In this document: piece by piece, positions 1-64,000 of the stretch
How the letters are laid out: each line of letters begins with the position of its first letter
Position numbering within the stretch: position 1 is the stretch's first letter
From: an uncultured Pelagibacteraceae bacterium
GTDB taxonomy: Bacteria > Pseudomonadota > Alphaproteobacteria > Pelagibacterales > Pelagibacteraceae
Direction: 5' to 3'
Assembly (NCBI GenBank): GCA_902580445.1
Contig: CACHKQ010000004.1
Span: forward strand, 1-64,000
DNA length: 64,000 bases
The notes under the pieces: generated by a model
The model's input: the letters and a program-made list of their open reading frames with translations, nothing else
What the model was told of the DNA's origin: nothing
Databases searched by the model: none
Made by a program: the position numbers and the translations under genes

Positions 1-1261
1 TTTGTTTTAAAATGCTATCTGTAATTAAAAATATATCGTTTTCTGAATGATTATAAATTTTTTGAACCATGTCCTTACTTAGGATCTTGTCATCATTAAT
101 ACCATTTATATTAGCTACTTTAATTACAAGATTATTTTCAGTCGCTAATTTAGTCATGTTAGTTTTTGTAAATTCTTTATTTTTAATTAAGTCTATAATT
201 TTTTTATTTTCGGTAATTTTGTACATAATTTCAATTTGGGCTTTTATAGTTTTTTTAAGATTCTCATCTTTTAAGGTTAAAAGTATATTTTGTTGATCTG
301 TAATTTCAATAATATAAAAATTATTTTTTATATTCAAAAATTGGGGTATATTTTTTTCAGATATAATAAAAATTTTATTAAATAAATCATTGTTTAAATC
401 TTTAATAGAGCTTCCATCTTTTTTTGTTTTTCTGATATTAACCATTTCTACTTTTCTTACATTGTTTTTATTTTCAAAAGTTATTTCATCGAATTTTTTC
501 CCATCTAATATCTGATTTTCGATTAGATCTATTTTTTCATAAAACAAATCGTTGTAATTTTTATTTTTGGTTAAGATTTCGGGTGTTAACTCTATATATT
601 TAAAAGAAATAAATTTTTCTTTAAATAGCTCCTTATTTTCGTTGTAAAAATTTTGAATTTCTTGTTCTGATATTACTTTTTTGGAATAAATACTACTTAG
701 ATTTAAATAATTAATTTTTTTTAAATGATTGTCCTTATTAAATAAATCTTCAATTATAAATTTAGGTAATTTAATACCACCACTGTATAGATTTAAAAGC
801 TGGGCTTTGATCTCAAGTCCTTTAATATATTTTTCGTATGTTGAAGCCGAATATCCGTTTTTAATTAAAAACTTTTCATATTCAACTCTTAAAAACTTTT
901 TATCTTTCTGAAAACTTTTATCTGAAATTATAATATTTTTTAAAGCTTTATCAGTTAAAATAATTCCTTTTTTCTTACTTTCAATTTCAATAATTTTCTC
1001 ACTTAAATAATTGCTTAATATATTTTCTAGAATTTGTGACTTGCCAAAATTCTCTACCTGTTCTTTAGAAAGTTCAATTTTTTGAATGTAACTAATAAAT
1101 TCTTTTGAACTTATTGTTTCATCATTAATTTCAGCTATAATATTTTGTTTCCCAGAACTGAAAATATCACCCATACCCCAAAGAATGAAGGGTAGTGCTA
1201 TTATAGCTATAAAGATTTTAGCCATAAATGTTTTAGAAAATTTTCTTATTGATCCAAGCAT
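1..1261 (-). CDS. ppiD: PpiD/SurA-type periplasmic folding factor, partial (3' end outside window)
   Basis: An open frame runs on the minus strand from an ATG at 1261 to the left edge without a stop, so about 420 N-terminal codons are visible and the C-terminus is missing. The N-terminus is a short basic stretch followed by one hydrophobic segment (about residues 14-30, ending LPFILWGMGD), as in membrane-anchored PpiD. A SurA_N-type helical region follows (AEINDETISSKEF at about 43-55). PpiD proteins are inner-membrane-anchored chaperones of the periplasm. The gene is divergent from tpiA with 61 bases between starts. A canonical parvulin active site is not obvious in the visible part. The family assignment rests on the N-terminus. 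Confidence 0.75.
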   Translation of the reverse strand, partial: MLGSIRKFSKTFMAKIFIAIIALPFILWGMGDIFSSGKQNIIAEINDETISSKEFISYIQKIELSKEQVENFGKSQILENILSNYLSEKIIEIESKKKGIILTDKALKNIIISDKSFQKDKKFLRVEYEKFLIKNGYSASTYEKYIKGLEIKAQLLNLYSGGIKLPKFIIEDLFNKDNHLKKINYLNLSSIYSKKVISEQEIQNFYNENKELFKEKFISFKYIELTPEILTKNKNYNDLFYEKIDLIENQILDGKKFDEITFENKNNVRKVEMVNIRKTKKDGSSIKDLNNDLFNKIFIISEKNIPQFLNIKNNFYIIEITDQQNILLTLKDENLKKTIKAQIEIMYKITENKKIIDLIKNKEFTKTNMTKLATENNLVIKVANINGINDDKILSKDMVQKIYNHSENDIFLITDSILKQ

Positions 1262-1322
1262 AATTTTAATTTATGAAATTTAAATTAATTAAGATTATAA
1301 ATCTATAAAGAAAGTCTTAAAT

Positions 1323-2081
1323 ATGACAAATTCTATAAGATATTTTGTTGGTAATTGGAAGATGTTTGGTGTCCCAAGCTCATATAGAATTATTGAAAAA
1401 ATTCATCATTATCTAAATAAAGATAAAAAAAACAACAAAAAATATAAGATCGTAATAGCTCCACCATTTACTTTACTGCAAGAGTTTTCTAAAAAATTTA
1501 AAAATAAAAAAATAAGTATTTCGGCTCAAAATTGCCACCACAAAGATAACTTTGGTGCTCAGACAGGCCATGTAAGTCCCCTAATGATAAAAAGTCTTGG
1601 TGTTAAATACATTATTCTGGGACATTCAGAAAATAGAATGTCAGGAGAAAATGACGAAGTTATCAAACTAAAAGTAGAGCTGGCTTTAAAGAATAATTTT
1701 AAAGTTATTTTTTGTATAGGTGAAAATAAAACAGAGAAAAGAAAAAATAAAACTATTTATGTATTAAAAAAACAACTCCATAATGTACTAAAAAAAAAAT
1801 TAAACAGTAAAAACTTAATTATTGCATATGAACCAGTATGGTCAATTGGTACTGGCAAATTACCTACCAGAGCTGAACTTATTAATACAACAAGACAAAT
1901 TAAAAGTAATCTAGATAAAATTTTTAAAAATAATATTCCCCCAGTATTATATGGCGGATCTGTTGATAGTAATAATATTAGTTTTTTCAAAGATATTAAA
2001 GCAATTGACGGTTTTTTAATCGGTGGAGCCTCAAAATCATCAAAAAATTTTATTGATATAATAAAAAATTTCTATAAATAA
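1323..2081 (+). CDS. tpiA: Triosephosphate isomerase
   Basis: Interconverts dihydroxyacetone phosphate and glyceraldehyde 3-phosphate in the cytoplasm. The sequence has NWKM with catalytic Lys13, the electrophile His101 in LGHSENR, the base Glu170 in AYEPVWSIGTGK (start of the mobile loop) and the phosphate-binding GGSV at 211-214. Its 252 residues match the family length. HSENR replaces the more common HSERR. It is the first plus-strand gene, divergent from the ppiD-like gene, and is followed 5 bases later by secG, an arrangement common in Alphaproteobacteria (tpiA-secG-pyrG). Confidence 0.96.
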   Translation: MTNSIRYFVGNWKMFGVPSSYRIIEKIHHYLNKDKKNNKKYKIVIAPPFTLLQEFSKKFKNKKISISAQNCHHKDNFGAQTGHVSPLMIKSLGVKYIILGHSENRMSGENDEVIKLKVELALKNNFKVIFCIGENKTEKRKNKTIYVLKKQLHNVLKKKLNSKNLIIAYEPVWSIGTGKLPTRAELINTTRQIKSNLDKIFKNNIPPVLYGGSVDSNNISFFKDIKAIDGFLIGGASKSSKNFIDIIKNFYK

Positions 2082-2086
2082 CCGTT

Positions 2087-2392
2087 ATGGAAACTATTTT
2101 AATTGTAGCAAATATAGTTTTAGCAATTGTACTGATTATAATTGTTTTATTGCAAAGATCAGAAGGTGGTGCTTTGGGTTTAGGCTTGTCCCAAGACAAT
2201 TTTGCATCTACAAGGTCAGTTGGCAATTTTTTAACTAAAACAACTGCAATTATTGCTACATTGTTTATTATTTCGAGTATTTCACTCGTTGTCCTTTCGA
2301 GAGGAGATTTAGAGGAAACACAATCAGTTTTAGAGAAAATAGAGGAAGAAAAGGATTTAGCACTACCTAAAATTCCAGAGTCTTCAAAATAA
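2087..2392 (+). CDS. secG: Preprotein translocase subunit SecG
   Basis: Small inner-membrane subunit of the SecYEG translocon that assists protein export. It has 101 residues with two hydrophobic segments (about 3-22 and 50-72). Between them lies the SecG signature: LLQRSEGGALGLG, then a polar stretch and a second conserved run around STRSVGNFLTKTTAI. The acidic C-terminal tail (EETQSVLEKIEEEKD) is short and variable, as usual. It sits between tpiA and pyrG and is probably co-transcribed with them. Confidence 0.92.
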   Translation: METILIVANIVLAIVLIIIVLLQRSEGGALGLGLSQDNFASTRSVGNFLTKTTAIIATLFIISSISLVVLSRGDLEETQSVLEKIEEEKDLALPKIPESSK

Positions 2393-2431
2393 ACTTTATT
2401 TTTAGTTCAAAAGCAGTTATATTATTCTTCC

Positions 2432-4057
2432 ATGGCGCGATACGTATTTGTAACTGGCGGCGTGGTTTCATCTTTAGGCAAAGGTCTTTCTTCAGCTTCG
2501 CTTGCTTCTTTACTTCAACTAAGGGGTTTTAAGGTTAGAGTCAGAAAACTAGATCCGTATTTAAATGTTGATCCTGGGACCATGAATCCATTTCAACACG
2601 GAGAAGTTTATGTAACAGATGATGGTGCTGAAACAGATCTAGATATAGGTCATTATGAGAGATTTACAGGAATTTCAGCTACTCAATCTGACAACATTAC
2701 TACCGGCGGTATCTATAGCGATATAATTAAAAAGGAGAGAAGAGGAGATTATTTAGGAGGAACTGTTCAAGTAGTACCCCATGTTACAGATAGAATTAAA
2801 AAATTTATTTCACACGATGTTAAAAATGAAGATTTTATAATTTGTGAAATTGGTGGGACGGTTGGTGATATAGAAAGTCTTCCTTTTTTAGAGGCAATAA
2901 GACAATTTTCTAATGATGTTGGAAAAACAAATAGTTTATTTATACACTTAACTTTAGTTCCTTACTTAAAAGCTTCAGGTGAATTAAAAACAAAACCAAC
3001 CCAACATTCTGTTAAAGAATTGAGAAGCCTAGGTATACAACCTGACATAATTATATGTAGGTCTGAAAGAGAAATTCCAAAAACAGAAAGAAAGAAAATA
3101 TCTTTATTCTGCAATGTGCCCATTGACAATGTTATAGAAACTGTTGACGTAAAAACCATTTATGAAGCACCAATAAGTTTTCATAAAGAAAAACTAGATG
3201 ATAGAGTTCTATCTTTTTTCAATATTAAAAGTAAAAAATCACCTGACCTTAGTAAATGGAAAAATATTACCTCCAGGGTTTTGAATCCAAAGAAAGATGT
3301 AAACATTGGAATTATAGGTAAATATGTTGATCTTAAAGATGCTTATAAATCTCTAGACGAAGCATTAATACATGGAGGTATATCAAATAATGTTAAAGTT
3401 AATTTGAAGAGAATTGACTCAGAAAATTTAAAACCCGATAAAATTAAACCCTTACTAAAAGATGTGACCGGTGTTCTTATTCCAGGAGGTTTTGGAAAAA
3501 GAGGCACGGAAGGTAAAATTGCTGCCATAAAATATGCTAGATTGAATAATATACCTTTCTTCGGTATTTGCTTTGGCATGCAAATGGCTGTTATTGAAGC
3601 AGCTAGAAACTTATTAAATATTAAGAATGCCTCTACAAGTGAATTTGGGAACAATTGTACTCCAGTAGTTGGTCTCTTAGAAGAATGGCAAAAAGGAAAT
3701 AAAAAAATTAAAGGAACAAAAAAAAATTTAGGTGGAACAATGAGATTAGGTTTATACGATGCGGTACTAAAAAATAATTCTTTAATATCTAAGATTTATT
3801 CTGAGAAGAAAATAAAAGAAAGGCACAGACATAGATATGAGGTTAATATTAAATATAAGAATGATTTTGAAAAAAAAGGTTTAATTTTTTCAGCTTTATC
3901 ACCAGATGGATCTCTACCAGAGATAATTGAATTAAAAGATCATCCATGGTTTATCGGTGTTCAGTTTCACCCTGAATTTAAATCAAGACCTTTTACACCA
4001 CATCCGTTATTTTCTTCTTTTATCAAAGCTGCTGATATTAATGGGAGAGGTAATTAA
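2432..4057 (+). CDS. pyrG: CTP synthase
   Basis: Converts UTP to CTP using ATP and glutamine, the last step of de novo pyrimidine nucleotide synthesis. The N-terminal synthetase domain begins with the P-loop-like [12 protein letters not shown] (residues 7-18). The C-terminal class I glutamine amidotransferase domain has nucleophile Cys380 in FGICFGMQ and the His513/Glu515 pair in GVQFHPEF. The length of 541 residues is normal. Its TAA stop shares one base with the kdsA ATG (TAATG), suggesting translational coupling in a secG-pyrG-kdsA-eno unit. Confidence 0.97.
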
Positions 4058-4890
4058 TGATAACCAAAACTGTTAAATGTGGAAAATTAAATATTTCAAA
4101 TCTAAATGCTTTCACTTTAATTGCAGGACCGTGCCAATTAGAAAATGAGAGACATGCTCTTGAGGTAGCTAATCAATTAAAAAAAATGACTGACAAACTT
4201 GGTATAGGTCTAATTTATAAAACCTCATTTGACAAGGCTAACAGAACAAGTCTAAAAGGCAAAAGAGGTGCTGGTCTTGAAAAATCACTACCAATTTTTG
4301 ATAAAATTAGAAAAGAAATTAATGTTCCTGTGTTAACAGATATTCATACAATAGAACAATGTAGAATAGTTTCTAAACACGTTGATGTTTTACAAATACC
4401 AGCTTTCTTGTGCAGGCAAACAGACTTACTTGTAGCTGCTGCTCAAACTGGAAAAGTAATAAATGTTAAAAAGGGTCAATTCTTGGCACCATGGGACATG
4501 ATTAATGTCACAAAAAAAATAGAAGACTCAGGAAATAAAAATATTTTGGTTACAGAAAGAGGAGCAAGCTTTGGTTATAATACTTTAGTTTCCGATATGA
4601 GATCATTACCTATTATGGCAAAGAATGGTTATCCAGTGGTTTTTGACGCTACTCATTCTGTACAACAACCTGGTGGAATGGGTGACAAGAGTGGAGGTCA
4701 AAGAGAATTTGTTGAACACCTTTCTCGTGCAGCTATTGCTGTAGGTGTTGCTGCGATTTTTATAGAAACACATCCTGATCCTGACAATGCACCATCTGAT
4801 GGACCAAATATGGTTCCATTATCAAAGTTGCCAAATCTTTTGAAACAATTAGTTGAAATAGATAATTTAATTAAGAATGGCAAAAATTAA
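4057..4890 (+). CDS. kdsA: 3-deoxy-8-phosphooctulonate (KDO-8-P) synthase
   Basis: Condenses phosphoenolpyruvate with arabinose 5-phosphate to make KDO-8-phosphate for the lipopolysaccharide inner core. The 277-residue protein has the family landmarks IAGPCQLEN near the N-terminus, [31 protein letters not shown], and [12 protein letters not shown] with the [14 protein letters not shown] run near the end. Its start overlaps the pyrG stop by one base and its end overlaps eno by 14 bases. It implies a Gram-negative envelope with KDO-containing LPS. Confidence 0.96.
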
Positions 4891-6073
4891 AAATATTAAA
4901 GGCCGACAAGTTTTCGATAGCAGAGGTAACCCAACACTAGAGGCTGAAGTATTTTCTGAAAATGGATCTGCTTTTTCAATAGTACCTTCCGGTGCATCTA
5001 CTGGCACTCATGAAGCATTTGAATTAAGAGACAAGGAAAAAAAAGATTATTTAGGCAAAAGTGTTTTTGCGGCTATTTCAAACGTAAATAATCTTATATC
5101 CAAAGGTTTAAAAAATATTGAGGTCTCTGACCAAACAAAAATAGATAAAATTTTAATTGAATTAGACGGAACTGATCAAAAAAAGAAACTTGGTGCAAAC
5201 GCTATATTAGGTGTATCCATGGCATGTTGTAAATTAGCTGCAATTGAAAAAAAAGTCCCTTTATATAAATATTTATCCAAAAATAACGATTACTTAATAC
5301 CTATACCTTTGCTGAACATCATTAACGGTGGTGTACACGCAAAAAATAATCTTGATATCCAGGAATTTATGATACGTCCGGAAAAAACAAATTCATTTTC
5401 AGAAGCGATAAGACGTAGCTTTATTATAATTCAAAATCTCAAAAAAATGTTAATTGATACAAATGTTGGAGACGAAGGAGGGTTTGCTCCAAATTTAAAA
5501 AGCAATGAAGAAGCAATTCAAATGATAATTGAATCTATTGAAAAATCAGGATTTGAACCAGGCAATGATATATCTATTTGTTTAGACGTTGCTGCAAATG
5601 AATTGAAACACCCAAAAACTGTAGAGTATTTTTTAAATTTGATAAAAAAATACCCAATAAAATCTATTGAAGATCCTTTTTCCGAGGATGAATGGCAATC
5701 TTGGAATAAACTTACTAAAAGCACCAATATTCAAATTGTGGGGGATGATCTTTTTGCGACCAATATAAAGAGGTTAAAAAAAGGAATAGACGAACACTCT
5801 GCTAATGCCATACTCGTAAAACTTAATCAAATCGGCACCGTTAGCGAAACATTACAAGTTATAGATCTTGCTCAAAAAAATAACTTTAAAACAATTATTT
5901 CACATAGATCGGGCGACTCAGAAGATACTTTTATTGCTGATTTGTGTGTTGCGACAAAATCTTCACAAATCAAAACAGGTTCTTTAGCTCGTTCTGAGAG
6001 GGTGTCTAAGTATAATAGACTGTTGAGAATAGAGGATGGACTTGGCAAACTAGCAAAAATGGCTAAAATATAA
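4877..6073 (+). CDS. eno: Enolase (shortened form)
   Basis: Interconverts 2-phosphoglycerate and phosphoenolpyruvate. Recognisable sites are the substrate loop [15 protein letters not shown], Glu200 in DEGGFAP (general acid/base partner), the metal ligands in CLDVAA, SIEDP and GDDLF, and catalytic Lys315 in LVKLNQIGT, then [10 protein letters not shown]. At 398 residues it is about 30 shorter than typical bacterial enolase. The shortening falls mainly between the CLDVAA metal ligand and SIEDP, where the usual insert after the Asp is almost gone. All catalytic residues I can place are kept, so I expect it to be active. It overlaps kdsA by 14 bases. Confidence 0.96.
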
Positions 6074-6075
6074 AA

Positions 6076-6375
6076 ATGAATTTTTTTAATGCTTTTAAAA
6101 AAAGAAAAATTTTGTTTTTAAACATTTTTTTATTTTTATACATAATCCTTAATCTACTGACTGGTGAGAGAGGTTTAATGGCATATTTTGAAAAAAGTGA
6201 ACTTGAAAAAAAATTAATAAAAACAAAAGTCAAATTAACTGAAGAAATTCAAATTTTTGATAACAAGAATTCGTTACTTTCTACAAATTTAAATTTTGAT
6301 TTTGTTGATATACTTATTAGAGATAAATTAAAATTAGGAAAAAAAGAGGAAATAATCATCAAAATAAATGACTAA
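6076..6375 (+). CDS. FtsB/DivIC-like septum formation initiator
   Basis: A 99-residue bitopic membrane protein: a short basic cytoplasmic start, one hydrophobic segment (about 11-29, [18 protein letters not shown]), then a charged helical stretch rich in Lys and Glu that could form a short coiled coil (about 40-70). This build and the position directly after eno (2 bases away) match the FtsB/DivIC family, which recruits late cell-division proteins. Sequence similarity is weak, so the family name rests on topology and context. Its end overlaps lipA by 8 bases. Confidence 0.7.
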
Positions 6376-7309
6376 AAGTAGACACCCAGAAAAAATTAAT
6401 AAGCCCTTTAATCCAATTAAAAAAAAACCTAGCTGGATTAGGTCTAAAATATTAGATACAAAAGTTTTTTTTAAAACTAAAGAAGTGGTAAATCAAAATG
6501 GTTTAAATACTGTTTGCCAGGAAGCGAATTGTCCAAATATTACAGAATGTTGGAGTAAAAAACACGCTACATTTATGATAATGGGAGATACATGTACAAG
6601 AGGATGTGCTTTTTGTGATGTCAAAACAGGAAAACCAAATAAATTGGATCCATTTGAACCTGTAAAAATTTCTAAAGCAGTAAAAGAACTTAATCTTAAC
6701 CATGTAGTAATAACCTCAGTTGATAGAGATGACCTAGAGGATGGTGGAGCAAATCATTTTAAACATGTTGTTTTAGAAACAAAAAAAAATAATCCTAATA
6801 CAACAATAGAAGTCTTAACACCTGATTTCCTAAGAAAGGGAAATGCATTTGAAAAAGTCTTAGAAGCATCACCAGATGTTTTCAATCATAATATTGAAAC
6901 AGTGCCGAGTCTTTATTTAACAGTTAGACCAGGTTCCAGATATTTTGCTTCTATCAAATTATTGGAGTCATCAAAAAAAATTAAACCAAATGTATTTACT
7001 AAATCCGGTTTGATGGTTGGTTTGGGTGAAAATAAAAATGAAATTTTACAAGTGATGGATGATTTGAGAACTGCAAATGTTGATTTTTTAACAATAGGGC
7101 AATACCTTCAACCATCACCTAAACATTATCCTCTTCAAAGATATTATAAACCCCATGAATTTATTGAATTGAAAAATATAGCTTTATCAAAAGGATTTTT
7201 ATTAGTTGCCTCATCTCCTTTAACAAGATCTTCTTATCATGCAGACGAAGATTTTAAAAAATTAAAAAAAGCAAGAGATGAGCAATCAAAATGCCTGACG
7301 CTTCAATAA
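6368..7309 (+). CDS. lipA: Lipoyl synthase (radical SAM)
   Basis: Inserts two sulfurs into protein-bound octanoyl groups to make lipoyl cofactor for 2-oxoacid dehydrogenases and the glycine cleavage H protein. Cys50, Cys55 and Cys61 ([14 protein letters not shown]) hold the auxiliary 4Fe-4S cluster. Cys76, Cys80 and Cys83 (CTRGCAFC) form the radical SAM cluster. The C-terminal RSSYHADE supplies the conserved serine ligand region. The length of 313 residues is normal. It is followed, with a 19-base overlap, by the COQ10-like gene, a pairing common in Alphaproteobacteria. Confidence 0.97.
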
Positions 7310-7740
7310 AAAAAATTATTCCTTGTAAAAAAAAAGATCTAATAAAAATGATACTTGATATAGAAAAGTATCCCGAGTTTGTTCCATGGTGTCTTAATGG
7401 AAAGATACATAAGGTTAATGAAATGGATGATATTATTGAGATGGAGGCAGATTTAACAGTAGGAAAAAAATTTTTAAATCAAACATATAAAAGCCATGTT
7501 ACTTATTACAAAAATAAAGACAAGATTCTCGTTAACAATATCGGAGGTCCTTTAAAACATCTTAAAAATATATGGCAAATACGAGAAGTTAATAATCAAA
7601 GTGAAGTTGATTTTTCAATAGATTTTGAAATTAAAAATGTCTTTTATAATATGATTATGAAAAAATCATTTGATAAAGGGTTAAATGAAATTGCAAGTGC
7701 TTTTGAAAAAAGAGCTATCAACTTATTTAAGAATTCTTAA
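7291..7740 (+). CDS. COQ10/RatA-type START-domain protein
   Basis: A 149-residue single-domain protein of the polyketide cyclase/START superfamily, recognised by its N-terminal helix-strand [21 protein letters not shown] and the [13 protein letters not shown] strand near the C-terminus. Relatives bind coenzyme Q or similar lipids (COQ10) or act on ribosome association (RatA). Which applies here cannot be read from sequence. It overlaps lipA at its start, and its 3' end overlaps the convergent pncC gene by 18 bases. Confidence 0.85.
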
Positions 7741-8196
7741 AATCAATTCCAGAGCCTTTTTTACAGCACTTTTTTGTATATTTGCGCGACCTCTATTTTT
7801 AAAAACAAATCTATGTATTTTAATCTTATTAGCCCTTTTTAAACCTATATAGACTAATCCAACTGGTTTTTTTTTAGATCCACCCTTAGGTCCCGCAATA
7901 CCCGTAACAGAAACAGCAATATTACTTCTACTAATTTTGCTTAAATTATTAACCATGGAAAAACAACATTGAACACTCACAGCACCATGTTTTTCTATAG
8001 TTTTTTTAGGTACTTTTAAAAGAAGACTTTTAGATTGATTAGAGTAAGTAACCAAACCCATTTTAAAAACTTTAGAGGAACCAGCCAGAGAAGTAAAGGC
8101 ACTAGAAAGCATCCCGCCAGTACATGACTCAACAAGTGAAATTGATAACTTTTTTTGACTTAGTTTTCTTATTATATTTTTAATTAAATTTTTCAA
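7723..8196 (-). CDS. pncC: CinA C-terminal domain protein (nicotinamide-nucleotide amidohydrolase)
   Basis: A stand-alone CinA-C domain of 157 residues with the hallmark LVESCTGGMLSSAFTSLAGSS near residue 21, the GLVTYSN strand, and VSVTGIAGPKGGSKKKPVGLVYIGL. Members deamidate nicotinamide mononucleotide in NAD recycling. The N-terminal MoCF-like half found in full CinA is absent, which is normal for PncC. Its ATG overlaps the stop of the upstream 918-residue NTPase gene by 4 bases. In relatives I would expect it directly after pgpA; here two accessory genes separate them. Confidence 0.92.
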   Translation of the reverse strand: MKNLIKNIIRKLSQKKLSISLVESCTGGMLSSAFTSLAGSSKVFKMGLVTYSNQSKSLLLKVPKKTIEKHGAVSVQCCFSMVNNLSKISRSNIAVSVTGIAGPKGGSKKKPVGLVYIGLKRANKIKIHRFVFKNRGRANIQKSAVKKALELILRILK

Positions 8197-10949
8197 TTTG
8201 AACTAATTAAATCCTTTTTTCTAAAAACTTTTAAAGGAGGTAGAATTTTAATATTAATTGCTAAATTAATGAATTTACCACGAGCATTCTTCGACCTCGT
8301 ATATTTAAATGACATTCTATCACCAATCTTAGCATTTTTTGGCATTAAACCACCTTTAATTGAAATGGTATTGAACTTTTTAGGACCAACATTAAAATAG
8401 ATTTTGTTACATCTTATTTGATGAATTGTATAATCTTTACCAAGGGTATCTCTATGAACTCTTGTTTCGTATACTCCTTCGTAAGTTTCATATTCTTTTG
8501 CTATGATAACATTTTCCCATTTTGGATTTGGATATCTACTTTGAATTTCATCCAACTGTTTAGAAAGTTCAGAAAATTTTGACACATCTTTTTGTTGAGA
8601 AAAAAATATTTTTTTAATATTTTGTAAATTTCTTCCAGACCTTGAAATTGTCGAATCAACCGTAACAAAATCTACTGTATTTATTTTCTCAAATTCATTA
8701 AAAAGTTTAAATTCGTTGTTTAAAGCCTGCAAGGCTGCATCTGGATTATTCATATGATCAAGTTCATACTCTGATAAAGAATGGTAGAATCTGATTGCTT
8801 TCATCGCCAATTTTTTTCTAGTTAAAGCGCTTAAATTTGGAGCTTTAGCAAATTGTATTACTTTATTACAAATTTCCTTTGCCTCATTATCAAAAATTAA
8901 GTTGTAACATTTAGCTTCTAAAAGGAAACCGTGAGCAGAGTGCATAGTTTCAGGCCCAGTACATACCTCAACTGCTTTTTTTGCTTGTTCTAAAAATTCT
9001 TGTATTTTTTGCATTTCCCCGAGTCTTTCTGCATAATAACAATATAAATTCTGATACTCCGGTTCTAATTGAATTGCTATTTCATATGATTTCATCATAT
9101 TTACAGGATCATAGTTTTGAGAATGATAGTTTCCTTCAACTCTATAAACTTCGCAATAATCTGGATGGGATATTTTTAATTTTTCTATATTACGCTCTAT
9201 GTCAGCACCTATTTCAGCGAATATTTGTTTATTATAAATTTCTTTTGCACGTCTTGCAGTATTCCGTGAAATTGTTTCGCAAATTTGTGCGGCATAAGCA
9301 TCAGCTTTTTTTCTGACCATCATTCTATTCCAGTCTTGAATCAGTGTTCCATTTTTAGCTTCGTTATAATTGACTGGCATACTAATACTAGCCGATGTTA
9401 CACGTGCATAAGTTTTATACAACTTTTCTTTCTCTTTCATATCGTCATAAAATTTATTTTTTTCTAGAAATGGTATCACTTCATTTTTAACTTTATAATA
9501 TACAGCACCTGTTCTTTTTATATCTTGTGATATAAAATTGTGATTTAATAAGTCTTTAATTCCAGATACAATTTTACTTGGGTCTGACTTGCTTCCTATA
9601 ACATCTACGATAATTGACCTTGTTAATTCTTGTTTTAAATAATACAAACCTTTCAAAACTTCTTTAGAAGAGTCATCAAATTTTTTAAAAATATTTAGAA
9701 AACAATAGTTAAGTTGATCTTTGGATAATTTAAAGGCCGTATCGGGTTCATCTCCTTTAGAAATTGCTCCAACCGCCCATTTTATAAACAATGGATTTCT
9801 TGAAACCCTATCAAGTAATTCCATAACCTTTTCGTTGTTCATCTTTTTAAAGGGTGTTAGTTGAAAGAAATTAATAAGTCTCCTAAAAAAATCTAGCGCT
9901 TCTTTTTTTTCAAAAGGACCGACCTTTACAGTAGCACTTTGATCAACCGGTCTTCTCGAGGTTATTAAAATCTTGCTTTTATGCTCTGCTTGGCCAAATT
10001 CATCAATAAAGCTGTTAATATTGTGATCCAAAATACTTTCCAAATTATCTAAAAGCAAAAGTGTTTTTTGTGACTCTAAATTTTTCACAACATTTTTAAT
10101 TGGATCATCGTCAAGATCTTCCCAATTTAAAGATGAAAAGAATTTGCCAGAATCATTTATTTCTTTTGAAAGCTCTTTAAATTCAATGGTCGAAGATGTA
10201 CCAGATTTAAAAGAAAGATAAACACATCTTTCAAATTCATCTGTACCCATTAAATCGTAGCAAATTTTAACCGCCAAAGCGGTTTTTCCTGTTCCACCTT
10301 CACCAACAAAAGAAATAACAGGATATTTACTTATTAATTTATTAATTTTATCATTCAAGTTTTTTCTTTCTATAAAACCAGTTTCAACCGTATCGGTCTC
10401 TGGCAGATTATTGTTATCCACTCTTTCATCAATAGTTTCAACTGTATCGTATGAAACCTCCTCACCCTCGTTCATTCTTTTATATATACTCAGTGTTTCA
10501 GGAAATATTTCTTTAAAGTCTTTTATTTTTATTGCAAAATCTTCAACCATATCGGACTCTGAAGCAAGTAAAGGATTTCTAATTTTAGAATGTGCGGTTT
10601 TGTTTCGAATTAGTCTTATCGCCTCTAAATCCTTTCCTATGCTAGCAAGTATTTCTTGAGATTGAGAGTTAAGTAGACCCTTATTAGAAATTAATAATTT
10701 TAGACTGTCAGAGTAACCTAATTGATCCAAAATATCTTCATCATTAATTTCTTTTTCTAGTATTAAAACACCAGATTCCTTTTTTTCCTGTAAGGAACGT
10801 TTTTTTAATTTTTCGTACTGAAATTTATCAATACAATCTTTAATATTCTTTGATTGGATTATTTCTTCCTTTATCCAATTTCTTAGATCAAGCTCAATAT
10901 TTCCCGTTATAAACTTACATTTTTCAAATGTTGTTGGTATAAATGACAT
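8193..10949 (-). CDS. HEPN-STAND NTPase-TPR protein, candidate antiviral signalling ATPase
   Basis: A 918-residue multidomain protein not recognised by name. Residues 1-150 are helical and contain IRNKTAH with the HEPN-type motif R115-x4-H120. A low-complexity linker (about 165-192) repeats DTVET twice. A STAND/NB-ARC-like NTPase follows: Walker A GEGGTGKT at 216-223, Walker B LLLLDN with Asp301, the ITSRR sensor at 329-333 and a GLPL-like NPLFIKWA at 385-392, then a winged-helix-like region (about 425-500). Residues 590-760 are helical repeats resembling TPRs. The last 100 residues are beta-rich, possibly an OB/cold-shock-like fold (weak). STAND proteins with such parts commonly act in phage sensing. 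It lies 6 bases after the EVE-DUF3883 gene and overlaps pncC by 4 bases. The role is inferred. Confidence 0.75.
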   Translation of the reverse strand: MSFIPTTFEKCKFITGNIELDLRNWIKEEIIQSKNIKDCIDKFQYEKLKKRSLQEKKESGVLILEKEINDEDILDQLGYSDSLKLLISNKGLLNSQSQEILASIGKDLEAIRLIRNKTAHSKIRNPLLASESDMVEDFAIKIKDFKEIFPETLSIYKRMNEGEEVSYDTVETIDERVDNNNLPETDTVETGFIERKNLNDKINKLISKYPVISFVGEGGTGKTALAVKICYDLMGTDEFERCVYLSFKSGTSSTIEFKELSKEINDSGKFFSSLNWEDLDDDPIKNVVKNLESQKTLLLLDNLESILDHNINSFIDEFGQAEHKSKILITSRRPVDQSATVKVGPFEKKEALDFFRRLINFFQLTPFKKMNNEKVMELLDRVSRNPLFIKWAVGAISKGDEPDTAFKLSKDQLNYCFLNIFKKFDDSSKEVLKGLYYLKQELTRSIIVDVIGSKSDPSKIVSGIKDLLNHNFISQDIKRTGAVYYKVKNEVIPFLEKNKFYDDMKEKEKLYKTYARVTSASISMPVNYNEAKNGTLIQDWNRMMVRKKADAYAAQICETISRNTARRAKEIYNKQIFAEIGADIERNIEKLKISHPDYCEVYRVEGNYHSQNYDPVNMMKSYEIAIQLEPEYQNLYCYYAERLGEMQKIQEFLEQAKKAVEVCTGPETMHSAHGFLLEAKCYNLIFDNEAKEICNKVIQFAKAPNLSALTRKKLAMKAIRFYHSLSEYELDHMNNPDAALQALNNEFKLFNEFEKINTVDFVTVDSTISRSGRNLQNIKKIFFSQQKDVSKFSELSKQLDEIQSRYPNPKWENVIIAKEYETYEGVYETRVHRDTLGKDYTIHQIRCNKIYFNVGPKKFNTISIKGGLMPKNAKIGDRMSFKYTRSKNARGKFINLAINIKILPPLKVFRKKDLISSN

Positions 10950-10955
10950 TTTTTT

Positions 10956-12110
10956 TTATTTAAGATTATAAAAATATGTTAAAGGTTCAAGCTTTTCATC
11001 ATCAATTTTCCAGGGATTTAATTCAGTAAGTTTTCCAAGTGATGTGGCTGGTGGATTTTTTGACCTATCAAGCCATATACCTGAAACTACGCATAAAATG
11101 AATTTCGGGTAACTTTCTTGAGCTCTTTTGACTTCATTTTTTGTTACAATTACTCTACTATCTGTTCCTGTTGTTCCTTTGACTTCACAGAAAAGTTCTT
11201 TCCCATCTTTGCTCAGATTCAGATCGTATCCTTTATCTCTTCTTGAACTTACATCTGTAACTGACCAATTTTCATTTTTGAACCTCTTAATAACATATTC
11301 CATAGCATAGTTTTCTATAGCTTTTCTCTCCTTTGAACTTAATCCAAAACCTTGACCAGTTTTTTTTCTAGGTTTATTTTTAATATCATCTAAGGTTTCT
11401 GATTTATTTTCCTCAAAATTTTCTACATCTTCAATTGTTATTTTTTGTTTTTCTTTAATTAAATCTAATAAAAATTTAGCAGCAGGAAGGGGAAGGGGAA
11501 GCATATAAATCACGTTATGCTTTAAATTTCTGTCATATATCCAATGTTTATTCGTTCTAAAAGTATTGAGTTTTTTTATAACACTTTTGGTTAAAATTAG
11601 AGGTTCAATATCCACGTAGTCTGTATCAACTTTTCTTCCTTTTTCCATCCAAGGAAGAGATTTGGAAAATTCTTTTGGCCTACTAAAATTTTCATCTGCT
11701 TTACCCTTAACAATAGAAATACAGGTTATTTCGCCCTTTAAATGTGAAAAAACTACATCTCCTTTTTTTAATTTAGATAAAACTTCCCAGTGAAATAAAG
11801 TTTTTTTATTTTTATCATAATAGGGTGCCCAAAAATAACCATCTCTTCTTTCAACTTTAAAGGTTCGATTTTGAGATACCCAGAAAAATCTGTTTGCATA
11901 ACTTTTAAGACCCCAAACGCCTTTACCTTTGCCTTCAACAGAGTAAAATTGATCATGATTTGTTTCTAACTCTCTCCTAATCGTACTATCCCATGTTGGG
12001 TTAAGAGCTAATTTACGAATCTTTTTGGTCTCTCGATATATTTCGCTAAGATGACCACAACCGTTAAGATTTTTTAAAGCTCGAACTATATCCAAATTCC
12101 AAGTTGTCAT
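10956..12110 (-). CDS. wHTH-EVE-DUF3883 protein, putative modified-DNA-targeting nuclease
   Basis: A 384-residue protein with three visible parts. Residues 1-70 look like the winged helix of restriction-type proteins, ending in GKGVWGLKSY. Residues 74-215 resemble an EVE/PUA-like fold (FFWVSQNRTF, GYFWAP, KLKKGDVVFSH, ITCISIVKGKA); EVE domains often read modified bases. Residues 255-345 match DUF3883, a PD-(D/E)xK-like domain: GYDL with Asp296, then FCEVKG with Glu309 and Lys311. This combination suggests a type IV-like restriction or sensing protein. Its ATG shares one base with the pgpA stop (TAATG) and it ends 6 bases before the NTPase gene. Nuclease activity is inferred from the motif only. 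Confidence 0.78.
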   Translation of the reverse strand: MTTWNLDIVRALKNLNGCGHLSEIYRETKKIRKLALNPTWDSTIRRELETNHDQFYSVEGKGKGVWGLKSYANRFFWVSQNRTFKVERRDGYFWAPYYDKNKKTLFHWEVLSKLKKGDVVFSHLKGEITCISIVKGKADENFSRPKEFSKSLPWMEKGRKVDTDYVDIEPLILTKSVIKKLNTFRTNKHWIYDRNLKHNVIYMLPLPLPAAKFLLDLIKEKQKITIEDVENFEENKSETLDDIKNKPRKKTGQGFGLSSKERKAIENYAMEYVIKRFKNENWSVTDVSSRRDKGYDLNLSKDGKELFCEVKGTTGTDSRVIVTKNEVKRAQESYPKFILCVVSGIWLDRSKNPPATSLGKLTELNPWKIDDEKLEPLTYFYNLK

Positions 12111-12619
12111 TATATGAAAAAGCTTTTTCCAACCATAAACAAAATCATCACAATTGTTACATAAAATCCAGCCAAAATATCATCAAATAAAATACCAAAA
12201 GTATTTTTATATTTCTTATCAATATAATCTATTGGAAATGGCTTAAGACCATCAAATAATCTAAACAAAAGAAAAAACCAAAAATAAATTTGAAGAGTTT
12301 CTACCATTGTGTTTGCTCTATTTGGGTGAAAGAGTTCGTACAAAATTATTGGAATTGATTGACCAAGAAATTCGTCAATTACTATTTCTTGAGGATCTTC
12401 ATTTTTAAAACTATTCAAACAAGATTTAATTGCAAAAAAGGAATAAAATAAAAACAATAACAAAGATAAGAAAATAATTAAAATAGGAATTTTAAGAACA
12501 TGTATTAATAAAAATAAAAATAAAGTTGTAAATAATGATGCCCATGTACCTCTATATTTTATAATTGAATTACCAAAAACAAAAAGTGTAATAAAATAAT
12601 AATTTAATTTTTTAATCAT
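12110..12619 (-). CDS. pgpA: Phosphatidylglycerophosphatase A
   Basis: Dephosphorylates phosphatidylglycerol phosphate to phosphatidylglycerol in the inner membrane. The 169-residue protein is strongly hydrophobic with about four membrane segments. It carries the PgpA hallmarks GTWASLFTTLFL near residue 24, DPQEIVIDEFLGQ near 75 and FRLFDGLKPFPIDYIDK near 120, followed by the GILFDDILAG motif with its paired acidic residues. It overlaps ispDF by 8 bases upstream and the accessory EVE-DUF3883 gene by one base downstream. Confidence 0.92.
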   Translation of the reverse strand: MIKKLNYYFITLFVFGNSIIKYRGTWASLFTTLFLFLLIHVLKIPILIIFLSLLLFLFYSFFAIKSCLNSFKNEDPQEIVIDEFLGQSIPIILYELFHPNRANTMVETLQIYFWFFLLFRLFDGLKPFPIDYIDKKYKNTFGILFDDILAGFYVTIVMILFMVGKSFFI

Positions 12620-13748
12620 ACTTAATTACCGATGCGATTACTTCAGTAGCAATTGCTTTTTCTTTTCCAATTATTCCTAATTTTTCTGTTGTTTTACCTT
12701 TTATATTAATCTTATTTTCACTAATTTCACAAAATTTAGAAATATTTTTAATAATTTTTTTTCTATACTTACTTATTTTTGGAGTTTGGGTTATTATGTT
12801 CACATCTAAATTATTTATGTAAAAACCGTTAGATTTAATTTTTTCTATTACATTTTTTAATAAAATTGTTGATCTAATATTTTTAAATTTTTTATTTTTG
12901 TCAGAAAATAATGTTCCTATATCTCCCATGCTACAAGCACCAAGAACAGCATCAATTATAGAGTGTAAAACTGGATCACCGTCTGAATGTCCCAACGTTC
13001 CAAGTTTTGATTTTATATTTAAACCACCTAAATAAAACTTTCTACCAGGAACAAGTCTATGAATATCAAAACCAATTCCAATTTTATTTTTTAAATTCAT
13101 AGAATTCTTAAACATTTTAAAATCTTCTTGACTTGTTATTTTAAAATTGCTTTTTTCTCCCGCAATAAATTTAACTTTTTTAAGTGAATCTAATAAAGAA
13201 AGATCATCATCTTTATAAATTAATTTCTTATTCAAATGTAGATTTAGTATATTTTTAAAATTATAGGATTGAGGGGTTTGAGTTAAAAAAAAATTTTCTC
13301 TGGTTAAATTTAGTATTTTATTATTACTAAATAACGATTTTAAAGCATCGTTAACTGGAATTTTTGGTACAACTGCATTTTTTTTGGAATTATTTATAAT
13401 TTTTCTTATTAATCGAGTGGAAATGTTAGGTCTTGCAGAGTCGTGTATAAGAACGTTTGAACATTTTAATTTGTTTTTCTTTATATATTTAAGTGCTTTT
13501 AATGTGGAGTCTTGTCTTGAATTACCACCAATTATTTTGATAAATTTTTTTGATTTTATTCTTTTAATAAACTTTAAGTGCTTTTTATTAATTACAACGA
13601 TAATATTTTTAATTTGCTTGATATTGTTAAATTTTAGTAAAGATAGCTCTAAAATGGTTTTTCCTGCAATTTTAGTGAAAGGTTTTGGGATTTTATGTTC
13701 AAATCTTTTACTATTTCCGGCGGCTAACAAAATTAAGCAAAAATTCAT
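12612..13748 (-). CDS. ispDF: Bifunctional IspD/IspF (MEP pathway)
   Basis: A fusion of two isoprenoid enzymes: 2-C-methylerythritol 4-phosphate cytidylyltransferase (IspD, residues 1-215) and 2-C-methylerythritol 2,4-cyclodiphosphate synthase (IspF, 220-378). IspD shows LLAAGNSKRF at 7-16 and HDSARP at 102-107. IspF shows the metal ligands Asp228 and His230 (DIHRL), HSDGDP from 254 and His262. The fused form is typical of Alphaproteobacteria. It starts the minus-strand operon ispDF-pgpA-(accessory pair)-pncC, divergent from ntrY with 49 bases between starts. Confidence 0.96.
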   Translation of the reverse strand: MNFCLILLAAGNSKRFEHKIPKPFTKIAGKTILELSLLKFNNIKQIKNIIVVINKKHLKFIKRIKSKKFIKIIGGNSRQDSTLKALKYIKKNKLKCSNVLIHDSARPNISTRLIRKIINNSKKNAVVPKIPVNDALKSLFSNNKILNLTRENFFLTQTPQSYNFKNILNLHLNKKLIYKDDDLSLLDSLKKVKFIAGEKSNFKITSQEDFKMFKNSMNLKNKIGIGFDIHRLVPGRKFYLGGLNIKSKLGTLGHSDGDPVLHSIIDAVLGACSMGDIGTLFSDKNKKFKNIRSTILLKNVIEKIKSNGFYINNLDVNIITQTPKISKYRKKIIKNISKFCEISENKINIKGKTTEKLGIIGKEKAIATEVIASVIKYD

Positions 13749-13797
13749 TATGTATATTAATTTATCCTATATTTATGTAAAATGTTAAGAAATTAAA

Positions 13798-15576
13798 ATG
13801 CTAAATACAATTAAAAATTTTAAGTGGTTTTTTGCCATTTCATTTATTTCAATTTTGTTAGGTTTATTAACTTTTATAACTTTTATAAATCAAAAATTGA
13901 TATTTTTAAATGAAGATAATTTACAATATTTGTTAATACTCGATGTTACTGTTTTAGTATTGTTTCTAATGCTTTTAGTTCGTGAAACATCTAGACTGTT
14001 TCTAAAAATTAAATCAAAAAAAGAAGGTTCAAAAACAAGCCTTAACTATGTACTTCAATTTTCACTTTTCGCATTTATACCCTCATTAGTAATTGCTTTT
14101 TTTTCCTTAATTTTATTTAACGTTGGTTTACAAAAATATTTTGATAAGAAAATAACTTCAGCTGTAAATAATTCTTATGAGGTTGCAAAAAATTACATAG
14201 AAGAAACAAAGCGCTCGGTTGAAGCAGATATTTTTTTAGTAGGTATTGATCTAAATAGATTTTCGGGGATTTTATTTTCAAATCCCAAAAGAGTTCAAAG
14301 TAGTATTAGAATACAAAAAAATTTAAGACGACTAGATGAAATTTATTTAATAGATAGCACAGGTACTATTTTGCTTGGCGAAACTAATAATCCAGATGAT
14401 AAATTTATATTGCCTACAGACGAAGAATTTGATCTAGCTTTAGGTGGAAAACCTGTTTCAGTAAAAGTAAGTTCAGAAAATAAAACCGCATTTATGTTAA
14501 AATTAAACGATTTTATCGATACTTATTTGTACGTTTCAAGAAATATTCAGCCTCAATTACTTCAATATCTAGAGGATACAGAACAAGCTGTTAATTTTTA
14601 TTACACTGTTCAGAATAACAGAACCGGAATAAAAATAACTTTTGCAATTATTTATGTAATTGTGGTTTCAATGTTATTATTTTTAACAATTGTTTTAGCT
14701 ATAAATTTTGCGGGCAGATTAACAAAACCAATAATAAACCTTATTACCGCATCAAAAAATATTAGTGGAGGAAAACTAGATAGCAAGGTTCCTGAAATCG
14801 AGTCGGATGAGGAAATTAAAAACCTTAATAAAAATTTTAATAACATGATTGATAGATTGAAAAGGCAACAAGACAAACTTTTAGTTTCTGAAAGATATTC
14901 CGCCTGGGAGTCCGTCGCAAGAAAACTTGCTCATGAAATTAAAAATCCCTTAACACCCATACAGCTTTCTATTGATAGACTTAAGGAAAAATATTCTGAT
15001 AAACTTAAAAACGATAAAACTGAATTTTCAAAATATCTAGAAACAATTAATAGACAGATTATAGATATTAAAAAACTTGTAAATGAATTTTCTGATTTTG
15101 CTAGAATGCCATCACCAATTTTAAAAAAAATTAAAATTGATGAAGTTTTAAATAGAGCTATATCCTTTTATCAAATGTCTAATGAGGAGTTGTCTTTAAA
15201 ATTTAATAAACAAAATAATTCAAATTTTTATGTGAATGGTGATAGTGAACAGTTATATAGAGTTTTTTTGAATCTAATAAAAAATTCAATTGAGGCAATT
15301 GATGAAAAAAAACAAAAAATTAGCAATTTACAAGGCAAAATTACTATGGAAATGAACACAAATAATGAATATATAGTGATCGAAATGCTTGATAACGGCA
15401 TAGGTTTTAATGATGTTGCTAACATTACAAAACCTTATTTTACTACTAAAAAGCAAGGAACCGGTTTAGGACTGCCCATTGTCTCAAAAATTATTAATGA
15501 TCACGGTGGAGAAATAAATTTTTTAAAAAGTTCTGAAGGAGCTAAAATAGTTATAACTTTACCTATTTATCAATGA
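13798..15576 (+). CDS. ntrY: Sensor histidine kinase NtrY
   Basis: Membrane-bound histidine kinase of the NtrY/NtrX two-component system, linked in Alphaproteobacteria to nitrogen, redox or envelope signals. The 592-residue protein has hydrophobic segments near 12-31, 42-62 and 80-104, a periplasmic or PAS-like region, another segment near 283-305, then a HAMP region (FAGRLTKPI onward). The kinase core has phosphoacceptor His379 in KLAHEIKNPLTPIQ, an N box (FLNLIKNSIEA), then DNGIGF and GTGLGLPIV. It overlaps ntrX by 4 bases. Confidence 0.95.
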   Translation: MLNTIKNFKWFFAISFISILLGLLTFITFINQKLIFLNEDNLQYLLILDVTVLVLFLMLLVRETSRLFLKIKSKKEGSKTSLNYVLQFSLFAFIPSLVIAFFSLILFNVGLQKYFDKKITSAVNNSYEVAKNYIEETKRSVEADIFLVGIDLNRFSGILFSNPKRVQSSIRIQKNLRRLDEIYLIDSTGTILLGETNNPDDKFILPTDEEFDLALGGKPVSVKVSSENKTAFMLKLNDFIDTYLYVSRNIQPQLLQYLEDTEQAVNFYYTVQNNRTGIKITFAIIYVIVVSMLLFLTIVLAINFAGRLTKPIINLITASKNISGGKLDSKVPEIESDEEIKNLNKNFNNMIDRLKRQQDKLLVSERYSAWESVARKLAHEIKNPLTPIQLSIDRLKEKYSDKLKNDKTEFSKYLETINRQIIDIKKLVNEFSDFARMPSPILKKIKIDEVLNRAISFYQMSNEELSLKFNKQNNSNFYVNGDSEQLYRVFLNLIKNSIEAIDEKKQKISNLQGKITMEMNTNNEYIVIEMLDNGIGFNDVANITKPYFTTKKQGTGLGLPIVSKIINDHGGEINFLKSSEGAKIVITLPIYQ

Positions 15577-16934
15577 AACAGGAAGTATTAGTAATCGACG
15601 ATAATTTTGACATCCGAAGTTTAATTTCGGAAATTTTAAAAGATAAAAATTACAATGTGAGAGAAGCTGCAAATTTCAATCAAGCTGTTTTTGAAATAGA
15701 TAAAAAGCTTCCAGATATAGCAGTAATTGATGTTAAATTAGATAAAGGCGACAAAGATGGTATTGAGTTATTAAAAAAAATTAAATCTATTACAGATTTA
15801 GTTCCAGTTATAATGATTTCTGGTCATGCAAATGTTGAAATGGCAGTTGAGTCTTTAAAACTCGGTGCTTATGAATTTATTACGAAACCGTTTGCTCCAG
15901 AACAACTGCTTAATTTTGTTAGTCGGGGTCTAGAAAATGTTAGTTTAAGAAAAGAAAATAGACAATTAGAAAATAAATCTTTCCACTCTTTTGAATTTAT
16001 CGGTAAAAATAATCAAATACTAAAAATAAAAAAACTCATAACCAAACTTGGATCAACAGACAGTAGGATATTAATATCTGGACCTACTGGGTCTGGTAAA
16101 GAGCTTTTGGCTAGAAAAATTCATAAAAATTCACAAAGAAATAAAAAACCTTTTATTGTTATTAATGGTGCATCACTTAGAGGAGATAATTATGAGAAAG
16201 AACTTTTTGGTTCTGAAAATTCAGATGGTACAATTATTTATGGTTTTTTGGAAAAGGCAAAAGGCGGTACACTTTTAATTGATGAAGTTTCAGAGATACC
16301 ATTAGATACACAAGCAAAAATACTTAGAATTTTAATAGATCAAAAATTTAAAAGATCAAATGGCAAAGATGATATTTACGTTAATGTGCGTGTAATTTCA
16401 TCAACTTCTAAAGATTTGAAAAATGAAGTCTTAATTGGAAATTTTAGAGAAGATTTGTTTCACAGACTTAATGTTGTGCCGATAGACATTCCAAGTCTAT
16501 ACTCTAGGTCTGATGACATACCATTATTAATTGATTACTTTCAAACAAAATTATCAGAAATTAATGGAATTCCTAAAATTGAAATAAACGTTGATGATGA
16601 TTTACTTTACTCATATCAGTGGCCTGGTAATGTAAGAGAGTTAAGAAATCTAGTTGAGAGAATTTCTATACTTTCTCAAAATGAAAATAAGGCTAATATA
16701 GGAAGATTACTTCATGAGATTTTAAGTAAAAATAATTCACAAACTTTAGCAAATACTAATCTTTCGATGGATTACCCCTTGAAGCAGGCAAGAGAAAACT
16801 TTGAAAAAAACTATTTACTTACTCAACTTAAAAAAAATAAGGGCAATATCTCTAAAACAGCAGAATTTATTGGCATGGAGAGATCTGCACTACATAGAAA
16901 ACTTAAATCTTTGGGTATCAAAGGTATAAATTAA
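15573..16934 (+). CDS. ntrX: Response regulator NtrX (AAA+ domain lacking GAFTGA)
   Basis: Partner of NtrY. Residues 1-120 are a receiver domain (acidic DD at 9-10, phosphoacceptor Asp53, Thr/Lys in ITKP at 103-106). Residues about 140-380 are an AAA+ domain with Walker A GPTGSGKE (170-177) and Walker B GTLLIDE. The C-terminus is a Fis-type helix-turn-helix (NISKTAEFIGMERSALHRKL). The loop after ELFG reads SENSDGTIIYG, so the GAFTGA motif needed to engage sigma-54 is missing. It probably works as a sigma-70 regulator or DNA-binding modulator. It is coupled to ntrY by overlap; trkA starts 2 bases later. Confidence 0.95.
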   Translation: MKQEVLVIDDNFDIRSLISEILKDKNYNVREAANFNQAVFEIDKKLPDIAVIDVKLDKGDKDGIELLKKIKSITDLVPVIMISGHANVEMAVESLKLGAYEFITKPFAPEQLLNFVSRGLENVSLRKENRQLENKSFHSFEFIGKNNQILKIKKLITKLGSTDSRILISGPTGSGKELLARKIHKNSQRNKKPFIVINGASLRGDNYEKELFGSENSDGTIIYGFLEKAKGGTLLIDEVSEIPLDTQAKILRILIDQKFKRSNGKDDIYVNVRVISSTSKDLKNEVLIGNFREDLFHRLNVVPIDIPSLYSRSDDIPLLIDYFQTKLSEINGIPKIEINVDDDLLYSYQWPGNVRELRNLVERISILSQNENKANIGRLLHEILSKNNSQTLANTNLSMDYPLKQARENFEKNYLLTQLKKNKGNISKTAEFIGMERSALHRKLKSLGIKGIN

Positions 16935-16936
16935 TC

Positions 16937-18304
16937 ATGAATATTATCATTTGTGGCGCCGGCATGGTCGGTTTTTCAATTAGCAAACAATTACAAGCTC
17001 AAGGACACTCTGTAACTGTTATTGACCAATCATCTGAAGACATTAAAAAAATTAATGACACTCAGGATGTTAAGGGTATAGTTGGTAGAGCTACTTTACC
17101 TTCTGTTCTTGAAAGCGCAGGCGCAAAAGACACTGACATGATTATCGCTGTTACCAGAAATGATGAAATAAATATGATTGTATGTCAAATAGCAAGTTCT
17201 CTATTTAATATTTCAAAAAAAATTGCAAGAATTAGATCGCAAGAATTCCTAGAGGGTAAATGGAGTAAATTATATAGCAAAGCAAATATACCAATAGATG
17301 TAATTATATCTCCTGAGAGAGAAGTTGCTAAATCCTTATTCAGGAAATTAGAAGCACCAGGAGCCCTAGACAATGTGCCTTTTGTAAAAGACAAGGTTAA
17401 ATTACTTGAAATTTTAATTGAAAAAAAATGCCCAATAGCAAATACACCTTTAAGCGATTTAACAAAAAAATTTCCTGAATTTAAAGCGTATATATTTGGA
17501 GCAGAGAGAAAAGAAAAATTTGTTTTTTTTAAAAAAAATGATCAAATGAAAGTAGGTGACAAAGTATATTTAGTTGTAAGTACAGATCAAATCAAAAAAT
17601 TATTATCAGTTTTTGGCCATGATGAAAAGCTTGCAAAAAAAATACTTATTATAGGCGGAGGAAATATTAGCCTCCATCTTGCGAAACTTCTCGAAGCATC
17701 TGATGGACTAAGAACAAAAATTATTGAAAAAAACAAGTCTAGAGCAGAACAATTGGCTGGTGAATTATCATCTTCAATCATAATTTGCGGTGATCCGTTA
17801 GATGAAAAAATTTTAAAGGAAGCAAATATTGAAGAGATAGAAACAGTTTTTGCTTTGACCGATGATGATGAAGACAATATTATGTCTTGTGTATTAGCTG
17901 AAAAATATACTCCTTCTAAACGAACAATAGCAATTATAAATAAACATAATTACAATATTCTTCAAGAGTCTCTAAAAATTGATGATTTAGTTGATCCTAG
18001 AATGGCAACAGTTTCCACTATTATGAAACATGTGCATATGGGCACAATCGATACTGTTTATACATTGTTAGATGGACAATACGAATTCTTAGAAGCCAAA
18101 ATACTTGAGTCATCAGAACTTGTAAATAAATCAATCAAAGACTCTAATTTACCTGATCAAGTTAGAATAGGGGCTATTGTTAGAAAAGATAAAGTGATGA
18201 TGCCAAGTTCAAAATTTATTTTTGAAAAGGACGATATAGTTGTTGTTTTATCTAAAAGAGAGCAACTTAAGGATGTTGAAGATATTTTTAGAATAACTTC
18301 ATAA
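16937..18304 (+). CDS. trkA: Trk potassium uptake regulator TrkA
   Basis: Cytoplasmic nucleotide-binding subunit that gates TrkH-type potassium channels. The 455 residues hold two RCK_N/RCK_C repeats. The first Rossmann motif is IIICGAGMVGFSISK at residue 2, with acidic VIDQS about 25 residues later. The second is ILIIGGGNISLHLAKLL near 235, with KIIEKN. A TrkA_C lobe follows each. It sits directly between ntrX and trkH, as in many Alphaproteobacteria, which suggests co-expression of the regulator pair and the transporter. Confidence 0.95.
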   Translation: MNIIICGAGMVGFSISKQLQAQGHSVTVIDQSSEDIKKINDTQDVKGIVGRATLPSVLESAGAKDTDMIIAVTRNDEINMIVCQIASSLFNISKKIARIRSQEFLEGKWSKLYSKANIPIDVIISPEREVAKSLFRKLEAPGALDNVPFVKDKVKLLEILIEKKCPIANTPLSDLTKKFPEFKAYIFGAERKEKFVFFKKNDQMKVGDKVYLVVSTDQIKKLLSVFGHDEKLAKKILIIGGGNISLHLAKLLEASDGLRTKIIEKNKSRAEQLAGELSSSIIICGDPLDEKILKEANIEEIETVFALTDDDEDNIMSCVLAEKYTPSKRTIAIINKHNYNILQESLKIDDLVDPRMATVSTIMKHVHMGTIDTVYTLLDGQYEFLEAKILESSELVNKSIKDSNLPDQVRIGAIVRKDKVMMPSSKFIFEKDDIVVVLSKREQLKDVEDIFRITS

Positions 18305-18305
18305 A

Positions 18306-19721
18306 ATGAAAATTCAGTCTAGTCTTTATTATTTAGGCCTAAGTTGTTTTCCTGTTTGTATTTTGTCTTTATTTAATATTTTTTATTCTTATTATTTTGA
18401 TTATTTACTTGATGTTAATTCTTACATAATTGTATTATTTTTATCATTATTTATAGGTTTAATTTTATTTTTTGTTGGTAAAAAAAAGAAAGATGAAATT
18501 GGTATTTATGACCAACTTATTTTAGTTTTTTTGATTTATTTACTGATATCAAGTTTAATATCAATACCTTTTCATCTAAGTATTTACCAAGTTTCTTTAA
18601 TAGACGCTTACTTTGAGTCAGTGTCCGGTCTTTCTGGCACTGGATTTAGCATAATATCAGATGTAAAAAACTTAGACCCGCCTCTTATTATATGGAGATC
18701 ATCTTCACAGTGGCTAGGTGGCTTTTATTTTTTAGTATTTTTAGTTTTAATTTTTTCCAATAAAAATTTTAATTTTAAAATGATTGATTATGGTTTTAAT
18801 TTTGAAAAAAAAACAGATTTTGCTAAAAATATCTTAAATGTGTCTTATAGAATTTTTTTTATTTATTTAATACTAACCCTAATAATTTTTTTACTTTTCA
18901 TTTTATCAGATGTTCGTATTTTTAATAGTCTCAATCTATCAATGACAATAATATCATCTGGAGGATTTTTACCAACAAACACGTTGAATGATATATTAAA
19001 AACTAATCTACATCATATAGTTTTGATCTTAGGTTTTTTAATATCAATTTTTAATTTTTATCTACTTTACAATCTATTTTTTGGTAGAAATAATTTAAAG
19101 GATCATGGGGAGGACCTTTATATATTTGTATTATTATTATCATTTTGCTTATTATTTTATTTAATTGTTGATTTAGATTTATTAAAAGTTTTTATTAGTG
19201 TACTAAGCAGTATTGGTAATTCAGGTTTAGAAATCGCTCCTATTCCAAAAAATTTTGGTTTATTTCTTTTGATTTTAACACTTTTTGGAGGTTCAGTCTT
19301 ATCAACAACATCTGGAATTAAATTTATTAGAATTTATGTTTTAATAAAAGCTTTTTTTATAGAGATTTATAGACTTGTAAAACCCAACGTAGTTTTAAAT
19401 TCTAAAATAATGCTTTCAGATAATAAAATAAATAAAGATAATTTAAGAATTGCTTTTTTAATATTTATACTTTTTTTTCTAAGTCTTTTTATTTTAAGTA
19501 GTATTTTATTAATGGATACTTTTGGTTTTGAAAATTCTTTTAAATTGTCGTTATTGACCTTAACAAATACTATGGCATCAAATATCTATGGTTTAGATAG
19601 TATTGATTTTGTTAATTTATTAACTATTTCAAAGATTTCACTTATAATCTTTATGATAATAGCTAAAATTGAGTTACTTGCTGTTTTTTTATTAATAAGA
19701 AAGTTTTTTTTAAGTAATTAA
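18306..19721 (+). CDS. trkH: Potassium uptake protein TrkH
   Basis: Inner-membrane pore subunit of the Trk potassium uptake system. The 471 residues are almost entirely hydrophobic with about ten membrane spans. Selectivity-filter-like loops are visible: SVSGLSGTGFS near 105, ISSGGFLPTN near 218, SSIGNSGLEI near 301 and NTMASNIYGL near 421. The conserved glycines mark the four pore repeats, and the fourth (MASNIYG) is the most degenerate. It starts one base after the trkA stop. Confidence 0.93.
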   Translation: MKIQSSLYYLGLSCFPVCILSLFNIFYSYYFDYLLDVNSYIIVLFLSLFIGLILFFVGKKKKDEIGIYDQLILVFLIYLLISSLISIPFHLSIYQVSLIDAYFESVSGLSGTGFSIISDVKNLDPPLIIWRSSSQWLGGFYFLVFLVLIFSNKNFNFKMIDYGFNFEKKTDFAKNILNVSYRIFFIYLILTLIIFLLFILSDVRIFNSLNLSMTIISSGGFLPTNTLNDILKTNLHHIVLILGFLISIFNFYLLYNLFFGRNNLKDHGEDLYIFVLLLSFCLLFYLIVDLDLLKVFISVLSSIGNSGLEIAPIPKNFGLFLLILTLFGGSVLSTTSGIKFIRIYVLIKAFFIEIYRLVKPNVVLNSKIMLSDNKINKDNLRIAFLIFILFFLSLFILSSILLMDTFGFENSFKLSLLTLTNTMASNIYGLDSIDFVNLLTISKISLIIFMIIAKIELLAVFLLIRKFFLSN

Positions 19722-19724
19722 ATT

Positions 19725-20678
19725 ATGTCTAAAATACTAATTATTGGTGCAGGTGCTATGGGATCAGCGTTTTCTTTTCCATGTGTGGATAATGGTCATA
19801 CAGTAAGTATTATAGGTTCTCCTTTGGAAAATAAAACTATCGATGAACTAAAAAAAAATTATTATCATCAAGTCTTAAGCTGTAATCTTCCAAAAAATAT
19901 AAATTTTTTAAAAGCTGATAAACTTCAAGATGAACTTAAAAATAATCCAGATTTATTAGTAATTGGTGTCAATTCTAAAGGTATAAATTGGATCACTAAA
20001 GAATTAGAGAGTACAAATTTTTCAAACACACCATTATTATTGCTTACAAAAGGTTTGAGTGTACAGAACAATAAATACGTATTACTTACCGACAAATTTA
20101 AAAATGTTGAAATTACAGCAGTTGCTGGCCCTTGTTTGGCAAAAGATTTATCAAAAAAAAATAAAACAGCAGTTGTTTTGGCTAATAAAAATATAAATAA
20201 AGCTAATGAAATCAGCAAATTAATCAAAACAAGTTATTATTTTGTTGAAACTTCTGATGATTTAATTGGTATTGAGGTATGTGCAGCGATTAAAAATTTT
20301 TATTCAATGATAATTGGATCTGCAAATGAATTAAATACAGCTGCTTTTTTATTAAATAAATCAATCATTGAAATGAATAAATTTGTAAAATTTTTAGGTG
20401 GATCTGAAAAATCTGTTTATGGTCTTGCTGGATTAGGTGATTTGTATGTAAGTAGTGCAGGGGGCAGAAACAGTAAAATGGGTCGGCTATTAGGTAAAGG
20501 ACATCTATATACTGAAGCCAAAGCAAAATTTATGCCTAACGAAACAATTGAAGGAGCAGAATTAGCAATGGATATAGGTAAAAAAGTTTTAAAAGATTTT
20601 AGACAAAAGGATTTCCCTTTAATGCACGCGTTGATAGATGCAATATGTAATAATAAAAAATTTACTATAAAGTGGTAA
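19725..20678 (+). CDS. gpsA: Glycerol-3-phosphate dehydrogenase [NAD(P)+]
   Basis: Reduces dihydroxyacetone phosphate to sn-glycerol 3-phosphate for phospholipid synthesis. The 317-residue protein has an N-terminal dinucleotide fold GAGAMGSAFS (8-17), the KGLS and AGPCLAKDLS stretches, catalytic Lys in CAAIKNFYSMIIGSANEL (about 187), and GLAGLGDLYVSSAG followed by RNSKMGRLLGKG, which matches GpsA's GDLxLTC..RN region. VSSAG replaces the usual LTCSS. The alternative, a broader Rossmann dehydrogenase, is less likely given the whole motif order. Confidence 0.88.
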   Translation: MSKILIIGAGAMGSAFSFPCVDNGHTVSIIGSPLENKTIDELKKNYYHQVLSCNLPKNINFLKADKLQDELKNNPDLLVIGVNSKGINWITKELESTNFSNTPLLLLTKGLSVQNNKYVLLTDKFKNVEITAVAGPCLAKDLSKKNKTAVVLANKNINKANEISKLIKTSYYFVETSDDLIGIEVCAAIKNFYSMIIGSANELNTAAFLLNKSIIEMNKFVKFLGGSEKSVYGLAGLGDLYVSSAGGRNSKMGRLLGKGHLYTEAKAKFMPNETIEGAELAMDIGKKVLKDFRQKDFPLMHALIDAICNNKKFTIKW

Positions 20679-20716
20679 ATATTCAAAAAAAGTCTTTGAT
20701 GATTGTGATAAAGTAG

Positions 20717-20745
20717 TTAAAAGAAAGCTTATAACATTATATAAT
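20717..20745 (+). promoter_or_regulatory. Possible promoter for gap
   Basis: The 81-base gap before gap contains a perfect TATAAT at 20740-20745. A weak -35-like TTAAAA lies 17 bases upstream at 20717-20722. It lies about 15 bases before the gap ATG, so any leader would be very short. AT-rich background makes chance matches common. Confidence 0.3.
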
Positions 20746-20759
20746 AAAGTTTATTAAAA

Positions 20760-21767
20760 ATGATAAAAGTTGGAATTAATGGGTTTGGTAGAATTGGAAG
20801 ATTAATTCTAAGAGCTTTATTAGAAAATTATAAGGATAAAATTCAAATTGTAGGTATCAATGACCTTGGCTCTATTGATACTAATGCACATTTAATAAAA
20901 TATGATAGTACACACGGAACTCTTCCACATGATGTAAGCACTTCTAAAGATGGTTTTAAAATTTTAAATCAAAATATAAAAGTATTCGCTGAAAAAGATC
21001 CTGCAAGTCTGCCGTGGGGTAAGATAGGAGCAGACATCGTTTTAGAATGCACAGGATTATTTTTAAATAAAGAAACTGCAGGCAAACATTTAAAAGCAGG
21101 AGCTAAAAAAGTTATAATATCAGCACCAGGAAAAGATGTGGATTTCACAATTGTTCAAGGAGTAAACAGTAAAGATTTAAGAAAAGATCACAATGTTATT
21201 TCTAATGGATCTTGTACTACAAATTGTTTGGCACCCGTTGCAATGGTTTTAGAAAATAGTTTCGGAATTGAGTATGGATATATGACCACCATTCATAGTT
21301 ATACAGGAGATCAAAAGTTGCTGGATACTCTTCATAAAGATTTAAGAAGAGCAAGATCTACCGAGGGAGCGATGATACCGACTTCAACTGGTGCTGCTAA
21401 AGCAATGAGTTTGGTTCTACCAAGCTTAAAAGGTAAGCTCGATGGTACAGCTATAAGAGTCCCAACACCAAATGTCTCCTTAATTGATTTTACATTAGTT
21501 ACAAAAAAGGATGTTACTGCTGATACTATCAACGAAGCCATGATAAAAGCTGCTAATGGTGAGTTAAAGGGTATTCTTGGAATTAATAAACAGCCATTAG
21601 TTTCAAAAGATTTTAATCATGATGCACACAGCTCAATATTTGATGTTACCCAAACCCAAGTTATCAAAAATAAATTTAGTAGAGTTCTTTCTTGGTATGA
21701 TAATGAATGGGGTTTTTCAAATCGTATGTGTGATACATCAATACAAATTTCAAAACTTATTAAATAA
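20760..21767 (+). CDS. gap: Glyceraldehyde-3-phosphate dehydrogenase
   Basis: Oxidises and phosphorylates glyceraldehyde 3-phosphate in glycolysis, or runs in reverse for gluconeogenesis. The 335 residues begin with the Rossmann motif GINGFGRIGR (5-14). The active site is Cys152 in NGSCTTNCLAP with His179 in TTIHSYTGDQ. Downstream are RRARSTEGAMIPTSTGAA and the C-terminal SWYDNEWGFSNRM. SNGSC replaces the common SNASC. NDLGS after the second strand does not settle NAD versus NADP preference. The next gene begins at the base after its stop. Confidence 0.97.
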   Translation: MIKVGINGFGRIGRLILRALLENYKDKIQIVGINDLGSIDTNAHLIKYDSTHGTLPHDVSTSKDGFKILNQNIKVFAEKDPASLPWGKIGADIVLECTGLFLNKETAGKHLKAGAKKVIISAPGKDVDFTIVQGVNSKDLRKDHNVISNGSCTTNCLAPVAMVLENSFGIEYGYMTTIHSYTGDQKLLDTLHKDLRRARSTEGAMIPTSTGAAKAMSLVLPSLKGKLDGTAIRVPTPNVSLIDFTLVTKKDVTADTINEAMIKAANGELKGILGINKQPLVSKDFNHDAHSSIFDVTQTQVIKNKFSRVLSWYDNEWGFSNRMCDTSIQISKLIK

Positions 21768-22616
21768 ATGGAAGTTGTAACTAAAATTGCGCCTATAGCG
21801 CTTGCATTAATAATGCTAGCCCTTGGATTAGGCTTAACTGGTCAAGATTTTTTAAGAGTAGCAAAACAACCAAAAGATTTTTTAGTCGGATTAACATGTC
21901 AGCTAATATTACTACCTATTATTGCTTTTCTATTGCTTAAAATATTTAATTTACCTTTAGAAATTGCTCTTGGTGTAATGATTATTGCTGCAGCGCCTGG
22001 TGGCGTAACATCAAATGTTCTTACAAAATTTGCTAATGGTGATGTGGCTCTTTCAATTTCGTTAACAGCAATTATAAGTTTAATCAGCATTATTTCGGTT
22101 CCATTTATTGTATTTAAATCTGCAGAATTATTAGAAGTTTCGGAAATTTCAAAAGAAATTTCTATGATAGGAATATCAATGAAAATGTTTTTGGTTGTAA
22201 CTCTCCCTGTTCTTATTGGAATGTTAATAAGAAAATTCGCAACAAACTTTGTTATGTCTAAATCTCAGTTTATAGAAAGAATTTCAATTATTTTATTTGT
22301 AATTGTTTTTGCTGCAATATGGATTGAAGAATGGGAGAATATTTTTAACTACATACAAAAAGCAGGATTAATTACTTTGATTTTGAATATTGTAATGATG
22401 ACCGTTGGATATTATATCGCAAAGTTTTTTGCTAGCGGAGCTGCACAAAGAAAATCTATTTCACTTGAGTGTGGACTTCAAAATGGAACTTTAGCAGTTT
22501 TTGTTGCTAGCCAACTATTTAATGATATAGCTTTTTTAATTCCTACAGCCACATATGCAATAATAATGTTTATAACGTCAATTATATTTGTTTTTCTAGT
22601 TAAAAAAAATTCTTAA
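21768..22616 (+). CDS. Bile acid:sodium symporter (BASS) family transporter
   Basis: A 282-residue inner-membrane protein with about nine spans. It contains the SBF-family signature ALGVMIIAAAPGGVTSNVLT around residue 66 (the PGG crossing region) and GDVALSISLTA just after. Another conserved stretch is SLECGLQNGTLAVFVASQL near 227. BASS proteins import organic anions such as pyruvate, pantothenate or bile acids with sodium; the substrate here cannot be told. It starts immediately after gap, so the two may be co-transcribed. Confidence 0.9.
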   Translation: MEVVTKIAPIALALIMLALGLGLTGQDFLRVAKQPKDFLVGLTCQLILLPIIAFLLLKIFNLPLEIALGVMIIAAAPGGVTSNVLTKFANGDVALSISLTAIISLISIISVPFIVFKSAELLEVSEISKEISMIGISMKMFLVVTLPVLIGMLIRKFATNFVMSKSQFIERISIILFVIVFAAIWIEEWENIFNYIQKAGLITLILNIVMMTVGYYIAKFFASGAAQRKSISLECGLQNGTLAVFVASQLFNDIAFLIPTATYAIIMFITSIIFVFLVKKNS

Positions 22617-22637
22617 TGTTTGTAAATATTGTTGATA

Positions 22638-23852
22638 ATGAAATTTGTTCTAGATTATAAAATCACAACAATATTATTAATCGGTTTGATACTAAGAATA
22701 ATTTCAATTTATTTTTACAGAGATATAGAAATTGTTAATGAGTGGGGCATAATTGTAAAAAATTTAGAAGAAAATAATATTTTAAGTGTCCATTCCGTAC
22801 AAGGAGTCCCAGTTCCAAATATCTTTATGCCACCACTTTATCCTTTATTTTTATATTCAATTAAAATTTTTTTTAATAATACAGACAATTTTTTATGGAT
22901 GATATATTTTATTCAATTACTGTTGGCATTAATTTCAATTTATTTAGCTTATAAAATATTTCTTGAATTTTTCTCTGAAAATATAAGCTTTATTGGTTCT
23001 TTATTTTTTTCTATTTTTCCCCTTAACGTTTATGCAGTTTCTCAAATTTCATCAATAGTACTTCAAATGTTTTTGTTTAATTTGTTTATTTTATCTTTTT
23101 TAAAGTTATTTAGAAATATAGATTATAAACATTTATTTATCTTCTCAATTTCTTCTGGATTATTAATGCTCATAAGAGGTGAATATTTTATCTTTGTTTT
23201 ATTTTCCTTGATTTATTTATATTTTAAGAAAAAACAACTAACAAAAGTGTTAACTATATCAGCACTAATACTTTTAATTATTTCTCCATATCTAATAAGA
23301 AATTTTAATATTTTTAATATTGTTACAATTACTAAATCAAGTGGTTATAATCTATTAAAAGGAAACCATCCCAATACAAAAGTGGAGGGAACTCCAATGT
23401 TTCTGTCAGTTGGTAAAATCGTACCAGAAGTAAATGAAAAACTGCAAAAGTTAAATGAAAGTGGACCAAACGTTAAATATGACTTGATGCAAGATAAAAT
23501 ATTATTAGATCAGGCAATTGAATTTATTAAGGAAAATCCTACAAAATATATCTTATTGTATTTTAAAAAATTTTTTTCTTTTATATTTTTAGATGTTAAC
23601 TCTAGTTACCCGAATTATTATTCACCTTTTCATATTATTCCAAAGCTTTTTTTATCAGTTACTACATTGCTAGGATTAATATTATCTTTTAGATTTAGGT
23701 TAAATATCATCAATTATGTTTCATTATTATATATTGCCAATATTGGACTTTTTTCATTTTTCTTTATTCTGCCTAGATACAGTTTATCTTTATTGCTTCT
23801 TCAAGTGATATTAAGTTTATTTTTACTAAAAAAATTTAAGCCAAATTTATAA
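22638..23852 (+). CDS. GT39/ArnT-like membrane glycosyltransferase
   Basis: A roughly 404-residue multi-span membrane protein resembling the PMT/ArnT (GT-C) glycosyltransferases. A first membrane helix leads into RDIEIVNEWG, an acidic loop typical of the lipid-linked-sugar donor site, followed by NIFMPPLYPLFLY. About ten further hydrophobic segments follow, with a soluble loop at about 235-290. Such enzymes move sugars from polyprenyl carriers to lipids or proteins at the outer face of the inner membrane. The frame extends to a TTG at 22629, but ATG 22638 is the more likely start. Confidence 0.7.
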   Translation: MKFVLDYKITTILLIGLILRIISIYFYRDIEIVNEWGIIVKNLEENNILSVHSVQGVPVPNIFMPPLYPLFLYSIKIFFNNTDNFLWMIYFIQLLLALISIYLAYKIFLEFFSENISFIGSLFFSIFPLNVYAVSQISSIVLQMFLFNLFILSFLKLFRNIDYKHLFIFSISSGLLMLIRGEYFIFVLFSLIYLYFKKKQLTKVLTISALILLIISPYLIRNFNIFNIVTITKSSGYNLLKGNHPNTKVEGTPMFLSVGKIVPEVNEKLQKLNESGPNVKYDLMQDKILLDQAIEFIKENPTKYILLYFKKFFSFIFLDVNSSYPNYYSPFHIIPKLFLSVTTLLGLILSFRFRLNIINYVSLLYIANIGLFSFFFILPRYSLSLLLLQVILSLFLLKKFKPNL

Positions 23853-23921
23853 CTTTTGTAAATTTTCATACTTTTCATCAAAAAGCCTTTGTTTTTGCCA
23901 TTAATTTTATTCACCTTTTAG

Positions 23922-23952
23922 TTGTGTTCCGGTTACATTAACATTTTATACA
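23922..23952 (+). promoter_or_regulatory. Possible promoter for proX
   Basis: In the 143-base gap before proX, TTGTGT (23922-23927) and TATACA (23947-23952) resemble -35 and -10 boxes with a rather long 19-base spacer. The gap is large for this genome, so a regulated promoter is expected here. The exact boxes are uncertain. Confidence 0.3.
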
Positions 23953-23995
23953 TGCTAGTTTTTTGCAATTATTAATTAATAATCAAGGGGGAAAA

Positions 23996-24937
23996 ATGAG
24001 ACTATTTAAGTTAATAGTTGCTCTGTTTACTTCGATCACTATCACAAACGCTGCCAATGCCGCTGAAGTTAAAATGGCTAAAGCAAATTGGGATACTGGT
24101 TATTTTCAAGCTGAAATATACAAACAAGCTCTGGAAGCAATGGGACACACAGTAACTGAACCTAAAGCTATCAAACCTTCAGTATTTTACGTAGCTGCAG
24201 CTGCGGGAGATTTAGACCTATGGGTTAATGGATGGTTTGGAACTCACGATGGTTACATCAAAGAAGCCAAAGGGAAAGTTAAAACCGTTGGTTACGTGAT
24301 GAAAAAAGGCGGATTACAAGGCTATCTAGTTGATAAGAAATCAGCTGATAAGTATGGAATCAAAAGCGTAATGGATATTAAAGCAAACGCTAAAGCATGG
24401 GACTCTAATGGCGATGGTAAAGCAGACATGGTTGCTTGCCCTCCAGGTTGGGGTTGCGAAAAGCAAATTACAAAACACTTTGCTGAACTAGGCTTAGGTG
24501 ATTTTATTAATCCAGTAAAAGCTGACTACTCTGCTTCAATGGCTGATGTAGTTGCTAAATACAAAAACGGAAAACCAGTATTATTTTATACATGGACTCC
24601 GAATTGGACTGTCGGTGCTTTAAAACTTGGACAGGATGTTGTTTGGATAGAAGTTCCTTACAGCGGTACTAAAAAAGTTGGCGTAGATAATGCAACAAAA
24701 TCTAAAATTAACATGGGTTTTGGTGCTGATGACATCAGACCAGCTGCTAACGCAGATTTCTTAAAAGCAAATAAAGATATAGAGAAGATGCTTAAAAAAG
24801 CATCAATTCCTCTAGCTGATATTGCTGCTCAAAACATGAAAATGAATGCGGGCGAGAAAAGCGAAAGAGCAATTAAAAAGCATGCTGCTGAATGGATCAA
24901 AGCTAACCAAAGTACTTTCAATAGTTGGATTAAATAA
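23996..24937 (+). CDS. proX: Glycine betaine/proline ABC transporter, substrate-binding protein ProX
   Basis: Periplasmic binding protein of an OpuAC/ProX type importer for betaines. A signal peptide (MRLFKLIVALF up to NAANAA, cleavage near residue 23) precedes the mature protein, which begins AEVKMAKANWDTG. The aromatic-rich DLWVNGWFGTHDGY and FYTWTPNWTVGALKLGQDVVWIEVP are the betaine-box regions. An upstream in-frame ATG at 23963 would add 11 residues. I prefer 23996 because AGGGGG lies just before it and the signal peptide then starts cleanly. The gene is followed by the permease proW, 18 bases later. Confidence 0.93.
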   Translation: MRLFKLIVALFTSITITNAANAAEVKMAKANWDTGYFQAEIYKQALEAMGHTVTEPKAIKPSVFYVAAAAGDLDLWVNGWFGTHDGYIKEAKGKVKTVGYVMKKGGLQGYLVDKKSADKYGIKSVMDIKANAKAWDSNGDGKADMVACPPGWGCEKQITKHFAELGLGDFINPVKADYSASMADVVAKYKNGKPVLFYTWTPNWTVGALKLGQDVVWIEVPYSGTKKVGVDNATKSKINMGFGADDIRPAANADFLKANKDIEKMLKKASIPLADIAAQNMKMNAGEKSERAIKKHAAEWIKANQSTFNSWIK

Positions 24938-24955
24938 GTTGCAAATATAAGTTCA

Positions 24956-25822
24956 GTGAACTTAAAACTTGCACCTTCTGACTATGAAATCTACATTCCA
25001 ATAGCAGAATGGATTGAAAGAAATATTAAAGAGTGGCTGTTTACACAACGGCCGCTCTTTAAGAAGCTAGCTGCACCCATTGATGCTACTCTCGAAGGAT
25101 TAGATACTCTATTCAATTGGATACCATTTCCAATTGTTATTTTAATATTTATTTTTTTTTCGTGGAAAACAAACGGAATAAAATTTGCTTTTTTTGCAGC
25201 TATAAGTTTAATCGCTATTGATTTAGTTGATTTGTGGCAAGAAACTATGACAACGCTTGCTATGATTTTTACTGCCGTTATATTTTGTATGATTATTGGA
25301 ATTCCTTTAGGTATTGCTGCGTCCAGAAGTAGAGTTTTTGAGATAATTTTAAGGCCTATACTAGACATAATGCAAACTATACCTAGTTTTGTCTACCTTA
25401 TACCTGTTGTCATGTTATTTGGAGTTGGACTAACACCAGGAGTGGTAGCGACTATTATATTTGCGTTGCCCCCAGTCATTAGACTTACTAATTTAGGAAT
25501 AAGACAAGTTGGCAAAGGATTTAAAGAAGCAGGCGCAAGCTTGGGATTATCAAAATTTAAAATTTTGCATAGAATTGAATTACCACTTGCACTAAAGACT
25601 ATTATGGCAGGTGTAAACCAAACATTAATGCTAGCTTTATCAATGGTTGTTATAGCAGCACTAATCGGGGCGGGTGGTCTAGGTTTGACTGTTTATGTTG
25701 CTCTTGGTAGATTAGATATTGGTGCAGCTGTAATTGGTGGTACAGGTATTGTAATATTAGCAATAGTTTTAGACAGAATAACTCAAAAAATCGTTCCACA
25801 AGATAATATTAAAACTAGGTAA
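24956..25822 (+). CDS. proW: Glycine betaine/proline ABC transporter, permease ProW
   Basis: Inner-membrane permease partner of ProX. It begins with GTG and has 288 residues: an amphipathic N-terminal stretch, about six membrane spans, and the BPD permease coupling motif EAGASLGLSKFKILHRIELPLALKTIMAG near 196-224. LDIMQTIPSFVYLIPVVML and GAGGLGLTVYVALGRLDIGAA also match ProW. No gene for the ATPase ProV lies next to it; the next gene is an EgtD-like methyltransferase. The ATPase must be elsewhere or be shared. Confidence 0.93.
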   Translation: MNLKLAPSDYEIYIPIAEWIERNIKEWLFTQRPLFKKLAAPIDATLEGLDTLFNWIPFPIVILIFIFFSWKTNGIKFAFFAAISLIAIDLVDLWQETMTTLAMIFTAVIFCMIIGIPLGIAASRSRVFEIILRPILDIMQTIPSFVYLIPVVMLFGVGLTPGVVATIIFALPPVIRLTNLGIRQVGKGFKEAGASLGLSKFKILHRIELPLALKTIMAGVNQTLMLALSMVVIAALIGAGGLGLTVYVALGRLDIGAAVIGGTGIVILAIVLDRITQKIVPQDNIKTR

Positions 25823-25859
25823 TATTATTGATCAAATTTTAAATCTTTAATTTAACAAA

Positions 25860-26762
25860 ATGACATTTAAAAAAGACCTTATTACAGGTTTATCTAAAAA
25901 ACATAAAAGAATTCCATCAAAGTATCATTATGACTTACAGGGAAGTAAATATTTTGAGAAAATCACAAAACAAAAAGAATATTACCCTACAAGAAAAGAA
26001 AAAGAGATATTAAAAAAAATTTCTAAAGAAATACCCAAACTATTTAATGGAAAGCTATCGTATGTAGAACTTGGAAGTGGTGCTATAGATAAGATAAAGT
26101 TGTTAATTAATAAGAATGTAAAATATTATGTCCCACTAGATATATCGCTAGATTATGTAAGGAAGTCTGTAAAAAAACTTAAAAAACAATATCCAAAAAT
26201 TAAAATAAAACCAAAAAAAATTGATTATTCAAAGCAATTTAAAATACCCAATCTTAAAGAAACAACTAAAGTATATTTTTTTCTAGGTTCATCTATTGGT
26301 AATTTTTACAATAAAGAGGAAATTAAATTTTTAAAAAAATTAAGAAAAAGCATAAGTAAAAACAATTATTTATTTATTGGTGTTGATCTTATTAAAAACA
26401 AAACTACCCTTGATAAAGCCTATAATGACAAAAAAGGATATACAGCTAAATTTAGTTTAAATTTAATTAATATAATAAATAGAACACAAAAAACTAATTT
26501 AAATATTAATGATTTTTACTATCATGGTTATTATAATACTAAAAAAAAATACATTCACGGTTTTTTAGTAAGCAAAATTAATCAAAGCTTTAAAATTGAC
26601 AATAAAAGATTTTTTTTAAAAAAGAGTGAGAGAATCTTAGTCGAAATTTCGAATAAATTTACTATACAATCTTTTAAAAGATTGGCTTCAAATACTGGTT
26701 GGACCACAGAGCGAGTTTGGCTAGATAATCAAAAATATTATTCTTTATTCCTACTAAAATAG
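25860..26762 (+). CDS. egtD: EgtD-like histidine N-alpha-methyltransferase
   Basis: A 300-residue protein matching the EgtD/DUF2260 SAM-dependent methyltransferases, which trimethylate histidine to hercynine, the first ergothioneine step. Landmarks are the N-terminal SKYHYDLQGSKYFEKITKQKEYYPTRKE (as YDxxGSxLFexIt..peYYptr in the family), SAM loop VELGSGAIDK, PLDIS, the FFLGSSIGNF motif, and WTTERVWLDNQKYYSLFLL at the end. No EgtB-like gene is in the window, so the end product could be hercynine or another methylated amine. It follows proXW after 37 bases. Confidence 0.85.
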   Translation: MTFKKDLITGLSKKHKRIPSKYHYDLQGSKYFEKITKQKEYYPTRKEKEILKKISKEIPKLFNGKLSYVELGSGAIDKIKLLINKNVKYYVPLDISLDYVRKSVKKLKKQYPKIKIKPKKIDYSKQFKIPNLKETTKVYFFLGSSIGNFYNKEEIKFLKKLRKSISKNNYLFIGVDLIKNKTTLDKAYNDKKGYTAKFSLNLINIINRTQKTNLNINDFYYHGYYNTKKKYIHGFLVSKINQSFKIDNKRFFLKKSERILVEISNKFTIQSFKRLASNTGWTTERVWLDNQKYYSLFLLK

Positions 26763-26786
26763 TCAGGTATGCGACGTTTTCGCTAT

Positions 26787-26801
26787 TGATAATCATTATC
26801 A
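26787..26801. promoter_or_regulatory. Fur-box-like operator
   Basis: GATAATCATTATC (26788-26800) is a perfect 6-1-6 inverted repeat (GATAAT-C-ATTATC), the core of the classical Fur box, extended by T and A on either side. It lies 34 bases before the ATG of the ferric-iron-binding protein gene, where a repressor would block transcription. Fur-family proteins in Alphaproteobacteria (Fur, Mur, Irr) differ in metal response, so which one binds is open. Confidence 0.7.
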
Positions 26802-26834
26802 TTTATGTGATAACAATTCTCAAAGGAGAAAACC

Positions 26835-27869
26835 ATGAATAAGTTAATTAAAATAATTGGACTAGCTATTGTTGGTTTGTTTTCAACATTGTTAGTTGCA
26901 AATTCAGTTTTTGCAAATGAAGTGAATGTTTTTAGTGCAAGACATTACGATTCTGATGTTCAACTTTATAAAAAATTTACATCAAAAACTGGAATAAAAG
27001 TAAATGTAGTATCTGGAAAAGATAAAGCATTACAAAAAAGAATCAAAGAGGAAGGGAAGGACAGCAAAGCAGATATTTACATAACCGCAGATGCTGGAAG
27101 ATTAGGAGCTTTTCAAGCTGAAGGAATGTTTCAAAAGGGAGCAAGTTCAGCGGCCCTAAAAAAAGTTGTACCTGCTAATTTTAGATCACCTTATTGGGTT
27201 GGAATAGCAAAAAGAGCAAGAATAATTTATTACAATCCAAAAACTGTAAATCCTTCCTGGAATATGACCTATGAAGATTTAGCTGATCCAAAATACAAAG
27301 GTAGAGTAGTAATAAGAAAATCAAGCAACATTTACAATCAGTCTTTAGTTGCATCACTTATTAAAAATAATGGTGAAAAAAATACTGCAGCTTGGGCTAA
27401 AGGAATGGTAAATAACTTTGCTAGAAAACCAACCGGTAACGACAGAGCACAGATATTAGCTGTAGCTGCTGGAGAAGCAGATTGGGCTGTAGCAAATACT
27501 TATTACTTAGCTTTAATGTTATCTGGAAAAAAAGGTGCCGAACAACAAGCGGCAGCAAAAAAAGTAATGCCTTTCTTTCCAAACCAGGATGGACGAGGCA
27601 CCCATATGAATATAAGTGGTGGAGGCATATTAAAACATGCACCAAATAAAGCTAATGCAGTTAAATTGTTAGAGTTTTTATTAACCCCTGAAGCTCAACA
27701 ACATATTGTTAACAACACTTTTGAGTATCCAATGATACCTGGAGTGAAAGCAAATAAATTAATTGCACAATTTGGTTTAGATTTTAAACAAGATCTAAAA
27801 ATAAAAGTTTCTAATTATGGAAAACTCCAAGCAAAAGCTTTGAAAGTAATGAACGAAGCCGGCTGGTAA
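26835..27869 (+). CDS. fbpA: Ferric iron ABC transporter, substrate-binding protein (FbpA/AfuA type)
   Basis: A periplasmic iron-binding protein of 344 residues with a signal peptide (about 1-28, ending SVFANE). The mature part starts NEVNVFSARHYDSDVQLYKKF, the usual FbpA opening. Later parts include DIYITADAGRLGAFQ, a YNP segment, KPTGNDRAQILAVAAGEADWAVANTYYLALM with the paired tyrosines that bind iron in this family, and the closing SGGGILKHAPNKANAVKLLEFLLTPEAQ. It has a good ribosome site (AAAGGAG, 26821-26827) and a Fur-box-like site upstream. It is the first gene of the iron import operon. Confidence 0.94.
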   Translation: MNKLIKIIGLAIVGLFSTLLVANSVFANEVNVFSARHYDSDVQLYKKFTSKTGIKVNVVSGKDKALQKRIKEEGKDSKADIYITADAGRLGAFQAEGMFQKGASSAALKKVVPANFRSPYWVGIAKRARIIYYNPKTVNPSWNMTYEDLADPKYKGRVVIRKSSNIYNQSLVASLIKNNGEKNTAAWAKGMVNNFARKPTGNDRAQILAVAAGEADWAVANTYYLALMLSGKKGAEQQAAAKKVMPFFPNQDGRGTHMNISGGGILKHAPNKANAVKLLEFLLTPEAQQHIVNNTFEYPMIPGVKANKLIAQFGLDFKQDLKIKVSNYGKLQAKALKVMNEAGW

Positions 27870-27888
27870 TTTTATAATAGAATAATTT

Positions 27889-27926
27889 AGTCTCTGGACT
27901 CCTCCGGGGACTGAATTCAGGAGGAG
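27889..27926 (+). promoter_or_regulatory. Mutually exclusive hairpins masking the iron permease ribosome site
   Basis: CTCCTCC (27899-27905) is a perfect complement of GGAGGAG (27920-27926), which is the Shine-Dalgarno of the next gene. This hairpin (7-bp stem, 14-base loop) would hide the ribosome site. A second stem, AGTCTC (27889-27894) with GGGACT (27907-27912), uses the same anti-SD stretch as its loop and cannot form fully together with the first. It could lower permease expression relative to the binding protein, or act as a switch. Confidence 0.55.
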
Positions 27927-27928
27927 AA

Positions 27929-29545
27929 TTGACAAAGAGAATAAATTTTTGGTTTATATTTGCATTTATAGTACCTTTACTTGTAGCAATACCTATATTT
28001 ACAGTTTTTTTAAGTTTTTTCGATACAACTGGTAATTATTTAGATCTTTTAAAAGACACTTTCCTTTTAAAGTATTTAAGCAATTCATTCTTAATTTTAT
28101 TGGGTGTTTTATCGTTAACTTTTATATTTGGAGTTACCTCAGCTTATTTTGTTTCTTTTTATAAGTTTCCTGGATCAAATTTTTTTAAATGGGCGCTAAT
28201 ATTATCTTTTGCTGTTCCAGCTTATATTTACGCTTATTCTTTAGTTGCTTTTTTCGAAAATTATGGAACCGCATTCAGTATTTTAACCTTTTTGTTCGGA
28301 GAAGGTGATTTTAATAAGTACATACCAAAATTTGATGGATTAATAGGTTCTATGTTTTCAATTTCTTTCTCTTTGTTTGGATATGTTTATGTATTAACAA
28401 GAGCTTCTTTCATATTTCAGTCTCACAATCTAATTGAAGTAGGAAAAAATTTAGGATTGTCTTCTTATGAAAGCTTTTTTAAAATTATTTTACCTTCAGC
28501 ACGTCCTGCAATAGTCGTAGGTTTGTCTCTTGTTGCAATGGAAACTTTGTCAGATTTTGGTACTGTAGATTTTTTTAGTATATCAACATTAACTACGGCA
28601 ATTTATAATGCTTGGATTTCTTTTGATGACCTAACAACTGCAAATCAATTATCTTTTGTTTTATTATTTTTTATTCTTCTACTATTTGTTATTGAAAATA
28701 TATCCAGAAAAGGCGCAAAGTATCACCAAAATTCAAAAGGTAATAAGCCTATTCCAAAAATCCAATTAGTGGGCGGTAAATCTATTTTTGCTACGTCATT
28801 TTGTTCGATATTATTTTTTTGCAGCTTCATTTTTCCAGTTTCACAAATGACTTATTGGACAATTAAATTTCCAAAGTATTTTCAGGATATAAATTTCTGG
28901 TCACTAAATATGAATACATTATTATTAGTATTTTTATCTAGTTTATTCTTGATCACATTTTCATTTATGACAAATTATGGAAATAGAGTATCAAAAAACA
29001 AACTAATAAGTTTTTTGTCTACTTTCTCTGTATCAGGATATGCGTTACCAGGAATAATTTTAGCAGTAGCTTTTATAACATTTATTTCTTGGTTCAGCGA
29101 CTTGTTAAGTTCAATCTTTGGAATAAATAGTTTTAAAAACGTATTTATTGGATCTGTAGTTGGTCTTATAATTGCATATTTTGTTAGATTTTTTTCACTT
29201 TCTTACAATGGAATTAAATCTGGATATTCAAAAATAAATAATTCTATTGATGAAAATGCATATCTTTTAGGATATTCCAAATTTAAAACTTTTTCTAATA
29301 TTCATTTGCCGTATTTAAAAACCAATATATTATTAGTTGGTGTTTTAATAGCTTTAGAAATTATTAAAGAACTGCCAATTACATTAATATTGAGACCCTT
29401 TAATTTCGAAACCTTCGCAACAAAAGCCTATTCTTATGCCGCACAAGATTTATTAGAAGCTGCAGCTTTTCCTTCATTATGTTTGATATTCTGGGCAAGT
29501 ATATTCATATTGTTTATTTCTAAATATATACTTTCAGAAAAATAA
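27929..29545 (+). CDS. fbpB: Ferric iron ABC transporter, permease (FbpB/AfuB type)
   Basis: Inner-membrane permease with a duplicated BPD-transport core: 538 residues, about twelve spans. EAA-type coupling motifs sit in each half: EVGKNLGLSSYESFFKIILPSARPAIVVG near 171 and DENAYLLGYSKFKTFSNIHLPYLKTNILLVG near 440. The start is TTG at 27929, chosen because a near-perfect GGAGGAG ends 2 bases before it and no better ATG is near. That ribosome site can pair with an upstream CTCCTCC. It lies between the binding protein and ATPase genes, completing an iron(III) importer. Confidence 0.93.
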   Translation: MTKRINFWFIFAFIVPLLVAIPIFTVFLSFFDTTGNYLDLLKDTFLLKYLSNSFLILLGVLSLTFIFGVTSAYFVSFYKFPGSNFFKWALILSFAVPAYIYAYSLVAFFENYGTAFSILTFLFGEGDFNKYIPKFDGLIGSMFSISFSLFGYVYVLTRASFIFQSHNLIEVGKNLGLSSYESFFKIILPSARPAIVVGLSLVAMETLSDFGTVDFFSISTLTTAIYNAWISFDDLTTANQLSFVLLFFILLLFVIENISRKGAKYHQNSKGNKPIPKIQLVGGKSIFATSFCSILFFCSFIFPVSQMTYWTIKFPKYFQDINFWSLNMNTLLLVFLSSLFLITFSFMTNYGNRVSKNKLISFLSTFSVSGYALPGIILAVAFITFISWFSDLLSSIFGINSFKNVFIGSVVGLIIAYFVRFFSLSYNGIKSGYSKINNSIDENAYLLGYSKFKTFSNIHLPYLKTNILLVGVLIALEIIKELPITLILRPFNFETFATKAYSYAAQDLLEAAAFPSLCLIFWASIFILFISKYILSEK

Positions 29546-29560
29546 AGTTATAGTAATCAA

Positions 29561-30631
29561 ATGTCTTCTAATTTTTTAGAAATTAATAATGCTACATTTA
29601 TAGCCAGCGATAATAATAAAGTTAAAAATGTATCTTTAACAATAAAAAAAAAGGGCGAAATTGTTTGTTTACTCGGACCATCCGGCGTTGGAAAAACTAC
29701 TATTTTAAGAACAATTGCAGGTCTACAAAATCTTAAATCTGGCGAGATTAAACTTAAAGATAAAATAATTTCATCCAAAAACTTTAATTTAGAACCTGAA
29801 AAAAGAAACATAGCAATGTGTTTTCAAGATAATTCATTATTTCCACATTTTAATGTTTTAGAAAATATTAATATCGGGTCAAAAAGAAAAAATGGTTCTA
29901 AATTTAATTATTCAGACAATGATTTAATCAAAATTTTACATTTAGAAGATATAAAAAACAAATATCCACATCAAATAAGTGCAGGTGAAGCACAACGTGT
30001 TTCATTAGCAAGATCATTACTTTCCAAACCCGATTTACTTTTATTGGACGAACCTTTTGCAAATATAGATGCTACTTTAAAAGAAGAATTACAAAAAAAA
30101 ATTAAAAATATTCTCAAAGAGTTCGATATAACAACCTTAATTGTAACTCACGACTCTTTCGAAGCTTTTTTTCTTGGAGATAAATGCGGTATTCTATTAG
30201 ACCAGTGTTTAAAACAATATGACATACCTTATAATATTCACCATGAACCTAATTCAATCGAAGTTGCAAAATTTTTAAATAGAGGTGTATTTATTGATGT
30301 TAAAGTTGCAGAAACTGATTGCGCTGTTCATAGTTTAATACATCAAGAATTAGGAGAGATAAGAGGCAAATTATTAAATAACTTTCCTGTTGGTTCAAAA
30401 GTTAAACTATTATTACAGCCTGAAGATTTAATACATGACGATCAAAGTAAATTAAAATTAGAAGTGGTTGACAGAAAATTTAGGGGGACTAATTTTATTT
30501 ATACTTTAAAAACTAACAAAAAAGAGGAAATTCCCGTGTTTGTTCATTCTCATCATATTCATCAACATGAAAAAAATGAAAAATTTGGTATCAAGTCACC
30601 TATTTTTATTGACCATTTAGTATGTTTTTAA
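29561..30631 (+). CDS. fbpC: Ferric iron ABC transporter, ATPase (FbpC/AfuC type)
   Basis: Cytoplasmic ATPase energising the iron importer. Walker A is LLGPSGVGKTT near residue 43, the Q loop MCFQDNSLFPHFNVLENI near 86, the signature ISAGEAQRVSLARSLLSKP (SAGEA instead of SGGQ), Walker B LLLLDEPFANID, and the switch His in IVTHDSFEAF. The last third (about 240-356) is a TOBE-like regulatory region. It follows the permease after 15 bases and closes the fbpABC operon; two tRNA genes come next. Confidence 0.94.
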   Translation: MSSNFLEINNATFIASDNNKVKNVSLTIKKKGEIVCLLGPSGVGKTTILRTIAGLQNLKSGEIKLKDKIISSKNFNLEPEKRNIAMCFQDNSLFPHFNVLENINIGSKRKNGSKFNYSDNDLIKILHLEDIKNKYPHQISAGEAQRVSLARSLLSKPDLLLLDEPFANIDATLKEELQKKIKNILKEFDITTLIVTHDSFEAFFLGDKCGILLDQCLKQYDIPYNIHHEPNSIEVAKFLNRGVFIDVKVAETDCAVHSLIHQELGEIRGKLLNNFPVGSKVKLLLQPEDLIHDDQSKLKLEVVDRKFRGTNFIYTLKTNKKEEIPVFVHSHHIHQHEKNEKFGIKSPIFIDHLVCF

Positions 30632-30655
30632 GTAAATATATAAAATATTTTAATT

Positions 30656-30732
30656 GCGCCCTTAGCTCAGTTGGATAGAGCATCGGTTTTCTAAACCGAG
30701 GGTCGTAGGTTCGAATCCTTCAGGGCGCGCCA
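30656..30732 (+). tRNA. tRNA-Arg (anticodon TCT)
   Basis: A 77-base cloverleaf. Acceptor stem GCGCCCT pairs with AGGGCGC, the D arm is GCTC..GAGC, and the anticodon stem TCGGT/ACCGA has the loop TTTCTAA (anticodon TCT, reading AGA, a major Arg codon in AT-rich genomes). The T arm is GTAGG-TTCGAAT-CCTTC with one T-T mismatch, discriminator G and an encoded CCA (30730-30732). Confidence 0.95.
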
Positions 30733-30779
30733 TTTTTTAATGATAATAATAAAAATATAAGTTATATACTCTCTCTAAA

Positions 30780-30856
<77 letters not shown>

Positions 30857-30859
30857 TTT

Positions 30860-33082
30860 ATGAATATTAAAAAAGTAGTAATTATTGGATCGGGAACAAT
30901 GGGTAGTGGGATTGCTGCACATTTATGTAATGCAAATATACCTGTTGTATTACTTGATTTGAAAACAGAAATTGCGGAAAAAGCAAAAGAGAAAATTTTA
31001 AAATCTAGACCACCGTTACTTTTCGAAAGTTCAAAAATTCAAAGTTTAAAAACAGGAAATATTTCAGATAATTTTGATAATGTTGCTGATGCTGATTGGA
31101 TAATAGAAGCTGTTGTGGAAAGGATTAATATTAAACACGGAATTTACGAAAAAATTTTAAAAGCAAGAAAAAAAGAATCTGTCATTTCCTCAAACACCTC
31201 AACAATACCACTTAAAATACTTTCTCAAAAAATGAATAATACTGATAAAAAAGATTTTTGTATAACACACTTTTTTAATCCAGTGAGATATATGGGCCTT
31301 TTAGAAATAGTTAGAGAAAAATCAAATGATCAAAATAAAATTAACCTATTAAAAGACTTCTGTGAAAAAAAACTTGGCAAAGGAGTAATAATTTGTGGTG
31401 ATACACCTGGGTTCTTAGGAAATAGAATTGGTGTCTATGCAATGCAAGTTGCTATGACAGAGGCAATTAAAATGAATTTATCTGTAGAAGAAGCCGATGC
31501 TGTTTTTGGACGACCAATGGGAATACCTAAAACTGGTGTTTTTGCTTTATATGATTTGATTGGTATTGACTTAATGTCGGACGTTTTAAAAAGTTTTAGA
31601 AAAGAACTTCCAGGGAATGATGAGTTTCAAAAAGTTGCTCAAGGAATTCCAATAATTCAAAAACTAATTGATAGTGGTTATACCGGTAGAAAAGGTAAAG
31701 GTGGTTTTTACCGCATGAATAAAGTTAATAATCAAAAAGTTTTGGAAGCTTTAAATATAAAAAATAATAGTTATTCAGTTGCAAAAAAAATTGATCTCCA
31801 AATTAATAAAATAAATTTATTAGATTTAATAAATAGAGATGATCAGTATGGTAAATATGCCTGGGCAGTAATTTCAAAAATTATTCTTTATTCATCTTCG
31901 TTAGTTCCACAGATCACAAAAGAGTACAATGACATTGATGAAGCATTAAGACTTGGTTTTAACTGGTCTATGGGACCGTTCGAAATGTTGGAGAACATTG
32001 GATTAGATAATTTTTTTAATAAAATTGGAGATATTAAAACTAGTTCGTTTTTAGAGAATTTAAAAAATAAAAGTGCAAAAAAGTTTTATGACCAAAGACA
32101 AAAATATACGGATATCGAAACACTAGGAAAGGTAAAAAAATCAGTTATTAAAATTGATAAAAATGATTCAGCTGAAATCTACAGGTTTAAAGATTTTAAT
32201 ATTGTGGAATTCGACACCAAAGCAAATGCCCTAGATTATAATTCTATGGATGCTTTAATGAAAGCTACAGACAAACCATTAATTATTATTAATGAGAGCA
32301 TGCAGTTTTCTGCAGGAGTTAATCTAAATTATGTAATGGAATTTGTTAAAAAAAAAGATTTTAAATCTGTTGAAAAATTCATTAAATATTTTCAAAAAAC
32401 CTGTGAACATTTAAAATATAGTGACAAATTAGTAATCTCTGCACCATCTGGTTTGTCTTTAGGTGGTGGCGAAGAAGTCTTGCTGCAAAGCAATTACGTT
32501 GTATCACACACTAATATAGTGATGGGGTTAGTTGAAACTATTGTTGGTTTAGTTCCGGCTGGAGGAGGGTGTAAAGAGCTTTTGTGGAGGTGGTCTCAAA
32601 CAGATGATGCCAGTAAAGACCCTGATTTTGCACCCCTTAAAGTTTTTGATATAATAGGATATGCAAAAACAGCCACATCTCCTATTGAGGCAAAACCTCT
32701 TTTATTTTTAGATGATAATCATGAAGTTATAATTAACAGGAACAATCTATTGCCTATGGCAAGAGCTTATATTGAACAAAACAAAAATTTTAAACCTCCC
32801 GTTAAATGTAAATTTAAATTATCAGGCGACCAAGTAAGGAAAAAAATGCAAAAAGTACTTGATGAATTATATAATAGCAAAAAAATACTTGATCATGGTA
32901 TGATAGTAGGTAAGGAATTAGCTAATATTTTGAGTGGAGGAGACACTAATTTAAGTAAGGAAATAAGTGAAGAACAGTTGTATAAATTAGAACTTGAGAG
33001 CTTTATGAAACTTTTAGAAACAGATAAAACACAAAAAAGAATTGTACATACTTTAAAAACAAGTAAACCATTAATAAATTAA
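30860..33082 (+). CDS. 3-hydroxyacyl-CoA dehydrogenase / enoyl-CoA hydratase fusion
   Basis: A 740-residue two-activity enzyme of beta-oxidation, arranged dehydrogenase first and hydratase second (the reverse of E. coli FadB). The N-terminal NAD fold is [18 protein letters not shown], the dehydrogenase catalytic His is in [18 protein letters not shown], and [10 protein letters not shown] supplies the conserved Asn. The crotonase part (about 445-650) keeps both catalytic acids: [11 protein letters not shown] and [14 protein letters not shown]. It would hydrate enoyl-CoA and oxidise the product to 3-ketoacyl-CoA. It heads an eleven-kilobase same-strand run; no thiolase gene is in it. Confidence 0.93.
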
Positions 33083-34843
33083 ATGACAACTTATAACGCA
33101 CCAGTAGATGAGATGATGTTTTTATTTAATAATCTTAAAGACAATAAAAACTATAATGAAATTGATAAATACAAAGAAATTAATTCTGATTTAGTAAAAG
33201 ATATATTAGAACAGGCTGCTAAAATAAATCAGGAAATTGTTTTACCGCTTGCTAAAATAGGTGATGAAAAGCCATGCGTTTATGAAAATGGTATTGTTAG
33301 ATCACCACCAGGTTATAAAGAGGCATATAAGAAGTTTATTGAAGATGGCTGGACTTCCTTGTCTTGCGATCCCAAATATGGTGGCCAAGGTATGCCAAAA
33401 ACAGTAAGTACTTTTTTTGAGGAAATGCTTTCATCAGCTAGTTTATCTTTTAAGTTATACAGTGAATTGAGTATAGGCGCGTATAACTGTATCCTTCATC
33501 ATGCAGATCAGAAAATAAAAGATAAGTATTTACCAAAAATGGTTGAGGGTAAGTGGAGCGGGACAATGTGTTTAACAGAATCTCACTGTGGCACTGATCT
33601 TGGTTTATTAAAAACGAGGGCTGTTAAACAAAAAGATAACTCTTATAAGATCTCTGGTCAAAAAATATTTATTACCTCAGGAGATCATGATTTAACAGAA
33701 AACATTATCCATCTTGTCTTAGCCAGAATTCCTGGTTCACCATCTGGAACAAAAGGAATTAGCTTATTTTTAGTACCCAAATTTGTTGTTAATGATAACG
33801 GTTCCGTCGGATCTCGTAATGGTGTTAACACAGCGTCTATAGAAACTAAAATGGGAATTAAAGGATCACCAACTTGTGTTTTGAATTTTGATGAAGCAAC
33901 AGGCTTTATGATTGGACCAGAAAATAAAGGACTTAGCTCTATGTTTACTATGATGAATTTAGAAAGAATAGTTGTAGGTATCCAGGGTCTTGGTATCTCT
34001 GAAACAGCTTATCAAAATGCGTTAGCTTATGCTAAAGAGAGGAAGCAGGGCAAAGCAAATAATAGCAAGAACGGTGAAGCAGATTTAATTATTAAGCATG
34101 CAGATATTAGAAGAAGCTTAATGAACATGAAATCTTTAATTGAAGGTCAGAGATCTTTAGCCTTTTGGGTTTCTCAGCAAATAGATGTTAGTTTAAACCA
34201 CCCAGATCAGAAAATAAAAAACAATGCTGACGAAATAGTTGCTTTAATGACTCCTATAATTAAATCTTTTTTTACTGATATTGGAATGGAAATCACAAAT
34301 GATGCAATTCAAGTTTTTGGAGGTTATGGTTACACTAAAGATCAAGGAATCGAACAACTATTTAGAGATAATAGAATAACACCTATTTATGAAGGGACAA
34401 ATTCTGTTCAAGCTATTGATCTTGTTTATAGAAAAATTTTAAATAACAAAATTTTTGAAAAGTATATTGTTCAACTTACAAATGAGGTAAAAGAATTTGC
34501 AAAAGACAATAAACTTTCTCTATTTGCTGATAAATTTTTTAAGTATTTAGAATTATTAAATAATTTTACATTATGGCTTGGTGAGAAAAATAAATCATCA
34601 AGAGATGATGTTAGTGCAGCCTGCAATGATTATTTAAAGGTTCTTGGATATATAGCTCTTGCTCATTCTTGGTTAAAAATATTGAAGGTAAGCCACTCAA
34701 AACTCAAAGAAAATAAAACTTTTTATGAAGATAAAATAAATACTGCAAAATATTATTTTGACAAAATCCTTCCAAGAGTTCAGAGCCATTATTTATCAGC
34801 TATTACTGGCAGTGATACTATGATGAAATCTAATTTTAATTGA
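33083..34843 (+). CDS. Acyl-CoA dehydrogenase (DmdC-like)
   Basis: FAD-dependent acyl-CoA dehydrogenase of 586 residues, longer than the classic 380-400 because of an N-terminal extension (YNAPVDEMMFLFNN) and a C-terminal helical domain. The same build is seen in DmdC, the methylmercaptopropionyl-CoA dehydrogenase. Family motifs are MCLTESHCGTDLG, KIFITSGDHDLTENI, and the catalytic-Glu run ITPIYEGTNSVQAIDL. It starts at the base after the previous stop. The substrate could be methylthio-substituted or ordinary short acyl-CoA; context favours a DMSP-type route but does not prove it. Confidence 0.88.
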   Translation: MTTYNAPVDEMMFLFNNLKDNKNYNEIDKYKEINSDLVKDILEQAAKINQEIVLPLAKIGDEKPCVYENGIVRSPPGYKEAYKKFIEDGWTSLSCDPKYGGQGMPKTVSTFFEEMLSSASLSFKLYSELSIGAYNCILHHADQKIKDKYLPKMVEGKWSGTMCLTESHCGTDLGLLKTRAVKQKDNSYKISGQKIFITSGDHDLTENIIHLVLARIPGSPSGTKGISLFLVPKFVVNDNGSVGSRNGVNTASIETKMGIKGSPTCVLNFDEATGFMIGPENKGLSSMFTMMNLERIVVGIQGLGISETAYQNALAYAKERKQGKANNSKNGEADLIIKHADIRRSLMNMKSLIEGQRSLAFWVSQQIDVSLNHPDQKIKNNADEIVALMTPIIKSFFTDIGMEITNDAIQVFGGYGYTKDQGIEQLFRDNRITPIYEGTNSVQAIDLVYRKILNNKIFEKYIVQLTNEVKEFAKDNKLSLFADKFFKYLELLNNFTLWLGEKNKSSRDDVSAACNDYLKVLGYIALAHSWLKILKVSHSKLKENKTFYEDKINTAKYYFDKILPRVQSHYLSAITGSDTMMKSNFN

Positions 34844-34845
34844 TA

Positions 34846-36474
34846 ATGAGTCATTACGAAACAAATTTAAATAAAAATAAAGCAAATTTTGTACCACTCA
34901 CACCACTATCATTTTTACAAAGAGCTAAAGATATATATCCAACATATGAAGCACTAATTTATGAGGATCGAAAATATACATGGACTCAGGTTTATAATAG
35001 ATGTGTGAGGTTTGCGAGTGCTTTAGAAAAAATTGGAATTAAAAAAGGCGATACTGTTTCTTTCTTAGCTTTCAATACTCCTGAAATTTTTGAGGCTCAT
35101 TATTCTGTTCCTATGACTGGTGCTGTTTTAAATACTATAAATATTCGATTAGATGCAAAGACTATTGCTTATATTTTAAATCACAGCGATGCCAAAGTTT
35201 TAGTTGTAGATAGACAGCTCCACAAAGAAGTTAAAAAAGCATTAAAATCAATTAAAAATAAAATTACTATAATTGATATTATCGATAAGTATTCTGATAA
35301 ATCAAAAACAGAAAAAATTGGTGACTTAGAGTACGAAACATTTTTAAAAACAGGAGATGAGAATTACGAATGGAAGATGCCAGATGATGAGTGGCAAGCA
35401 ATATCACTAAGTTACACTTCTGGTACAACTGGAAATCCAAAGGGAGTGGTTTATCATCATAGAGGATCATATTTAATGTCAACAGGTAGTGCAGCTGCTT
35501 GGAATATGCCAAATAGATTAAATTTTTTAACCGTTGTTCCCATGTTTCATTGTAATGGTTGGGGTTATCCTTGGACAGTACCTATGTTAAATGGTCGTAC
35601 AATTTGTTTACGCAATATAGATATAAAAAAAATTTTTGATTTAATAGACAAATATAATATTACTCATTTTGGTGGCGCTCCAATCGTTTTAAATATGATA
35701 ACTGGGGCTTCTGAAAGTGAGAGAAAAAAATTAAAGCATAAAGTTTATGTATTAACAGCTGGTGCTCCTCCACCAAGTATAATTTTTAAGAAAATGGAAG
35801 CTCTTGGATTTGATGTGATGCACGTTTATGGATTAACCGAAACATATGGTCACGTAACACAGTGTGCCTGGAATGACACTTGGAATAATTTTGATGAAGA
35901 GAAAAAAAATGAGATAAAAGCACGACAAGGCGTAAGATATCCAAATACTGAAGGTGTAACAATTATGGATCCTGAAACCATGAAAGAGGTTCCAAGAGAT
36001 GGAAAAACTATTGGTGAAATAATGATACGGGCAAATGTTGTAATGAAAGGTTATTTTAAAGACAAGGAATCAACGGATAAAGCAATGAAAGGTGGCTGGT
36101 TTCACTCTGGTGATTTAGCAGTCATGCATGAAGATGGTTATGTAAAAATTCAAGATAGATCAAAAGATATAATTATTTCAGGAGGTGAAAATATATCTTC
36201 TATAGAGATAGAAAATACTTTGGCAAAACACCCTTCGGTATCTATTGCAGCTGTGGTAGCTAAACCAGACGAAAAATGGGGTGAAGTCCCATGTGCTTTT
36301 ATAGAGACTGTTAAAGACAAAAAGGTTACTGAAAAAGAGTTGATTTCTTTTTGTAAAGAAACACTAGCAGGATTTAAAGTTCCAAAAAAAGTTGAATTCT
36401 GTGAATTGCCAAAAACATCGACAGGCAAAATTCAAAAATTTGAACTGAGAAAAAAAGCAAAAGATTTAAATTAA
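34846..36474 (+). CDS. Acyl-CoA ligase, AMP-forming (possible DmdB)
   Basis: A 542-residue adenylate-forming enzyme that makes acyl-CoA from a carboxylic acid, ATP and CoA. The signature YTSGTTGNPKGVVYHHRG lies near residue 189. MHVYGLTETYG and GGWFHSGDLAVMHEDGYVKIQDRSKD (split around the hinge) mark the middle, and the conserved C-terminal Lys is in PKTSTGKIQKFELR. The frame extends to a TTG at 34840, but ATG 34846 is preferred; either way it touches the previous stop. With the dehydrogenase and demethylase nearby it may activate methylmercaptopropionate; medium-chain acids are an alternative. Confidence 0.88.
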   Translation: MSHYETNLNKNKANFVPLTPLSFLQRAKDIYPTYEALIYEDRKYTWTQVYNRCVRFASALEKIGIKKGDTVSFLAFNTPEIFEAHYSVPMTGAVLNTINIRLDAKTIAYILNHSDAKVLVVDRQLHKEVKKALKSIKNKITIIDIIDKYSDKSKTEKIGDLEYETFLKTGDENYEWKMPDDEWQAISLSYTSGTTGNPKGVVYHHRGSYLMSTGSAAAWNMPNRLNFLTVVPMFHCNGWGYPWTVPMLNGRTICLRNIDIKKIFDLIDKYNITHFGGAPIVLNMITGASESERKKLKHKVYVLTAGAPPPSIIFKKMEALGFDVMHVYGLTETYGHVTQCAWNDTWNNFDEEKKNEIKARQGVRYPNTEGVTIMDPETMKEVPRDGKTIGEIMIRANVVMKGYFKDKESTDKAMKGGWFHSGDLAVMHEDGYVKIQDRSKDIIISGGENISSIEIENTLAKHPSVSIAAVVAKPDEKWGEVPCAFIETVKDKKVTEKELISFCKETLAGFKVPKKVEFCELPKTSTGKIQKFELRKKAKDLN

Positions 36475-36481
36475 TCCCGAA

Positions 36482-36931
36482 ATGTCAAAAATATCAATTG
36501 ATCTTATTTGGAAACTTGAAAATGGAGATATGTCTCCAGGACAGTATTCAAATCAACATGAAATTACATTTACACCTAATACAAAGATTATCGCAGATTC
36601 TGCCCCAGATTGGAGAGGAAACGAATTAAATACCAATCCTGAGCAAACTTTAGCTGCATCTCTGAGCAGTTGTCATATGATGACTTTTTTAGCGTTAGCA
36701 GCCAAAATGAAATGGCCCGTAAAAACCTACAAAGATACTGCTGTAGCAAAATTAGGTAAAAATCTTAAAGGTCTAATGTCTGTTACCGAAATCGAACTTA
36801 ATCCAAAAGTAGAGTTTTCTAACGGTTTCTCCGTTGATAATTTAAAAATGAAAGAGGTACAAGATAGAGCTCATCGATATTGTTTTATATCAAATTCACT
36901 TTCTAAAGAAGTTAAGGTTAAAATAAATTAA
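36482..36931 (+). CDS. OsmC/Ohr family peroxiredoxin
   Basis: A 149-residue OsmC-like protein. The family's two redox cysteines are present in SLSSCHMMTFLALAAK (about 59) and HRYCFISNSLS (about 137). OsmC/Ohr proteins reduce organic hydroperoxides using lipoyl or thiol donors. It sits inside the acyl-CoA cluster, 7 bases after the ligase and 3 bases before the crotonase. A role in dealing with reactive by-products such as methanethiol or fatty hydroperoxides is only a guess. Confidence 0.88.
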   Translation: MSKISIDLIWKLENGDMSPGQYSNQHEITFTPNTKIIADSAPDWRGNELNTNPEQTLAASLSSCHMMTFLALAAKMKWPVKTYKDTAVAKLGKNLKGLMSVTEIELNPKVEFSNGFSVDNLKMKEVQDRAHRYCFISNSLSKEVKVKIN

Positions 36932-36934
36932 TTT

Positions 36935-37744
36935 ATGAACGATTTAATGAATAATCAACTTGTCAAAACTTCAATCCATTCTGATTCTATTCTTCGTGTT
37001 ACTTTAAATAATCCATCACAACATAATGTTTTATCAGAGGAGATGATGTCAGTTATTCAGTCTGTTTTGGACAAATCTGTAAATAATAAATCTATAAGAG
37101 TAATTATTATTTCAGCAGAGGGTAAAACATTTTCTGCAGGACATGATTTAAAACAACTAAAAAAAGGGCGCGATAATTCTGATAAGGGTAGGGACTATTT
37201 TAAAAAAGTGATGTTAAAATGTTCAAAACTAATGCAATCAATTATTAACAATCCAAAGCCTATAATTGCCGAAGTTGCTGGTACTGCTACTGCAGCTGGC
37301 TGTCAATTAGTTGCAAGCTGTGATTTAGCTTATGCGGGAACATCGTCTAGATTTGCTACACCCGGTGTTAATATTGGCTTATTTTGTTCAACGCCAATGG
37401 TGGCCCTATCAAGAACAGTTTCGAACAAACATTCTATGGAAATGCTTTTGAATGGAGATCTAATTTCTTCTAAAAAAGCTGCTGAAATTGGTTTAATTAA
37501 TGAAGTTGTAAACGATAATGATCTCGAGAGCATTGTGCTAGCAAAAGCTTTAAAAATTTCTAAGAAATCAGCTATGACATTGAAAATTGGCAAACAGGCT
37601 TTTTATAATCAAATAAACATGAACTTATCCGAAGCTTATGATTATGCGTCCAACGTAATGGTTGAGAATATGCTTAAAATTGATGCTGAAGAGGGTATAG
37701 ATGCCTTTATAAATAAAAGAAATCCTAATTGGCAAGATAAATGA
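36935..37744 (+). CDS. ECHDC3-like crotonase family protein lacking both catalytic glutamates
   Basis: A 269-residue crotonase-fold protein with the oxyanion-hole segments SAGHDLKQL and TAAGCQLVASCD. The two acids used by classic enoyl-CoA hydratase are replaced: the CEL position is CQL (Gln) and the PEI position is PGV (Gly) in RFATPGVNIGLFCSTP. That pattern is typical of the ECHDC3-like subgroup, whose reaction is unsettled. It could act as a thioesterase, isomerase or ligand-binding protein rather than a hydratase. It overlaps the next gene by 4 bases. It might replace DmdD in the neighbouring pathway, but the missing residues argue against simple hydration. Confidence 0.87.
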   Translation: MNDLMNNQLVKTSIHSDSILRVTLNNPSQHNVLSEEMMSVIQSVLDKSVNNKSIRVIIISAEGKTFSAGHDLKQLKKGRDNSDKGRDYFKKVMLKCSKLMQSIINNPKPIIAEVAGTATAAGCQLVASCDLAYAGTSSRFATPGVNIGLFCSTPMVALSRTVSNKHSMEMLLNGDLISSKKAAEIGLINEVVNDNDLESIVLAKALKISKKSAMTLKIGKQAFYNQINMNLSEAYDYASNVMVENMLKIDAEEGIDAFINKRNPNWQDK

Positions 37745-38517
37745 TTTTTGAAGTAGAAAATAAAAAAGTTTTCTCCTCAGATATTGGTCAAACTTTCGAT
37801 AAAAACAAACATTCTATAATATTACTTCATGGAAGCGGTCAATCTCATGTTGTTTGGTCTCTAACTGATCAATATCTTGCTGATGAAGGATTTAATGTCT
37901 TTGCACTTGATTTACCGGGCCATGGTAACTCAGAAGGTTCCTCTCTCAAATCAATAGAGGAAATGGCTGATTGGCTTAACAAACTTGTTAATGTTATTGG
38001 TATAAAAGACTTAACAATATTAGGGCATTCTCAGGGTTGTTTGGTGGCTATAGAATATGTAAATAAATTCCCCGATAATATTAAAAATTTAATTTTTGTT
38101 GCCGGCTCATATCAAATACCAGTAAATAAAAGTTTAATAGATCTTGCAAACGCAGGAGATTTTGAGTCAATAAATTTAATGATGAAATGGGGATATGGAT
38201 ATTCTAAGCAATTCCTTGGAGGAAACCCACTTCAAAAGATTTTAAATTCGTCTAGAGAAATCCGTGAAGTTTTGGCAATAGACCTTATCGCTTGTAATAA
38301 CTATAAAAATGGAATCAACAGTATAAAAAAAATCAAATGCCCAACCTTTTTTGTTTTTGGTGAGCTTGATAAAATGATAAAGCTAGATAAAGGCAAGGAA
38401 TTTTCAGGGTTAATACCTGGGTCAAAAACGCATATCATTAAAGATTGTGGTCACATGATAATACTTGAAAACGCTTTTGAGATGAGAGAAAAGGTTGCTG
38501 AATTTTTAAAAAAATGA
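37741..38517 (+). CDS. Alpha/beta hydrolase
   Basis: A 258-residue alpha/beta-hydrolase with a complete apparent triad: nucleophile Ser97 in LGHSQGC, acid Asp210 in FGELDKMI and base His238 in DCGHMI. The oxyanion segment is LLHGSGQSHVVW near residue 28. It overlaps both neighbours by 4 bases, indicating tight translational coupling in the acyl-CoA cluster. A thioesterase or carboxylesterase role would fit the context, but the substrate is unknown. Confidence 0.88.
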   Translation: MIFEVENKKVFSSDIGQTFDKNKHSIILLHGSGQSHVVWSLTDQYLADEGFNVFALDLPGHGNSEGSSLKSIEEMADWLNKLVNVIGIKDLTILGHSQGCLVAIEYVNKFPDNIKNLIFVAGSYQIPVNKSLIDLANAGDFESINLMMKWGYGYSKQFLGGNPLQKILNSSREIREVLAIDLIACNNYKNGINSIKKIKCPTFFVFGELDKMIKLDKGKEFSGLIPGSKTHIIKDCGHMIILENAFEMREKVAEFLKK

Positions 38518-39620
38518 AAAGTATTATAACTAGATCGAGACGATTAAGGGGCACACCTTTTACTTCAAGAATTGAAAAACAAGGAGTTAAAAGTTACACA
38601 GTTTATAATCATATGCTATTACCCACTACTTTTTCTACACCTGAAGAAGAATATAAACATTTAAAGGAGCATGTTCAAATTTGGGATGTTTCAGTTCAGC
38701 GAGAAATTGAAATTTCTGGGAAAGATTCTTCCGAGTTAGTTCAACTGATGACTTGCCGAAATTTATCTGACTCAAAAATAGGAAAGTGTTATTATGCACC
38801 GCTTGTAGATTCTGATGGAGGTTTAATTAATGATCCACTCATATATAAACTAAATGATGATAAATGGAGAGTATGCATTGCAGACTCTGATGTTTTACTT
38901 TTTGCGAAAGGAATAGCATCTTCAAAAAAAATGGATGTAAATATCTTTGAAGCAAAAATCGATACATTAGCAGTCCAAGGACCTAAATCATTAGATATTA
39001 TGAAAAAAATATTTGGTGATAAAATAAAGGATCTAAAATTCTTTAGATTTGATTTTTTTGAATTTGATAAAAAAAAATTTTTGATATCAAGATCGGGTTT
39101 TTCGAAACAAGGAGGTTATGAAATTCATGTTGAAAATGTAAGTGACGGATTAGATCTTTATGATTATTTTTTTAAAATTGGTGAGGAATTTAATCTTAAA
39201 CCTGGTACACCAAATCATCCTGAAAGAATCGAGGGGGGGTTGCTTTCGTATGGGAGTGACATGGATAATAACGATAATCCTTTAGAGTGCGGTTTTGACA
39301 AGTATGTAGATTTAGACTCTGATATAGTATTTTTAGGTAAAGAAAATCTTATAAAAATTAAGATCAATGGAATAAAAAGGAAACTTATGGGTGTTAAAAT
39401 TGATGTTAATAAAATTAATGTATCAGAAGAAATACCATTATTTGACTCTGATAATAAAGTGATTGGTCAATTAAGATCAGGCGCTTTTTCGCCTAAATTT
39501 AAAAAAGTCGTTGGAATTGCAATGATGAATATAGATTTTTGCAAAACATCATTAAAATTTAAAATTAAATTAGAAGAAAAGTTGGTTTCAGGAGAAATTT
39601 GTAATTTACCAATAAATTAA
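38514..39620 (+). CDS. dmdA: Dimethylsulfoniopropionate demethylase DmdA-like (GcvT family)
   Basis: A 368-residue GcvT-fold protein closely resembling SAR11 DmdA, which moves a methyl from DMSP to tetrahydrofolate leaving methylmercaptopropionate. Shared features include the opening RRLRGTPFTSRIEKQGV, YNHMLLPTTF, HVQIWDVSVQREIEI, LMTCRNLSDSKIGKCYY, SKQGGYEIHVEN, and ECGFDKYVDLDSDIVFLGKE near the C-terminus. GcvT itself usually lacks the RRLR..PF opening. It could be a paralogue with another substrate. It follows the hydrolase with a 4-base overlap, and the NDUFS4-like gene begins 1 base after its stop. Confidence 0.8.
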   Translation: MKSIITRSRRLRGTPFTSRIEKQGVKSYTVYNHMLLPTTFSTPEEEYKHLKEHVQIWDVSVQREIEISGKDSSELVQLMTCRNLSDSKIGKCYYAPLVDSDGGLINDPLIYKLNDDKWRVCIADSDVLLFAKGIASSKKMDVNIFEAKIDTLAVQGPKSLDIMKKIFGDKIKDLKFFRFDFFEFDKKKFLISRSGFSKQGGYEIHVENVSDGLDLYDYFFKIGEEFNLKPGTPNHPERIEGGLLSYGSDMDNNDNPLECGFDKYVDLDSDIVFLGKENLIKIKINGIKRKLMGVKIDVNKINVSEEIPLFDSDNKVIGQLRSGAFSPKFKKVVGIAMMNIDFCKTSLKFKIKLEEKLVSGEICNLPIN

Positions 39621-39621
39621 T

Positions 39622-39906
39622 ATGAAAAAAGCGAAAATTTACATCCCATCTAAAACAGCCATGCAATCTGGAAGAGGTAAAACCAAAAAATGGGTATTAA
39701 AGTTTGAAACTAGACACGATGTTACAAATCCACTTATGGGATGGGAGTCTAGCGATGATACTATAGGAGAGGTTATTTTGGAGTTTACCACCAAAGATAA
39801 AGCTGTTGAATATGCAAAAAACAACAAATTACTTTATGAGGTTATTGAGCCAAAGAAATCAGATTTTATAATTAAATCATACTCAGATAATTTTTTGAAA
39901 GATTAA
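39622..39906 (+). CDS. NDUFS4-like complex I accessory protein (ETC_C1 family)
   Basis: A 94-residue protein matching the ETC complex I subunit family. The opening is KAKIYIPSKTAMQSGRGKTKKWVLKFE, followed by NPLMGWESSDDTIGEVILEFTTKDKAVEYAKNN (each recognised by its WxxxF and GW-S/D-T core). In Alphaproteobacteria and mitochondria this accessory subunit binds the NADH-oxidising arm of complex I. Here it is not with nuo genes but sits 1 base after the DmdA-like gene, so its association with complex I is an inference from family only. Confidence 0.85.
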   Translation: MKKAKIYIPSKTAMQSGRGKTKKWVLKFETRHDVTNPLMGWESSDDTIGEVILEFTTKDKAVEYAKNNKLLYEVIEPKKSDFIIKSYSDNFLKD

Positions 39907-39907
39907 T

Positions 39908-40912
39908 ATGTGGAGAAGTTTTTTTACTGAAAGAAGATGGCTTTTATGGTCATGGGGTGGGGCTTTTTTTATATTTTTATCACTTTTATCCCAAACCTGG
40001 ATAGATGTTAAAATTAATGAGTGGTATAAGGGATTTTACGACTTACTTCAAAAAGCCACTGAAAGGGATATTTCTGAATTTTATGATGGCTTACTTTTAT
40101 TCATGAAATTGGCAATACCTTATGTAATAATTTACACAGTAACAAACTACTTCACTAGACTTTGGGCATTTAGATGGAGAGAGGCTATGACTTTTTCCTA
40201 TATGCCCTATTGGAAAAAAGTTGACGCAAAAGTTGAAGGTGCATCACAAAGAATTCAAGAAGACTGTATGAATTTTGCGAAAATCGTAGAAAGTCTTGGG
40301 TTACAAGTTGTACGAGCTATAATGTTATTAATAGCTTTTATTCCAATATTGTGGGGCTTGTCCTCAAATGTTGTTATTCCTTTTTTCAAAGATGTTTCGG
40401 GATCTTTGGTTTGGGTTTCTTTAACAGCAAGTTTAGGTGGTTTGGTAATTAGCTGGCTAGTCGGAATTAAATTACCCGGTTTAGAATATAACAATCAAAA
40501 AGTTGAAGCTGCATTTAGGAAAGAACTTGTATATGGAGAAGACGATAGAGCTAATTATGCCAAACCCCCAACTATATTGGAGCTTTTTAGTGGAATAAAA
40601 TTCAATTACCACAGACTCTTCCTGCATTACGGTTATTTTGACTTGTGGTTGATAATGTATAATCAAGTAATGATAATTGTACCGTATATTTTAATGGGAC
40701 CTGGTTTGTTTACAGGAGCGATGACTTTAGGTATTTTGATACAAACATCTAGCGCTTTTAGAGAAGTTCAAAGTAGTTTTTCATTATTTTTACAAAATTG
40801 GACTCGTATAACTGAACTTAGGTCAATTTATAAACGATTGAATGAATTTGAAAAAGCAATAAATTTTAACAAACCCTTGAGAAAAGTAAAAAAATCTGAT
40901 GTAAGAGTTTAA
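39908..40912 (+). CDS. SbmA/BacA-like transporter
   Basis: A 334-residue membrane protein resembling SbmA/BacA, which import peptides and some antibiotics using the proton gradient and look like an ABC membrane domain without its ATPase. Characteristic pieces are MWRSFFTERRWLLWSWGG, the cytoplasmic FRWREAMTFSYMPYW, RIQEDCMNFAKIVESLG and LLQ-rich end segments (FREVQSSFSLFLQNWTRITEL). It overlaps the next gene by one base (TAATG). Why it travels with an acyl-CoA/DMSP cluster is unknown. Confidence 0.85.
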   Translation: MWRSFFTERRWLLWSWGGAFFIFLSLLSQTWIDVKINEWYKGFYDLLQKATERDISEFYDGLLLFMKLAIPYVIIYTVTNYFTRLWAFRWREAMTFSYMPYWKKVDAKVEGASQRIQEDCMNFAKIVESLGLQVVRAIMLLIAFIPILWGLSSNVVIPFFKDVSGSLVWVSLTASLGGLVISWLVGIKLPGLEYNNQKVEAAFRKELVYGEDDRANYAKPPTILELFSGIKFNYHRLFLHYGYFDLWLIMYNQVMIIVPYILMGPGLFTGAMTLGILIQTSSAFREVQSSFSLFLQNWTRITELRSIYKRLNEFEKAINFNKPLRKVKKSDVRV

Positions 40913-41811
40913 TGGAACTCTACATCAAATTAATTGACGTACTTTTTCCTGTTTTTTTTATCATTGGTATTGGTTACTATATAGGTAAAAAAGATTCTAA
41001 ATTTAACACCAAATTTATTACAAATTTTGCTGGAACTATAGGTACTCCAGCAATGATATTTTACACGATCACAACAACAGGTGTTACCTTAGAAATATTT
41101 ACTGAATATTTTATATACGCAGTAATTATTTTAGGAATATTTGCTGCTATTGGTTTTGTATTTTTAATTCTTCTTAAAAAGGATCCAATAACAGAACTTC
41201 CACCGATGTTTTTGCCTAATACTGGTAACATGGGTGTTCCTATTTGTTTATTTGCTTATGGAACAGCCGGGCTAGGAGTGGCCTCAGCTATTGCATCGGT
41301 GATTATATTATTTCATTTTACTATTGGTATATTTCTAGCAAGTAAAAAATTTTCACTTATGATTTTAATTAAGAATGGTCCTATATATGGAATCATAATA
41401 TCTATTATATTTCTTTATTTTAAATGGGATGTTCCAGGATATTTAGAAAACACAACTTTTTTACTTACTTACACCACTATATTTTTAGTTCTAATGTCTT
41501 TAGGGGTAGCACTTACCAGATTAAAAGTAGTTTCCTGGACACATGCTGCAATACTTGGTGCAGTTAGAGTTATTCTTGGACCAATAATCGGTTTCACCGC
41601 TATTAAATTTCTCAATTTAGATGGTTTCATGGCCGGTGTTCTATTAATCCAATCTGCTATGCCTAGTGCTGTGCTTACTTATTTAGTTGGTTCTATGTAT
41701 TCTAAGAAGAGGGCAGTAGACAATATAGCTAGTGTGATTGTATCATCGACTTTAATGTCCTTTATAACTATTCCTGTAGTAGTTTATATCGCTTTAAGGT
41801 TCTTTAATTAA
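40912..41811 (+). CDS. AEC (auxin efflux carrier) family transporter
   Basis: A 299-residue membrane protein with about ten spans in two inverted halves. Family marks are DVLFPVFFIIGIGYYIGKK at the start, PNTGNMGVPICLFAYGTAGLG near 102 and the second-half QSAMPSAVLTYLVGSMY near 247. Bacterial members export or import malate, other organic acids or amino-acid derivatives. It closes the plus-strand run from 30860; a short perfect hairpin follows at 41834. Confidence 0.88.
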   Translation: MELYIKLIDVLFPVFFIIGIGYYIGKKDSKFNTKFITNFAGTIGTPAMIFYTITTTGVTLEIFTEYFIYAVIILGIFAAIGFVFLILLKKDPITELPPMFLPNTGNMGVPICLFAYGTAGLGVASAIASVIILFHFTIGIFLASKKFSLMILIKNGPIYGIIISIIFLYFKWDVPGYLENTTFLLTYTTIFLVLMSLGVALTRLKVVSWTHAAILGAVRVILGPIIGFTAIKFLNLDGFMAGVLLIQSAMPSAVLTYLVGSMYSKKRAVDNIASVIVSSTLMSFITIPVVVYIALRFFN

Positions 41812-41833
41812 GTAAGAATAGCTGTCCTATTTA

Positions 41834-41850
41834 TTAAAGTTTTACTTTAA
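41834..41850 (+). terminator. Short hairpin after the AEC transporter
   Basis: TTAAAGT and ACTTTAA form a perfect 7-bp stem with a TTT loop, 23 bases after the AEC stop. It is AT-rich and lacks a clean trailing T run, so it would be a weak terminator or a 3' stabiliser. Confidence 0.35.
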
Positions 41851-42117
41851 CTTCTATATGTATACTATTGTTTTAATTGAATAATATAATAATTAATAAA
41901 TTATAAAAGAAATATAAATCGAAAACCCAATATTTATAACGATTTTTATACACTTTGTCATTTGTACCTTAAAAAAATCAATAAATATTGAGTTTTTTGT
42001 AAAGTCTTTCCCCAGAAAGTTTTGAAAAAACAGAGTTTTTCTTATTTTAATGAAGATTTTATCGACAGTTAATTTTAAGCAATGCAGTATTGGAATATAG
42101 CATTTAATGGGCCATAT

Positions 42118-42151
42118 ATAGGCCTATTTTGAGCGTTTGGTTCTATAGGCT
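42118..42151. repeat. Palindrome ATAGGCCTAT with a distal half-copy
   Basis: ATAGGCCTAT (42118-42127) is a perfect 10-bp palindrome. Its right half GGCCTAT (42121-42127) can also pair with ATAGGCT (42145-42151), a 7-bp stem around a 17-base loop. It is the only GC-richer island in the surrounding non-coding DNA and may be a protein site or small RNA. Confidence 0.4.
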
Positions 42152-42227
42152 AGAATATACCCCGTAAAACCTTAATTAATAGATAAATACATCCTCAGAT
42201 TGTAAAAAACGTTGGTATTGCTTACTT

Positions 42228-42503
42228 CTAGAGTAAAAAACCTTCCTTTTTGAGCAGTTTTTTCTTAGTTTTCATGCCTCCTAAACCTGAGTAACCACCC
42301 AGCGATCCATTAGATTTTATAACTCTATGACAGGGTATTCTAGGTGCGTAGGGGTTTTTACCGACTGCATTGCCGACAGCTCTAGCTGAGTAGGGGCTAT
42401 TTATTGCTATTGCCACCTGTTTATAGGTTTTTACAGTGCCTTTAGGAATTGTAAGCAGATATTTCCAAACTTTAATTTGAAATTCAGTTCCTTTTAACTT
42501 CAT
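42228..42503 (-). CDS. MGMT-family alkyltransferase domain protein (Ogt/ATL-like)
   Basis: A short (about 91 residues) 6-O-methylguanine-DNA methyltransferase catalytic domain. The opening is GTEFQIKVWKYLLTIPKGTVKTY, the DNA-binding helix contains SARAVGNAVGKNP, and the alkyl-accepting Cys is in RIPCHRVI, followed by GGYSGLGGMKTKKKLLKKEG. No N-terminal domain is present. The frame extends up to 42545, but ATG 42503 gives the natural family start and a 20-base overlap with the cupin gene. The active Cys is kept, so it should be a true methyltransferase rather than an ATL protein. Confidence 0.88.
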   Translation of the reverse strand: MKLKGTEFQIKVWKYLLTIPKGTVKTYKQVAIAINSPYSARAVGNAVGKNPYAPRIPCHRVIKSNGSLGGYSGLGGMKTKKKLLKKEGFLL

Positions 42504-42885
42504 TTTGATATTTTGAGCTTGTTTTACTAGAGTGGTGGGGGCCAACTAACATGATTGTCCATGCTGGATTGTTGTCTTTAAGTTTAAGACTATGTTTATC
42601 AGTGTTTTTTCTAAAACCGATGTAGCCCGGGCCTCTCCAAAAAGTCCCTTTATCGTTAGTTTCCCAATAACCACCCTTTAAAATTATTGTTATATAGGAC
42701 CAATAATGATCATGTAAATCTCCTCTGTCTCCTTTGAGGATCTTATGAACTAATATATTAAACGGAAACCACTTAGGCCTTTTACGAAATAGCAAGTAAT
42801 ACCTTATCATAAAAGGTTCTGCTTTATCGTAATCTGGCCAACTAGGACCTCTATCTAAAATAACTCTTTTCCTACTTTCAAACAT
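42484..42885 (-). CDS. Cupin-fold protein of unknown role
   Basis: A 133-residue protein with a cupin-like metal site: GDLHDHYWSYITIILKGGYWE (His-x-His) and, about 45 residues later, KNTDKHSLKL with another His, followed by WTIMLVGP. The N-terminal third (ILDRGPSWPDYDKAEPFMIRY) is charged and unassigned. Similar small cupins bind metals and modify small ligands, but no substrate can be named. It lies between a small membrane protein gene (3 bases upstream) and the alkyltransferase gene (overlapping), likely one operon. Confidence 0.7.
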   Translation of the reverse strand: MFESRKRVILDRGPSWPDYDKAEPFMIRYYLLFRKRPKWFPFNILVHKILKGDRGDLHDHYWSYITIILKGGYWETNDKGTFWRGPGYIGFRKNTDKHSLKLKDNNPAWTIMLVGPHHSSKTSSKYQNEVKRN

Positions 42886-42888
42886 AAA

Positions 42889-43053
42889 CTAATCAATTAA
42901 TAGGGCGATTATTAATAGAATTCCGACTATTGAAACGCCCACACCGGTTATTAGTGTTAGATTTTTGCTTTTATTCTTAAGCTTTTCCCAACGGTACATA
43001 AAATAAAAAGCTATAATTGGAATTGATAGACCTAAAATAATATATTTTATCAT
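42889..43053 (-). CDS. Small two-span membrane protein (54 residues)
   Basis: A short frame from ATG 43053 to TAG 42889. The predicted protein has a hydrophobic helix at about 4-20 (YIILGLSIPIIAFYF), a basic loop (RWEKLKNKSKN) and a second hydrophobic helix at about 34-52 ending LIIALLID. It ends 3 bases before the cupin ATG, consistent with one operon. The hairpin-like topology and spacing support a real gene, but no family is recognised. Confidence 0.6.
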   Translation of the reverse strand: MIKYIILGLSIPIIAFYFMYRWEKLKNKSKNLTLITGVGVSIVGILLIIALLID

Positions 43054-43086
43054 TTTGAAATTTATATAATTAAGCTTTTATAGTTG

Positions 43087-43115
43087 TTGACATATAAAAT
43101 CATTTAATATATTAC
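43087..43115 (+). promoter_or_regulatory. Probable promoter of the recombinase gene
   Basis: A consensus TTGACA (43087-43092) and a TATTAC (43110-43115) are separated by 17 bases, the ideal sigma-70 spacing. The -10 box coincides with the left end of the inverted repeat at 43110-43146, so a protein bound there would block transcription. Confidence 0.55.
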
Positions 43116-43146
43116 TAATGATAATTAATTGTTATCAATAGTAATA
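43110..43146. repeat. Inverted repeat (15-bp arms, 7-base spacer) before the recombinase gene
   Basis: TATTACTAATGATAA (43110-43124) and TTATCAATAGTAATA (43132-43146) are inverted copies with one mismatch, around the 7-base spacer TTAATTG. The arms and spacer have the dimensions of tyrosine-recombinase core sites (two 11-13 bp arms, 6-8 base crossover). It overlaps the -10 box and ends 3 bases before the recombinase ATG. It could be the recombination site or an autoregulatory operator. Confidence 0.65.
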
Positions 43147-43149
43147 GAT

Positions 43150-44109
43150 ATGAATAAACTAGTTACAGACCTAAAAGCTTTACATGAGGAAACTTTAAAT
43201 AATCTTAAGAGTTCTAAAGCCAATAACACAATCAGAGCTTATAAATCAGATTTTAATGACTTTGGTGCCTTCTGCTCTAAGCATGGTTTCAAATCATTGC
43301 CAACAGAACCTAAAATTATCGCTTTATACCTTACTTATTTGACTAATAAGGACGCTAAAATGAGTACTTTAAGGCGGAGATTAGTATCTATAAGCATGAT
43401 ACATAAACACAAAGGGCATTATCTTGATACAAAACATCCGGTTATTATTGAAAACCTTATGGGTATAAAACGTAGAAAAGGAAGCATTCAAAAGGGTAAA
43501 AAACCGTTATTAATCAATCATTTAAAAGCAATAATTAAAGTAATAGACGAAGATGAGTCAGAGGAAATCAAAAAGATAAGAGATAAAACAATAATACTAA
43601 CAGGTTTTGGGGGCGGATTTAGAAGGACTGAATTGATATCGATTGATTACGATGATCTTGAATTTGTACCTGAAGGACTAAAAATCACTCTCAGAAGATC
43701 AAAAACTGACCAATTTGGAGAAGGTATGGTCAAGGGTCTACCCTACTTCTCAAGTACAAAATATTGTCCAGTATTCCATTTGAAGAAATGGCTAGAATTA
43801 TCAAAAATCAAAGATGGTCCAATTTTTAGAAGATTTGCAAAAGGAAGTTCGCTAACAAAAAATAGATTAACAGACCAATCAGTAGTTTTAATAATTAAAC
43901 AATATTTAGAAATTGCTGGTATAGATAACAAAAACTTTTCAGGACATAGTTTGAGATCGGGCTTTGCAACAGTATCAGCAGAGTCAGGAGCAGATGAAAG
44001 AAGTATAATGGCTATGACAGGGCACAAGACTACACAAATGGTTAGAAGATATATCAAAGAAGCAAACCTATTTAAAAATAATGCTTTAAACAAAGTTAAA
44101 ATAATCTAG
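43150..44109 (+). CDS. Tyrosine recombinase/integrase
   Basis: A 319-residue phage-integrase-family enzyme. The N-terminal SAM-like arm (about 20-105) precedes the catalytic domain with the full residue set, numbered from ATG 43150: Arg158 (GFRRTEL), Lys185 (RRSKTDQ), His266-x-x-Arg269 (HSLRSG), His292 (GHKTTQ) and nucleophile Tyr301 (VRRYI). An upstream TTG at 43129 is in frame but lies inside the inverted repeat, so 43150 is preferred. Its 3' end overlaps the convergent methyltransferase gene by 14 bases. It marks this region as mobile or formerly mobile; XerC/D roles are unlikely given its place in an island. Confidence 0.9.
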   Translation: MNKLVTDLKALHEETLNNLKSSKANNTIRAYKSDFNDFGAFCSKHGFKSLPTEPKIIALYLTYLTNKDAKMSTLRRRLVSISMIHKHKGHYLDTKHPVIIENLMGIKRRKGSIQKGKKPLLINHLKAIIKVIDEDESEEIKKIRDKTIILTGFGGGFRRTELISIDYDDLEFVPEGLKITLRRSKTDQFGEGMVKGLPYFSSTKYCPVFHLKKWLELSKIKDGPIFRRFAKGSSLTKNRLTDQSVVLIIKQYLEIAGIDNKNFSGHSLRSGFATVSAESGADERSIMAMTGHKTTQMVRRYIKEANLFKNNALNKVKII

Positions 44110-44782
44110 AAATAAGTTTTTTAATTTTTTCAAAAATAGAAGCTTTAGGTTTTTCTTTATATAAATAAATTTTACTAGGGTTTTTGGATACTACACATAT
44201 ATTCTGATAAAAATTTATATTATTTATTTTTCCGTTAAATTTGTTTTTTTTATAAAAGGGACGATCAAAATTTTCATAGTTTAAAGAGTCAGCTAAAGAT
44301 TTCAAAAAATTCATAGAAGTTCCATTTTTGTTAAGATTTAATCGACTTCCACCATATCTTGGATAATAAGAATAATGCAAATCTTCTACGAAATACATTC
44401 CGCCATCACTTAGGTAGTCAAACAAAAAATTAAAAGATTTGATGATATGTTTAGAAATATGACTCCCATCATCTATTATTATGTCAAAATATTTATACTT
44501 ATTTACAATTTTAGAAAGAAATTTTGTATCTGTTTGATCTCCAAAAAAAAGTTCAACATTTTTAATATCCAGCTTAACGGGTTTGATGTCTAAACCAACA
44601 ATTTTTGAATTTTTGAAGTATTCACTCCAAACTTTTAGACTTGGCCCCTTGTCAATTCCGATTTCTAATATTTTTAATTCTTTATCTTTTATGTTATCAA
44701 AATATTTTTCATACACATCAATGTAGCCTAATTGTAACTTATTAGCTTTATAAAGTTCTGAAAGGTTTTTAAGATTTGACAT
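44096..44782 (-). CDS. Class I SAM-dependent methyltransferase (surface glycan cluster)
   Basis: A 228-residue methyltransferase with the SAM loop ILEIGIDKGPSLKVWSEYF near residue 47, VGLDIKP with the acidic ribose-binding residue, and IIIDDGSH near 107. It resembles the MycE/cephalosporin-hydroxylase-like methyltransferases often found in O-antigen and glycan loci. The frame extends to 44809, but ATG 44782 is chosen because it overlaps the fucosyltransferase stop by one base (TAATG). It is the last gene of a five-gene minus-strand operon and probably methylates a sugar residue. Confidence 0.78.
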   Translation of the reverse strand: MSNLKNLSELYKANKLQLGYIDVYEKYFDNIKDKELKILEIGIDKGPSLKVWSEYFKNSKIVGLDIKPVKLDIKNVELFFGDQTDTKFLSKIVNKYKYFDIIIDDGSHISKHIIKSFNFLFDYLSDGGMYFVEDLHYSYYPRYGGSRLNLNKNGTSMNFLKSLADSLNYENFDRPFYKKNKFNGKINNINFYQNICVVSKNPSKIYLYKEKPKASIFEKIKKLISRLF

Positions 44783-45693
44783 TAAACTACCAACCAATCT
44801 TTTGGCCAAAAATCTTTATTATTAATATTAAAATTGCTGAAATGGTCATTAGATGGCCTGATAACAATGCTTTTACTAGATTTTCCTAACCATGCTCCCC
44901 ACCAATTAAACGATGATGGGATAACGATAGAATGCTTTGATTGTGACATCAGAAAAAGATCATAATCAACCTTATTTGTTGATACAGATGTGAATTGGTT
45001 ATCAGGAAAATAATTGTTAAGACCTTTAAGATCATTTGACCATAAAAAAAATTTAGGATTTGTAACTTTTGACTTTATTAAATTTATAGATTTTTCTATA
45101 TACTTAACCTGGTCCTTAGTAAAAATTAAGGAATTTTCGTCATCCTTACTGGTAATAGCTCTTTTTCTTTCAGAAAAACGATTTTGTCTTATACATATAG
45201 ATACAGATTCAGAATTTTTTATACTATTAAAAATTTGGTTATTTTCGAAAGATTTATAATTTTTAAAACTAAATTCGCTTTTTATTTCATTAATGTGCGA
45301 ATTGAAGTATTTTTCTGACTCAAAATGTCCCTCAACAAATAATTTATCTCTAAAATTTCCACTGAGAATTTTATCATTAAAAGAAGTGTTTTTATTACGG
45401 TCTCGAGGCTCAACATAAAACATTTTACTTGAATAAAAATTATCGAAATATTTTAAGAATTTTCTCTTTATATAGCCTGATTTATTTAAGAATTTAAGAT
45501 TGTTAGGTGCTTTGGTAGATGAAATTTTGAATATGTCTAAATTATATTTATATAAATTACTACTTTGATAAGCTGTCTCATCGTCATAAAAGAAATCTCT
45601 ATTTAATTTTTTTGCAAATACATAGGCAGATGCATACATGAACATCTGATTACCCAAGTTGTTAGACAGTCTTACTATTAGTTTTTTTTTCAT
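44782..45693 (-). CDS. GT11-like alpha-1,2-fucosyltransferase
   Basis: A 303-residue glycosyltransferase of family GT11, recognised by the N-terminal VRLSNNLGNQMFMYASAYVFAKKL (the GxLGNQxFxYA motif), the SVSICIRQNRFS segment with the conserved Arg, and SFNWWGAWLG near the end, which matches the SSFSWWGAWL motif. GT11 enzymes add L-fucose or a related deoxysugar in alpha-1,2 linkage to surface glycans. It overlaps the next upstream gene by 4 bases. Confidence 0.88.
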   Translation of the reverse strand: MKKKLIVRLSNNLGNQMFMYASAYVFAKKLNRDFFYDDETAYQSSNLYKYNLDIFKISSTKAPNNLKFLNKSGYIKRKFLKYFDNFYSSKMFYVEPRDRNKNTSFNDKILSGNFRDKLFVEGHFESEKYFNSHINEIKSEFSFKNYKSFENNQIFNSIKNSESVSICIRQNRFSERKRAITSKDDENSLIFTKDQVKYIEKSINLIKSKVTNPKFFLWSNDLKGLNNYFPDNQFTSVSTNKVDYDLFLMSQSKHSIVIPSSFNWWGAWLGKSSKSIVIRPSNDHFSNFNINNKDFWPKDWLVV

Positions 45694-46721
45694 TTCTTTA
45701 ATGAATATCTAATTTTTTTAAGAGTTTTTTTAATATTTTTACTTGGAATAATAAAATCATATCCGTTGTAACTAGGTTTAAATTCATAAAATGAATTACG
45801 ATAGTTTCGATAATCATCCCAATTTCTTATATTGCAATGAAATAAATCTAAAACTTTATGTTTATTAATTGATGCCAAATTTGTCATCATACCATGAAAT
45901 GCAACAACTTTTTTTGAATTTATAATAGTATTGTACAAATCTGCACCATCAATATTATCAAAAAAAATAACTTTTTGTGAATTATCTATAAACTTTAGTG
46001 TTTTAAAATCAAAAGAATTAAAATTATCTTTAAAAACTTTTGTATTTTCATCATTTTCAATATCTTTTGTTAAAATTAAATTATCTGAGTATTTTAAAAT
46101 TTCATTAAAAAGCATTTTTAATTCATTAATACCCCACCCTAGTTCATTAAGGATTTTTCTTTTTGCATGAAAATAAATATAATTATCTGGTAAATTCTTT
46201 TTTAAAAGGTCACTTTTTTTAATAATTATGCTAAATTCATTATTTCCCACATTATCACCAGATATTAATTTAGTTTGAATTTTTTCAGTAGATAATCTTT
46301 TAAATTGTGCAGCTCTATCATTGATAACAAATTTATACAAAAATCTTCTTAAAAAAGATGATGGTCTTTTATATCCGTTAATATTATCTACACACAATGC
46401 GTAAAATTTTATATTAAAAAAAAAAATTGGAAGGTAATAAAAAAAATTTTTGGGAGCTAGAATGTATATTTTACTAATTTTATTATTTAATATAAAAAAA
46501 AATAATTTAATTTTTTCCATTATTGATAAGTTATAATTTATAACTTTGATATGAACTTTTGGGTTATTAAATAAGAAATTAAATTTTTTGCTCAATTTTG
46601 ATACAAATATAGTAATCTTATCAACATTATTATCATTTATAATATTATAAATTCCATTTAAGCTGTGAACTAAATCACCTACTGCATCGTTTTTAAGTAT
46701 TACCACGTGTTTTGTCGACAT
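45690..46721 (-). CDS. GT9/heptosyltransferase-like protein
   Basis: A 343-residue GT-B-type protein. The start VVILKNDAVGDLVHSLNGIYNI mirrors the GDxxxxxP-like opening of GT9 heptosyltransferases, and the end (SKKVVAFHGMMTNLASINKHKVLDLF) resembles the GPxxGxxHxA donor-site region. Middle similarity is low. It probably transfers a heptose or related sugar in this glycan operon. Its 5' end overlaps the GIY-YIG gene by 29 bases. Confidence 0.65.
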   Translation of the reverse strand: MSTKHVVILKNDAVGDLVHSLNGIYNIINDNNVDKITIFVSKLSKKFNFLFNNPKVHIKVINYNLSIMEKIKLFFFILNNKISKIYILAPKNFFYYLPIFFFNIKFYALCVDNINGYKRPSSFLRRFLYKFVINDRAAQFKRLSTEKIQTKLISGDNVGNNEFSIIIKKSDLLKKNLPDNYIYFHAKRKILNELGWGINELKMLFNEILKYSDNLILTKDIENDENTKVFKDNFNSFDFKTLKFIDNSQKVIFFDNIDGADLYNTIINSKKVVAFHGMMTNLASINKHKVLDLFHCNIRNWDDYRNYRNSFYEFKPSYNGYDFIIPSKNIKKTLKKIRYSLKK

Positions 46722-46962
46722 ATTTACTCTTAATTTTACTTCTTAATAATTTATTTTTTTTAAGAAAATATTCATATTTTAAAGCTAATTTTTTTGTTAC
46801 AAATTTCTTTTTAAAAATTACTTTCCAAATTCGTCCTCTTGTACTTTTTGCACCTTTGTTGGAGTTGTGTTTATTTAATCTTTTTTTTATATTTGTTGTA
46901 TATCCAACATATGTTTTAAAATTTTCATTTTTTTTACTTATGATTAAATAAACGTAAAACAA
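46693..46962 (-). CDS. GIY-YIG domain nuclease (UPF0213-like)
   Basis: An 89-residue GIY-YIG domain: FYVYLIISK (the GIY strand as VYL), TYVGYTTNIKKRLNKHN (the YIG strand as YVG, with catalytic Arg in KKRL and His after it), and KYEYFLKKNKL, with the acidic residue where the family has its metal-binding Glu. Such small nucleases are often found stand-alone near mobile regions; function is unknown. It lies oddly between two glycosyltransferase genes in the same operon. Confidence 0.85.
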   Translation of the reverse strand: MFYVYLIISKKNENFKTYVGYTTNIKKRLNKHNSNKGAKSTRGRIWKVIFKKKFVTKKLALKYEYFLKKNKLLRSKIKSKYVDKTRGNT

Positions 46963-46974
46963 ATTTAACTCACT

Positions 46975-47841
46975 TCAAACATAATTTGATTTATTTCTGA
47001 TTAATCCAATAAATTCTTTATTAATGTGATTCCAACAAATTCTAAAACCCACGTAAATCATTGCAAATCTTAATTTTACAACATCTTTTACGGCGTTTTT
47101 TAGATATCCTTTTGTATGTCTAATTGATCTTTGGATAAAACGCATTAATGTCGGCTTTTTAAGCCCAGCTCCACTGATATAGCCCCTCCTTGAGGCATCC
47201 AATAAAGATTTTAAATTATCATTTCTTAAATGATAACATTTAGCTTGAGAACAATAGCTTGTTTTATAATTTAAGTTTAATAATTTTTGACAAAAATTTG
47301 AGTCCTCGCCATTGGTTTTATATTGAATTTCATAGCCACCTATTTCCCTCCAAACCGACTTAGATAGAAGTGTATTCGAACCAGATAGTGGTCTACCAAG
47401 ATTGCCAATATCAATATTTCCAAAAGAATTTTGGGTTGCATATATATGTCTCCACATATTATATATATTTTCATCTTTTAATTTTTCAATTAATTTTGAT
47501 CCAGACATTGCACTATTAAACTTATTTTTAGTATCATTTAATTCTTTAAGCCAAGAGCTTGACACCTCCACATCTGAATCTATAGAGGCAACATTTTCGT
47601 TTACTGCTTTTTCAATTCCAATATTTCTTGAATATGCCAAACCTTTATTCTGTATATTATTAATTATTTTTATTTTGTTCTTATATTTATTAAGTATTTT
47701 AAGAGTATCATCAGTTGATCCATCATTTATGACAATTATTTCATTAGGTCCTGGATCTAATTCTAATGCGCTTTTTAAAACTCTTTCAATTGTACTTTCA
47801 CCGTTGTATACAGGTATATAAAGGGAAATATCTAATTTCAT
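46975..47841 (-). CDS. GT2 glycosyltransferase
   Basis: A 288-residue GT-A glycosyltransferase: LDISLYIPVYNGESTIERVLKS at the start, VINDGSTDDT (nucleotide-sugar binding), ASIDSDVEVSSSWLKEL with the DxD-like Asp pair, and NGEDSNFCQKLLNLNYK near 177 with the catalytic-base ED. It is the first gene of the minus-strand glycan operon and starts only 11 bases from the divergent nhaA start, so both promoters must overlap the coding ends. Confidence 0.9.
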   Translation of the reverse strand: MKLDISLYIPVYNGESTIERVLKSALELDPGPNEIIVINDGSTDDTLKILNKYKNKIKIINNIQNKGLAYSRNIGIEKAVNENVASIDSDVEVSSSWLKELNDTKNKFNSAMSGSKLIEKLKDENIYNMWRHIYATQNSFGNIDIGNLGRPLSGSNTLLSKSVWREIGGYEIQYKTNGEDSNFCQKLLNLNYKTSYCSQAKCYHLRNDNLKSLLDASRRGYISGAGLKKPTLMRFIQRSIRHTKGYLKNAVKDVVKLRFAMIYVGFRICWNHINKEFIGLIRNKSNYV

Positions 47842-47852
47842 ACGAATTTAAG

Positions 47853-49031
47853 ATGATACAATATATTTCAAAGCCATTTAAGTGGTTTTTTAAATTAGAG
47901 GCAGCATCAGGTCTTGTATTGCTATTTGCAGCGATAATTGCATTATTAATAAGCAACTCAAATCTAAGTACGGCTTATTTTGATATTTTAAACTCTTATT
48001 TGAAATTAGGTTTTGGTGCTTTCAGTCTAAAGTTAAGTGTGCTTCATTGGATAAACGACGTTCTAATGGCTATTTTCTTTTTTTTGGTATCCTTAGAAAT
48101 AAAAAGAGAATTCATACAGGGTGAATTATCAAATCCAAAACAAGCGATGCTTCCAATCATTGCTGCAGTAGGTGGAATGGTCGTACCAGCTTTAATTTAT
48201 GTTGCTATAAATTTTAAAGATCCTGAAACACTTAATGGATGGGCAATACCATCAGCTACTGATATTGCTTTTTCATTAGGAGTGTTATCTTTATTGGGAA
48301 AAAGAGTACCTCTTTCTTTAAAAGTTTTTCTTACGGCATTAGCAATTATTGATGATTTAGGTGCAATAGTAATCATTGCATTTTTCTATTCTGGTGAAAT
48401 CCAATACTTATATTTACTTTTAATGCTTGGATGTTTGTTAGTTTTATTAATATTAAATAAATTTAATATAAGAAATTTTATTCCCTATTTAATTGTTGGA
48501 ATATTTCTTTGGGAATTTACACATGTTTCAGGCATACATGCAACAATAGCAGGAGTTCTATTAGCTTTGACAATACCACACAAAAGTAACAAAAAAAAAC
48601 ATACGAACTCACTATTGTTAAAACTTGAACATGCAATTTCACCATATGTGGCTTTTGGAATAATGCCGATTTTTGCTTTTGCAAACGCAGGTGTTTCACT
48701 TGAAGGTTTAACATTTCAAAGTTTGCTTAATCCCGTACCACTAGGTATCTTGTGTGGTTTATTTTTTGGAAAACAAATAGGCGTATTTATTTTTTCATAT
48801 TTATCAATAAAACTAAAATTTGCTGAAATGCCCAATAATTCAGATTGGTTAAAATTATACGGTGTTGGAGTTTTAACGGGCATTGGTTTTACAATGAGTT
48901 TGTTCGTGGGCAATTTGGCTTTTGTTGGCGCTGAAACTCATATGGATGGAGTGAAAATAGGTGTGCTACTTGGCTCATTGTTATCAACTATTTTTGGATA
49001 TAGTTTGATCTTTTTTGGTTCAAAAAAATAA
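47853..49031 (+). CDS. nhaA: Na+/H+ antiporter NhaA
   Basis: Inner-membrane antiporter that exchanges sodium for protons; about 392 residues and twelve spans. Family signatures are WAIPSATDIAFSLGVLSLLGKRVP with an Asp in the discontinuous helix, the paired acids in LAIIDDLGAIVIIAFFYS, and VLTGIGFTMSLFVGNLAF near the end. The frame extends to 47766, but ATG 47853 (MIQYISKPFKWFF) is the family-like start. The stop overlaps the next ATG by one base. It returns the map to backbone genes. Confidence 0.93.
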   Translation: MIQYISKPFKWFFKLEAASGLVLLFAAIIALLISNSNLSTAYFDILNSYLKLGFGAFSLKLSVLHWINDVLMAIFFFLVSLEIKREFIQGELSNPKQAMLPIIAAVGGMVVPALIYVAINFKDPETLNGWAIPSATDIAFSLGVLSLLGKRVPLSLKVFLTALAIIDDLGAIVIIAFFYSGEIQYLYLLLMLGCLLVLLILNKFNIRNFIPYLIVGIFLWEFTHVSGIHATIAGVLLALTIPHKSNKKKHTNSLLLKLEHAISPYVAFGIMPIFAFANAGVSLEGLTFQSLLNPVPLGILCGLFFGKQIGVFIFSYLSIKLKFAEMPNNSDWLKLYGVGVLTGIGFTMSLFVGNLAFVGAETHMDGVKIGVLLGSLLSTIFGYSLIFFGSKK

Positions 49032-49576
49032 TGAGAAAAATTTTTATAATTTTATTTATGATATCTTTATTTGGTATAAATAGTTCAAAAGCTAATATTA
49101 ATATTGCTTACGATTATTCATTCAAAGATTTAGATGGTGAAGAACTAAAATTATCTGACTTTAAAAATAAAGTCATAGTAATTACTAATGTAGCCAGCAA
49201 ATGTGGTTTTACATCACAGTATGAAGATCTACAAACTATATGGGAAAAATACCAAGAAAAAGGATTGGTGGTAATTGGAGTTCCTTCAAGTAGTTTTAAT
49301 CAGGAATTTCAAACTAATGAGGAAGTTAAAAATTTTTGTGAGGCAAAATTTGGAATAAGTTTTCCAATGACACAAAAAGAAGAAGTTAGAGGTTCAAATG
49401 CTCATCCTTTTTTTAAATGGGCAAAGGAAACTTATGGGTCAAAGTCAGTACCTAAATGGAACTTTCATAAAATTGTTATAGATAAAAATGGTAAAGTTTT
49501 TGACACTTTTGCCTCAATGACAAATCCAACATCTAATAAATTTATTAAAGTTATTGAAAAAGCTTTAAGTCAGTAA
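49031..49576 (+). CDS. Glutathione peroxidase family protein, exported
   Basis: A 181-residue GPx-like peroxidase with an N-terminal signal peptide (MRKIFIILFMISLFGI up to SSKAN). The peroxidatic Cys is in TNVASKCGFTSQYEDLQ. The usual PCNQF resolving/tetrad segment reads GVPSSSFNQEF, and WNFHKIVIDKNG holds the conserved Trp-Asn. This type usually works with thioredoxin rather than glutathione. The signal peptide suggests periplasmic action. It is coupled to nhaA by a one-base overlap and faces the MBL gene 1 base away. Confidence 0.9.
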   Translation: MRKIFIILFMISLFGINSSKANINIAYDYSFKDLDGEELKLSDFKNKVIVITNVASKCGFTSQYEDLQTIWEKYQEKGLVVIGVPSSSFNQEFQTNEEVKNFCEAKFGISFPMTQKEEVRGSNAHPFFKWAKETYGSKSVPKWNFHKIVIDKNGKVFDTFASMTNPTSNKFIKVIEKALSQ

Positions 49577-49577
49577 A

Positions 49578-50345
49578 TCAGATATTTATAGAAAGACCAT
49601 CATAAGCAGGCCTTATATGTTTTGGAAGATTTTTTTTTAAAAAGTTGTAGTCTAAATCTGTGTGAAGATTAGTAAGAATTGTTTTCTTAGGTTTTAATAA
49701 ATTACTTACTTTAATAGCCTGATCTAAATTAAAATGAGAAGGATGAGGATTAATTTTTAAGCAATCAATTATCAAATATTTAAGATTACTAAGATCTTTA
49801 TAATCTCTTTTATTTATACCATTACAATCACTTAAATAAGCAACTTTATCAAACACGAAAGCAGATGCTTTAATAAGACCATGATTTATTAAAAAAGATT
49901 TAAATTTGATTTGGTTATTTTTTTTTTTTAGTACAAATCTTTTTTTTAATAAGTTAGATTTTATTATAGGTATATAACCTCCCCCACCATAAAAACAATA
50001 ATCATATTTTTGCTTAATTAGTTTCAAACATTTTTTATTTGCATAAATATTAATAGGTTTTTTATTTTTCCAAAAAAAAGGCCTTAATTCAAATATCCCA
50101 CTTGTTTGATCTGCATGTTCATGTGTATATAAAACATAATCAATATTTTTAATTTTATTATCAAGCACCTGTTTTTTTATATCTGGAGAAGTATCAATTA
50201 AAATCGACAGATTACCTTTTTGTATATGTGCAGAACACCTGGTTCGTAAGTTTAATTTATTTTTCTTATTTAATTTCCCCCAATAATCAGTAATCCAAGG
50301 AGATCCTAATGAACTACCGCATCCTAAAATTGTAATTTTGGTCAT
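49578..50345 (-). CDS. MBL-fold hydrolase (PhnP/RNase Z-like family)
   Basis: A 255-residue metallo-beta-lactamase-fold protein. Landmarks are LGCGSSLGSP at residue 8, ILIDTSPDI near 49, the metal site YTHEHADQTSGIFELRP (HxHxD with Gln in place of the final His), YLSDCNG near 170 and LTNLHTDLDY near 220. Proteins of this type next to tatD and metG are common in Alphaproteobacteria and are grouped with PhnP-like phosphodiesterases; the substrate is unknown. It overlaps tatD by 4 bases. Confidence 0.87.
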   Translation of the reverse strand: MTKITILGCGSSLGSPWITDYWGKLNKKNKLNLRTRCSAHIQKGNLSILIDTSPDIKKQVLDNKIKNIDYVLYTHEHADQTSGIFELRPFFWKNKKPINIYANKKCLKLIKQKYDYCFYGGGGYIPIIKSNLLKKRFVLKKKNNQIKFKSFLINHGLIKASAFVFDKVAYLSDCNGINKRDYKDLSNLKYLIIDCLKINPHPSHFNLDQAIKVSNLLKPKKTILTNLHTDLDYNFLKKNLPKHIRPAYDGLSINI

Positions 50346-51127
50346 GCTATATTTATTTTAAAAAGTTTTTGAAAATTATTTGTAGTAAATTTTTCGACGT
50401 CCTCATCTGTTGTTTCTTTCAATATAGAAATAAATTTAACAGTATGAATAATATTAGAGGGTACATTTATTTTCCCTCTTAACGGTTCTGGTGATAGATA
50501 GGGGGAATCGGTTTCAACCAATATTTTATCATTTGGAATGGATTTAAATGTTTTTGCCAGTTCTGTGCTTTTTTTAAAAGTGATAACTCCACTAGCTGAA
50601 AAATAACAATCAATATCGATTAAATTATGTGCAAATTCTTTACTTCCCGTGAAACAGTGCATTAAAACATCAAAGTTTTTATTTTTCTTCTCAGAAGATA
50701 ATATTTCTAAAGTATCTCTTTCAGCATTTCTTGAGTGAACTATTAACGGTTTAGATGTTGCTTGACAGGCCTCGATATGTTTTAAAAAAACTTTTTTTTG
50801 TATTCTTGCCTCTGAATGATTATAATAAAAATCCAATCCACTTTCACCTACACCAATTATTTTTTTATTTTTAAAAAGTTGTTTGGCGATAATGCCAGCT
50901 GAAATATCGTTGTATTTCTTTGTTTCATGCGGGTGTATACCGTATGTACCAAAAATATTTTGATAAGTTTCTAAAATATCAATAATTTTTTTAAAACTTT
51001 CATTATTAGTACAAATGGTAAGCATAAACTTAACGTTAGATTTTTCAGCATTATCAATAATTTCTTTTATTTTTGGCTGAAGTTTTTCATTATCAAGATG
51101 GCAGTGCGAATCAATTATCATTTTCAA
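50342..51127 (-). CDS. TatD family metal-dependent hydrolase
   Basis: A 261-residue TIM-barrel hydrolase with DSHCHLDNEKL near residue 6 (metal His-x-His), GESGLDFYYN near 96, VHSRNA, MHCFTGS and VETDSPYLSP near 206, all TatD hallmarks. TatD proteins are deoxyribonucleases or tRNA-surveillance hydrolases. It lies in the minus-strand operon tmk-holB-metG-tatD-MBL and overlaps metG by 17 bases, a conserved alphaproteobacterial order. Confidence 0.93.
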   Translation of the reverse strand: MKMIIDSHCHLDNEKLQPKIKEIIDNAEKSNVKFMLTICTNNESFKKIIDILETYQNIFGTYGIHPHETKKYNDISAGIIAKQLFKNKKIIGVGESGLDFYYNHSEARIQKKVFLKHIEACQATSKPLIVHSRNAERDTLEILSSEKKNKNFDVLMHCFTGSKEFAHNLIDIDCYFSASGVITFKKSTELAKTFKSIPNDKILVETDSPYLSPEPLRGKINVPSNIIHTVKFISILKETTDEDVEKFTTNNFQKLFKINIA

Positions 51128-52655
51128 TTTTTTTAAATAAAATATCAGTCTTTTTCAATTTAATTCCTGGTTTTAATATTTTTATATTTTTTAAAGACTC
51201 TAAATTTATATTTGCCTTATCAATTGATAAAGTTGATAGAACTTTTTCTGTTGCAATAGGGATTATCGGATTTAATAATATACTTATAGATCTAATTTGA
51301 TTCAAAATTGTATATAATATTGTATTCATTCTTTCAGGGTTTTTTTCTTTTAGTGACCATGGTTTTTGATCATTAAAATATTTATTTGCATTAAATGAAA
51401 TATTTATAACTTTTTTAAGATACTGGTTGAGCTCTTGGTTATCAATTAAACTTCTTAAATCAGATAATGAATTAATGATTTCATCGTTCAATTTTGTATC
51501 TTCTTTTTCCACCTTGCTCAAAGTAGGAATTTTTGAATCACAGTTTTTATTTATAAAAGCAAATACTCTCTGACATAAGTTTCCGTAATTATTTGCTAAA
51601 TCATTATTGATACAATCAGTCAAATTTTTAAGAGAAATATTTCCGTCATTTCCTAAAGAAACTTCTTTTGATAAATAGTATCTTAATTGATCAACTCCAA
51701 AATTATTTATAATCTCAATTGGATCCAAAATATTTCCTAGAGATTTAGACATTTTTTTATCATCTGACAGTATCCATCCGTGTCCATATATTCTTTTTGG
51801 TAAAGGAATATTAGCTGCCATCAAAAAAGCAGGCCAATAAATTGCATGGAATCTTAAAATATCTTTCCCGATTATATGAATATTAGCTGGCCAGAATTTT
51901 TTATATTTATTATCTTTTATATTTGGGTAATTTAAGGCACTTAAATAATTTGTTAATGCATCAAGCCAGACGTATATTAAATGTTTAGAATTTGTGGGAA
52001 CTGGAATTCCCCAATTAAACGAGGTACGACTTACTGATAAATCTTTAAGTCCCTTTTTAACAAAATTAACAACTTCATTTCTTCTTGATGTTGGTAAAAT
52101 AAATTTAGGATTGTCATTGTAAAATTTAAGTAGTTTATCCTGCCATGATGATAATTTAAAAAAATAAGATTCTTCCTCAACCCATTCAACCTTAGAACCT
52201 GACACTTTTGAATATTTAATGTTGTTTTTAGTTTCGATTTCATCATCATCATAATACGCCTCGTCAGAGACAGAATACCATCCTTGATACTTGGACAAAT
52301 AAATATCCTTGGATTTTTCAAGCTTAGACCAAATGTCTACTACAGACTTAAAATGACGTTTTTCAGTTGTTCTAATAAAGTCATCGTTAGAAAGATAAAG
52401 AATATTAGTCAGATCTTTAAACTTTAAAGATAATTCATCACAAAATAATTTGACATCTTTTGAATTTTTTTCTGCTTCCCTTTGCATTTTAAGACCATGC
52501 TCATCAGTACCAGTTAAAAAAAATACGTCAAATTCATCAATTCGTTTAAACCTGGCAAAAATATCAGCAATTATGCTTGAATATGCATGTCCCATGTGTG
52601 GTTTTCCTGATGGATAATAAATAGGCGTTGTAATGTAAAAGTTTTTATTCGACAT
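51111..52655 (-). CDS. metG: Methionyl-tRNA synthetase
   Basis: Charges tRNA-Met. The 514-residue enzyme has the class I HIGH-type motif YYPSGKPHMGHAYS near residue 14 and KMSKS in DDKKMSKSLGN near 297. The connective insert GWYSVSDEAYY lacks the zinc-knuckle cysteines seen in some MetRS. There is no C-terminal tRNA-binding EMAP-like domain, so the protein is the short form. It starts 2 bases after holB and overlaps tatD. Confidence 0.96.
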   Translation of the reverse strand: MSNKNFYITTPIYYPSGKPHMGHAYSSIIADIFARFKRIDEFDVFFLTGTDEHGLKMQREAEKNSKDVKLFCDELSLKFKDLTNILYLSNDDFIRTTEKRHFKSVVDIWSKLEKSKDIYLSKYQGWYSVSDEAYYDDDEIETKNNIKYSKVSGSKVEWVEEESYFFKLSSWQDKLLKFYNDNPKFILPTSRRNEVVNFVKKGLKDLSVSRTSFNWGIPVPTNSKHLIYVWLDALTNYLSALNYPNIKDNKYKKFWPANIHIIGKDILRFHAIYWPAFLMAANIPLPKRIYGHGWILSDDKKMSKSLGNILDPIEIINNFGVDQLRYYLSKEVSLGNDGNISLKNLTDCINNDLANNYGNLCQRVFAFINKNCDSKIPTLSKVEKEDTKLNDEIINSLSDLRSLIDNQELNQYLKKVINISFNANKYFNDQKPWSLKEKNPERMNTILYTILNQIRSISILLNPIIPIATEKVLSTLSIDKANINLESLKNIKILKPGIKLKKTDILFKKIENDN

Positions 52656-52657
52656 AG

Positions 52658-53602
52658 CTAAATTATAGAATTTTTTAAAATATTTAATACAGAATTGTTA
52701 GTAAGATTAAATCTTTTATAATCATTTAATATCTTAAAAATATCATTTTTTAATTTTAATAGAGAAATTATATTTTGTTTTTTAAATAAATTAATATCAT
52801 TATATTTTATTTCTAAAAAAAATTTGATACAATCAATATAAATTTCTTCCTTTTCCTTCTTATATTTATCGAGCAATTTAGATGTCAATTCATAAATAGG
52901 TGTATTAAGTTCAGTGCCGATTTTACTTAATATATAATAATATTTAATAAACATGCCTGGTGATGCAAGATAAGAATAGTTAAGAATAAAATTATCATCA
53001 ATATCATGGTTATCCAATATTTTTTTTAATATTGAATTTTTTTGATCGATATTAAGAAATATTTTTGTTTCAATTGAACGAGATTTAAGTGTTTCAACTA
53101 ATTTATTTCTCTTATTATTAATTAAAATGAAATAATTATTGTTATTTGGTTCTTCAATCATCTTCAAGAGTGAGTTAACAACATTATTGTTCAAAAGTTC
53201 AACATCGTCAAAAACAATAAACCTTGGATTATTATCTAATGTAGAATTATTAAGATCTTTTTTAATTTCTCTTACTTTTTCAATAGATAACTTATTTTTA
53301 TCTTCATTTGGAAAATAAACAAAGTTTTGAAATGTTTTTGAATTAAATTTGCTCAAAATCAAATTACTTTCATCAATTGACTTTTTATCTAAATCATATG
53401 GTTGTTTATAAATTTTAGAAAAAATATAAATAATCAAATGAAAAACTAATGTAAATTTACCAATTCCTTTTTCACCTGTAACCAAGCTTACTTTTGGAAA
53501 ATTTCCACTTTCATATAATTTAATAAAATTCATTAGAACATCATCATACCCATAAAGATCTGATGATGTATTTATATTATCTAAACTTTTGATGGATGGC
53601 AT
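52658..53602 (-). CDS. holB: DNA polymerase III delta-prime subunit
   Basis: Clamp-loader subunit. The 314-residue AAA+ protein shows a P-loop SLVTGEKGIGKFTLVFHLI near residue 40, the DDVELLNNNVVNSLLKMIEEPNNN run around 127-150 (Walker B-like and helix after it), and LKSRSIETKI with the arginine sensor (SRS). The C-terminal half is more divergent. Its gene overlaps tmk by 26 bases and lies just upstream of metG, as expected for the tmk-holB-metG order. Confidence 0.87.
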   Translation of the reverse strand: MPSIKSLDNINTSSDLYGYDDVLMNFIKLYESGNFPKVSLVTGEKGIGKFTLVFHLIIYIFSKIYKQPYDLDKKSIDESNLILSKFNSKTFQNFVYFPNEDKNKLSIEKVREIKKDLNNSTLDNNPRFIVFDDVELLNNNVVNSLLKMIEEPNNNNYFILINNKRNKLVETLKSRSIETKIFLNIDQKNSILKKILDNHDIDDNFILNYSYLASPGMFIKYYYILSKIGTELNTPIYELTSKLLDKYKKEKEEIYIDCIKFFLEIKYNDINLFKKQNIISLLKLKNDIFKILNDYKRFNLTNNSVLNILKNSII

Positions 53603-54248
53603 TTGTGTTTAATTTCTTTAAAACTATCTTTAAAATATTGTTCTCAATATCAGTTGAGTCATTTGAATTATCTAAAATAAAATACTTCTTTTTATTTTTT
53701 TTTGCTATTTTTAAAAAAGATCGTTGAGCTTTTATATAAAAAGATTTCGAAAACTTATCATACCTATTTTTAACCTTTCTTTTTCTTAATCTTTTTAGCG
53801 CTTTATTTATATTAACTTTTAAAACAAATATTAAATTGGGTCTATTTTTTCCAAGTATTTCTCGATGTATATTATCAATAAAACCAGGTTTGACCACCTT
53901 GCCTGATACCTGATAAGCAGTCGTAGAGTCTATAAATCTATCACAAATGACAATTTTTTTTTTTTTGAGTGCTGGTTCGATCTTTTTTTTAATATGTTCA
54001 TTCCTTGCTGCTAAATAAAGCAATGTATCTGTATATTTATCAAATAAATCCTTATTATTTTTTCCAAAATAATCTTTCAAGATTAATTTTCTTATTCTTT
54101 CTGCCCCAGGTGTTCCTCCTGGTTCTCTAGTTTTAACTATTTTAAAACCTTTGTTTTTTAAATTATTATATAGTTTTTTACTTAGATAGGATTTTCCAGA
54201 ACCTTCTATTCCTTCAAAAACTATAAAAAAAGGTTTTTTTTTATACAT
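53577..54248 (-). CDS. tmk: Thymidylate kinase
   Basis: Phosphorylates dTMP to dTDP. The 223-residue protein has Walker A FEGIEGSGKSYLSKKL near residue 10, the substrate loop TREPGGTPGAERIRK near 40, the DRFIDSTTAYQ motif near 104, and a LID-like Arg-rich stretch (RLRKRKVKNRYDKFS) near 150. A basic C-terminal tail is a little longer than usual. It overlaps dacC by 8 bases and holB by 26. Confidence 0.95.
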   Translation of the reverse strand: MYKKKPFFIVFEGIEGSGKSYLSKKLYNNLKNKGFKIVKTREPGGTPGAERIRKLILKDYFGKNNKDLFDKYTDTLLYLAARNEHIKKKIEPALKKKKIVICDRFIDSTTAYQVSGKVVKPGFIDNIHREILGKNRPNLIFVLKVNINKALKRLRKRKVKNRYDKFSKSFYIKAQRSFLKIAKKNKKKYFILDNSNDSTDIENNILKIVLKKLNTNAIHQKFR

Positions 54249-55395
54249 CTCCCCAAATCATATAGTTAAAAGACATAAATAAACTTTTAAAAAAGTTAAC
54301 CTTTTTAACTTCTTCGGAAGCAAAAACCGGTATTATTTTATCTTCTTCGTTATTTGTTTTAATAATTATTTCTCCGATTTGATCATTTTCTCTTATTGGA
54401 GCTTTAAGGGGTCCGTCATATTTAATTAAAACTTTAAAATTTCTTACGTCTTTCTTATTGAGAGTTATAAACACATCCTCTTTAGTTTTTCCTTTAACTT
54501 TATCTTTTTGTCCAAGCCACGTTTTAAATTCAAAATTAGGTTTATCTTTTTCTGATATTTCGTAAGTATTAGTATTTCTCAAACCCCATGAAATTAATTT
54601 CAAAGACTCTGTAGACCTAGACTGCTTGGTTTGAAATCCGCTACCAACAGCAATTAATCTTCTTTTTTCACCAACTACACTACTTGCTAACGAATACTTT
54701 TCTACAGCTAGATAACCGGTTTTAATGCCATCCGAGCCGATATTTTTATATAACAGAGGGTTTCTATTTCCTTGCTTTATTGGATCACCACCAGTTCTAT
54801 CCCATGTAAATTCTTTTTCAGCAAAGTATTCGTAATATTTCGGAAAATTTTTTATTAAATATTTAGACATAATGGCTATATCTCTTACAGTAGAGTAGTT
54901 ATCTGGATCATTAATTCCAGAAGAATTAGTAAAATTTGTATTTGTCAAACCTATCTCTAAAGCTTTCTCATTCATCATTTCTGCAAAATTCTCCTCAGTA
55001 CCAGCTATTCCCTCAGCTAATGCCACACATGCATCATTACCTGAAACAACTATTACTCCACGTAATAAATCTTCAACCGATACTTTGTCATTTAACATTA
55101 TAAACATAGAAGAGTAACCACTCCTTGACATTCTCCAAGCATTTTCAGAAATTATAAATTCATCATCTAAATTTAATCTTCCCTGTTTTAATAAATCAAA
55201 TACGATTATAGAGGTCATAATTTTTGTCATTGAAGCCGGGTATATACTCATGTCAGCTTCAATTTCATGTAAAATTTTTCCAGAATTATAATCCATCAAT
55301 ATTGATGTTTTTGCTTTAACATTTGGCATTGTTCTAGATGGAGTAGAAAACAGTAAGACTGTTAATATTGTAAAAAAAATTATATTTTTAATCAT
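54241..55395 (-). CDS. dacC: D-alanyl-D-alanine carboxypeptidase (PBP5/6 type)
   Basis: Trims the terminal D-Ala from peptidoglycan stem peptides. The 384-residue protein has a signal peptide (about 1-22) and the three penicillin-binding motifs in order: SxxK in ASMTKIM (about 58), SxN in SGNDACVALAEG (about 112) and KTG in GIKTGYLAVEKYS (about 222). The rest is the C-terminal beta-rich domain and a short amphipathic membrane anchor (SLFMSFNYMIWG). It overlaps the RlpA-like gene by 8 bases. Confidence 0.93.
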   Translation of the reverse strand: MIKNIIFFTILTVLLFSTPSRTMPNVKAKTSILMDYNSGKILHEIEADMSIYPASMTKIMTSIIVFDLLKQGRLNLDDEFIISENAWRMSRSGYSSMFIMLNDKVSVEDLLRGVIVVSGNDACVALAEGIAGTEENFAEMMNEKALEIGLTNTNFTNSSGINDPDNYSTVRDIAIMSKYLIKNFPKYYEYFAEKEFTWDRTGGDPIKQGNRNPLLYKNIGSDGIKTGYLAVEKYSLASSVVGEKRRLIAVGSGFQTKQSRSTESLKLISWGLRNTNTYEISEKDKPNFEFKTWLGQKDKVKGKTKEDVFITLNKKDVRNFKVLIKYDGPLKAPIRENDQIGEIIIKTNNEEDKIIPVFASEEVKKVNFFKSLFMSFNYMIWGDV

Positions 55396-56125
55396 GTTGT
55401 TTTATTTCAAGATCGTCAAATCCATACTTGTTTAACCCAAAGTAAAGATTTTTTAAAGTATTAATTGATGTATATGGTTTAGAAGAAAGCATAAATTTAT
55501 TTTTTCCGAGCTTTTTAACTACAAGACTGCCTTGGGTAATATAACCTCTTTCTAAAATTTCCTTCAATTCATTGGTAGATATTTCAGAATAAAAAACACC
55601 AACTATTATTGAAAACTTTTTGTCTTTTTTAATGTTTGCTTTTTTATTAATTGAAATATTATCAATTTTAACTTTAGTAATTGGAGCTTTATTTTCAACT
55701 TTTTTTTCTTCAGAATGTGTAGTGGCAACCTTAGCTACAAAGGACTTGTTTTTTTTTCGCTCAATCACTTCAACAAAAGGCATTTCCTTATTTAATTCCA
55801 ATTTATCAGCTACCTTTTGTGATATTAAAATTTTATAAAAAGACGAAAATTTAATTTTTTTTGTAACTTTAAGTTCAATTGATTTTGTATTTAAAGGATT
55901 TGTAATTTTTAGTATTGAGTTTTTTGGTAGTAAATTGTGACCAATTTCAAACTTGTCATTATTAATTTTTTTGTAAAACTTCTCATTTTGATGCAAATTT
56001 GAGTTATACACCAAAGCAAACCCAGAAGATTTATATGGAACATAATTGGATTTATTGTTTTTTATGGTTGAATTAGTACAGGATATTAAGAAAATTAATA
56101 TTAATGATAAAAAACTATATTTCAT
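55388..56125 (-). CDS. RlpA-like lipoprotein with C-terminal SPOR-like domain
   Basis: A 245-residue lipoprotein: signal peptide ending in the lipobox FLISC (Cys16), a DPBB-type RlpA-like region (about 35-118), a Lys-rich linker and a C-terminal region (about 170-245, FSIIVGVFYS..) with the strand-helix pattern of SPOR domains that bind denuded peptidoglycan. Relatives are septal lytic transglycosylases. The catalytic Asp of RlpA is not evident. It sits with mltB and dacC in a cell-wall operon. Confidence 0.72.
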   Translation of the reverse strand: MKYSFLSLILIFLISCTNSTIKNNKSNYVPYKSSGFALVYNSNLHQNEKFYKKINNDKFEIGHNLLPKNSILKITNPLNTKSIELKVTKKIKFSSFYKILISQKVADKLELNKEMPFVEVIERKKNKSFVAKVATTHSEEKKVENKAPITKVKIDNISINKKANIKKDKKFSIIVGVFYSEISTNELKEILERGYITQGSLVVKKLGKNKFMLSSKPYTSINTLKNLYFGLNKYGFDDLEIKQHD

Positions 56126-57110
56126 TTTTAAATTTGTCTTTCAAAGTGCAAACAGCCAAAGCAAACCTTAAGGATCTGTTCCACTTTAAAACTTTTTCAT
56201 AATTATTAAAAACTAAATATGCGGGTGATAAAACTTTTGATCCAGGAATGATATCTTTATCAGGTGTTATAATTGCGGATATAAGATTATCATCAAAATT
56301 ATATTTTTCAGGTTCTTTTAAATATTTTTTGAAATATTTGATTTTTCTTTTATTTTTTAACTTCTTAGCAGAACTATTAAGATATTTTGTTGGTATGTTT
56401 TGTTTTAGTTCAATTTTGTAAAAACATGGCTTATTTTTTTTCCAGCCTATTTTATTCATATAATTTGCTGCAGATGCAAATGAATCGTCTATTTTTTTTA
56501 ATTCTATATCATTGTTTCCATTATAATCTATTGCATAATTTTTAATTGTAGTGGGCATAAACTGAAAATTTCCAAATGCTCCAGCCCATGAACCATAAAG
56601 AATATCTTTATCAATAATATCCTTATCTACCAATCTCAACAAAGTTAAAAGTTCGTTTGTAAAAAAGTCACTTCTCCTTTTGTCATAACTAAGTGTTGCA
56701 AGAGAAGAAACAATATCCATTTTACCAAGATACTTTCCATAATTTGTTTCGATACCCATTAAAGCTAGTAATAACTCTTTTTCGATAGAAAATTTTTTTT
56801 CTATTTCTTTAATAACTAATTGCTCTTTATTGTATAAGTACAATCCCTTAGAAACTTTAACTTTATTTGCTCTTTTGCTAATATAAGTAAATGTATCCTC
56901 ATAAAATTCTGGCTGATATCTATCATATTCAATAACCTTGGATAAAAATTTTGCATCATTCATAACTGAATTTACAGTTTTTTGTGACACACCACTTTTG
57001 ATAGCAACTAATTTAAACTCGTTTAACCAAGATTTAAAATTTTCTTCTGTATGAGCGCTACCATTTGAAATATAAAATAGTAAAATTAAAAATAATGTTA
57101 TCTTTTTCAT
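56115..57110 (-). CDS. mltB: Lytic murein transglycosylase B
   Basis: Cleaves the glycan strands of peptidoglycan. About 331 residues with signal peptide MKKITLFLILLFYISNGSAH; the family motif LMGIETNYGKYLG holds the catalytic Glu, followed by SSLATLSYDKRRSDFF and GSWAGAFGNFQFMPTT. It lacks the lipobox of E. coli MltB and is a soluble periplasmic form. The frame reaches 57128, but ATG 57110 puts the signal peptide first. It overlaps the RlpA-like gene by 11 bases. Confidence 0.93.
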   Translation of the reverse strand: MKKITLFLILLFYISNGSAHTEENFKSWLNEFKLVAIKSGVSQKTVNSVMNDAKFLSKVIEYDRYQPEFYEDTFTYISKRANKVKVSKGLYLYNKEQLVIKEIEKKFSIEKELLLALMGIETNYGKYLGKMDIVSSLATLSYDKRRSDFFTNELLTLLRLVDKDIIDKDILYGSWAGAFGNFQFMPTTIKNYAIDYNGNNDIELKKIDDSFASAANYMNKIGWKKNKPCFYKIELKQNIPTKYLNSSAKKLKNKRKIKYFKKYLKEPEKYNFDDNLISAIITPDKDIIPGSKVLSPAYLVFNNYEKVLKWNRSLRFALAVCTLKDKFKNEI

Positions 57111-57210
57111 TTTAAGCTTATATTCCAATATTTTTTTACATTCTATAAAATTATTGATTGCTGAATTTCTTGTATCTTTAATGTATAAAACATATTAAGA
57201 ACCATTCTTT

Positions 57211-57300
57211 GGAGAGGTGGCTGAGCGGTTGAAAGCACTAGTCTTGAAAACTAGCAATGGGGCAACTCATTCGTGGGTTCGAATCCCACCCTCTCCGCCA
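57211..57300 (+). tRNA. tRNA-Ser (anticodon TGA)
   Basis: A 90-base type II tRNA. Acceptor GGAGAGG pairs with CCTCTCC, the anticodon stem CTAGT/ACTAG has the loop CTTGAAA (anticodon TGA), there is a long variable arm (AATGGGGCAACTCATT), and the T arm is GTGGG-TTCGAAT-CCCAC. The discriminator is G and CCA is encoded (57298-57300). It directly abuts the end of the convergent sdhE gene. Confidence 0.97.
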
Positions 57301-57558
57301 TTAAAATTTTTGAAAATCATCAATAATTTTATTAATAAATGTATTAGTAAATTTTGTTAATGATTCTTTTTTTTTTATAGAAATTAAAACTTCATCATCC
57401 ATATTTATAAATTCATTTAATGCTTTTAAATGATCCACATCTAATTTATCAATAATTGACTTTACGAAAGCTATCATTAAAATATCCATTTCTTTAGTGC
57501 CTCTATAGGATGCTCTATAGATAATTTTATTTTTGAGATCTTCTTTGTTTAATGACAT
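57301..57558 (-). CDS. sdhE: Succinate dehydrogenase assembly factor SdhE
   Basis: An 85-residue all-helical protein of the SdhE/YgfY family, which helps attach FAD covalently to succinate dehydrogenase flavoprotein. The family motif is RASYRGTKEMDILM near residue 15 (RxxRGxxExD). In Alphaproteobacteria it is typically divergent from recG, as here, with 8 bases between the starts. Confidence 0.9.
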   Translation of the reverse strand: MSLNKEDLKNKIIYRASYRGTKEMDILMIAFVKSIIDKLDVDHLKALNEFINMDDEVLISIKKKESLTKFTNTFINKIIDDFQKF

Positions 57559-57566
57559 AGTTTTAT

Positions 57567-59621
57567 GTGCAAAAAATGAGTAATTCTAATTTTTTACTAT
57601 CAGACATAATTACCATAAAAGGTATAGGAACTAAAACAAGAAAATATTTACAAAAAAAGAAAATTGAAAAAGTAAAAGATTTATTGTTTGATCTGCCCTA
57701 TTCTTTTATAGATAGATCAAAAATTACTAATTTAAATGAGTTAGAAATTGGTAAAATATTAACAATAAAAGTAGAAGTTTTAAAATACAATTTTCCAAGA
57801 ATGAGAAATTTGCCCAATACAGTTATATGCGGAGGTGATAATAAAAAAATTAAAATTGTTTTTTTTAATAGTTTTGAAGGTTATATAAGAAAAGTTTTAC
57901 CGTTAAATCGATCTGTTATTATAAGTGGTAAAATAAATTTCTATAAAAATAACTATCAGATTACAAACCCCACATATATTAAACCTTTAAATCAAGTTGA
58001 AGAAATAGCTAAAATTTTTCCAAAATATTCGTTGACAGAAGGACTTTTAGAAAAAAATTATAGAAAACTAATTGATAATGTCATAAAAAAAATTGACGAT
58101 GATTTTGAATGGCATGATAAAAAGTTCTTACAAAACAACAGCTTTAGTAGTTTAAAATCAACATTAAATAAATTGCATAATCCAAAAAGCAATTTAGACA
58201 TATTTTCTAATGATTTTAGAAGACTTGCATACGACGAGATACTATCTAATTTACTTACATTATATTCTGCTAGAAAAGTTATTAAAGTCAAAAAAAAAAG
58301 AAAAAAAATTTTTAAGAATAAATTATCAAATATTGTCAAAAAAAATTTTAATTTTGAGTTAACCAGCGGTCAAAACAAAATATTAGTTGAAATTGAAAAA
58401 GATTTAAAATCTGACACAAGAATGTTTAGATTATTACAAGGTGATGTTGGTTCTGGTAAAACTATATTAGCTTTAATTTCGGCGGCAAAAGTGCTTGAGG
58501 ACAATTTTCAGGTCGCTTTTATGGCACCTACCGAAATACTAGCAAAACAACATTATCAGCTTGCAATAAATCTATTTAAAAAAACTAATATTAATGTAGG
58601 TTTGCTCACTAGTAAAATTGCGGGAATTGAAAAAAATAAAATTATTAACAATGTAAGTAATGGAAATATTAAACTTTTATTCGGAACACATTCTCTTTTT
58701 CAAAAAAAAATAATGTTTTCAAATTTAGGTTTTATAATTATTGATGAACAACACAAATTTGGAGTAAAGCAAAGAATTAAACTAGCCAAAAAAGGTGGAA
58801 GTAATTGTGATGTTTTAACAATGTCTGCAACACCAATACCAAGAACAATGATGTTATCATTTTTTGGCGACATGGATATATCGATATTGAACGAAAAACC
58901 AAAGTATAGAAAAGAAATAGTAACTCTAATTAAGCCAGAAAGTAAATTAGAAGAAATAGTTCCTCTAATAAAAAAACAAATCAAACTAAACTACCAGGTC
59001 TTTTGGGTGTGCCCTTTAATAGAGCAATCAAAAAAACTCAACTTTTCATCTGCTAAAAATAAATTTGAGGATATAAATAAATTATTTCCAGATAACGTAG
59101 GTCTTATTCACGGTAACATGAGTATTGACCAAAGAAACAAAGTTTTAAATTTATTTATAAACAAAAAAATCAAAATTTTAGTTAGTACAACAATAATTGA
59201 AGTAGGTATAAATTTTCCAGATGCGAACATAATTATAATTGAAGACTCTAATAAATTTGGCTTATCACAGCTTCATCAATTACGAGGCAGAGTTGGAAGG
59301 GGTAATTCAATATCTTATTGTATATTGATGTATAAAAAAAATTTAAGTGTTAATGCAAAAAAACGTTTAAAAATTCTTAGAGAAACAAATAATGGTTTTA
59401 TAATCGCTGAGGAAGATTTAAAAATAAGAGGTCATGGAGATTTGTTAGGTTTTCAACAGAGTGGTGTTAAAAATTTCAAATTTGCTGATCCTATTCATCA
59501 TAAAGATTTGTTTTTATCAGCTGAGAATAAAATAAATACATTTAATTCTAATTCTCTAAAAAAATATGAAAAATTAATTAAATTATTTGATAAAGCAGAT
59601 ATTATAAACGAAATTAAGTAG
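57567..59621 (+). CDS. recG: ATP-dependent DNA helicase RecG
   Basis: Remodels stalled forks and branched DNA. The 684-residue enzyme has an N-terminal wedge/OB part (about 60-150, including GKILTIKVEVL), then helicase motifs: RLLQGDVGSGKT (motif I), APTEILAKQH (Ia), IIDEQHKFGVKQR (II, DEQH), TMSATPIPRT (III), TTIIEVGINFPDAN (V) and QLHQLRGRVGRG (VI). GTG 57567 and ATG 57576 are both possible starts; the ATG has the advantage of being a strong codon. It is convergent with the DUF502 gene. Confidence 0.96.
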   Translation: MQKMSNSNFLLSDIITIKGIGTKTRKYLQKKKIEKVKDLLFDLPYSFIDRSKITNLNELEIGKILTIKVEVLKYNFPRMRNLPNTVICGGDNKKIKIVFFNSFEGYIRKVLPLNRSVIISGKINFYKNNYQITNPTYIKPLNQVEEIAKIFPKYSLTEGLLEKNYRKLIDNVIKKIDDDFEWHDKKFLQNNSFSSLKSTLNKLHNPKSNLDIFSNDFRRLAYDEILSNLLTLYSARKVIKVKKKRKKIFKNKLSNIVKKNFNFELTSGQNKILVEIEKDLKSDTRMFRLLQGDVGSGKTILALISAAKVLEDNFQVAFMAPTEILAKQHYQLAINLFKKTNINVGLLTSKIAGIEKNKIINNVSNGNIKLLFGTHSLFQKKIMFSNLGFIIIDEQHKFGVKQRIKLAKKGGSNCDVLTMSATPIPRTMMLSFFGDMDISILNEKPKYRKEIVTLIKPESKLEEIVPLIKKQIKLNYQVFWVCPLIEQSKKLNFSSAKNKFEDINKLFPDNVGLIHGNMSIDQRNKVLNLFINKKIKILVSTTIIEVGINFPDANIIIIEDSNKFGLSQLHQLRGRVGRGNSISYCILMYKKNLSVNAKKRLKILRETNNGFIIAEEDLKIRGHGDLLGFQQSGVKNFKFADPIHHKDLFLSAENKINTFNSNSLKKYEKLIKLFDKADIINEIK

Positions 59622-59627
59622 ATAAGA

Positions 59628-60239
59628 TTAAGGATTAAAACTTCCTGCAGAAACTATAAACTTTGATGCTTCCTCAAAAGTCAAATCTAAAAAAATAACT
59701 TCATCTTTGGGAAACATAAGTAAAAAACCACTTGTAGGATTTGGCGTAGTTGGAACAAAAACATTTAGAAGCTCTTTGCCAGCCTTTTTTCTAATTTCAC
59801 CAGTATTCTCCTTCGTAGCAAAACCTACTGCGTAAACTCCTTTTCTTGGGTATTCAACTAACACTACGGTTTTTTTATCTGATTTGCTATTTGTGAAAGT
59901 TTCGATTAATTGTTCGACTGCTGAATATATTGTTCTTATAATAGGTATTTTGTTAAGTATATTTTCAAATAAATTAAAAAGTCTTTTTCCGATAAATGAT
60001 AAAGAAATCCATCCGATAATTGTAATTAAAAGAACTGCAATTAATATTTCTAACCCCGGTATATTGTAAGGTAAATAATGATTGGGATTAATTTCTTTTG
60101 GTATTAACTTTGATGAAATATTTATTATAAATACAGTTAGATATAATGTTATTCCTATGGGTATGAGAACTACTACTCCAGCAATAAAATTATTACGAAG
60201 AGTAGATATTATTGCTTTTTTTGGTTTATTTTTTGCCAT
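59628..60239 (-). CDS. DUF502 membrane protein
   Basis: A 203-residue protein of the DUF502 family: two hydrophobic segments (about 16-36 and 58-80), PIGITLYLTVFII at the first, IIRTIYSAVEQLIETF in the middle and VFVPTTPNPTSGFLLMFPKDEV near 160, a well-conserved stretch of this family. The molecular role is not known. It lies 6 bases from the convergent recG end and is divergent from the M48 peptidase gene. Confidence 0.9.
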   Translation of the reverse strand: MAKNKPKKAIISTLRNNFIAGVVVLIPIGITLYLTVFIINISSKLIPKEINPNHYLPYNIPGLEILIAVLLITIIGWISLSFIGKRLFNLFENILNKIPIIRTIYSAVEQLIETFTNSKSDKKTVVLVEYPRKGVYAVGFATKENTGEIRKKAGKELLNVFVPTTPNPTSGFLLMFPKDEVIFLDLTFEEASKFIVSAGSFNP

Positions 60240-60289
60240 TTCAATATTCTTTCAAATACAAATCAATTTTTTTTTGTTAAGATTCGGCA

Positions 60290-61138
60290 ATGAAGAAATT
60301 TTATAACATAAATAGACGTAAATTTCTTGAGCTATTTGGATGTACTTGCTGTGGTTTTTTAACATCTTCTTGTGCTACAGTGCCAATAACTGATAGAAGA
60401 CAACTAACAATATATCCTGAAAGTACAATCAACGCACAAGCTGCAAAAGCTTATGATAAATTAAAGAATTCAAAAAAGATTAAGTTGATCACTAAAGGTA
60501 AAGATTTGAATAATGTTATAGATATTGGAGAGAAAATATCAAAATCTGTATCCATATTTTTTAAAAATCAAAATTTAAAAGATCCAACAAGTAATTTTGA
60601 CTGGGAGTATATTTTAATTGATAATAAAAAAGTTAAAAATGCATGGTGTATGCCTGGGGGAAAAATCGCTGTTTATACTGGTATATTAAGTGTTACAAAA
60701 AATATTAATGGCCTAGCTGCAGTGATGGGACATGAAATTGCACATGCTGTGGCAAAACATTCTGTTGAAAGAATGAGTGCAGCCATGGCAGTAAATGTAA
60801 CAACCCAAATAGCTGATATTTTCACAGGTGGTAAAATATCTCAAACACGTAATACAGTTGGTAGAGCAACAGGAATGGATGTTCTTCAGCTTGGTATTAT
60901 GAATCCATTTGGAAGAAAACAAGAAAGTGAAGCTGATTATCTTGGTTTAATTTTCTCATCTTTATCTGGATATAATATAAAAGAGGCTGTTAATTTATGG
61001 GAACGAATGAAAGAAGCTAATAAAGGAAAAGAACCACCACAATTTATGAGTACCCATCCTTCAAGTGACAATAGAATTATAAGTCTAAACGAGTGGATAC
61101 CAAAAGTGATTTTAGAGTACCCGCCATTAAAAACTTAA
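60290..61138 (+). CDS. M48 family metallopeptidase (exported lipoprotein)
   Basis: A 282-residue zinc protease of the M48/BepA-like group. The N-terminus has a twin-arginine-like start (NRRKFLELFG) and a possible lipobox ending at SSC, so it may be periplasmic and lipid-anchored. The active site is MGHEIAHAVAKHSVERMS near 146 (HExxH), with the third ligand Glu in ESEADYLGL near 216 and MSTHPSSDNRI near the C-terminus. Relatives degrade misfolded outer-membrane proteins; that role is inferred. Confidence 0.92.
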   Translation: MKKFYNINRRKFLELFGCTCCGFLTSSCATVPITDRRQLTIYPESTINAQAAKAYDKLKNSKKIKLITKGKDLNNVIDIGEKISKSVSIFFKNQNLKDPTSNFDWEYILIDNKKVKNAWCMPGGKIAVYTGILSVTKNINGLAAVMGHEIAHAVAKHSVERMSAAMAVNVTTQIADIFTGGKISQTRNTVGRATGMDVLQLGIMNPFGRKQESEADYLGLIFSSLSGYNIKEAVNLWERMKEANKGKEPPQFMSTHPSSDNRIISLNEWIPKVILEYPPLKT

Positions 61139-61142
61139 TTAG

Positions 61143-61218
61143 TGGTGAGCCGTGTTGGATTCGAACCAACGACACCTTCCTTAAAAGGGAAGTGCTCTAC
61201 CAACTGAGCTAACGGCCC
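61143..61218 (-). tRNA. tRNA-Lys (anticodon TTT)
   Basis: A 76-base cloverleaf on the minus strand. Acceptor GGGCCGT pairs with ACGGCTC (one G-T pair), D arm GCTC..GAGC, anticodon stem CTTCC/GGAAG with loop CTTTTAA (anticodon TTT), T arm GTTGG-TTCGAAT-CCAAC, discriminator A and encoded CCA. It lies between the M48 peptidase gene and tgt. Confidence 0.96.
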
Positions 61219-61271
61219 GTAAAAGAAACTCTTTTTATATATAAAAAAAGATAAATTTCAATTGGTAATTA

Positions 61272-62387
61272 TTAGTTATACTTGTTTATATTTTTTTTGT
61301 AAAAGGCTTCAAATGTCCCAGTTTTAATCGACTCTCTGATTTTTTTCATGAATTCTTGATAAAAATTAACATTATGTAGTGAAATCAACATAGATGCTAA
61401 TATCTCATTTGTATTTATAAGATGATTTAAATAGCTTTTTGAATATTTATTTAAATTATTAATTTTACATTTTTTATCAAGGGGGCTCATATCGTTTTTA
61501 AATTTACTATTTCTTAGATTGATTTTTCCTTCCCAAGTAAATGCTAAACCGGTTCTGCCTGATCTTGTTGGCATAACACAATCAAACATATCAATTCCAT
61601 TTTTAACTGCACCAACAATATCTGAAGGAGTACCTACCCCCATTAAATATCTTGGTTTATTTTTTGGCATTAGATATGTTGTATCTTCTAAAGTTTTTAA
61701 CATTTGATCTTGCGTTTCTCCAACAGCTAATCCGCCCATAGCATAACCATCAAAATTTATATCAATTAATTTTTCTAAACTTTCATGGCGTAGATCCTTA
61801 AAGATGCCGCCCTGAACTATACCAAAAAGCGCTTTTGTACTGGACTTTCCAAAAGCTATTTTAGATCTCTTTGCCCAATGCGTAGACGTATCAATTGCAC
61901 TGGATATAATTTTTTTGTCAACCGTAAGTTTTGGACATTCATCTAAAACCATTAAAATATCTGAATTAATTTTTTTTTGGATTTCTATACTTTTTTCAGG
62001 ACTTAATAAAAATTTTTTACCATCAATATGGGAAGAAAAAAATGCTCCTTTTTCTTTATCAATTTTAGTGAATTTTGATAATGACATTATTTGAAAACCT
62101 CCAGAGTCAGTAAGAATAGGTTTTTGCCAATTCATATATTTGTGTAATCCACCAAATTTGTTAAGAATTTCGATGCCTGGTCTTAAAAATAAATGGTAAG
62201 TATTTCCTAATATTATTTCTGTTCCTGTCTTTAAAATATCATCTGTAAAAATACTTTTTATCGTCCCTAGTGTGCCAACTGGCATAAATGCAGGAGTATT
62301 TATTATTCCTCTTTTGGTGTGAATTTTACCAAGCCTATAATTGTTTTTGGATTTTATTAATTCAAAAAAGAATTTTTTTGAATTCAT
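61272..62387 (-). CDS. tgt: Queuine/preQ1 tRNA-ribosyltransferase with degenerate zinc site
   Basis: Exchanges guanine-34 for the queuosine precursor preQ1 in GUN-anticodon tRNAs. The 371-residue enzyme has the family parts GTLGTIKSI, LGNTYHLFLRPG, LTDSGGFQIMSL with the catalytic Asp, GIVQGG, YAMGGLAVGE, and the nucleophile Asp in GIDMFDCVMPTR. The C-terminal zinc knuckle is unusual: where the family has CxCxxC this protein has only the first Cys (KKCKINNLNKYS); the later His region (LISLHNVNFY) is kept. It is the last gene of the gyrA-coaD-ppi-tgt operon. Confidence 0.94.
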   Translation of the reverse strand: MNSKKFFFELIKSKNNYRLGKIHTKRGIINTPAFMPVGTLGTIKSIFTDDILKTGTEIILGNTYHLFLRPGIEILNKFGGLHKYMNWQKPILTDSGGFQIMSLSKFTKIDKEKGAFFSSHIDGKKFLLSPEKSIEIQKKINSDILMVLDECPKLTVDKKIISSAIDTSTHWAKRSKIAFGKSSTKALFGIVQGGIFKDLRHESLEKLIDINFDGYAMGGLAVGETQDQMLKTLEDTTYLMPKNKPRYLMGVGTPSDIVGAVKNGIDMFDCVMPTRSGRTGLAFTWEGKINLRNSKFKNDMSPLDKKCKINNLNKYSKSYLNHLINTNEILASMLISLHNVNFYQEFMKKIRESIKTGTFEAFYKKNINKYN

Positions 62388-62390
62388 TAA

Positions 62391-62948
62391 CTATTTTTTA
62401 ATAGTTATACTTATAATCTTATCAGGATCAGATACTGATCCATTAGGACCATCTCCTTTTTTTATTTTGTCAACAAACTCCATGCCTTTTACTACTTTTC
62501 CGAAAACAGAATATTGTCGATCAAGGTGTGGTGCTGCTTCGAGACAAATAAAGAATTGACTGTTACCACTGTCGGGATTTGAAGATCTAGCCATTGATAC
62601 CGTTCCTCTTTCATGAGGGATGTTGTTAAATTCAGATTTTAAATCAGGCAATGATGAAGACCCGGTTCCGGCTCTTTCTAAATTAAAGCCTTTTTTATTA
62701 GTATTTCCAAATTCAACATCGCCTGTTTGAACCATAAAGCCATCAATTACTCGGTGAAATACAACACCATCATACTCTTTATTTTTCGAAAGCGTCAAAA
62801 TTCTTTCAACATGATTTGGAGCATTTTCAGTGAAAAGTTCAATTTCAACATCACCATGTTCAAGTTTAATTATAATTTTATTTTCCATAGCCATTAATTT
62901 AAAGTTTGTAAAAAAAGTTATTACAAATATTAAAAAGAATTTTTTCAT
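62391..62948 (-). CDS. Cyclophilin-type peptidyl-prolyl isomerase, exported
   Basis: A 185-residue cyclophilin with an N-terminal signal peptide (MKKFFLIFVITFFTNFKLMA). The active-site strands are VVFHRVIDGFMVQTGD (catalytic Arg in FHRV) and SQFFICLEAAPHLD, with FGKVVKGMEFVDKI near the end. The signal peptide points to a periplasmic folding role. It overlaps coaD by 4 bases and lies 3 bases from tgt. Confidence 0.94.
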   Translation of the reverse strand: MKKFFLIFVITFFTNFKLMAMENKIIIKLEHGDVEIELFTENAPNHVERILTLSKNKEYDGVVFHRVIDGFMVQTGDVEFGNTNKKGFNLERAGTGSSSLPDLKSEFNNIPHERGTVSMARSSNPDSGNSQFFICLEAAPHLDRQYSVFGKVVKGMEFVDKIKKGDGPNGSVSDPDKIISITIKK

Positions 62949-63439
62949 TCAAGTTTATCTTTGATTGCTTTTATTACAGAGTTAGATACAAATTTTTTTA
63001 GGTCTCCTCTCAAATAACCAATTTCTTTTACAAATTTTGATGAAATAATTTCATTTTCTATATTTGACATCAAAAAAATAGTTTCAATCTTGTCATCAAG
63101 TTTTTTATTCATTCCTGCAAGTTGAAATTCATACTCGAAATCTGATACAGCTCTTAATCCCCGTATTATAATTGATGCATTGAACTTTTTACATAGTTTA
63201 ACAGTAAGTGTTTGAAAAGATACTATTTTGATTTTGTTTTTTTTTAATTTTAAATCTTTAAATAGTGATTTTTTTAAAATTTCAATTCTTTCATCTGTTG
63301 AAAATAAGTAATCTTTTTCAGAAGAATCAGAAATAGCTACAATAAGTTTATCAACAATTTTTAATGATTTTTTAATTATATCGATATGACCGAAAGTTAT
63401 TGGGTCAAAGGTACCGGGGTATATGCCTGTTCTTATCAT
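62945..63439 (-). CDS. coaD: Phosphopantetheine adenylyltransferase
   Basis: Penultimate step of coenzyme A synthesis: joins AMP to 4'-phosphopantetheine. The 164-residue enzyme has YPGTFDPITFGHIDIIKKS (the T/HxGH nucleotidyltransferase motif), the IIRGLRAVSDFEYEFQLAGMN block and a C-terminal EIISSKFVKEIGYLRGDL (the ISSxxxR region, with Lys for the Arg). Length is normal. It shares one base with the gyrA stop (TAATG). Confidence 0.96.
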   Translation of the reverse strand: MIRTGIYPGTFDPITFGHIDIIKKSLKIVDKLIVAISDSSEKDYLFSTDERIEILKKSLFKDLKLKKNKIKIVSFQTLTVKLCKKFNASIIIRGLRAVSDFEYEFQLAGMNKKLDDKIETIFLMSNIENEIISSKFVKEIGYLRGDLKKFVSNSVIKAIKDKLE

Positions 63440-64000
63440 TAAGAAATATTATTATCTATCTTTATGGCAGAAACAACCTTTTCTTCACCAGATAGTTTTA
63501 TTATTCTTACACCCTGAGTATTTCTACCTGCAATTCTAATTTCCTTAACTGGACATCTTATAACTCTTCCTTTGTCAGTAGATAATATAATTTCATCTTG
63601 ATTTTCCACTACTAAAGTTGATGTAACATTGCCGTTCCTTGATGAATTGATTATGCCTATTATCCCCTTACCCCCTCTATTAGTAACTCTAAAGTCATGA
63701 TAAGAAGTACGTTTTCCATAACCATTTTTGGTTATAGATAAAATAAATTTATCTAAATTTTCTTTTTTGCTTCCATTTTTTTTAATTAGAGATTGAGTTT
63801 TTTTATTATTATCAACTATTGAAAGGGACATAACCGAGTCATTTTCAGATAAATCAATACCTTTAATGCCTTTTGACGATCTACCTTTAAATAATCTTAG
63901 CTTTTTAGACATAAAACGAATACATTTACCATTTTTTGAACCTAAAATAATATCTTGATCTTCTCTGCATTTTTCAACACCTATGATTTTGTCATTTTCT
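63439..64000 (-). CDS. gyrA: DNA gyrase subunit A, partial (5' part outside window)
   Basis: Only the C-terminal beta-propeller is inside the window; the reading frame continues open through the right edge, past the internal Met at 63912, with EKCREDQDIILGSKNGKCIRF upstream of it. The repeats have the blade pattern (DEIILSTDKGRVIRC, IRIAGRNTQGVRII near the end). A degenerate GyrA box is present as TNRGGKG instead of Q-R/K-RGGKG. The propeller wraps DNA for negative supercoiling. It heads the gyrA-coaD-cyclophilin-tgt operon. Confidence 0.93.
   Translation of the reverse strand, partial: ENDKIIGVEKCREDQDIILGSKNGKCIRFMSKKLRLFKGRSSKGIKGIDLSENDSVMSLSIVDNNKKTQSLIKKNGSKKENLDKFILSITKNGYGKRTSYHDFRVTNRGGKGIIGIINSSRNGNVTSTLVVENQDEIILSTDKGRVIRCPVKEIRIAGRNTQGVRIIKLSGEEKVVSAIKIDNNIS

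Follow-up and report, generated by a model that had tools for sequence, protein, structure and literature searches.

A conserved hairpin between the binding-protein and permease genes of a SAR11 sfu operon, with a loop complementary to the permease ribosome site

Between the binding-protein gene sfuC and the permease gene sfuB of a SAR11 ABC transporter operon lies a conserved intercistronic RNA hairpin which, in our view, probably sets the expression ratio of the two proteins, with a clade-specific pairing of its loop to the sfuB ribosome site adding further tuning. The element was found in a stretch of 64,000 nucleotides from an uncultured Pelagibacteraceae bacterium, hereafter the window. 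The initial annotation of this DNA had claimed a structured RNA between the two genes, which its placement and its conservation support, and had allowed that it might simply set the protein ratio, the reading we prefer here. Judged by the sequences compared, it is conservation, more than folding energy, that provides the strong evidence for the element.

The window genome belongs to SAR11 (assembly of 847 kb, 82% complete), and its SfuB permease is 95–97% identical to proteins of single-cell genomes labelled Pelagibacteraceae. The operon comprises the following features:

26787–26801, + strand: presumed Fur-like box upstream of sfuC (TGATAATCATTATCA, exact match), given as context and outside the hairpin
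26835–27869, + strand: sfuC, periplasmic (iron) solute-binding protein (Pfam SBP_bac_6/1/8)
27929–29545, + strand: sfuB, ABC permease of 538 aa with a TTG start (Pfam BPD_transp_1)
29561–30631, + strand: sfuA, ABC ATP-binding subunit (Pfam ABC_tran)

The start of sfuB is likely the TTG at 27929; relatives align at the same point, mostly with ATG. The motif upstream of sfuC, which we take to be a Fur-like box, precedes the gene with at most two mismatches in all 93 distinct upstream regions of relatives, and iron control of transcription probably acts through this box, not at the hairpin. The sfu names were transferred by family and gene order from SAR11_1236–1238, with sfuC corresponding to SAR11_1238 in the relevant passages of PMC2864753. 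Since NCBIfam yields only matches below its cut-offs for the sfu genes, the best of them to 2-aminoethylphosphonate-type transporters, we infer iron as the substrate from these names, the iron response of strain HTCC1062 and the Fur-like box. Passages of the same paper give, for HTCC1062 under iron limitation, mRNA increases of 16-fold for sfuC, 10-fold for sfuB and 5-fold for sfuA.

The element has a G+C content of 54% (27886–27926), against 28% in the window, and consists of five parts:

27886–27894, + strand: 5′ arm of stem S1 (TTTAGTCTC); all 12 pairs of the extended stem are kept in five of six representatives
27895–27898, + strand: TGGA, either loop L1 of a pseudoknot or the inner part of an extended hairpin, pairing with 27903–27906
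27899–27905, + strand: CTCCTCC, 5′ arm of stem S2 and complement of the sfuB ribosome site
27907–27915, + strand: 3′ arm of stem S1 (GGGACTGAA)
27920–27926, + strand: GGAGGAG, Shine-Dalgarno site of sfuB and 3′ arm of S2

Both pairings named in the initial annotation are present. CTCCTCC (27899–27905) is a perfect complement of GGAGGAG (27920–27926), 14 nt apart, and AGTCTC (27889–27894) pairs with GGGACT (27907–27912) through a stem with one U-G pair, which grows to the nine pairs of S1 (27886–27894 with 27907–27915, including two U-G pairs in the window) and extends through TGG(A)/(T)CCG into a hairpin of 12–13 pairs, a fold in which the ribosome site stays accessible. The proposed anti-SD/anti-anti-SD arrangement held in one respect, in that the loop is complementary to the ribosome site, but the two stems are not mutually exclusive, as they have no base in common. 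Because the 5′ arm of S2 lies inside the loop of S1 and shares no base with it, the two are compatible as an H-type pseudoknot, and S2 really competes with the inner pairs that extend the hairpin and occupy 27903–27906. By sequence, the S1 loop can pair with the ribosome site and the connecting loops are sterically allowed in such a fold, with a predicted geometry of six to nine pairs in S1, seven in S2 and loops L1, L2 and L3 of 4, 1 and 4–7 nt. All nine S1 pairs would make L3 too short, so that the outer A-U pairs would have to open.

Covariance-model and pattern searches over 397 genomes of the family recovered 21 genomes with the element. All of them belong to its own genus, which is represented by 31 genomes, and each has one copy, always between sfuC and sfuB. 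A match to SfuC occurs in 26 of these 31 genomes, and the five that have SfuC and lack the element are sister lineages with another hairpin or none. Among the matches listed, no convincing copy was found beyond the 21 same-genus loci, where hits with E values from 0.02 upwards and patterns with one or two mismatches were counted as chance without inspection. The genomic repetition that characterizes REP elements was likewise not seen, with one element match in the window's own genome.

Together with 80 named loci, the 21 genomes gave 35 locus entries, some genomes being represented twice, and these reduced to 16 distinct junctions. In the alignment, 99.6% of cells are paired for the pseudoknot and 97.1% for the extended hairpin; for S2 the figure is 100%, with six of seven pairs invariant and one changing from C-G to U-G. 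The covariation check that the initial annotation had called for returned no two-sided change in any of the 16 pairs of the element, nor in the extended hairpin, an absence that is uninformative as a refutation because the element is nearly invariant. Changes that keep a pair predominate (C-G to U-G, U-A to U-G, U-G to C-G and G-C to G-U), the exceptions being a pair broken by U-A to C-A in L011 and one G missing in L003. CTCCTC is fixed in all 16 distinct sequences, its final neighbour being C or T (T in L100), and the loop base directly next to it, 27898, varies between A, T and C.

The strength of this conservation is best seen against the flanking genes. Between L006, from a near clade, and L013, from a distant one, one of 32 core bases differs, compared with 53% of fourfold sites in sfuB and 57% in sfuC; between L100 and L006, three core bases differ, with 52% and 57% of fourfold sites. 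Retention of 31 of 32 core bases at such fourfold divergence points to strong purifying selection that includes the loop CTCCTC. Separately, positions 27911–27920 read CTGAATTCAG in the window and in L096 and L097, and CTAAATTTAG in near relatives; the changes at 27913 and 27918 are linked and keep a palindrome beside the ribosome site, which is absent in L013, L100 and L101.

Tests against shuffled sequences give a more graded picture. Dinucleotide shuffling of the 49 nt that precede the ribosome site produced CTCCTCC in 130 of 20,000 cases; a nine-pair helix (G-U allowed) arose in 308 of 2,000 shuffles and a 12-pair helix in 14 of 2,000. The folding energy of a 101-nt frame is not striking (z −1.5, with 15 of 200 shuffles equally good), and that of a 60-nt frame, in which the sfuC hairpin reaches −19.3 kcal/mol, is moderate (z −2.66).

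The same junction in other SAR11 lineages, for which we folded 89 distinct 70-nt stretches behind sfuC, places the element in a broader setting. Strong hairpins unrelated to it occur in three groups (L026, L027, L032, L038 and L071; L024, L043, L045, L050 and L068; and, within the same genus, L055, identical to L116, with L113, L114 and L115), whose members have z values from −1.5 to −6.8. Their 5′ arms begin 15–16, 13 and 12 nt past the sfuC stop, respectively, compared with 16 or 13 nt for the window element. Two-sided changes among standard pairs affect five, one and three pairs in the three groups, and zero to two when the arms are slid by 1–3 bases; the arms were picked by eye, which biases towards pairing, and the changes were counted by script, with the slid arms as a check. 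The hairpin is thus kept across relatives in these three groups as its sequence changes. Neither the strong ribosome site nor its complement was found in their junctions, which leaves a hairpin placed directly after the gene of the binding protein as the common trait; the complement to the ribosome site is, on this sequence comparison, a clade-specific addition. Further lineages have no hairpin behind sfuC (for example, L019, L058 and L076), or a small open reading frame, or extra genes in the gap.

These intervening genes deserve a description of their own. Many SAR11 lineages (L020–L022, L028, L031, L035–L037, L046, L048, L053, L061 and others) carry, directly behind sfuC, a small open reading frame of about 54–64 aa that encodes a C-x-x-C motif (CSPC or CEPC, for example); for three of these frames Pfam gave no match. 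Its start holds a nine-base inverted repeat, GGCGAACAA/TTGTTCGCC, within the first 75 nt behind sfuC (L054, L031, L061 and L048). In L054, which has a shorter junction, both sides have changed from C-G to A-U and the conserved Cys codon is lost; L031 shows A-U to U-A, and other members break the repeat, which may be a hairpin kept inside coding sequence. Elsewhere, a gene of about 181–188 aa (L028, L035, L059 and L073), presumably redoxin-like, or of about 146–148 aa (L080 and L114), presumably flavodoxin-like, stands between sfuC and sfuB.

The complement does not come alone. Of 87 distinct junctions that could be placed (L095 is not among them), 16 have a strong ribosome site before sfuB, and 15 of these 16 carry an upstream complement of at least six bases, the exception being L051. 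All 15 placed junctions bearing the element use a TTG start, compared with 69 ATG, two TTG and one GTG among the remaining 72. Because TTG start, strong ribosome site and complement arose together in one clade, their association may reflect a single inherited event.

Hairpins behind binding-protein genes also recur within the window genome. A search for six families, covering part of the known diversity in an assembly that is 82% complete, identified six binding-protein genes ahead of a permease-type gene, a type confirmed by Pfam for five of them; for the one that follows the NMT1_3 gene in L163 Pfam gave no match, and it is assigned to this type by assumption. Two weak or cytosolic-looking hits to binding-protein families with no same-strand permease next to them were excluded before counting (L157, with a hairpin of −8.9 in 70 nt, and L162, with −14.6 in 80 nt). 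In five of the six (sfuC, an SBP_bac_8 gene, an NMT1_3 gene and two DctP genes), the first 60 nt past the stop contain a hairpin that folds at −18 kcal/mol or lower, and the OpuAC gene of the window has only −9.0 behind its stop. Among 48 same-strand junctions of the window, sfuC alone reaches −15. Without sfuC and OpuAC, four of five binding-protein genes compare with none of 46 same-strand junctions (Fisher 2e-5, at thresholds of −18 and −15, respectively), a control confounded by gap length because most junctions have tiny gaps. The seven window junctions with gaps of at least 30 nt, of which sfuC alone folds at −12 or better, provide a fairer if small control of none in six.

The strong hairpins outside the sfu operon lie in L158, L159, L160 and L163, and those of L159, L160 and L163 are followed by T-runs. 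These three may accordingly be partial terminators, a mechanism different from a decay barrier, and it is possible that the four hairpins act as partial terminators or decay barriers across the transporter set. Also in the window, the GTG start of the glycine-betaine permease (24956) sits at the loop of a seven-pair hairpin, TAAGTTC/GAACTTA (24948–24964).

The mechanism that we favour, and consider probable, is as follows. A hairpin beginning 12–16 nt after the sfuC stop would stand just outside the reach of a terminating ribosome. After cleavage downstream, it would block 3′-to-5′ decay of the sfuC message, and SfuC would come to outnumber SfuB as a result. In this clade only, the CTCCTCC loop could also bind the ribosome site of sfuB, giving an H-type pseudoknot that would lower initiation on the permease gene, a likely second brake on its translation. 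Conservation and co-occurrence suggest that pseudoknot, TTG start and strong ribosome site together tune sfuB translation, and no ligand would be required. The 16/10/5 mRNA gradient of HTCC1062 fits a decay barrier by analogy and does not show one.

The alternative that survives best, although we judge it unlikely, is a translational switch between the extended hairpin, with the ribosome site open, and the pseudoknot, with the site closed, governed by temperature or by RNA chaperones, CspE/CspL for example. By our own three-term estimate at 37 °C, the extended hairpin comes to −17.4 for the window and −20.3 for the consensus and the pseudoknot, with a penalty of 9.6 kcal, to −17.7 and −20.7, the two folds being within about 1 kcal of each other; this verdict, however, reverses within assumed penalties of 7 to 12 kcal. 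Cold favours the pseudoknot in the same rough estimate, but the nested ensemble keeps the ribosome site mostly open between 4 and 37 °C (0.72–0.87 unpaired), and a thermosensor, though conceivable, has nothing that speaks for it. The invariance of CTCCTC beside the variable 27898 agrees with a switch, as does the proposal, in passages of PMC2864753, that CspE/CspL act on mRNA structure in iron limitation. Against it stand the lack of a sensor domain and the hairpins without a complement in other lineages. A fuller version, in which ribosomes finishing sfuC, cold or cold-shock proteins would flip the element from a hairpin that blocks decay to a pseudoknot closing the ribosome site or back, and in which a single SAR11 clade would have acquired this switch along with its TTG start and strong ribosome site, appears to us quite unlikely. 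If true, one 40-base element would couple the stability of the binding-protein message to the translation of the permease.

Partial transcription termination between sfuC and sfuB is very doubtful. Similar hairpins behind other binding-protein genes carry T-runs (L159, L160 and L163), but the sfuC stem is followed by TTCAGGAGG, with no U-tract, and the terminator scan returned nothing, so an intrinsic terminator was rejected at this site and we favour a decay barrier over termination. We place slightly lower still an operator or other dyad acting at the DNA level, or conservation for a protein that binds the loop. The nine-base inverted arms, with centres 21 bp apart, and conservation at the level of primary sequence are in keeping with it; four of five substitutions in the 12-pair stem, however, keep the RNA pair as G-U or C-G, and most would break a DNA dyad, a weak argument in that about half of all transitions keep an RNA pair anyway. 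A scan for internal promoters at the junction found fewer promoter-like sites than in shuffles.

Extremely improbable, finally, is the riboswitch reading of the initial annotation, here a riboswitch that would control the permease in response to a metabolite or a metal: SAM-II and SAM-V bury a ribosome site in an H-type pseudoknot (in passages of PMC6061858) and SAM-V is known from SAR11 (PMC11508383), but the element occupies a single site in a single clade, with no convincing copy elsewhere in the 397 family genomes among the matches listed, it stands behind the first gene of the operon where a riboswitch is expected before it, its conservation reveals no core other than the stem, the loop and the ribosome site, and Rfam, run on the window at the gathering threshold and in a local search to an E value of 10, returned only tRNAs and one chance hit.

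SAR11 cells rely on very abundant binding proteins and have few regulators. If hairpins behind binding-protein genes are general in SAR11, an excess of catcher over channel could be read from sequence, and the unrelated hairpins at equal spacing suggest a fixed position with a freely changing sequence. With a loop able to cover its ribosome site, the permease gene would come under a further, compact level of control.

Published accounts of SAR11 structured RNAs, intercistronic hairpins, malE–malF and ribosome-site pseudoknots, as far as our literature search covered them, do not report the element, and a search on dctP–dctQ found nothing relevant. The portion of Meyer et al. 2009 (PMC2704228) that lists the gap upstream of sfuC names no sfuC–sfuB motif. 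SAM-II and SAM-V resemble the element in the H-type pseudoknot that is predicted for it around the ribosome site, and SAM-V also in its occurrence in SAR11, whereas the element has no Rfam similarity or ligand core, is intercistronic and would use the whole ribosome site for its second helix. The element resembles RNA thermometers in a helix that may mask the ribosome site, but the predicted competitor is here another stable hairpin, and Rfam finds no known thermometer motif. In Rhodobacter puf, also alphaproteobacterial, an intercistronic stem-loop reportedly acts as a decay barrier in a different operon, and we know of no complement to a ribosome site in that stem-loop.

The closest parallel is malE–malF of the E. 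coli malEFG operon and its differential decay. According to passages of PMC5927463, the stabilized gene in five E. coli ABC operons is invariably that of the binding protein, and a structure in the malE–malF gap protects malE. Like that structure, the sfuC hairpin is a stable fold at the 3′ end of a binding-protein gene, ahead of a permease gene on the same strand, and has no terminator U-tract; unlike it, the sfuC element is single-copy, is no REP repeat and has a loop that complements the ribosome site of the following gene, its effect on decay being a prediction. The hairpin is a new case of a known intercistronic type, and what sets it apart is a loop that could cover the ribosome site of the next gene.
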